Both the position numbers and the translations under genes were made by a program. Of a stretch of 64,000 nucleotides of DNA, positions 1 through 64,000 are shown piece after piece. The notes beneath the pieces are model-generated. The model worked only from the letters and a program-made list of their open reading frames with translations. It had not been told where the DNA came from and did not search any database. The stretch covers positions 43,612,143-43,676,142 of the forward strand of contig NC_064761.1 of NCBI RefSeq assembly GCF_011397635.1. Direction: 5' to 3'. Each line of letters starts with the position of its first letter. Position 1 is the stretch's first letter. Source of the DNA: Epinephelus fuscoguttatus (Eukaryota; Chordata; Actinopteri; Perciformes; Serranidae).

Positions 1-200
1 AAGGATGAACACCTCCTCAATGGGACTAGATACAGGTTAAAAATAAATGAAAATGAAAACGCTGTAAATGCAAAAAATGAAATTAAATTAAAACTGAATT
101 ATTAAATTGAATTAAATTGAATTGAATGGAATTAAATTAAATTGAATTGAATTAAATTAAATTAAACTAAACTAAATTGAATTGCATTGAATTAAATTAA
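1..200. repeat. AT-rich low-complexity tract
   Basis: About 140 bases (60-200) are built almost entirely from short AATTA, AAATTG and AATTGAATT words, a decayed pentamer-like simple repeat. No coding signal is visible. Confidence 0.7.
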
Positions 201-2139
201 ATTAAAATATCTGTTTAACCCTGACAGTGTTAACAGGGGGGAAATTGTTAAAATAATTTTTGTAATAAATTGTTATTCATTGCAAAGAAAGCTTTACTTC
301 CCCCAAAAGACCAAGCCGTAAAATACCTGATATTATGAAGAATGACGGCCTTATGTCTAACATTAAATTTCCTGTAACTTTCCTGGTTATTATTTTAAAG
401 CTGATCTCTACTTACAGTTTGGCACTGCTGTACCTTGTTGTGAATTATCTGTCTTTACACCCAGTGAAATTAAATTGGTGCTAATTAGCCAAGTATCAAG
501 TATATGCCTAAAAGCTGCTATGAAGATCTGATATATTAGTAAATCATATATTGTAATCTTTCTTTACGGTATAAATGATTCACAGACACTCTTTAACTCT
601 TTATAAATGCTGTCAGTTAAGGACGATTTGCAGTTAAAAGTCTATCAGGAAATGTTTGCACATTTCATCTGACCTGACTGCAGCTAGACTGGAAGCCCCC
701 GATACGCTCTCTGCATTTCAGTCACTTCAGCACATTTTCTGTGTCAGTGCTGCTGCAAAACATGAGCTGCAAACACAACATCACTTCATACTCTGCAGTA
801 CAACACTTCATCTGGCCTGTGAAAAGTGCCACCCTCTCAAATGTTTAACTCAACTTCCAAAAGTCCTTTAATTAATCAGTAAGCGCATCAATGCCACCAA
901 GAGGAACATTTTTAACTTGAACTGTGTCGAAGTGAAAGTTTCTATATTTCATGAGGTTTCACTGAGGTGTTACAGAGGCAGCAACCAAATTAAATATCCT
1001 GAAAAGTTTCCATCAAGCAAACATCAGCTTCAGCAAAAACACATTTACGGACTTCTTGCTGTCCGTGTGCACCTTTCCACTGAGTCCCTGTTTCACACTT
1101 AGCACCTTACAGCAACTATAAAAAGCTACGTTTCTGTCTGTGATCGATTACGGTGACATGTTGTGTACGCATGCAGCCTGCTCCATTTAACATAGCTTTG
1201 ATTCAGTGTACCATGCAGCTCTATGTTTTATTACAAATGCAAAGTCCCTGAATCATCACTGCATCTTTATGATTTGGTGGCCGGACGTCATCGATCACTC
1301 TATAAAGCAATACTGGGCAAACTTCCGGCCGACCTCTGCACCTTTCTGTGTGTCAGCTGTGGTAGTTACCGGCTACGCTCCTCCAGGTGGTTGCTTTTTA
1401 ATGAACCCTGGGTTACGTATAACACACAAAAAAACTTGTGGCATGACACAACATCCCCTGTGTGTGCTGTAGGTAGTGTGCAGCTTTGTCCTACTTCTAT
1501 CTGCATCCTGTGTGGCCAAACCACCACATTCAGGCCCTCTTACTCATCTTCCCCTCTGCATGAGCGGCCCGTTGTCCCTCTGTGATGTCTGATAATATTG
1601 TACCAGCATGAAACTACATCAATAACATAAAAGGTTTGCACGTGACATAAATGAGCTCGAAAGATTATAAGCTAAAAATGACAACAGTCACAGATTGTAA
1701 ACTAAAATAAATCTAAAGACTATTGAATCTAGATTTAAAGCGTCACCTGCTATCACCTCTTTCGGTGTTATATTTTCAGTGAAATTATGAAATGTGATGT
1801 TTCAAAGGTTGTGAGCAGTGGCTGAAATATTTTGCGTAATAAACTCCACTGAAGAAGCAGCAATTTGATCACAAGGACGTATTCAGTGCGTTACTGGTTC
1901 AGTTAAAGAGAAGTCTGACTTCTGTGTGAGAGCAGCAACAAAACTGTGACCCACGTTAATATATAGTGACAGAACTGACCTATGGCTAAGCCCCGCCCTC
2001 AAACGCGATGAGCCAATCACAGTGCGTATAGCCATTCCCATACACTGGGACATTCTCTGCCTGGACGTCCATTGAAATGCATTACAGAAAGTCAGTTTGT
2101 TGGGTTTTATGAGCTTTTTCTGAGATTTGAAGTTTAAAA
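201..2139. other. No recognisable gene
   Basis: I see no coding exon with convincing splice sites and no familiar repeat end here. Open frames of 60-120 codons (656-1585) have low-complexity or random-looking composition and overlap each other in different frames. The stretch 1980-2139 probably belongs to the same repeat as the THAP exon that follows. Confidence 0.4.
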
Positions 2140-2342
2140 ATGGTCAAACGGTGTGCATGGGGTACATGCAACTCTGACACAAGGTATCCTGAGAGGCTGG
2201 GCGACCAGGTGTATTTTTACACTTTAAACCACATCTCAAGCGAGAAAAGTGTCTCCTTTGGATAAAGTTGTGTGGTAACGTTAGACCACAACATCAACTC
2301 AGCGTGAATAAGATTAACAATGATGTCTACATCTGTTCTAAG
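2140..2342 (+). pseudogene. Broken THAP zinc-finger exon
   Basis: Starting at the ATG at 2140, the frame begins MVKRCAWGTCNS, which fits the first two cysteines of a C2CH THAP DNA-binding domain. A one-base shift near 2220 is then needed to reach FKPHLKREKCLLWIKLCGN and a segment ending YICSK, directly followed by a consensus splice donor (GTAAGT at 2343). The exon therefore looks like the first exon of a THAP-containing transposase or host THAP gene, now frameshifted. The His-Phe that should complete the THAP core would lie in the next exon, which I cannot find. THAP domains occur in host transcription factors and in P, Kolobok and related DNA transposases; the repeat-rich setting favours a transposon origin. 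Confidence 0.55.
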
Positions 2343-2777
2343 GTAAGTCAACATTGTGTTTGAGGCAACATATTGTCACTTTGCTGCAAAGAAATATAAA
2401 GTTATCTTTAACATCTCTAGCTAACGTTAGCTAAAGTTAGCCTAACGTTAGCTCCTAGCTGCGTTGTTCATCATGTCACCTTGTTTGCTGGGAGTTCATT
2501 AGCCTATTTTGTTCTAGTTTTGTACTTTGGTGATGGTACATCATTGTTAGCTGTTGTCCAAAGGGCTCTAGTTAAGCTAACGTTAACTTCTGGAGCTTAG
2601 CTTCATTAACTTATCTGTAATGGCAGAGATAACAAAGGTTGGCAAACGTTATGCTGAATGATTCAGTGTAAATACTGTAGCACCAAACTAACGGAGAGAC
2701 ACTCTTGGTAAAGATGGTAAAAAGGCCGTTATCCTTTTCTCATATTCTGAGCCAAAAACCTTAACTTCAGTGGCACT

Positions 2778-3032
2778 TTAACTTGTTGTCTTTGATGGTG
2801 ACGGCAACCAGATGCGGTTCACAAGCGTAGACTGTGACCTGTAAATTTTGGCTTGTAATTTAAGCTTTTCATCGACCTTCTCAACAATAAAATGATGAAT
2901 ATATCCCTCCAATGTGTAGTTTAGGCCCTTTTGGTTACTTCTCAATGACATCTGATCGTTATGTCTCCAAAAATCATCAGTTGCCTCCTGTGAAATGTCG
3001 TGTACTGTGACACCTGCCGTAGCGCCGGGCAC
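2778..3032 (-). pseudogene. Possible transposon-derived coding fragment
   Basis: An 84-codon open frame contains a segment beginning YTLEGYIHHFIVEKVDEKLK. It resembles, from memory, the stretch before the zinc-binding SWIM motif in the YqaJ-type repeat proteins common in fish genomes. No SWIM cysteines and no nuclease motif follow. It lies opposite in strand to the THAP exon at 2140, so the two are not simply exons of one gene. It may be chance. Confidence 0.2.
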
Positions 3033-3300
3033 TAGCTATGTTTCCATCCAAAAGTGATTCCAATCATTGGGAATGCACATTAAAAGAAATATGAATCCTG
3101 TGTGTTTCCATTAAATGTACGGACTTTGGTGAAAACTACGAACTTGTAAGAGTTTTCTGCAGAACCGGAAACAAAACAAGTCTCGCATTCTTCTTCTTCT
3201 TCTCCTACGTTTTCTGGCAGTTGGTAACCAGCTTGTAAATCCATTACCGCTTTCCCGAAGCTGACATCATCTAATGTCTTTTTTTTTTTTGTCCGACCAA
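3033..3300. repeat. Probable MITE remnant
   Basis: The phrase GCTATGTTTCCATCC near 3036 and a second TGTGTTTCCATTAAATG near 3103 are typical of a short non-autonomous fish repeat that I recognise only by wording. Clear terminal inverted repeats are not visible. Confidence 0.25.
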
Positions 3301-4972
3301 AAGTACAAAACCCAAAGACATTGATTTAGATCAGATAGATTTCGGGGCGATGTACGGGACACGTCCCCCTCCATATTTACACCATGTGCATTTGTTCCCC
3401 TCCAGCAAAAACTTGTAGTAGCTGAGGACTTTCATTCTGACAAAATTAAAGACATTTACATCATAAACGGATGTAGCAAGGGACAAATTGGTGAAAAAAA
3501 TTACCCCAGTGCAGGAAATTATGTGTTTGATGCTCAAATTTTTGCAAAAAATAGTTTCTTTCGTGTCCTCCCCCCAAATACTAAAAAACAAAACCATCAC
3601 CTGCGCCCAAAGATATTCAGTTACAGTGATATAAAAACAGAGGGAAGCAGCAAATTTTCACTTGAGAGAAGCTACAACATGTATAATTGTAGTTTTTATC
3701 TGATTACCTCAAAACTTAAAAGCCTGGTCCCAAGCAAACACCCAGTCCCTTTTACTGGCCCGGTGTGGCTACACATTTTGACAAATAAAGGCTTGTCTCA
3801 ATTAGAGGCCTGGTCTGGTTACCAAGCAGTTCATTTTTTAATAGAAATTCTTTGGGTGTATGAAACCAGTCTGTGAGGGTCCTTGGATCAAAGGAGTCAA
3901 AAGGGTTTTTAATAAAAATTAATCCAAGTCGTGAGGATTGTTTTAACAGGATAAAGTGTTGTGTCAACGTGCCGGGTGCCTCAAGTAATCCTCCAGTGCC
4001 GTCACTCTCTCTTGTCTCTGATGCTCTGTCTGTCAGAGTTAGATCAAATGATTTGAAGCCTTATTTTAAAGTAATTTTCATACTGGTTTGAATAAACAAT
4101 TTGATTGTATTGCCCATCTTTGCTGAGCAAGGAATTAAAGGATTGATTTCAGTGATTTAAGCAGATAATAACCCGGGCTATTAATTGCAGTTTTATCGTA
4201 AATTACTTAAACAATCAGTAATTGACAAATAATTTCAGCTGAAACAAATTGACAAAATTTGGCGAAAGAAAAGTGTGAAAATTTCAAACTAAACTTATAA
4301 CAGTTGCTGTTTCATTTTACATGATTAGTGCTGGAAGTCACCCCTGTGGGAGCTTAAAGAAACACATTTTTACATGTTAATTATAGACTGTGACTTGTGG
4401 AGAATTCACAGGTAAACTTGTCTCTATGACTGGCATTGCAGGAAGAGTGGTGGGCGGTGCAGTGTGGGTGGTTTTCCAGCTTTGCTGACATGGCTTCTGC
4501 AAATATCTGATGTTTTTCTCAGTATGGGTCAGTCGGCTGTGACCAAGTTTCACTTTGTTCCTCCTGCACTGAGCTCTGCCTTCAAAATGAGGTTCTAGAC
4601 TGTGGTCTGTTTGAGAATCATCTTTACATCAACCACACAGCACAAGGCAGGCTGCCTCTTTTTTCACTTTGCAGTGAAACCGCATGAACCTCTTGCTCAT
4701 AGAGTTTGCATCCACCGGACCTGAGTTGGGCAGACCTAACTACCTGCCGTCATGAGCTGTCACTCAAACAGAGACACACAAGAAAAAATCTTCTCATCTG
4801 TTAAATGCAAATTCTTTGCAAAAACGAAGTCAATCAGAGCATATCTGATGTTTTCTCTGAGATTGTTTGCCTTTTTGTTTCTTGCCCTCTTTTTACTTCC
4901 ACACAGCAGCTTTTATCACAGTCCTGCGGCTTCTCCTGCCTACAGAGCTTATCTACAATCTATAGATGCTGT
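3301..4972. other. No recognisable gene
   Basis: This interval downstream of the TMIGD2-like gene holds no exon that I can support. If that gene has further cytoplasmic-tail exons on the minus strand, they should be here, but no splice-bounded frame with tyrosine or proline-rich motifs stands out. Confidence 0.35.
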
Positions 4973-7711
4973 TTACTGTAGTGTCAGTAGATGATTATCT
5001 ACACCCTCCAACTGAAGAGGAAGGCTGGTACCTCTGTTTCTGCGCCGTCTTCTTCTCAGACAGACACATGTGACCAGGAGGACGATCAGGATGAAAGCAG
5101 ACACTCCCAGTATGATCCACATCCAGAGGTCGATGATGGGGGGGCCGTCTGTGGGAGACACAGTAGCTGTAAGAGAAAAGCTCTGTCTTAAAATGTGATC
5201 GCAAACATGCCAGTTTATTACAGAGTGTGTATAAGTAGGCCAGTTGTTAAACAAGGCCATGGCACAGCTTCGTTAAATCTTCAGCACATGAAGTTTGACT
5301 TATAGAGCAGCTACTGTACAAAATGTCTCCTTCACAAGAATAAAGCTGATTAAACTGAGGATCTGTCAAGTGACAAACACAGTGTGCGTGTATGCACAAG
5401 TTCACACCTCACAGAATAAAGATGAACACTTTGAAACAGCTCTGACCGCCTCAGCCCTGAGATCTCATCACCTCTATAAATGGATATCTGTCTCTGCAAA
5501 GCAACACTCACCAGTAAAACACATGCGTCACGGCCACTACAATAACAGCTCAGACTGTGTGTGATTGTCCATAATGACTAGGTACATACACACTCATACA
5601 CAACCACACACATATGCATACATGCGCACACACGCACATGCACACACACCTTGTTTAGCTGTCGCTATGGGTCGTGACAGGTACGTTGTGTGTTCGATGC
5701 TCTTCGCTGTCACGGAGGAAACAAAATTTCATTTAGTAACAGCAGGCTAGAATCTTCCACGAGCCCCTCCATGACATGTTAAGCTTCATGGCAACACTTC
5801 ACTTCATGAACCCTTCATTTCACATTTATGAGCAGCCTGTGAGAGCAGGGTCGGCTGGGACGGTACCTCTTTGACTTTAAGTGAGAAAGCAACTCTGCCA
5901 TTCACCATGCTCAGTCACACCCTCCTCATTTTCAGCCTCAGAGCTGAGACCGTCTGACTAATCCTCATATTTACTCACTGTCTTAAAAACGACAGCGTGA
6001 AAGTGCGTTTTTGTCTCATTTTTTTTTTTATTCTGCAGTTCTGTTTTTAGTTGTGCTACATACAAAAAACATCACTGGAAAGCTGATTTCCTGGCGTATT
6101 AGTGGCTGTTAGCTGTCAAATTTTTTGTCGGTGGCGCCAAAATGTCCAAAATGAGTCTGCTCTCCCTGACAGTATTGTTTATAGGTAAACAAAAACAAGA
6201 CCGAGACTTTTCCTTACTGAAGAAGACGCACTGCAAAGTCACAGAGTGAATGATTACTCCATATAGGCCGACGCTTCAACCCCTGAGCATATTTTGAATG
6301 TGCAGAGTTCAACTATTTTTTAACTCTCAAGTTGTTGTCATAAACTTTTCTGTTTGTTTGTTTTCTTTCTTTTTCTCAACAGCCTACATAATCCAGCCAT
6401 CTGTAGCCTATGATAACCACGCTGAGCTGATAACTGCCACCAAAACGATGACTCAAAAGACTTTCATATCTCAGTTATTACAAAAAATAATAATATTACA
6501 AATGCTTTCTTTTTCTTGAAGAAATGTGCAAACAAGTGGCATTGTAAATAAAAGGTGTTCATATTTAGACTCCAGTTTTTCTCAATTTAAATTTAAATTT
6601 TTTAGCTCAGAGGGTGTCTCAACTCCGGGCTCTAAAAAACTTGATAATAGCAGACACGTGTATCTATCAAGGGATCAAATTATTGCCATAACCGTTTAAG
6701 TAGTAATGGAAGCTTATTTCATGTCGATACAAAAATGTCCCAACTGACCCCGCTCTCCCCTAATATATAGTTTATAAGCCACTATAATGTAGTTGTAATA
6801 AAAATATAAGCAAGGTGCAAAATTAACTTTTCTTTCAACCGGCCAAATGGCTGATGAATGTTCAAATCTGACCAGATACCAGATAGTTTAATGTATTTTT
6901 GGCTGATGAGTGAAGCAAACCCATCAGCCACTTACATATTTTACCAACAGGTGCACGGTGCTAATTTTTGTACCCTGGATTTAAGTGTTTATTAATGTAT
7001 TTGTGAACAAGCGTACCTCCTCCTCCTGTGGGCACCTACCAGTCTCTAAACACAAAATATATTCAAATATTACTTTATAGGCTCATCGCTGACAAACACT
7101 GTGCATTAATAAAGACTTAAAAACAACTACATTATAGTACGTTATAAACCATTTGTTAATTGTTTGCATATTGTTTCTAAATGTGAAATTTAAATCAGAA
7201 TCAGCTTCACTGGCCGAGTTTGTGAACACATACAAATAATCTGACACTTTCTTTTTTGTTCTCAATGTACTTACACAGAAATAGAAATAAATAAAGTGTC
7301 ACCAGCCTCATCAGTTACACGTAATACTTACAAATAACTACTTCTGTTCCATGGCTCCACTTTTCGGTTAAAGAGGGAATCTCTATTATGACTTTGCAAA
7401 AGTACCATCCACTGTTCTCCTCTGTTGCATTTGATAAAGTGTACACCGACAAAGTCCCCTCAGTGTCTCGCCCTTCATCCTTCAAGTTAGACGCCACGGT
7501 GGAGGTCCTTGCAGACTTGTTAACCATCTCTGTATGTAGTACTGTGTGTGAATCATTGACCAAAGATCGTTTGAAATACCAGACCACTCGTAGTCTGGAA
7601 TGGGTCTCTGTCCTCAAACGGCAGTGGAAAGTCAAAGTGGAACCAGAAGGAACCTTCTCTTCTCTGATGTTGTCATCCAGAATCACAGGAGCTTGACCTG
7701 ATATCACCAAG

Positions 7712-7801
<90 letters not shown>

Positions 7802-8032
7802 CTACTTTAATCACTTTGCAGCATCTGCTAGTAAAAGCAGTACAGTAACAGGTGAATGTGTTTAATTCTACTGCAGCTCTGCACACATTAACTTTCACTC
7901 AGTTCATTCATTGTCTCATTCAACACCCTCATGTTTTATCTTTACGGCTTTGCTGTCAGTGAATTGTCAGTTTTCAGGACCCTTACCTGTGAGTAACACC
8001 ACCAGCGTCGACCGTGTCAGCCACATTTCCAT
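4973..8032 (-). CDS. tmigd2-like: TMIGD2/CD28H-like single Ig-domain membrane receptor
   Basis: Three exons join in phase: 8032-7987 (signal peptide, MEMWLTRSTLVVLLT), 7712-7332 (Ig V-type domain) and 5166-4973 (stalk, membrane segment, tail), giving 206 aa. The Ig domain has the disulphide cysteines C46 and C121, core W60, a GWYFC F-strand, and sequons at N68, N80 and N110. A membrane helix spans about 156-179, followed by six arginines. The words RLRVVW before the core Trp and CKVIIEIPSL after the second Cys match, from memory, the RLRVxW and EIPxL words of human TMIGD2 (CD28H, the HHLA2 co-receptor). The neighbour fsd1 is also the human neighbour. The short tail lacks a tyrosine motif; splicing at a weak GTACCA donor ending the exon at 5032 could add unseen tail exons. 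Other single-V fish receptors remain possible. The Ig-TM architecture is certain; the orthology is inferred. Confidence 0.8.
5167..7331 (-). other. Intron 2 of the TMIGD2-like gene
   Basis: This 2.2-kb intron runs from donor GTAAGT (7331-7326) to acceptor ACAG (5170-5167). Apart from a loose CA-rich tract at 5587-5650, I see no repeat ends or embedded genes. Confidence 0.6.
7713..7749. repeat. (CTG)12 trinucleotide repeat at a splice acceptor
   Basis: Twelve CTG units on the plus strand read as (CAG)12 on the minus strand, directly abutting exon 2 of the TMIGD2-like gene. Every unit ends in AG and is a potential acceptor. Earlier units would add in-frame GCA alanine codons to the signal peptide. 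Confidence 0.95.
7750..7800. repeat. (GATA)n tetranucleotide repeat
   Basis: About twelve GATA units follow the CTG tract without a gap. On the transcribed minus strand they read (TATC)n, just upstream of the CAG acceptor tract of the TMIGD2-like gene. Confidence 0.95.
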
Positions 8033-9344
8033 CGTATCATGTGAGAGGTGGTCTTCGTCGTCTTCTTCTGCTCATCCTGTCTGCTGTGAGCCTGTCTGCA
8101 CATCTGACAGAGCTAGACAAAAAAAAGTGTGTAGGTGGGAGGAGGTTTTTTTTTTTTCTTTTGTTTTAAGTGTACTGTGAGAATAAGTTGTTGTCTGAGG
8201 AGGGGACTGACTGTGGTGGAGGTTGCACACACAACACATTTAGATGGAAAACAGTGTAGGCTTTCAAACAGACCAGAGAAATCCCGGACTACACACTGCA
8301 TTACTGTTTCATTTTGTTTTAATCAAAAGACATCAAAGCTGGATGCTTCCTCATTGCTAAAAAAGAACATCCTGCTGTAATCACACCTCTGCAGGTTGGT
8401 AGTGTCAGAAGTCGGTGGCAACGCGCTGAACACAAATAAAAACAGGGCACACAACGAAGATCCGAGGGGTTTGTGAAACCCTTGTGGGTTTTGGTGCAAG
8501 GGTGCTAAAACACATTTACCTTATCCCCACAGCGGTGTACAAGGAAATGAGCGCTGAGCTTCCTGTGACAAGACACAACTGAGCATGATGAACCTTCTGA
8601 TTCAATCTCCAACCACAGCTTACAAGGTAATTGCAGGAGAGACGACAAAGATCAGAGATTATATAATAAGTGCGATTTTTCTCACAGTGTAGTTTCATAC
8701 AAACGTGTTGAGGTGCTAACAGAGACACTTTAAAACAGAGTAACCACTAAGATCTCATCTAACTCTAAGTTTGAGATGTTTTACAGGTTTAGGTGATTAA
8801 AACCTGGAATCTACGTAGCACTGATTTACTCTAATATCTGGTATAAACTCGTCTTTAAGTCCCTTGAAGAAAGATGCAGTGTGATAATAAATGTTTGTTC
8901 AGGACAGCGGAGACAAAAAACCACAAGAAAAAAACATCTCAAGTGTACAGGGGGTGTGTAACATCTGAAACCTCAAGCATATGAACTTTATTTTCACAGA
9001 GACTGAAAGTAGGTCTGTAATGTCTGTAATGGAGCAGAGAAATAATCTCACATCATTCTGTTAGTGGAACAGTAGTTTAGGTTTGAGCAGGTGCTGTGGC
9101 TGAAATATAACTCATCTGTACTTTCAATTAAAGTGGAAATACTACACATTTACACTATGGAAGGCTGCTATTGAAAAACAGTAGGCCTACAGACATGGAG
9201 CTCCTTGTGTGCTCTGATATTTTATGTGTAGCTTGTTGCACATTTAAATATTTTTGGGTTGGAAATGATTAAAGATGTGTCTCTGAAACAAAAGGTATTT
9301 ATGTTGTTTCAATTTATGCAAACAGAACAAAATAATCCAGCATG

Positions 9345-9379
<35 letters not shown>

Positions 9380-9791
9380 CTGTTACTACAATAGGTTATA
9401 ATATTAGTGCAAATATAGGTGTTGACAGTGCAGGTATTGTATAATTTGAAAATGAAATGAAATAAAACAAAATAAAATAAAATACAAATGTGTATATAAA
9501 ATTATGAACCAAAACAAAGTAAAAAAAAAAGTGAAATAAGGAATAAGAATGCTGGAAAAGATATAATGCAAAATGAAGATAAATATATGAACAGATGACA
9601 CTGCAAATTAAATTTTATTTTGTTTTATTACTGGTATTGCAATGTAAAGTCTAATATGAATATATGAATAAAAATAAAATAGAATTAAATTATATATAAA
9701 TATAAATATTATAAACAAACTTTTTGTAAAAGGTACTAAAATAAGGAATAGTGATGCATTATTGCTCAACTGTACCTTAACACCATTATTG
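8033..9791. other. Upstream region of the TMIGD2-like gene; no gene seen
   Basis: Intergenic sequence between the TMIGD2-like start and the transposon cluster. It is increasingly AT-rich after 9240. No TATA box or CpG island could be assigned with confidence. Confidence 0.4.
9344..9379. repeat. (TAGA)9 microsatellite
   Basis: Nine tandem TAGA units, a second GATA-type microsatellite about 1.5 kb from the first. Confidence 0.95.
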
Positions 9792-10750
9792 TTAAAGGAT
9801 AACTTCGGTATTTTTCAACCTGGGCTCTATTTCCCCATGTGTATGTGTGCGTATGATTCATAGGTACAACTCATTCTAAAACTGGTTCAGTATTGAGGGA
9901 GGCGGATGCAGCCGGCAGCCACGGGGGCAAATGCGTCCCGTATAAGTTTGCGCATTAAAAGTGCTTTTTTTCACCACTGACCGGTTCAGATCGCCAGTGC
10001 TATCTCTGTAAATAGCATACTAAGTGTTTCGAACATTGTTTATATAACATTAACTCCACTGTGTCTGTAGCTCTCTCTACTCGTGGGACAGCCGTCTTCT
10101 TGAGGAAGAGGTGTTTCGGGATTGGATGTCTTCCCTTCTTCAGCTGGCAGTAGTCATCTTGGGAGAAGTGAGCACTGCAGACCTGATGGTCTGCAAGGCG
10201 CAGTGTCTGGACAGGAGTGTTAGCATCCATTTGTAGCACAACTAGCCACAACTTCAGCATCTCCCCGTCCGACAAAGGCAGCCTATGAAAGCTGATGTCG
10301 GGGTGTTGCGCGACATCCTGTTCTTGCAATTCGGATAAGCACAAACACGAACCATTGTTTTCAGTCGATGCAGTAAAACTCTCAGCTGTACTCCGGGACA
10401 ACCAGCGCCACTCTGAGCGGCGCTCAGCATGGCTCCTCTGTTTTCTTCTGGCAACAAGCAAAGCTCTCGCGAGATGACGTCACAGCCCAGAGGTAAGGGA
10501 AACGCTTAGTATGCTATTTACAGAGATAGCACTGGTGATCTGAACCAGTCAGTGGCGAAAAAAAGCACTTTTAATGCACAAACTTATACGGGACGCATTT
10601 GCCCCCTTTACCGTTTTAGCTCATTTCGCGGCTCCCGGCTGCATCCGCCTCCCTCAATACTGAACCAATTTTAGAACGAGTTGTACCTATGAATCATACG
10701 TACACATACACATGGGGAAATAGAGCCCAGGTTGAAAAGTTATCCTTTAA
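9792..10750. mobile_element. TTAA-flanked DNA transposon with long inverted ends and a THAP ORF
   Basis: The element at 9796-10746 (951 bp) is flanked by TTAA at 9792-9795 and 10747-10750. Its ends are inverted repeats of roughly 235-250 bp (9796-10031 and 10499-10746) that start AGGATAACTT; the right arm differs by a few substitutions and small indels. The centre encodes a THAP domain on the minus strand. A TTAA target duplication together with a THAP domain is the combination known for the Kolobok superfamily. No catalytic domain is present, so this copy is non-autonomous. Confidence 0.8.
10000..10355 (-). pseudogene. THAP domain fragment of the TTAA element, frameshifted
   Basis: From the ATG at 10355 the frame reads MVRVCAYPNCKNRMSRNTP, the start of a C2CH zinc finger. 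The remainder continues in another frame with SFHRLPLSDGEMLKLWLVVL, then VCSAHFSQDDY and an ending LFLKKTAVP, which together give the Cys, core Trp, Cys-His and AVP-box of a THAP domain. One small indel near 10300 separates the halves. No nuclease domain follows; the frame runs into the inverted repeat. The fragment is transposase-derived DNA-binding sequence. Confidence 0.7.
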
Positions 10751-10867
10751 TGTACAGTTTTACAATGTATGTGACACAATAGTGCAAACAGGCAGGTGGG
10801 AGCAGGAAGTTATATAAACAGTAAAAAAGAGCACATCTTATAAAAATAGTGGTGTTACCTGATGCAG

Positions 10868-11510
10868 TCATTCTGTGCTCATGGCCTGTTTGGCGTAGAG
10901 AATAAAGGACCTCTTATATATTTTCCGACTGGTTCTAAGTCGACGCCCAGGCGGGAGCAGCTCAAACTCTGAGTGTAATAGATGTGAGGCATTGGCAACT
11001 GTATGTTTGGCCCTCCTGCGTACAGCACTGTCAGACGCATGACAGAGTTGTTTCTGTGACGTGCCGATCACCTTCCCCGAAATACTGACAGTCTTGGAGA
11101 GCTTGTTTTTGCTCTCTGCACTCAGGCTGCTGTAACGTACCATGCTGTGATGTTGAATGATAAAATGCTCTCTGAGTTTTCATTAAAAGTTCAAGTCTGT
11201 TCCACTTTTTCTCCAGGCTGGTTATTGATTACGACCCGCAGGACATGACTGGCGCCATCTGGTTTTGTTTGTTTGTGTAGGGTCACATTCATTTCCAGTT
11301 TACTCGCCTGACACCAGTCCTGAAGATTAGTGACCTGATTAAAGTAAGCCTCTTCATACGTGGCATTATCTTCCAGCAGAGGAGCAACCGGAGACATACC
11401 ATCCGCATGTTTAAACAGCCTGACATTGTTGCTGTGGGCGGTCATTTCCTTTGTATACATGGAAAACAGCAGTGGTGACAGCACACAGCCCTGTGGTGTC
11501 ACACCTCAAG
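10868..11510 (-). pseudogene. LINE reverse transcriptase 3' end, truncated
   Basis: On the minus strand 11502-11191 begins PQGCVLSPLLFSMYTKEMTA, a reverse-transcriptase motif. It is followed by a damaged active-site word, HADG in place of the usual F/YADD, and by LQDWCQASKLEMN. After a short break, 11143-10868 carries the C-terminal domain typical of fish non-LTR elements, with LLHSEFELLPPGRRLRTSR. The two pieces are adjacent parts of one 5'-truncated LINE with frame damage. The exact clade cannot be decided by eye. Confidence 0.7.
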
Positions 11511-11514
11511 TCTT

Positions 11515-12050
11515 AGGTCATGTTTCTTGTTTCATGCATTCATGTTGCTTCCTGTGTTAGTTTGAAACTCACATCTCCCCTCGTTTCAGATCACTTCACT
11601 TCCTGCCTGTGTGTGTTCTCCCTCCCTTTTGATGACCTCACCTGTGTCTGATTGTCTGTGCCGCCCTCATCAGCCTCACCTGTGTCTCATTATCCTTCCC
11701 CTCACCACAGTGTTTAGTGTGTGTCTTGTTTTCTCTCAGTGTCAGCTCGTCTCAGCTCCTCGTGTGTTGAGCGTTACAGTCTTTTGTTTCCCAGTGTCTG
11801 TTTCTTGGTTTTAGGATTTAACCTGTTGATTGACTCTGACTCTGCTCCATCCCTGTTGGATTTGTTTGCCTTCATTGGAAGCCCCTCTGTGTACCAAACC
11901 TACCTTTTGACCAGTGAAGACTGTTCATTTACCTGCTCCAACCTGCCTGTCTACAGTCTCCATTAAGCTTCCTGGCTCGACAAATAACCTCAGTGAACTC
12001 TTATTGTGTCATCTGAGTCTGCTTTTGGGTTCCTATTATTACTACAAACC
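11515..12050 (+). repeat. CT-rich dispersed repeat, possibly LTR-like
   Basis: A pyrimidine-rich stretch with recurring CTGTGTCTGATTGTC and CACCTGTGTCTCATT words resembles the non-coding part of a fish retroelement that I have seen in many genomes. I find no terminal TG...CA pair, primer-binding site or coding region, so the class is open. Confidence 0.3.
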
Positions 12051-12059
12051 TTAACGAAC

Positions 12060-12541
12060 ACTGCTGAAACGTAAAGTTTCAACAGCTACATGATAATGTA
12101 CAAGGTCTGTAGAAAGGTACAGTGCGTCTCTGACTATCCGGCTGCACATTTAGTAGCAACATGATCAAATTTCTTTTAATCAAGAATTTGTTATTGCTGC
12201 AGAAGAAATGTGGTTGCTTGTCAAAAATATAGATGTACAGTAGTTCACACCCATATAACAAAATAACATCATTCTATCATTGGATCTCATTGATTAAAAA
12301 AAAGATTATATATTTTTATTCTGCATCAGGATGAAGTCATTCTGTTTGTTTTAAAACATTTTGCCAACAATCCCACAGATACAGCACGCTCTGCACTGTC
12401 AGACAGGTGTTAAATCAGTGAATGATCTGTAACTGCTGCCTGAGAGAAAATGTCAAAGGGACATTTGTGTCATGCAGATCGTCCTGTAGGTGATGGCATC
12501 CTGAATGAATACTGCCCTGGACACCTATTTACTAAATCATA
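12060..12541. other. No recognisable feature
   Basis: AT-rich spacer between the CT-rich repeat and the hAT element. No exon or repeat end is visible. Confidence 0.4.
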
Positions 12542-14339
12542 CCACCTTCCAGAGATGGGCAAAATGTATTTTGATAAAAAAAAAATACAAAATACCCCTC
12601 AAATAAATGTATCAAAATAAAATACATGTATTTTGTATTTTCAAATACAGGAAATACTTTTTGTCTTTTTCTTTTTAGCAGCGACCCTCAGCTCTATAGG
12701 TCACTCTCAGACGGTCCACAAAGCTTTTCGTGAATAACTCAAAAAGTCCATGACCAAAAAAGCTCAAAATTTGCATACTGCAACTAGAGACCATGAGTAA
12801 CTATACCAGAAGGAATGCACACAATTCGTCCATAGGTGGCGCTATACTAACCGATTCAATTCTTTTTGTGACTAACTCAAAAAGTCCTTGACCAAAAATG
12901 CACGTGTACACAAATGTACATGCTGCAATTAGAGACCATGAGTAACTATACCAGAAAGAACAACCATGATTCATTCATTAATGGCGTGATAGTAGCAAAT
13001 TTGGTCGCAGCTGTTGCAGATTAGAGATGGGATTTATGGCTCTTTGAGGGGAGCCGGATCTTGGTGAGCTGTTCCTTTCAAAGAGCCGTTCAAAAAACTG
13101 GCTCATTTGACTGATTTTTATATTTATTAAGTTTTAAGAAGCCAGCCTGGTGGTAACTCATTTTATCTTGGAAATAATCACTGGGAGGTATGATGGGGTG
13201 AGATTTGGAACAAAATAATACAAAATTAAATATCCCACCAATATCTGAGTTTGAATTATTCTGAAATATTGATTATAACCTCATTTGACATGTGTGGACT
13301 AGATTTTAAAGTCTGATCTGGATTCATTGTAAATATTCCACAAGGTTGCGCCAAATCACTCTGCTTTGACAGTGACATCACTATTTTGGATTTAACTTTT
13401 ATACAAATTGTTTGTATGTGTGTAAAGCTACCATGACTTGTTATTCATGCAACACCGTGACCTTAACACTAACAAATAAACATTAAAAAACAAAGAAGGC
13501 TACAGTGAATTTTGCTCAGGGGAGGAGCACACAGTGATATTAAAAAAAAAAGAAAGAAAGAAAAAAGAAACAAACGGTTCCCAACTGTGACTCGGCTCCC
13601 ATCGTTCATGTTAACGAGCCGTTCAATAGAATCGGTTCGTTCGTTCGTCACAACACTATTGCAGATTTACGCTTGTTTTCTCACAGTTTGGTGTAGCAGA
13701 GTATTCAGGTTTGGGCTATAGGATATACACAGTTAGCATAAGCATCTCTAGCTTGATATTATAAGATACGGTAGCTACTGTAGCTGGTTCACTTGTTTGC
13801 TGTCTAACTTGGAGCTTTTGGAGCCCTGTGTTCAACTTTTTTCAAATGAGAAAGAGAAAAAAAGCTAGGGACATGTAGGCTACCCTAAAATATTATTTAT
13901 TGATTCATATTTACATTCAGACAACTTTATTGATCCCACGTGAGGCAATTCATTTGTAGCATACTCATCCCAAGCATCAACCACAACAACATACAATTTC
14001 CTATGTGATGCACAGTCCAGTAAAACAGACCACTAGGTCACTGAAGGGCCCAAGTTTAAAAAACATATAGATAAAAATATATATATATATATAAAAAAAA
14101 ATATATTGTTACATCCAATATTATAAGAATGTGTAGCCTATTGTTTTTGTTTTTTGATTCGTGGAGAAAGTATTTTGAGCATTTTAAATAAAAAATTACT
14201 CCACTCAAATGTATTTTGTTACAAATCACATTTGCTTTGTATCGGCCTCATCAAATACAAATTACAAAATACTCAAATGTAATTGAAATACGTATTTTAA
14301 ATACAAGTAATAGAAATACTGACCATCCCTGCCTCCTTC
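12542..14339. mobile_element. hAT-like element with 8-bp target duplication
   Basis: The element at 12550-14331 starts CAGAGATGGGCAAAATG and ends with GACCATCCCTG, whose complement CAGGGATGGTC matches the start. The flanks CCACCTTC (12542-12549) and CCTCCTTC (14332-14339) are an 8-bp duplication with one mismatch, the size made by hAT transposases. The interior is non-coding. It includes a diverged direct repeat (about 12718-12850 and 12860-12980, sharing AGAGACCATGAGTAACTATA), a LINE-tail-like TTATTGATCC segment near 13929, and a second hAT element. Confidence 0.75.
13014..13666. mobile_element. Nested hAT MITE with perfect 8-bp duplication
   Basis: TTGCAGAT occurs at 13014-13021 and again at 13659-13666, bounding a 637-bp insert that starts TAGAGATGGGATTTATGG and ends CGTCACAACACTA. 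The inside ends carry GAGCCG and CGAACGAAC words typical of fish hAT MITEs. It has no coding capacity and lies within the older hAT element. Confidence 0.8.
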
Positions 14340-15060
14340 CAACAAGCGAGGGTGATGCATCCAGGACAAATGGTGAATCGCAGCATAATACCAGCAATGC
14401 ATTTATTGACACTCTCTCTCGACAAGTGAACAAATCCATATCAGCAGAGCTGGATTAAGACCCAAACCAGACAAAGCTGACAGCTGCTCCGGGCCCCCAG
14501 ATTTAAAAAACTCCAGGATCACCGTGTGTTTGTTGCTATGTGGTAATTATTTTACACCACAGCATGTGGTGCTGGTTGGTGTTTGGGTCCTACCATCCAC
14601 AGTAGTGTGCTGTGAGCCCTGCACCTGACTGGGCAAACTAGAGGCCATTGTTTAACATCCTGATTTATGTCAGTATGGAATTGATCATCTTTATTGGTCA
14701 CAAGTTTTCATCAAAATATTTAACAGATGTTTGTTGAAGCCCATCGTCAGTACATATAAGTATTTAAGCTCATTATAATATCTGCCTTTGTTTTAGCTCA
14801 TTATCTTGTTTTATTCATTGTATCTGACGCTAATAATCTTTTAATCATGTTTTAATGTTGTAAAGCCGTATTTTATGGTGTTGTTACAGTGTGAGTCTGT
14901 TCACAATTATGCATGAAAACATACATGAACATTCATGTTTTTAATTTGTATGTATATATTTAATTGTTATTTGTTTCTTCACTTGCTGTATGCTTTGTCC
15001 TATGAGTTATTTTTACTGGTTAAGTGCACTGGGACCAAATAAAGTATTATGACTATGATT
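14340..15060. other. No recognisable gene
   Basis: Spacer upstream of fsd1 with scattered AT-rich sequence. No exon is supported. Confidence 0.4.
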
Positions 15061-15390
15061 ATTATGATTATCATGCTGTTGTTGTTATTATTATTATATT
15101 TAATCTAATTTAATTTAGTTTCATTTCATTCAGCTTAATTTCATTTAAATTTAATTATGTTTGTTTTTGTATTTTTGATTTAATTAATTTAATTTAATTT
15201 AGTTCAACTTTATTTTATTTTATTTTACATTTTTGATTTTGTCATATTTCATTTTATTTAATTTTATTCAACCTTTTTGATTTTTTTATATCTTTAATTT
15301 AATTTGATTTAATTTAATTTATTTAAACTTTTTTATTTTTAATATATTTAATTTAATTTAATTTAATTTAATTTAATTTTTATATTTTTT
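15061..15390. repeat. TTTAATTTAATT simple-repeat tract
   Basis: Over 300 bases of degenerate TTTAA, TTTTAT and ATTTAATTTA words end about 340 bp before the fsd1 start codon. Composition changes abruptly from very AT-rich to CpG-rich at about 15395. Confidence 0.85.
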
Positions 15391-15529
15391 TTGTTCGGAA
15401 TGATGTCAGCTAATAACCCATGCTTGAAACACACAGTGAAATCCCGATCAGCCCAGTGATCCTGGTATACCCTTACTTTTCTCCGACAGTCCCTGAAGGC
15501 AGCATCACTGCAACAGAAACAGCAGTACC

Positions 15530-15728
15530 CAGAATCCTCCGCTGCCGCATGCGCACTACGCACTACGGCCCAAAGGCGTTGGTGGTTGGTGTCCGTCCGA
15601 AGATGCGTTGCACTCCGGCAGCATCAGTACCAGCTCCGCCGCGCCAATAAACCAAAAAACCCGGAGGACGGAGGAGAACCAGCGGCGTGTTTGAGGCTCG
15701 AGCGGCGCCGGTTCAACGGAGCGGCGAG
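15530..15728 (+). promoter_or_regulatory. fsd1 promoter and 5' UTR, CpG-rich with NRF1-like site
   Basis: CpG density rises sharply from about 15530 through exon 1 to about 15950. CGCATGCGCA at 15546-15555 fits the NRF1 consensus. There is no evident TATA box, as is usual for a CpG-island promoter. The 5' UTR start is not determined. Confidence 0.55.
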
Positions 15729-31454
<15,726 letters not shown>

Positions 31455-32355
31455 TCTCATGCACTCAGCCAGCTGGACGCCACCCAGCTCTGCTCGACCA
31501 CAGTCCCAGCTGCAGAACATCACCTCTGCCGTGGCTGCGGTCCAAGCCATATCATGGAAGAGTTTCATCACTGGAGTAGGATGGTTTAGCCTGTTCCTTC
31601 GGCTGCGTTACGTGACAAGGAAAATGGTTTTGGGAACAAGTGAGTCATCGGCGCCATCAGTGACAGAACTCTTCAGATGTATGACTCCGGCTGTTGTTGT
31701 TGCTTGGGACACATTAGCTGTAGTCTCTAGTCTTTCCTCTCATGTCATTTAGCACTGTCCCACTGCTGCTAGAGCAAAGATTTAGCGCTGGCCGCTGCCC
31801 TTCCTTCCTCGCCATCACCAAAACTGTCAGTCGTACTGTCAAAGCAGCCAGCTGCAGGTGCAGGGTCAAGGCCTGTCCTGTCTGCTCTCTCCCTGTGCCT
31901 TCCTTCTCATTTCCAAACTGATTGGCCAAATCAGGTGATCCGCACCAACATGCTAGTGTTTCACTGTCTCCCTATACCAATTTAAAACAATGTGTTGTGT
32001 CGGTGTCGTTATAACTCGGTTGTAACGTAACTTAGTGGTAATTATCACCCACTGAATCTGCCTCTTCTCATCAGCCAACCTGTGTAACCCAAATAATCTG
32101 CTCCTTGACAACGCTACTGAATAGAATGTAGTTCATTAAATCAGGATTTATTCAACTTTGCCAGCAGCTAACGGATCATAAGAACAACACATATTAGGGA
32201 TGCTGTGTTTTCTGTCTTGCCGAGGCATGCAGACCAATCAGTGTTTACTGCATTTCACTTTTTGTAGTCGGGTTCGCGTGCGAGAAACTGGGTCGTTTAG
32301 CCTCCTGCTGAGCTTCTGTTGGTTTGAAATCAGAATCAGTGTTGGCTGTGAGAGT

Positions 32356-32610
32356 TTAAAGGGATAATTTGGATCTTTTGAAGTGGAGTCGTATGAGGTA
32401 CTGATCCATCGTGTTTTACACACAGTAGATATCAGTGCACCAAATTCAGAGAAGTGAGCAGGAGCACCAGTATTGAAGCTAAGCATTGTACTGCTGTGGA
32501 TGGGGTCAGCAGCAAAACGTATTTTAGCCGCCTTAAAAAATCATTATCAGTTTAATAATATGTTACATTAAGAATATTTAACTGCTTTACCTTGATGTAG
32601 ACTAGGAATG
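32356..32610 (+). mobile_element. TTAA-type MITE fragment
   Basis: TTAA at 32356-32359 is followed by AGGGATAATTTGGATC and a GAAGCTAAGCATTGTACTGC core that I recognise as a high-copy fish element. CTGTCCCTTTAA at 33784-33795 could be its far end or that of a relative. Confidence 0.45.
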
Positions 32611-32784
32611 TTCCTAATGACATATTTCACTTTAAACTGAGACCAGTCAACTGAACTTAGAAAACACTCAGAGAACAGTCACAACGAGCACAATTTAATC
32701 AGTAAGATTTTCCGTGTATTATTGTGTATATCATAAGAGCCATTTGAAGCTGTTAATTACAGTTTTCTATAACCAAGTAGTATT

Positions 32785-33150
32785 TTAAATGCCACTGAAA
32801 TGTGAGGCACTCTGCACCGTGCATTGTCACCTCACATCAAGCGAGTCCCTGGTTCAAAGCCCAGGGTGGGGGAGCCCCTCTGTGTGGAGTTTGCATGTTC
32901 TCCCTGTGTCAGCGTGGGTTTCCTCCAGGTGCTCCAGCTTCCTCCCACAGTCCAAAGACATGCAGGTTAATTGGTGACTCTAAATTGTCCGTAGGTGTGA
33001 ATGTGAGTGTGAATGGTTGTCTGTCTCTATGTGTCAGCCCTGTGATAGTCTGGTGACCTGTCCAGGGTGAACCCTGCCTCTCACCCAGTGTCAGCTGGGA
33101 TAGGCTCCAGCCCCCCGTGACACCTGAGAGGATAAGCAGGTATGGAAATG
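32785..33150 (+). mobile_element. tRNA-derived SINE, decayed copy
   Basis: It shares GTTTGCATGTTCTCCC, CTCCCACAGTCCAAAGACAT, TTAATTGGTGACTCTAAATT and GTCAGCTGGGATAGGC with the family seen at 18214. The head and B-box region are mutated (GGTTCAAAGCCC). Confidence 0.75.
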
Positions 33151-34364
33151 AAATTATTCTTTAGGAAAATAAATCTTGAGTGACAGCCATCGCATAAAAA
33201 TAATGATAATTTTTATAATAATTTTAACCAACTAGTATTCCTAGTGCTGACTCGTGAAGGCAGCGATGTTTAATCGACTAGTCGACTAACAGCACACAGC
33301 GGTAACAGACGGAGAAGGCATTAACGGCTTTAGTGTCCCATGTATGCCTGTTTCAAAGCGCCACACTCCAGTGACAAACACAGTAATTTGAGCATGCTAT
33401 ACACAGGAGCTGCTTGTCTATCACCGCCTCCATTTGTTAGTTAGTTTGTGTTATTGCGTGACTTTGGTAAATATGAACTAACTCTTTAAAAGACCAGACC
33501 ATCAGTGGAGTTAAAGAGAGCAACCTCACGGCTTCAGTTGCCCGTCAGAGATCTCTGTCTGCAGCAAGGTAAAGTGACAATATTATAAATAAAGCATACA
33601 CTGTAACGTAGGTGGCTAAAATATGTTTTTCTGCTAAGCCTGTCCACAGCAGTACATTGGTTAGCATCTTTGACGGGACTCCTGCCTGCTCCTGCAAACT
33701 GAGAGCGTGCCAACCACCATCTACTGTGTGTACACACTGACTGTGGATAAGCACCTCTCACAACCCCACTTAAAAAACTGCGGACTGTCCCTTTAATGCC
33801 AGAGTCTGCACAGAAAGTTAGCAGGGAGTTTCCATCAGTGTAACTCCATGTAGAGGAGTCATCAGATATGGCTTCAGGATTTTGGAAATGACTGTACTGT
33901 ATTAATTCTACTCACCTGACTGCACCCTAATGCTTGTTTGTACTGTGTGTGTCTATACCTAATAATAACACCACTTTATTTACTGAAGAGGAATCCCATT
34001 ATGAGTAGTGGGCTGTCTGTAGTCCAAATATAACAAATAGCTAGCGATTAGCCTCAGCTAACAAATTGTATTAAGCGAGTTAGCCAGGTTTAGGGTCCAC
34101 CTGGGTGAGACACCAGAAACTGATGTTATGAAGTCCTTATTTGTGCACAGCCCGAATTCTGAGTAGCGTCCACGTTATAGATTACATGGGAACGGTCTTG
34201 CTTTGCCACGTTGCTCCCTGTGTATGCATCTCCTGAATAACTGTAGCCTGCAACGCTTTAAAGAAGCTGAGAGTTATGTTAACTTTATTTCACATGCTGA
34301 CACAGTGTCACAATTTATTGTAAATAGTTTTGTTTTTCCACAATAATGTATCAGTCATTGAGGT

Positions 34365-34370
34365 AATAAA
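34365..34370 (+). terminator. Candidate fsd1 poly(A) signal
   Basis: AATAAA preceded by a T-rich, UTR-like stretch (TGTAAATAGTTTTG at 34319-34332). It is the most convincing of several AATAAA words downstream of fsd1. Confidence 0.35.
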
Positions 34371-34437
34371 GGAGTGAGAGCACTTTGTTCTTGGATTTCT
34401 GCTTCAAAACAAAGTAAGAAACAAATGTGGGCTGCAT

Positions 34438-35330
34438 TTAAAGGTCCAGTGTGTGAGATTTATGGGGTTTAAATGGTACCTAGTGGTGAGGACTGCAGCG
34501 TCTCCCAGTTAGAATTCCTTCAGTGTTCAGGAGGTTTTTACCGGGAGTTGAATTACCCTCAGAGGTCTCTTCCTCTCCAGAACAAACAGACCGGCTGATT
34601 AAAACAGGTAAAAACACAGCAAGTTAATGTTACAAATCAGTGTTTCTCCTGCGCCAATCTCATGCTCCACTCTATCCTCACTTGTGAACAAGACCCCGAG
34701 ATACTCCCTCGCTTGAGGCGGTAAATCTCTCCCAACCCAGAGGGGGCAATCTATTGCTTTCCGGCAGAGAACCATGGCCTTAGATTTGGAGGTGCTGACT
34801 CAGCTCCCTCTTCACCACGACAGCGCATGCATCCCTGCAGAAGCCGCACCAAAATGTTGATCTACAGACACAGAGATATTTGAACTCGCTCGCTTAATCT
34901 GTGCTCAATTTTTTCTCTGGTAACTTAAGATCCAGACGTTCAGGAGGTTTTTACAAGGAGCTGAGTTACCTACAGAGGTCTCTTCCTCTCCAGAACAAAC
35001 AGACCAGCTGATTCAAACCGGTAAAAACACTGAATGAAGCAGTTTCATGTTAAGAAAATTAGTGTTTCTTGGACACTCTTGTTGCACAGAGGCTTATAAC
35101 TGCAGTGTTTGGTTTGTCCTTTCTGGACTACTGTGATGGTGTCACGGTGGTGCAACATGGCGATCTCTACAGACAAGGACCCGCTCCCTACGTCATTCTG
35201 AGGCAACGAAAACATGATGATTCTTATTTTCAGGTGTTTATACACTAAAAAAAACACATACGTATTAAATTACATTCCATTTCTACTTATATATTCTCTT
35301 TAATCCTACACACTGGAGCTTTAAAAAAGG
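34438..35330 (-). repeat. Dispersed fish repeat, copies D and E, with LINE relic
   Basis: Two partial minus-strand copies of the dispersed repeat are recognisable by TTCAGTGTTCAGGAGGTTTT near 34518 and its near-duplicate near 34937. The sequence between about 34660 and 34870 (GAACAAGACCCCGAGATACT, CCATGGCCTTAGATTTGGAG) looks like an antisense LINE coding relic. Confidence 0.5.
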
Positions 35331-35999
35331 TTTAACACAGATAATATATCAGTTACAGAACATCATAAAACTGATTAATTTGCTGCATGGCAACTACGAC
35401 AAGTTGCTTGTTCACATGTTTCTGATTTGATGTGACGAAAGCAAGAGTTTTACACAAACTATACACAACAACACATTCACATATCATCGGTACAGTAACC
35501 CCACGCTGTCTCTAATTTCCCCTCATTTACACTTGACTGTATATAGAGGCAGTAATACATGTTTTACATATAAATTAGAAAAATATAAATTGTAAAAATA
35601 TATACAACTATTCAGCAGCTGATTACAGTAAAATGGTGGACGAACACAAAATACTGATAGAAAATGCGATTAAGAAAATGCACCATCGTCAGTTGTAAAT
35701 GTGCAAAAGATACAAGAGAACACAAGATAATGTGACAGGTACACCCCTCCTTACAGCTGATTAATTAGCTAACGAGCGTCTGAGAGGGCTGAATCAATAA
35801 AGTGTTAATCTTCGGAGAGGCTTTGCTGCTGACAGCCAGCTGACGAGGAGGAGCGGAGCCACGGGAGAGGCTGTTTGTGTGCAACCAGCTGGTGTCTCTG
35901 CTCCTGCTGGGACAGACTGGGGAGTGTCCCTGCTGGTTTGAGTCACTGGTGCTGGGCCAGTTTGTCACAGATGCTTTGAGGGCTTTCCACCAGGAGAGG
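35331..35999. other. stap2 3' flank/UTR; no other gene
   Basis: Immediately downstream of the stap2 stop on the minus strand. No clear minus-strand AATAAA was identified; a minus-strand ATTAAA (TTTAAT at 35299-35304) is a weak candidate just beyond. Confidence 0.35.
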
Positions 36000-38900
36000 T
36001 CACTCTTGACTCTTCGCCTTTTGTTCAAGCTTCAGTTTCAGCTCAGTTATTGCTGCGAGAGGAACTGAGCACAGCAGACACAAAGATTTAAAAACGACAT
36101 GTAACAGAGAAATATGAATTGAGACTGAAAATACATCTACACGAGTTATATCTAAAGATGGCCTCCAGGGCGGGGCGGACTTACTTTGTACCAGAGGGTC
36201 TGTGAGGGTTCTCTTCCTCAGATCCCGTTTGGTCGTGGAGGGCGAGGAGGGGCAGGTGGAGGAGGTGGAGGAGGTAGAGGAGGTCGGTGTCAGAGAAGAG
36301 GTCAGTTTGCGAGGAACAGGAGTCGGAGGCATGATCGCTTTCTTTGGAGCTTTTTTCTCCTTTGCTGTGGGAGACCAACAAACATACAATGATTCACAAC
36401 CACAACTAAATGATTTCAGTAGAAAGGGAAAGGTGAGTTCCTAAGAAGTTATGAAACAAGATGGAGGGACTTACGTGGCAGTAGAACAGCTATGGAAGCC
36501 TCTGTCTCTTCTTCTTCCTCGTCCACTGTTTGAATACACAGAGGTTAGTCAGCAGCAGCAATGGAAAAAATGAAGTCGTACCTGTTTGTGTTTGTTTGAC
36601 AGAAGCAGCAGGACTGATGGAGGGACTGATTGATGGGGTCGGTGGCAGCAGAGTGATACTCACTGTTGTCATTCAGGTAGATATTCTCTTCCTCAGCTGG
36701 AGCTGGAGCTGGAGCTGGTTCAGGGGTCGGCACTCTCACAGCAACTGCCAAACACAACATGTAATTATGATTATTACAGGGCTGAGAGAAAGACTGATGT
36801 GACAGTAAACAACAGGTGCTGTCACAGTCGGCTTAAGACATCACCTAAACCTCAACCTACAGCGTGCAGAAATAGATACTGGTTGTATACAGTGTACACC
36901 ATGTTCAGCATAACAAAGGTTACAGTATGTTCAGAATAACATGAGTTCAGCTCTATTGATGGCCATATCAGTCAGTTCAGATTCATATATCTGATGGATT
37001 GCCATGAAATTTTCTACAGACATCTGCAGTACTCTTAGCATTAAATCCTACTGACGTTGGCATTCCCTCGACTTTTCCTGTGGTGCCGCCACAAGGTTGA
37101 TATTTGTCATTTCAAACACGACATAAAAACACGAATGACCATATCTAGAGCCACTGTTTTGTCTGTCTGTTCTGGGCGACTGTAGAAGCAGCATGATGGA
37201 CACCGTGGAAAAGGACCTCTCATAAAAGTCAGTGGCAATGAAAGGATATAACCGGTTTATTCTAAGGTAACAAAAACACAGCAATTCTTATTTTTCAGGT
37301 GATTATACACTGAAGAAACCAAAGTTATGAATATACAATTTCTGCCAATAGATGCCCTGAAATCCTTCACACATGGCTTGTTTTTTCCACCAAAAATGTT
37401 TTACGCTGGTCAAGTGTACTTGGCTGAAGAAATGTTTCAAAGGGGGCACATCACTGAAACAAGTTCGAGACCCAAAGATATATTGTGTCCAGTACTCTGG
37501 ATTATGTACAAACACATGCAAAGCTAATGAAGTTCCCATCAGTCTCTGCTGTACTTTATCTTTAGCGCTACTTAACAAAAGTTAGCATGCTAATACGCTA
37601 ACCTAAGATGGAGAGTATTCTACCTGCTAAACTTCAACATCTTCACGTTATCAGTAGTGAGCATGTTAGCCTTTATCTCAAAGCACTGCTAGCATGTCTG
37701 TAAATCATGTTCGATTCTAGATGGTAACCCTAGATTTGCAAAACTCTTGCGAGCTGCTCAAAAACATTCTCGTTCGGCTGTTTTATGGTTCGACGGTGCT
37801 GTGGTATATAATATAATATATGGAAGTACTTTGTCATCGTTATGGAAAGATGGTTTGGGCTGAAATGATCACTTGAAACATGGAACATGAAATCTTGCAA
37901 GAGTTAAGTTTAGAGACAAAATGTGTCCAGTACCTTGGTTCAGGTAAGCTAATGAGCACAGCCTCAGCTGTTTACTGCTAATTAACAAAAGTTAGCATGC
38001 TAATAGGCTAACCCATGATGGAGCGCATGGGAGTTAGCATCTAGACAGGAATGTAGTCCAGCGGCTGTAAGAATATATCTGAGGAGATGATTAAGAAGAT
38101 AAAACTTTGTTGTTGGAAATCCTGAGATCATTTATCTGGAAACCGTGTTTGAACTGGTCACAACCAGTAAACAAATGCAATCTGTGATGAGTGATCTCAA
38201 ACAGTTGGAAACCTGCTGTTGACTCGTCGTCCTGTAAAGATTTGTTTGAGCTACAAAATCCAAAGCAAAACAAAAGTGTGTGGAGTGATTTAAACGCTCT
38301 CAAACAAGCAAAACATGAGTGACTGTGTGTGTGTGTGTATACGTGGACTCACAGTGCAATCATTCCTCTACAGGGAAACGTCAGTGTTATCTCCAGGGTT
38401 TGAAAACCTTTGATTGATGTGCAACTACGAGTACAAAGTGACTTAACCAACCAGTTCAGATGTGTTGCTTTTATAGAAACTACATATACTAGGTTTATAA
38501 TAATATTAAACATAAGATTATACAACATTTAATTTAATATTTTTAATTGTAAGTGATTTACATTATGATATGAAGTCAGTCATTTTCACATCACTGTGAC
38601 CTTGTTGGGAAAAGTCCAAGTGAAGTTGCAGAGGTGGAATTTCCAGTTACCTGAATGCGTCAATGAGCTGCAGCAAACAGGTGTGGCAAACAGTGTAAAC
38701 AATTTAGTGGCTGGACGTGTGTGTGTGTGTGATGTTTGTTTTAATGGACAGATCACCTGGCTTGGGGGGGACACTCGGAGGGTTTGACGGAGCCTGTTGG
38801 ACGCTCTTTTCTCCGTTTTCATCATCAGACCGAATAAAAGCTGTAAAAACAGAGTCATTTATACGTTTTGCAAACAAAACAGAAAAGAATAAATAGCGTG

Positions 38901-41900
38901 AAACAGAAAGTAAGATTGAAATGTCCCAGTTTTTGTACGTACAGATGCGTTTCTCATACGCTTCTTCGAGGATGAGGGGAATCAGGACTCTGTCAGTTTT
39001 GTCCACTAAATAGTTGATGACATCGTGTAGCGTGGCACAGGGGACCTGCACGGAGAACAGCTTTTATTTAACTACTTAAGAGCAATAAAATAAACACAGG
39101 GAATAAAACAGGTCGACTTTTACGATTAGATTTAACCTGACCACAAAAACCACCATATCAACATTAGGAATCTCTGCACCTTCATCTGTGTTTGAAATTC
39201 AGTGTAACTACTGATTATGTATCATTAGTGCCGGGAAGGAAATTATGGGTCTGCTGCACGCAAAAATACCTTGCCCACACACACACACACACACACACAC
39301 ACATGGCATGCATGGTTTTATGGGAGCAGCCTCAGAGGTGAGTCATGCCACTATCAGGCAAATTCTTCCAAGTCTCATCCAGCATGTCCACAGTTGCAGA
39401 AGAAATATGACTGTAATGATCATGAGCCAATTAACGTCATGTGACAGTTTGATTGTCACAGCCTCTTCCTTTCTGGGAAGTCACATAATGCTATAGTTTC
39501 TGAAATTCTCATCTCTCACCTGAACAATGAAAAAAACTCAAGCAACTGGTTGTTTCATACGTAATGCTCTGCACTGCCAGCTGAAGTGATTTTTTAACTT
39601 GCAGGTGAAGCTCAATAACACAAGTTAATATGTACATGGCCGAATTTATCAAGCAATAAAAAGGCAACGTCAGTTTTCTTATCTACTGTATAATCTAAGA
39701 ACAACAAAGCAGTCGCTGATAGTTTTAGCTGCTGGACCTCTGTCCTCTAACTGTGGCACATGTAGTGCCATAAAGTACCTTCAGCATGACTTTTTAATAC
39801 TTACAGGATTGTCAACATCAATGGCGAAGCTCCCGTCAGGTTTACGCACCACGCGGTAGTGTTTGAATACAGAGCTGGTGGAGAAAGAGAGAGACAGGCA
39901 AATAAAATACAGATGCAATAAACAAATAAACGGATTATAAACTGTCTGACAACACGTGCAAAGACATGTCAGACTGCCTGTTATACTCTCCTCTAGCAGT
40001 AACTGTACTGCATTAAATACAATCTGAAAGAAAAGTGACGTCGCTCCAGCTTTCAAATGGTTAATTGATGGTACAATAGTTGTGTTTCAGTCCGAGTGTA
40101 TGTACACCTTCATATTAAATCTGTGTGGGAGCGAGTGTGCTTTCAGTATGTGTGTGTGTGTGTGTTTACCCTTCAAGGTCCTGTCTGGTGGTGACAGCGA
40201 AGGAGTTTCCATTACTTCCAGGCCTCAGCAGCAGGTTTCCTCTCTTGGCTTCTCGCTCAAGCAGCAGCTCTGCCTCCAGACGGGACACACTGTGGTAACA
40301 ACTGCAGGACACCAGAGAACACACACGTGTTGTGAGACAAAAGGGAAAAACTTCAGCGTTCATTCATCTAAAACTAATTTTATTATTCTATCATTCAGAA
40401 GAGATGCATCGAGACCTCACACAGGGAGTCTGTGTGCAGGAGAAACTTTGTTTTAAAATCAACAAAGTCTTGTGAGCTGAGCTGAACAACACAAACACCA
40501 TCAACCAGCACCTCATCTTTAAATTAAAAACACTGTCACCTTGATTTAAGCTGAAAAATGCTGCGTTTTTATCTCCTCCAAAGAGGTGATGTTTTGGCTC
40601 ATTTGATTGTCCGTCAGCAGGATTATGGCCAACAGTCATGGAGCTTTGTGGAAGGGTGTAGCACGAGCCAAGGAGGAACCCATTACATTTTGGAGCAGAT
40701 CCAAATCACAGCAGCGGAAAGTATTTTTCATTTTCCGTTAAGAATGCAAGATAAGGCATTTGTCCTTGGCATAAGTCTCTCTGAGTGTCCTTCTTGTTTA
40801 AATAATTCAAAGAGGGTTTTAGCATGAGACAATGGGCCCGCTGGCCCCACCACCTCTCCATCATAGGAGCAAGACACACAGACTCTGAGGTGGTTTTTGT
40901 CTCTTTTGTGTCTCTCTGTAAACACTTTTGTCTCCTTGCAGTTGTTTTTGTGTCTTGTTATAGTTGTTTCGTGTCTCTTTGAGGTAATTTGTTTGGTCTT
41001 TTGGTCGTTATGTGTCATTTTGTGTCTCTAAGTGTTTTTTTTGCCCCTTTTTGTAATTATTTTATGTCTCTTTGAAGACATTTTTGTCTCCTTTTTGTTG
41101 TAATGTGTCTTTTTACAGTTGTTTCATGTCTTATTGAGGTAATTTCGTGTCTTACTGGTGTATTTTTGTGTCTCTTAGTGGTATTTTTTTGGTCTTTTGT
41201 GGTCATTATATGTCTCTTTGTTGTCAATTTATGTCTCTTAGTGGTTGTTTTGCTCCTTTTGTGTCCCTCTATAGTTCCTTTGCATCTCTTTGTGGTCATT
41301 TTGTGTCTCTCTGTAAACACTTTTGTCTCCTTGCAGTTGTTTTTGTGTCTTGTTATAGTTGTTTCATGTCTCTTTGAGGTAATTTGTTTGGTCTTTTGGT
41401 CGTTATGTGTCATTCTGTGTCTCTAAGAGGGGTTTTTTTGCCCCTTTTTGTAATTATTTTATGTCTCTTTGAAGACATTTTTGTCTTCTTGTAGTTGTGG
41501 TGTGTCTTTTTACAGTTGTTTCGTGTGTCTTTGAGGTAATTTTGTGTCTTACTGGTTTATTTTTGTGTCTCTTTGAGGACATTTTTTGATCTTTTGTCTC
41601 TTTGTTGTCAATTTGTGTCTCTTAGTGGTTGTTTTGCCCCTTTATGTAGTTTTGTGTCCCTAAATAGTTCCTTTGCATCTCTTTGTGGTCATTTTGTGTC
41701 TCTTCCTGGTTGGTACGTGGCCAGGAGCCCCTGACACTTTTGCCCCGTGTCTGTGACCTATGGGCATGTTCAGTAATCCATCCATGAGTTTTAGGGAATA
41801 TTTGGAGACATTTATGAAGATTTAATCCTTCAGGTTAAAACCCCAAAGTCATCAAGTATGAGTTTTCTCTGGCAGCAAAGCTGTGCAAATTACTTTGTAA

Positions 41901-44900
41901 ACTGTTGGAGGAAGATGCAGAGACTCAGATGCAGACGTGCACTGCCTCTAGAAAAGCTCACAAATTTGGCAAAACCACTAAGATAGATAAGGTTCTACGA
42001 TGAATTGAGATTATATGTATCTTCAAGGCAGCCACATAAAGCCTTTTTCTGTCCTGGATGCTGTCCATATCCGAGCCCTAACATATGAAGTTACAGAATC
42101 GAGGAGACCATGAACCCAAACCATTACATACCAAAATACTTAAGACCTTTTAAATTTGCTTTAAAATGTTCTTCTCTGATCTTAAATCTGCTCATGTGTT
42201 TTGTATCATGGTACCAGCCCCTCCTATTGTCCGCATTAGTGTCTTGTCCATACTCACGCTGGCATGTCTGCTTTGAGGCTGATGTAGGCATTGGAGTTGG
42301 TGACAGCAGCAGGTGGAGGAGGTGGAGGGAGACTTTTCATTCTCTCCTTTTCCTTTTCTACTGCCTCCTTTAACATGTGGATCTGACCTGGGAGCAGGTT
42401 GAGGGAGGAGGGTACCGACAGCTGCAGGGAGACACACAGTTTCTCCTTTAAAATGTTTGTTAACTACATCTAAGCATCAATAATCTTAAACTTCAGTTAC
42501 TGAAAAATGTTTATTAAGTGAGCTAAATGTTAAACACCACTGACCTCAGCCACAGCGTGGATGTAACCCTTCCACAGCTCTCGAGCTTCTGCATTAGGAG
42601 CCTGCGGACACAATGAAAGAGAGAAAAACTGTTGAAATGAAGAATTAATCTGACAAAGAGGATGATTTCCATATTGTTTACATATATTCCCTCACAGTGA
42701 ATTTGATATTCAAGTCCTTCATCTGTAGGTTGAGTCTGGCTGCGTCTAAGTTACGGTCCTGGCTGCTGTCATCTGTTATTGAGACCAGTCCAGTGAGATC
42801 CACTTTCTCTATGTACTGATGAAACACACACACAGACACACATCATCTCTCAGTGTGGGCAGGAAAATATCTGATTAATAATCATCCACATGTCTGCTCT
42901 GGGATAACTTACATCAGCGTCTCTCTTGTCGTTAAAGAAGAACAGCGAGTTTCCACACAGACACGTCCACAGTTTCCGGGATGTCTGCACAAACACAGAG
43001 ACAGAGACAGAGATGTGCTGACTAAAAGACATCACACCAAGCAGGGAATACAGAGGAATTACAGATATCAGGATGAATATAAAAACACAGATTGTTTATT
43101 TGTGTTAATGCACGGTAAATAAAATAAGGAAGAAAAAAATGTTTGTTGTACAATAAGGAAATAAATGGGGCAGCTGAGTCTGTGCAGACGACATTCTTGG
43201 ATCAGATTTGATGAGTCAAGCATTTGTAACCAACCGAAACCAGTGTGTGATATCAATAACAACGTTAGGACCTGAGGACAATTAGCTATATGAGTCACCA
43301 CCTGATTAACATGTGTATGGAATAAATCAGAAATTGTGGTGACTATTGTTTGTTTCCGGAATCAAAATCACTAAAATATGAGAGCTGAACTGTAAAACTG
43401 AGATTCTGACGTAACTGAGCGGCTCTAGATTTATCTCGGAGTGGGACTTTATAGTGTGCTCAGTAAAAAGTTTCCCCTGCGATGTTACGTGCGAGTGTTT
43501 TCAGTCTCTTATCAGGGAGGGCTTGTTTGCAAAGCCTGCCTTGCCAGTTAGCACATTAACTCTTCTGTCAGTTCCTGGCTTGCTCTAATCTTTATGGCAC
43601 AATGAGCAGGAAGCAGTCAGACCAGTTGGAGAGACACAAGTGCTGTTCACCGAAAAAACTCAGGTTAAAGTCCTTATGACTTACAAGAAACTATATAATA
43701 ACAGGCGGCTCCGCCCAAAGAAAACAGCACTGAGTTAACCTGGTGCTGTGCGTTAAGTGCACTTAAGGGTTAATAAAAGGTGAAGTGTGGCGTTACACTG
43801 CAGGTTTTTATCATTAATCACAGTCAATGAATGTACAGGTTATCAAACTATTTAGAATACTGATGTAAATGTATTTATACAGCACATTTCATACGACAAG
43901 TGTAAACTCAGTGTGCTTAAGATACATCATACATGACAAACACAAAATATCATATTAGATAATTAAGTATTACATATATAAAAACAAGCAGGGCATGATA
44001 AAGATGTATTATTATCATTGTTATTAAAAAAGGGGAGATAATAACAAAAAGATCGTAGGTCCAATGAGTCGACCTTCGTTTGATGATCTGAGGGACCTCT
44101 GGTGTGAACTCTGTGAGCATGTCAGCAACACAGGAAGGAGCTAAAGCATTAAAACATTTCTAAAGAATAAGAAGTATCTCAAAATCAATTCTTTGTTTCA
44201 TTGGAAGCCAGTGAGGAGAAGATGAGAGGAGGAGCTGCTCTGCACGACAACACAGATCAGATTATTATCAAGAAGCACCAAATGTTCCTGACCTCTAAAA
44301 CATATCAAGGTTAAAAGGAATGAAGGTCCCCTGTGGCATCTTCTGCACATAGTTGAGATGCCACTCATTCACCTTTGCCTCTTTCTTCCTCTCACACACA
44401 CACACACACACACACACACCTACCATCAACAACAACAGCATACTTATTTTAAGCATGCGCATCCAACAAGAATAAGTCGATTAATTGATCAAGAAAAAAT
44501 AATCTGCAGTTACTCTGATAATTTATTATGTGAGGATTTGCTTTTCTTTATTTTATATGACAGTAGATTAAATATCTTTTCAGTGGAGGTGGATATTTAT
44601 CTCAGTTTGCTGACACTTTACAGACCTCACAATTAACCGATTAATTCAATAATAATATACAGATTAATCAACAACGAGCATGGACATGAACAAGTCTTCA
44701 AAAAGTTTTAAAATTAGAAACACTTAGCCTCTTGCAATAGCAGTGCGATCACACCCACAATTCCGTGGAATAACAGCAGGTCCAACAGAACATAGGATAT
44801 GTTTATACGCTGATGATGTAATTCTACTCATGACAAAATTAAATAAAACTATTCCGGCTTTGTTACAACTTTTTAAAACATTTGGCGACATTTCAGGATA

Positions 44901-46319
44901 TAAAGTGAACAATACTAAATCTTCTATATTATTACTAAATGCAAATGAAAGAAGGAATCCAATCCCTGAGGTAATTCAATTTAATGTTGTAGATCAGTTT
45001 AAATATTTGGGGGTACAGATTATGCCAAGCCTAGAACATGTGGTTAATGCTAATTATAAACCTTTAATGTCACAAATTAATGAGTCAATTGAGAGGTGGA
45101 TGTCATTACCAGTATCTATAACTGGGAGAATTAATATTTTAAAAATGAATATAATGCCAACATTACTCTATTTATTCCAGAATATTCCTCTACCACCACC
45201 TTCAGATTTCTTTTCAAGAATTAAGTAAACATCTGCAGGATTCATATGGAACAACAGGAGGGCAAGACTCCGTCTGTCTTTATTATATTTACCATTTGAT
45301 CGAGGGGGTTTGAAATGTCCTTGTATGTTGTGGTATTATTGGGCTGCACAGCTCAGATCTATAATGTTTTATTTTTCAACAAACAGTTCTCCTCATTGGA
45401 CTGAAATGGAGGCTCATGGTTTGAAATGACCTCTTCCCTCTTACATGTCTTCAGACACGGTAAAGAAATACATAAACAAACTAAAAATCCAATTGTAAGA
45501 CACATGACCAAGACATGGTGCGAGGTTAAAAAGCATCCAGCATCTCTATACTTCTACTCCACTACTGTACTTTTACTCCATTACATTCGCTTCAGTTACT
45601 GTGACTCTACTTTCATACCCTTCCTGTCCAGTTATAACCATGTATCTCCAAATCTGGTGAATGTTAGTGATAAACTAAAGGATGAAGTGTTCTTTATGGG
45701 CTGAGAATACTCATAACATCCTGGACTGTAAATCACTGCACATTCTGTATTCATCTCCTGTACCACCATGTTCAAATTACTGTGTAGAAGTTTGGGAAAC
45801 AACTCACAGCATTATACACCCTTCAACAGAGAGCAATCCTCAACACACTGTTTTTAAAGTCACACGCAAATCTATTTAAAAAACTATACAAAAAGTTATT
45901 TTTGGCAGATATATAGACGAGGACAGGTTGTGTTTGGGGAGTGCATATTTATTTTGTAACACTGGGTGGCACGTGGACTGTAAATAAACTGTGTTTATTG
46001 CTTATTAATTTAATTGGGTGATAAACAGACTGGGGATAGTTGTTTATTTGATGGAATAATATATAAAAAAAGAAACGTAAGAAAGGAGTAGAGCCATAAA
46101 AGTTTTACCTTCTCAGACACTGTTATCTTTGACTTGTTTTTTATAATAATAATAATAATAATTGTAAATATTTTGTATTAATATTCATAATATTTTTTTG
46201 TATTATTAGTAATATTTATGCTAAATAAATTATTTAAAAACTTTTGGATCAGCTGGAAAATTCATCCAAAGCTGGTTTTTTTGACACCATGAAAGGCTGA
46301 CCTCTCTGCAGCAGCGTCA

Positions 46320-46357
<38 letters not shown>

Positions 46358-46816
46358 GATGATGGTGCAGAATAAGATGCATTACTGCAGATTAAACAGT
46401 ATAAACTAAAGTAACAGCAGTAAATTAATGCGTTAAAATTAAAACAAAATGCACATTAATGCAGCAGTGACAATAATCCAGAAACATTATATTTAACAGT
46501 AACACACTGGCAGGTAATAATTTCCTGCACAGTGAGAACTGACACTTGATATTTTTAAGACACATACTGAGACTCAGTTTATGACCTCAACACTTTTACA
46601 CATTTAATCAACAGATACACCGACAAAAGGTCGTCATAGCAACGAGCTCTTTGCAGCTTATTTCACCTGTTGCGTGCAATAAAGAAAACCTTGTCTCTCG
46701 TGGAGTTTGCACAGAAACACAAACCCTACCTTATCCTTGAAGGACCTCTTCTCCAGGTATCCCTCATAGTAACAGTTGGGCAGCTGGTTCCTCTGACGCG
46801 CTGCTCGCTTCGCCAT
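36000..46816 (-). CDS. stap2: Signal-transducing adaptor protein 2
   Basis: Thirteen minus-strand coding exons join in phase: 46816-46730, 42984-42913, 42815-42696, 42601-42545, 42421-42258, 40301-40170, 39874-39805, 39045-38943, 38840-38757, 36744-36664, 36525-36475, 36364-36185 and 36052-36000. The product is 417 aa (human about 403, recalled). A PH domain covers about 15-112 (YYEGYLEKRSFKDK, ending ELWKGYIHAV). An SH2 domain spans about 169-268 (SVSRLEAELLLE, phosphotyrosine-binding Arg in NLLLRPG near residue 193, HYRVVRKPDGSFAIDV). The tail has PSVPPKP, a PA repeat, a YLND motif near residue 319, a Ser/Thr tract and a charged end, TELKLKLEQKAKSQE. STAP2 is a cytoplasmic adaptor in kinase, STAT and NF-kB signalling. 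It is convergent with fsd1 as in human. No frame break was seen. Confidence 0.96.
37050..37350 (-). repeat. Dispersed fish repeat, partial copy F (stap2 intron 9)
   Basis: Recognised on the minus strand by words matching the middle of the family: the complement of GCCCAGAACAGACAAAC-type and GTGATTATACACTGAAGAAA-type text. No clean ends are visible. Confidence 0.4.
39275..39302. repeat. (CA)n microsatellite in stap2 intron 7
   Basis: About 14 CA units. Confidence 0.95.
40890..41710. repeat. TGTCTCTTTG-type minisatellite, duplicated 395-bp block
   Basis: Degenerate short units around TTTTGTGTCTCTTTG fill about 820 bp of stap2 intron 5. A larger block is duplicated in tandem: TCTCTCTGTAAAC starts at 40911 and again at 41306, a period of 395 bp, and the following text (CTCCTTGCAGTTGTTTTTGT and onward) repeats with few changes. 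Confidence 0.85.
43855..44340 (+). repeat. Retroelement-like repeat in stap2 intron 1
   Basis: Begins near TGTATTTATACAGCACATTT and contains ACCTCTGGTGTGAACTCTGT and TTCATTGGAAGCCAGTGAGG, words of the same broad family as the insert at 24110. No frame is evident. Confidence 0.45.
44392..44419. repeat. (CA)n microsatellite in stap2 intron 1
   Basis: About 14 CA units. Confidence 0.95.
44724..45545 (+). pseudogene. L1-type LINE ORF2 fragment, 5'-truncated
   Basis: An open frame (44743-45228) carries the reverse-transcriptase active-site motif LYADDVILLM, then GYKVNNTKSSILLLN, QFKYLGVQIM and WMSLPVSITGRINILKMNIM, the thumb and connecting region of L1-like ORF2. After 45228 homology continues in shifted frames (FDRGGLKCPC-like, then ACMTKTWCEVKKH-like) until about 45540. 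The upstream endonuclease is missing, so it is dead. Confidence 0.85.
46322..46352. repeat. (CA)n microsatellite in stap2 intron 1
   Basis: About 15 CA units. Confidence 0.95.
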
Positions 46817-46980
46817 CACGACGTTAAACAATCAAACTGTTGGAGCGTATAGATGCGACTGTGCAGCTGATTGTCACAGTCACATGTATCAGTCAGGTCT
46901 GCCTGGTCGCAGTGAAGCTCTCCTCTATATGGAAGTGAGGAGCGAACCTGTGCGTCAGGTTGGTGACAGCGTGCTCGCCG

Positions 46981-47010
46981 CTGATTGGTCAATGCGCGGG
47001 TGGGCGGATG
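46981..47010 (-). promoter_or_regulatory. stap2 proximal promoter: CCAAT and GC boxes
   Basis: On the minus strand GACCAATCAG (complement of 46981-46990) and CCGCCCACC (complement of 46999-47007) lie 170-190 bp upstream of the stap2 ATG. The spacing and orientation fit a CCAAT/GC-box promoter. No TATA box was seen. Confidence 0.5.
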
Positions 47011-47140
47011 TTTTTAGAAAGTACCCACAGGTGGGTGCTTGTGACGTAGTGACGCATGTCTCATGGAGGGAAATCACCTGCCTGAGGGCCTCATTGAAAC
47101 TAATTACTATGTAATGTTATTTTACACATTTAATGTTACT

Positions 47141-47256
47141 AAGAACTTGGGAAACAAGTTTAGATGAGAGAGACATGGCTGAAAAGAGTTTGTGTGAACA
47201 GCTCGTACACACGTGTGTTTTCACACAATGATTCAAAATGGTGGGCTGCTTCTGGT
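47141..47256 (-). repeat. 116-bp block, copy 1 (upstream of stap2)
   Basis: The reverse complement matches 53028-53143 over 116 bases with four substitutions and no gaps. It begins ACCAGAAGCAG and ends CCCAAGTTCTT. It lies 325 bp upstream of the stap2 start codon, in the same orientation to stap2 as copy 2 has to rab11b. Confidence 0.92.
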
Positions 47257-47584
47257 CTGTCCACACACAAATTAAACGTGTTACAAATTAAAACAAACAA
47301 TAATGTTTTGGGTTTTGTTTTAGCTCACAGCTGCTGAGTCTGCGAACAGTCTACACCTGGTGCAGTGAACTGACTCTTATCTGATGTGAAGTCATACAAG
47401 GCTGTGGTTGTTTTTGCACTGCGGTGTAGTCGGGGTCAGCCCTGTTATGCAGCAACATTTCTGTCCCTGTAAATCTGTTCCAGATATTTCAGTTAAAATG
47501 TGCATATTGCATATTCAGAACAAACCTATAAAATTTTACAGTATATTATGGTCTTACAAGACGAGCTGCTGGAGTTCAAACGGA

Positions 47585-48130
47585 GCATCAGAATGATGAA
47601 GAAAGGTGATTGAAGTGACTTTGAACGTGGCATGGTTGTTGGTGCCAGACGGGCTGGTCTGAGTATTTACTGGGATTTTCAGCACAACCATCTCTAGGGT
47701 TTACAGAGGATGGTCCCAAAAAGAGCAAATATCCAGTGAGCCAAAATGCCTTGTTGATGCCAGAGGTCAGAGGAGAATGGCCAGACTGGTTCAAGATGAT
47801 AGAAAGGCAACAGGAAGTCAAATAAGCACTGGTTAACGGATAACGCACCATGTCACAAAGCTCACATCATCTCAAACATGACAATGAGTTCACTGTACTC
47901 CAATGGCCTCCACAGTCACCAGATCTCAGTCCAATAGAGCACCTTTGGGATGTGCTGGAACGGGAGATTCTCATCATGGACCAACTGTGTGATGTCATCA
48001 TGTCAATATGGACCAACATCTCTGAGGAATGTTTCCAGCACCTTGTTGAGTCTGTGACACCAAGAATTAAAAAGGGGGTCCAACCTGGTACCAGCAAGGT
48101 GTACCTAATAAAGTGGCTAGTGGGTGTATA
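47585..48130 (+). pseudogene. Tc1/mariner-like transposase remnant
   Basis: The frame 47850-48173 contains QWPPQSPDLSPIEHLWDVLE, the hallmark around the last catalytic acid of Tc1/mariner DDE transposases. Earlier sequence is broken in frame. The copy ends with GTGTACCTAATAAAGTGGC, a terminus widely seen in animal genomes. No intact 5' end was found. Confidence 0.8.
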
Positions 48131-49627
48131 TGTATTATTAGTTATAATAAAATATATAAATAGGCCGTGTTAAACTCTCTGATTTATATACCTGCAGCAG
48201 CTCAGTCCACAGGGACTTGGCTTGGGCCCCAGTCATTTCTGTTGGCAGGTCTGTATATAACTAAATACACCTGTAGTTTTTTTTGTTCTTTTTAAAATAC
48301 AGTTTTCATTATTTACTGTGTGTCCCTGAAGACATATTCTTATGTTTAAAAGTTATGAGGCAGAAGTTATGAAGTGTTGCAGCGTAACAGGAACGACCTG
48401 TCTGCAGCTGAGCAGTGATAATCTAGATAAGCATGTCGCTGACTGCGTGAACCAGTAATCATATTTCGAAGGTGCGACAGATTTGACATGAGGTAAAAGG
48501 AATAGTTTCACCACCTTCAGACAGTGGGGCAAACTTGAGCTTCTTCCCATACAGCTGGATTAAATGTGAATTAGACGCAGCAGGTGATTAAAGGATCATT
48601 CAGGAGATCAGCTGCTGATTTTTTAAATATTTAACTTACAAGTGAACAGAGCATAGTTAATATGGATCGGAGGTGGGTCTATATTTGTGTCAGGAGGAAG
48701 AGATGATGGCTCCATCTGCTGGCTAAATAACCACAGAGCGTATCTCATTGTGAGCATACACCTACCTCAGACTAATTTAGTGTGATGCCAGCAGTCCTGC
48801 AATAAATCCTGCTCTCATGAAAAGTGCTGATTCAACTGTATGGTCACATTTGAAGCTGTGGATTTTGTCTAGGTGCCAGGTGTGTCCAAACAGTTCTGAA
48901 TGGGGGCCAGATTAGATACTGCTGAAATACCTGGGGGCCAGCTGCTGCTGCTGCTCGCATCATATGGGTTATTAAGAAAACAAACAAATACAAATGGCCA
49001 CTTTAAAGGCCAAAGGAAGGATTCCTGTTCTGTGTGCAACTAAAGATCTCTGACCGCTTAATAAGTTTGCAGTAACAGGTTCGGGGCCATCACTGTGCTT
49101 GATTTTAATATATGCTCATAATTTTGGTTTTTAAAAAGATACCTTCTAATAATTTTCTTCAAATCTATCAAGCAGCTTTTTTTATAATGTGCACGCTAAA
49201 TTATTCCCTTACATATACTCCACATAAGCGTCCTCAAAAACAGCATGGAGCTCTGTAGCCCATAGAGAATTATACAATTTCCTGCTGGGGGGCCAGTGAC
49301 ATCGGAGAGTGCTGCTGCCATAGGGAGTGATACTTGATCTGCAGAGGTGTTTGGGCGGGTGAAGCGCATCAAGTGGCATCCTCATGAATGTCTGGACCAA
49401 GAGTTCCCCAGGAGAACACTTTATAAACTAGTGTTACATTCAGACATATAAACTATTGTGTTATAAGTGTTCCTGCAATATACACATCAATAGACAAGTA
49501 TCAGAATAAACATAAGAAGTACAGCTCTGTGCACTGTATGTTGAATACATCTATACATTCAAGAGGTGTTAAGAATATTGCACAGTTGAATAATTACATA
49601 GAGTATTGCATGTTAAATAGACTCTCA
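48131..49627. other. Spacer between inverted Tc1-like fragments
   Basis: No coding exon or repeat with clear ends was recognised. Confidence 0.35.
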
Positions 49628-49845
49628 CTAGCCACTTTATTAGGTACACTTTGCTGGTACCAGGTTGGACCTCCTTTTTAATTCTTGGTGTCACAGATTC
49701 AACAAGGTGCTGGAAACATTCCTCAGAGATGTTGGTCCATATTGACATGATGACATCACACAGTTGATCCATGATGAGAATCTCCCGTTCCAGCACATCC
49801 CAAAGGTGCTCTATTGGACTGAGATCTGGTGACTGGGTTGGCATT
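49628..49845 (-). pseudogene. Tc1/mariner-like transposase fragment, inverted copy
   Basis: Its reverse complement matches 47915-48130 with only about five differences, including SPDLSPIEHLWDVLEREI and the TACCTAATAAAGTGGCTAGT terminus. It is cut abruptly at about 49838-49845 where an L2 LINE begins. Confidence 0.85.
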
Positions 49846-50190
49846 TCAGACAGTGGCCTTCACTGGTTTGCCTCCTACCTCTCTGGTAGAAGTTTCTCTG
49901 CAGCATCTGGTCCTTTTATGTCCGAGTCCATCCTCCTTTCTTGTGGGGTACCTCAGGGCTCAGTGTTGGGTCCAATTTTGTTTGCTCTGTATATGCTACC
50001 TCTTGGAATCATTATCAGCAGGTTTGAAAGTGTATCATATCATATGTATGCAGATGATATTCAGTTGTATTTTTCCTTTAATCCTGACAGGACTGACAGT
50101 CTGAATGTACTGCATGACTGTTTGTCTGCAATTAATGACTGGATGGTCAACAATTTCCTCCAGCTTAACGCTGCTAAGACCGAGGTCCTT
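49846..50190 (+). pseudogene. L2-type LINE, 5' piece (reverse transcriptase)
   Basis: The frame reads LHWFASYLSGRSFS, then CGVPQGSVLGPILFALYMLP and MYADDIQLYFS, and ends NNFLQLNAAKTEVL. These are the reverse-transcriptase motifs of fish L2 elements. It stops in mid-domain at about 50190, where an AT-rich tail of another LINE begins. Confidence 0.85.
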
Positions 50191-52205
50191 ATTTTATTTA
50201 TTTATTTATTGTTTATTTGATGTGGACATCACAATTGCATTGCACGGACCAGATGCATTGTTTGAGTGTTTTAGTACACGTGCTAATTCACAACACTTGT
50301 CCACAGGAGGCTTTTGAAATGATAAAAATAATAAATGTAAAAGGAAAAGAAAAGAAAAAAATGAAGGGTACAATAACATACAACAGTAAAAGAGAAGCAA
50401 TTCTTCAGATTAAAATACATACATAAACTACAAAGCAAAGGCAACATGATCAAGCAATCAACCAGTTAAAAATATTCATGTGAGCACTGTTGTTTTGATG
50501 TTAGCCATTGTTTAAGTCCTTTGTTAAAAGCATTACTGTTGGTCTCTAATTTTAGTTTAGTGGGTAGAGAGTTCCAAAGTTTTGCCCCCTCTACAGAAAG
50601 AGCAGACTGACAGAATGAAGTCTTGCATCTTGGGACATGACAATCACCACTGGTGGAGGCTTGTGTGGTCGCTCTGTGAGAGCTCTGACGCCTGATGGCC
50701 AGTTCAGAAAACAGTACTGACACATGATTATTTAGACATTTAAAAAACAATTTAAGAGTACTAAAATTCATAAAATTTTCAAAGGTGAGAAAGTTGTGTT
50801 TTCTTAAAATGTGGCAGTGATGCCATCTCATTGGCTTCCGGTCCATGATTTTTATTGCCTGCTTGTATATTGAGATTATGGTTTTAATGTGGTTGAAGAA
50901 GCTTGTGACCATGATGTAATGCAATATGACAAATAGGAAAAAATCATTGCATGCATGTACAGTTTTGCAGCTTGATGTGACAGGTTCCTTCTAATAAAAC
51001 GAAAGCAGTTAAGATTTGGTCTAACCTTGTTACAGATGTACTTAACCTGACTATCGAACTTTAAGTTCTTGTCCAAAATGATGCCTAGGTACTTGACTTC
51101 ATTCACTTCATCGATGATTTCCTTCTTAATCCTGACCTCAAATACATCATATGCGGGCCTATTACACATGGAGAAGCACATGGATACAGTTTTTTTGACA
51201 TTAAGAATTAGATGGGATAACTCGAGCCATTCAGAGATGTTCAATAAAGCCTGCGTCAGATGCTCACATGCCAGGCTGGGTGTTTTAGTGGAAACATGGA
51301 TGACCGTGTCATCAGCGTACATCTGGCAGTTGACATCTGAACAGCAGCTTGGTAGGTCGTTGATATTTACTGTGAACAACAATGGACCAAGAACAGACCC
51401 TTGCGGTACTCCCATGCTGTTTGCATTCATATGTGACTTCCCCCCATTGATCCTGACACATTGCTGTCTCCCCCCCAGATATGATTTGAGCCACTTCAAA
51501 GCTTCAAAGCAATGCTGTGGTTAACAGTGATCAAAGGCCTTTTTTAGATCCAAGAACACTGCCCCTACAACATTTCCTTTATCCAGAGAGGCTTTGATCT
51601 TCTCCAGCAGATAACAGTTTGCTGTTTCTGTGGAATATTTTTGTCTAAATCCAAACTGCTGTGGGTAAAGCAGTTGGTTAGAGTCTAAGTATTCCATTAG
51701 TTGTTCAGCTACAATCTTCTCCAGAACTTTTGAGACTACAGGGAGGATGGCAATAGGACTGTAATTACTTGCTAAGTCTTTGTCTCCTGATTTATAAACT
51801 GAGGTAATTATTGCAGTTTTCCAGCTCTCTGGGAAAATTTTTGTTTGTATTGACAGGTTTACTAAGTAAGTAATTGGCTCCAACAGACAGCTCAGATATT
51901 TCTTGATAAATGCAACATTTAAGTTATGGGTATCCTTAGACATGGAGTTACTCATGTTTGCAATCACTTTTTTAATCATGGGATGCCTCTTTTATGTAAA
52001 AGGAGTCTGTATGATCATGCTCAAATTCTTCAGGAGATGACCCAGTAGATTTAAAATTACTTGCTAATTCTTGTACAGACTCAATAAAAAACTATTAAGA
52101 CCATTTGCAATAGACTCATTACTATCAATAACTTTATCACAAACTTTGAGGCAGTTTATTTTAGGGTGCTTTTGCTTACTTGAGTTGGTTAGTTTATTTA
52201 TATGT
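50190..52205 (-). pseudogene. Rex1/CR1-like LINE inserted in the L2, damaged ORF
   Basis: Minus-strand pieces run in order. 51979-51521 has WKTAIITSVYKSGDKD, NYSPIAILPVVSKVLEK and FLDLKKAFDHC. 51499-50876 has MKWLKSYLGGRQQCVRI, GVPQGSVLGPLLF and the active site QMYADDTVI. 50924-50466 has a C-terminal domain with GAKLWNSLPTKLKLE. A stop and probable short deletion follow the first motif, and a frameshift separates the last two. The 3' end is AT-rich (AATAAA-type) at 50190-50215. The endonuclease is absent. Confidence 0.85.
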
Positions 52206-53030
52206 TGCCACAGTTTAGAACTGTTGCCGCTCCTGACTGTACTGCTTCTAGGGTGGCGAGCTGTATTGGGTCCCTGAATTCAAATATCCGCTCTAACCTG
52301 AGAAATCTCGGAGTTGTTTTTGACCAGGCCAAACACATTCACATGTTGACCCGTACATGCTTTTTCCACCTTAAGAACATTGCAAAACTGAGATCTGTTG
52401 TATCACATGCTGAACTGGAAATGATCATTCACGCCTTTGTGTCATCACGTCTGGATTACTGCAACTCTCTTTTCATGTGTCTCAGTAAAACTTATGTAGA
52501 TCACACAGAATGCCGCTGCCAGGCTGTTCACCAAATCACCCAAAAACTGCCACATGACTCCCGTCCTGGCCTCCCTACACTGGCTTCCTGTCAGCTTTAG
52601 GATCCAGTTCAAAATCCTTGTTTTACCATTCAGAGCCCTTCATGATCAGGCACCTGAGTATCTGTCTGACCTGCTGCATGTATATGTTCCCAGTAGGACA
52701 CTTAGGTCGGCCGATCGCGGCCTGTTGGCAGTTCCTCACACTAGGCTCAGAACTAGAGGTGACCGGGCTTTGAGTCCATTGTGCCCAGACTGTGGAACAC
52801 CCTCCCACAGAATTTGAGAGCCGCAGCTTTGGTCGATATTTTTAAGAAGCATCTTAGGCAGACATTCTTTAACTTGTCTTAAGTGATGTAGTTTTGTGTC
52901 TCTGTATGTGACCTGTGACCTGTATGTTTGTAGGCTATGTATGTATTCTTGTTTGTATTTTAATCCTGTGAAGCACTTTGTGAGTCCTCTCTGTGAGAAG
53001 TGCTGTACAAATACATTTTACTGACTTACC
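52206..53030 (+). pseudogene. L2-type LINE, 3' piece
   Basis: Continues the L2 with SNIRSNLRNLGVVFDQ, SRLDYCNSLF, LASLHWLPVSFRIQFKILVL and APEYLSDLLHVYVPSRTLRS in two frames, then a non-coding tail with GTGAAGCACTTTGTGAGTCC near 52970. It is the missing 3' half of the element at 49846. Confidence 0.88.
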
Positions 53031-53143
53031 AGAAGCAGGCCACCATTTTGAATCACTGTGTGAAAACACGCGTGTGGACGAGCTGTTCACACAAACTCTT
53101 TTCAGCCATGTCTCTCTCATCTAAACTTGTTTCCCAAGTTCTT
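53028..53143 (+). repeat. 116-bp block, copy 2 (upstream of rab11b)
   Basis: Inverted partner of 47141-47256 with four substitutions and no gaps. It ends 469 bp upstream of the rab11b start codon. Confidence 0.92.
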
Positions 53144-53265
53144 CTCACCTCCAGTCACCTTTCTTCATCAAATGTTAATGAGCTGCTGACACCTGATTGG
53201 CTGATTAGATATTTGTGTTAATGAACAGTTGAACAGGTGTACCTAATAAAGTGGCCGCTGAGCGT
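53144..53265 (+). mobile_element. Terminal fragment of the Tc1-like repeat
   Basis: Contains GATTGGCTGATTAGATATTT and ends GTGTACCTAATAAAGTGGCC, the same terminus as the inverted one at 49630. Together the two termini face each other across 49630-53260 and enclose the L2/Rex1-like nest. Confidence 0.65.
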
Positions 53266-53464
53266 GTGTACATATATATATATTTCAGTTTATGTGATAA
53301 AGAAGACTTTAATATATATGTTACAGAAGTAATCCATGGGGACAGAGATGTTGCTGTGTAACAGGAGTGACTCTGACTACACCTGGGCCACAGTCCCCTT
53401 TAATTTATGACTCTTTAATAACTAACCGTACCTGGAGCCATTTGCCGGTAGATCACATGACTGT

Positions 53465-53611
53465 GTTGCGTTAACGCAACTCTCAGCAGCTCTGCCCTTC
53501 CTGCGCAATGTGCGCATTGTCTTGTGTCATCTTGGCTCGGCAGCCTGGTCTGAGGGCAGGGAGATATCTGCTGTCATCACCGCAGTCTGACAAAGGTGGT
53601 CGCGCCAAACA
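53465..53611 (+). promoter_or_regulatory. rab11b promoter/5' UTR with two palindromic sites
   Basis: A perfect 16-bp palindrome GTTGCGTTAACGCAAC (53465-53480) is followed by TGCGCAATGTGCGCA (53502-53516), an NRF1-like pair of GCGCA half-sites. Both are within 150 bp upstream of the ATG at 53612. No TATA box is visible. Confidence 0.5.
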
Positions 53612-63079
<9,468 letters not shown>

Positions 63080-63680
63080 CACTCATCCTCCGCCTCTCCA
63101 CATCCACCTCGACATCACATCACCTGTGCACTTTCTGTTCCCATCGCTCTGCTCATGGCCAACTCCCTCGTCACTCTATCCTTTATTTTTCTTTCTACCT
63201 TTAATTCTGTTTTATATAGGACTTTTGAACTCACTCGTGCTCTTCTCTTCTGCCATGAAAGAAAACTTCAAGAAGCCTTTATGTCATTGGTCAGTTGAGT
63301 TGTTCGTGGAGTTAATGTGAAGGTTCCTGCAATGCAGGAACAAGGCAGTTGTGCTGTCTTAATGAAGCCTGTGAAGTTGTAAGTTGTGTGAACTGAACTG
63401 AAACTCTGTCGTGAACAGGGAGGTTGTGAAATACATTTCAATGGTTACCACTAGATGGTGCTGTGTAAATAAACTACAGGCAGTTACTCCAACATGGTGA
63501 AGCAGTATTATGCATTTGACAGCTTGGTTCCTCAAACTTTCTTCTGACATCAGATAAGTTATCATGCCAAAAATGTCCTCATTATGTATTTATTGAAGAA
63601 TATTTGGCTTAAGTTGTCATTGTTTTACTTTAAATTCAAGAACTGTATAAATTTACAATAAAATTCTTGACAAAAGAGAA
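63080..63680 (+). other. rab11b 3' UTR
   Basis: Non-coding sequence from the stop codon to the poly(A) signal, about 580 nt, with no competing frame. Confidence 0.75.
63657..63662 (+). terminator. rab11b poly(A) signal
   Basis: AATAAA about 580 nt after the stop codon, in a UTR-like AT-rich context and followed by a GTGTTGAGTTTATGT GU-rich stretch at 63682-63696. Confidence 0.75.
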
Positions 63681-63699
63681 GTGTTGAGTTTATGTCAAA

Positions 63700-64000
63700 G
63701 TATCTGCAGGAATCCTGGGGTACATTTAACACCGTTTCAAAGAGCTTGTTTAAGACCCTTCCCATACATACAGATCTTATTGTTGCCACTTGGAGCTTTA
63801 ACCAGTCACATCAGTGACTCACTTGAACTTACATCGACTATATATATTGTTTGTGCTGTAAGATGGCACAGCTGAACAGTATCAGCTTGTGATAACTCCA
63901 TGGACCAATGTGTCAATGAATTTCACTACATGTACTTGTATAACCTGTAAAATGTCAAAAAACAAACAAACTCAGCTTTGTTTGCATTAAAAAAACAACA
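63700..64000. other. Downstream flank; nothing recognised
   Basis: No exon, repeat end or RNA gene could be supported. Confidence 0.4.

Follow-up and report, generated by a model that had tools for sequence, protein, structure and literature searches.

The 64,000-nucleotide stretch of the Epinephelus fuscoguttatus genome analyzed here (hereafter, the window; C10:43612143-43676142 in a genome of 26 contigs) carries on its minus strand a real gene that is most likely the orthologue of CD28H in this species. The gene is predicted to have four coding exons, and it very probably represents fish CD28H (TMIGD2). Its product of ~254 amino acids plus 0–11 alanines would consist of a signal peptide, a single IgV domain, a single transmembrane helix, and a tail that bears one YxNx motif. 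What this analysis adds is a corrected gene model with four exons, the observation that a second cysteine pair is missing, and an inventory that brings this gene together with CD28HL1-like and HHLA2-like genes.

The CD28 family was widened to nine members by Quiniou et al. (2024, Front Immunol; PMC11599192), who report cd28h in several chondrichthyans, sterlet, gar, eel, pike, salmon, and stickleback. There, cd28h is characterized by a genomic block that includes fsd1 and stap2, a CDR3 with E-I-P, and Y-[EGVTA]-N-[VIMT] as its tail motif. No other papers on fish CD28H were among the matches listed from one open-access library. A sequence-only reading of the same DNA had proposed a teleost TMIGD2/CD28H beside fsd1, had known of no description of it in fish, and had argued that such a gene would push the HHLA2-TMIGD2 pathway much deeper. 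The proposed identity is supported by the fsd1/stap2 synteny, the EIP motif, and a YANT-encoding tail exon that was unseen by that reading. The claims of an undescribed gene and of a newly deepened pathway find no support, because cd28h has already been reported in the same synteny block, from Chondrichthyes to teleosts (Quiniou et al. 2024). The window gene resembles published fish cd28h in its IgV-transmembrane-tail architecture, E-I-P, YxNx motif (here YANT), and fsd1/stap2 neighborhood, as judged from the features described for the latter.

The gene structure bears out the suggested signal peptide, IgV domain, and transmembrane segment: the minus-strand exons are bounded by GT-AG splice sites with phase-1 junctions, and the protein matches the Pfam V-set profile (E-value = 2.8e-8, 34.3 bits, cut-off 26; E-value = 7.9e-9 for the V exon alone). 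Exon 1 (7987..8032) begins with an ATG at 8032, encodes the start of the signal peptide (MEMWLTRSTLVVLLT), and ends at a phase-1 donor (CAG/GTAAGG, with the slash at the splice point). Exon 2 (7332..7712) encodes the entire IgV domain, including a Cys-Trp-Cys core, RLRVVW, YFCKVIIEIP, and WSHGTEVVI, and ends at the donor TTT/GTAAGT. Exon 3 (5032..5166) encodes a short stalk, the transmembrane helix, and RRRRRRNR, and is followed by a candidate donor at 5032 (AGAG/GTACCA). On the same strand, intron 1 closes at its 3' end with a (CAG)12 repeat (7713..7748), preceded by 12 copies of CTAT (7751-7798). Since the CAG run offers 12 in-phase candidate acceptors, the signal peptide may gain 0 to 11 alanines. 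This microsatellite (7713-7798) abuts the acceptor, and a change in repeat length could alter the alanine run of the signal peptide.

The tail of the protein is probably encoded outside of the window. A scan of the 30 kb to the left of the window identified a candidate last coding exon on the minus strand (C10:43611373-43611575; -567 to -769 in window coordinates, where 0 is the base before base 1; 9231-9433 of own-genome locus L010), which runs from GEDPVYANTRRQPSPRPG to HHHHV and a stop codon. Its acceptor (TTTGTGTGTCTTCATGCAG/GAG) fits the phase of the donor at 5032, it encodes GEDPVYANT, and an AATAAA lies ~260 bases past its stop. Under criteria that were fixed after this candidate had been seen, one exon passed the scan on the 35 kb target strand, whereas the control strand (231,377 bases) gave none. 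Splicing from 5032 to the YANT exon would give a protein of 254 amino acids, and YANT fits the published motif Y-[EGVTA]-N-[VIMT] (Quiniou et al. 2024). As a tail motif inside the window, YINV at 1963 was considered and rejected: its acceptor is poor, and it is the single YxN[VIMT] motif within 5 kb to the left of the donor, versus 1.2 expected by chance.

The 206-amino-acid open frame of the sequence-only reading (4973..8032) was reproduced from the window sequence, whereas its C-terminus and its whole-gene coordinates were not upheld, the last exon being placed beyond the window. In the 254-amino-acid model, the last 18 residues of the 206-amino-acid form (TSLPLQLEGVDNHLLTLQ; 4973..5031, minus strand, with the stop at 4973) become read-through, and they most likely derive from intron sequence past that donor, although this stretch could be a genuine retained-intron form. 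The tail of the 206-amino-acid form is devoid of tyrosine, and the YxNx motif is absent from it. A true or functional second product of this kind, such as a decoy or an adhesion-only receptor, would agree with the frame being open as far as 4973, but we consider it unlikely given the in-phase candidate donor and a tail exon of the published type 5.6 kb further on.

The neighborhood of the gene agrees with the proposed adjacency to fsd1. To the right of the window gene, fsd1 occupies 19348..31451 on the plus strand, with an fn3 domain at 27217-27501 and SPRY pieces at 29617-29988 and 31035-31259. The first SPRY piece exceeds its Pfam cut-off (E-value = 3.1e-7), whereas fn3 (E-value = 2.6e-4) and the second SPRY piece (E-value = 1.7e-3) fall under theirs; the gene, including its first and last exons, was presumptively named by eye against a provisional human FSD1 sequence. 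Beyond fsd1 lie SH2-domain exons of stap2 (38707..40363, minus strand), which match the SH2 domain of human STAP2 (PDB 2el8; E-value = 6.6e-19) when the exon pieces are joined; searched one at a time, none of the three pieces matched a Pfam profile at an E-value of 0.01. The presence of fsd1 and stap2 beside the gene agrees with the published cd28h synteny block (Quiniou et al. 2024).

Other features of the region were recorded alongside. A minus-strand exon with a plexin repeat (PSI; E-value = 2.2e-9), semaphorin-like by eye, is located ~28 kb to the left of the window gene. On the plus strand, exons of a rab11b-like GTPase, so named by eye, are found at 55768-56533 (Ras family, E-value = 6.3e-27 for 55768-55989), and the interval between stap2 and rab11b (44728-52100) contains open reading frames that look reverse-transcriptase-like and Tc1-like by eye. 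Stretches at 2139-2300 and 10257-10505 resemble by eye the start of a THAP domain and probably belong to mobile elements; the latter had no Pfam match.

The V domain itself carries RLRVVW and CKVIIEIPSL, and its CDR3, YFCKVIIEIP, has the E-I-P of the published rule. Human TMIGD2 (CD28H, IGPR-1), for which a provisional sequence was used, shares RLRVxW, EIPxL, a YxNV-type tail motif, and a proline-rich tail with the window gene. The window gene differs from it in having ~30 per cent V-domain identity (29 of 98 aligned positions), a shorter tail, and two V-domain cysteines instead of four. Four is also the number in human CD28, CTLA4, and ICOS, and the second cysteine pair of these V domains is absent from the window gene; Quiniou et al. 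(2024) do not list this pair among the criteria for CD28H in their main text. In local alignments with the human family, the window V domain scored highest with TMIGD2 (provisional sequence; z = 7.6), followed by ICOS (5.1), CD28 (3.8), CTLA4 (2.8), and PD-1 (2.2); two antibody V domains taken from the head of the PDB match list outscored TMIGD2 (z = 13.7 and 13.3). A tblastn search of the window with the provisional human TMIGD2 sequence recovered the V exon at an E-value of 0.25 (26 per cent identity), and an unrelated place at 31337-31549 had an equal E-value. The V-domain likeness to human TMIGD2 is weak.

In a phmmer search of the PDB with the whole protein (583 matches at E-values up to 10), nearly all of the 60 matches listed were antibodies; no chain named TMIGD2 was among four PDB matches. 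An AlphaFold model of the V exon alone had a mean pLDDT of 48.2 and was too poor for use. Two stretches of viral contigs that fit a pattern proved unrelated, and the sole match among prokaryote contigs, which covers ~47 residues of archaeal record L001, was put down to chance.

When the E. fuscoguttatus genome was searched with the window V domain, six of 17 scored candidates matched at E-values up to 1: the gene itself (5e-77), a pair on C23 (0.0018 and 0.062), and one match each on C13 (0.023), C8 (0.47), and C17 (0.735). Since the next match after the gene itself reaches only 0.0018, the window gene is single copy at that sensitivity.

We reconstructed a tree of 30 V domains, comprising eight family rows and 22 of 32 own-genome loci with a V frame; the rows omitted by choice (L003, L004, L006, L007, L009, L041, and L047-L050) were mostly near-copies. 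One fork (84/78, not starred) unites TMIGD2, CD28, CTLA4, and ICOS with the window gene, the two CD28HL1-like copies from C23, and own-genome row L043; PD-1 and the remaining 21 rows from this genome lie outside of it. Within this tree, the window gene, TMIGD2, and the CD28HL1-like pair do not form a single clade: three changes are required, 76 of 500 shuffles were as low, and the four are one clade in 40 per cent of 200 bootstrap trees. The window gene, TMIGD2, ICOS, PD-1, and CTLA4 were flagged as long branches. The comparison with CD28, CTLA4, ICOS, and TMIGD2 proposed in the sequence-only reading thus places the gene in the CD28 fork but yields no TMIGD2 clade, in a tree of human and own-genome rows. 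It moderately supports membership in the wider CD28 group; the V sequence alone does not decide orthology, which rests on synteny and the tail motif.

These data also bear on whether the window gene could be an unrelated fish V-domain receptor, such as an NITR, a CD300-like protein, or another, with a chance resemblance to CD28H. The prevalence of antibody V domains among the PDB matches listed and the low identity to the provisional human TMIGD2 sequence are in keeping with such an origin, but synteny, EIP, and the YxNx tail all concur on CD28H. Moreover, the large V clusters of this genome contributed one C17 exon alone to the six window-V matches, and their sampled rows sit elsewhere in the tree. 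We therefore regard an unrelated receptor as highly improbable.

A closer relative is found on C23, where two tandem V genes (28.303-28.311 Mb) carry RMRVTW, with YICKVTVEIPSL in one copy and YICKVTVDIPFL in the other. A candidate tail exon at 28303451-28303540 encodes PVYESF. Nearby (L019-L026, C23:28.27-28.35 Mb) are an S100 exon (E-value = 3.3e-17) and, ~31 kb from the tail exon, a DUF4603 exon (E-value = 3e-35), which we take to belong to the KIAA0232 family. These features agree with a CD28HL1 locus that carries two V copies in tandem. CD28HL1 is defined by YxCxxxxEIP, a Y[ED]SF tail, and kiaa0232 nearby, and the teleosts named for it are pike, trout, and catfish (Quiniou et al. 2024). 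Compared with the window gene, the C23 genes have more cysteines, the YESF candidate tail, and a KIAA0232-type neighbor; the window gene has YANT and fsd1 where CD28HL1 is marked by a Y[ED]SF tail and by kiaa0232.

The words RLRVxW and EIPxL, on which the sequence-only reading had relied, are indeed present in the window gene, but they are not specific to CD28H, as the CD28HL1-like gene has RMRVTW and YICKVTVEIPSL. Its V domain is in fact nearer to human TMIGD2 than the window V domain is (z = 13.2 versus 6.9 in that comparison). Sequence words alone thus fail to separate CD28H from its paralogue CD28HL1. Could the window gene then be a CD28HL1-type paralogue that was relocated beside fsd1? 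The published CD28HL1 motif YxCKxxxEIP is the same (Quiniou et al. 2024), and the C23 copies are the best own-genome match of the window V domain after itself (z = 14.5). Relocation is nevertheless very unlikely, because a separate CD28HL1-like locus with its own YESF candidate tail exon and KIAA0232-type exon exists on C23, and the window gene combines YxNx with fsd1 and stap2.

Candidate ligand genes were sought with a provisional HHLA2 sequence as the query, which returned 103 own-genome matches at E-values up to 1. A cluster of ~9 HHLA2-like V exons, one of which has an internal stop, spans C21:7720023-7950541 (eight at 43-46 per cent identity and the ninth at 38 per cent); a further V exon lies at C12:25.91 Mb (47 per cent), and a C2 exon reaches 44 per cent. 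When six V exons were scored against HHLA2 and B7-H4, five were somewhat higher with HHLA2 and one (L050) was one point higher with B7-H4, so HHLA2 is only a candidate identity for the C21 and C12 exons. No HHLA2 chain was among the 60 PDB matches listed of 79. In this fish lineage, a remodelled CD28H V domain that lacks the second cysteine pair of its family might face the tandemly expanded HHLA2-like cluster, with receptor and ligand co-evolving unusually fast, an idea that we consider rather doubtful.

The open frames, V domain, EIP, in-phase YANT exon, and synteny are the anatomy read from the DNA; function can be proposed by analogy. In humans, CD28H on T and NK cells binds B7H7/HHLA2 and acts as a positive co-stimulatory receptor (Quiniou et al. 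2024). By this analogy, the V domain of the fish protein, on T or NK-like cells, would bind an HHLA2-type ligand of the B7 family; the YANT tyrosine would be phosphorylated and then recruit the SH2 domains of GRB2/GADS, and this recruitment may lead to positive co-stimulation.

With this gene, one further fish joins the published orthologue set, with a corrected gene model; by itself, the finding leaves the inferred time of origin of the pathway unchanged. The presence of CD28H, CD28HL1-like, and HHLA2-like candidates in one large-contig fish genome would make a receptor-ligand test possible.
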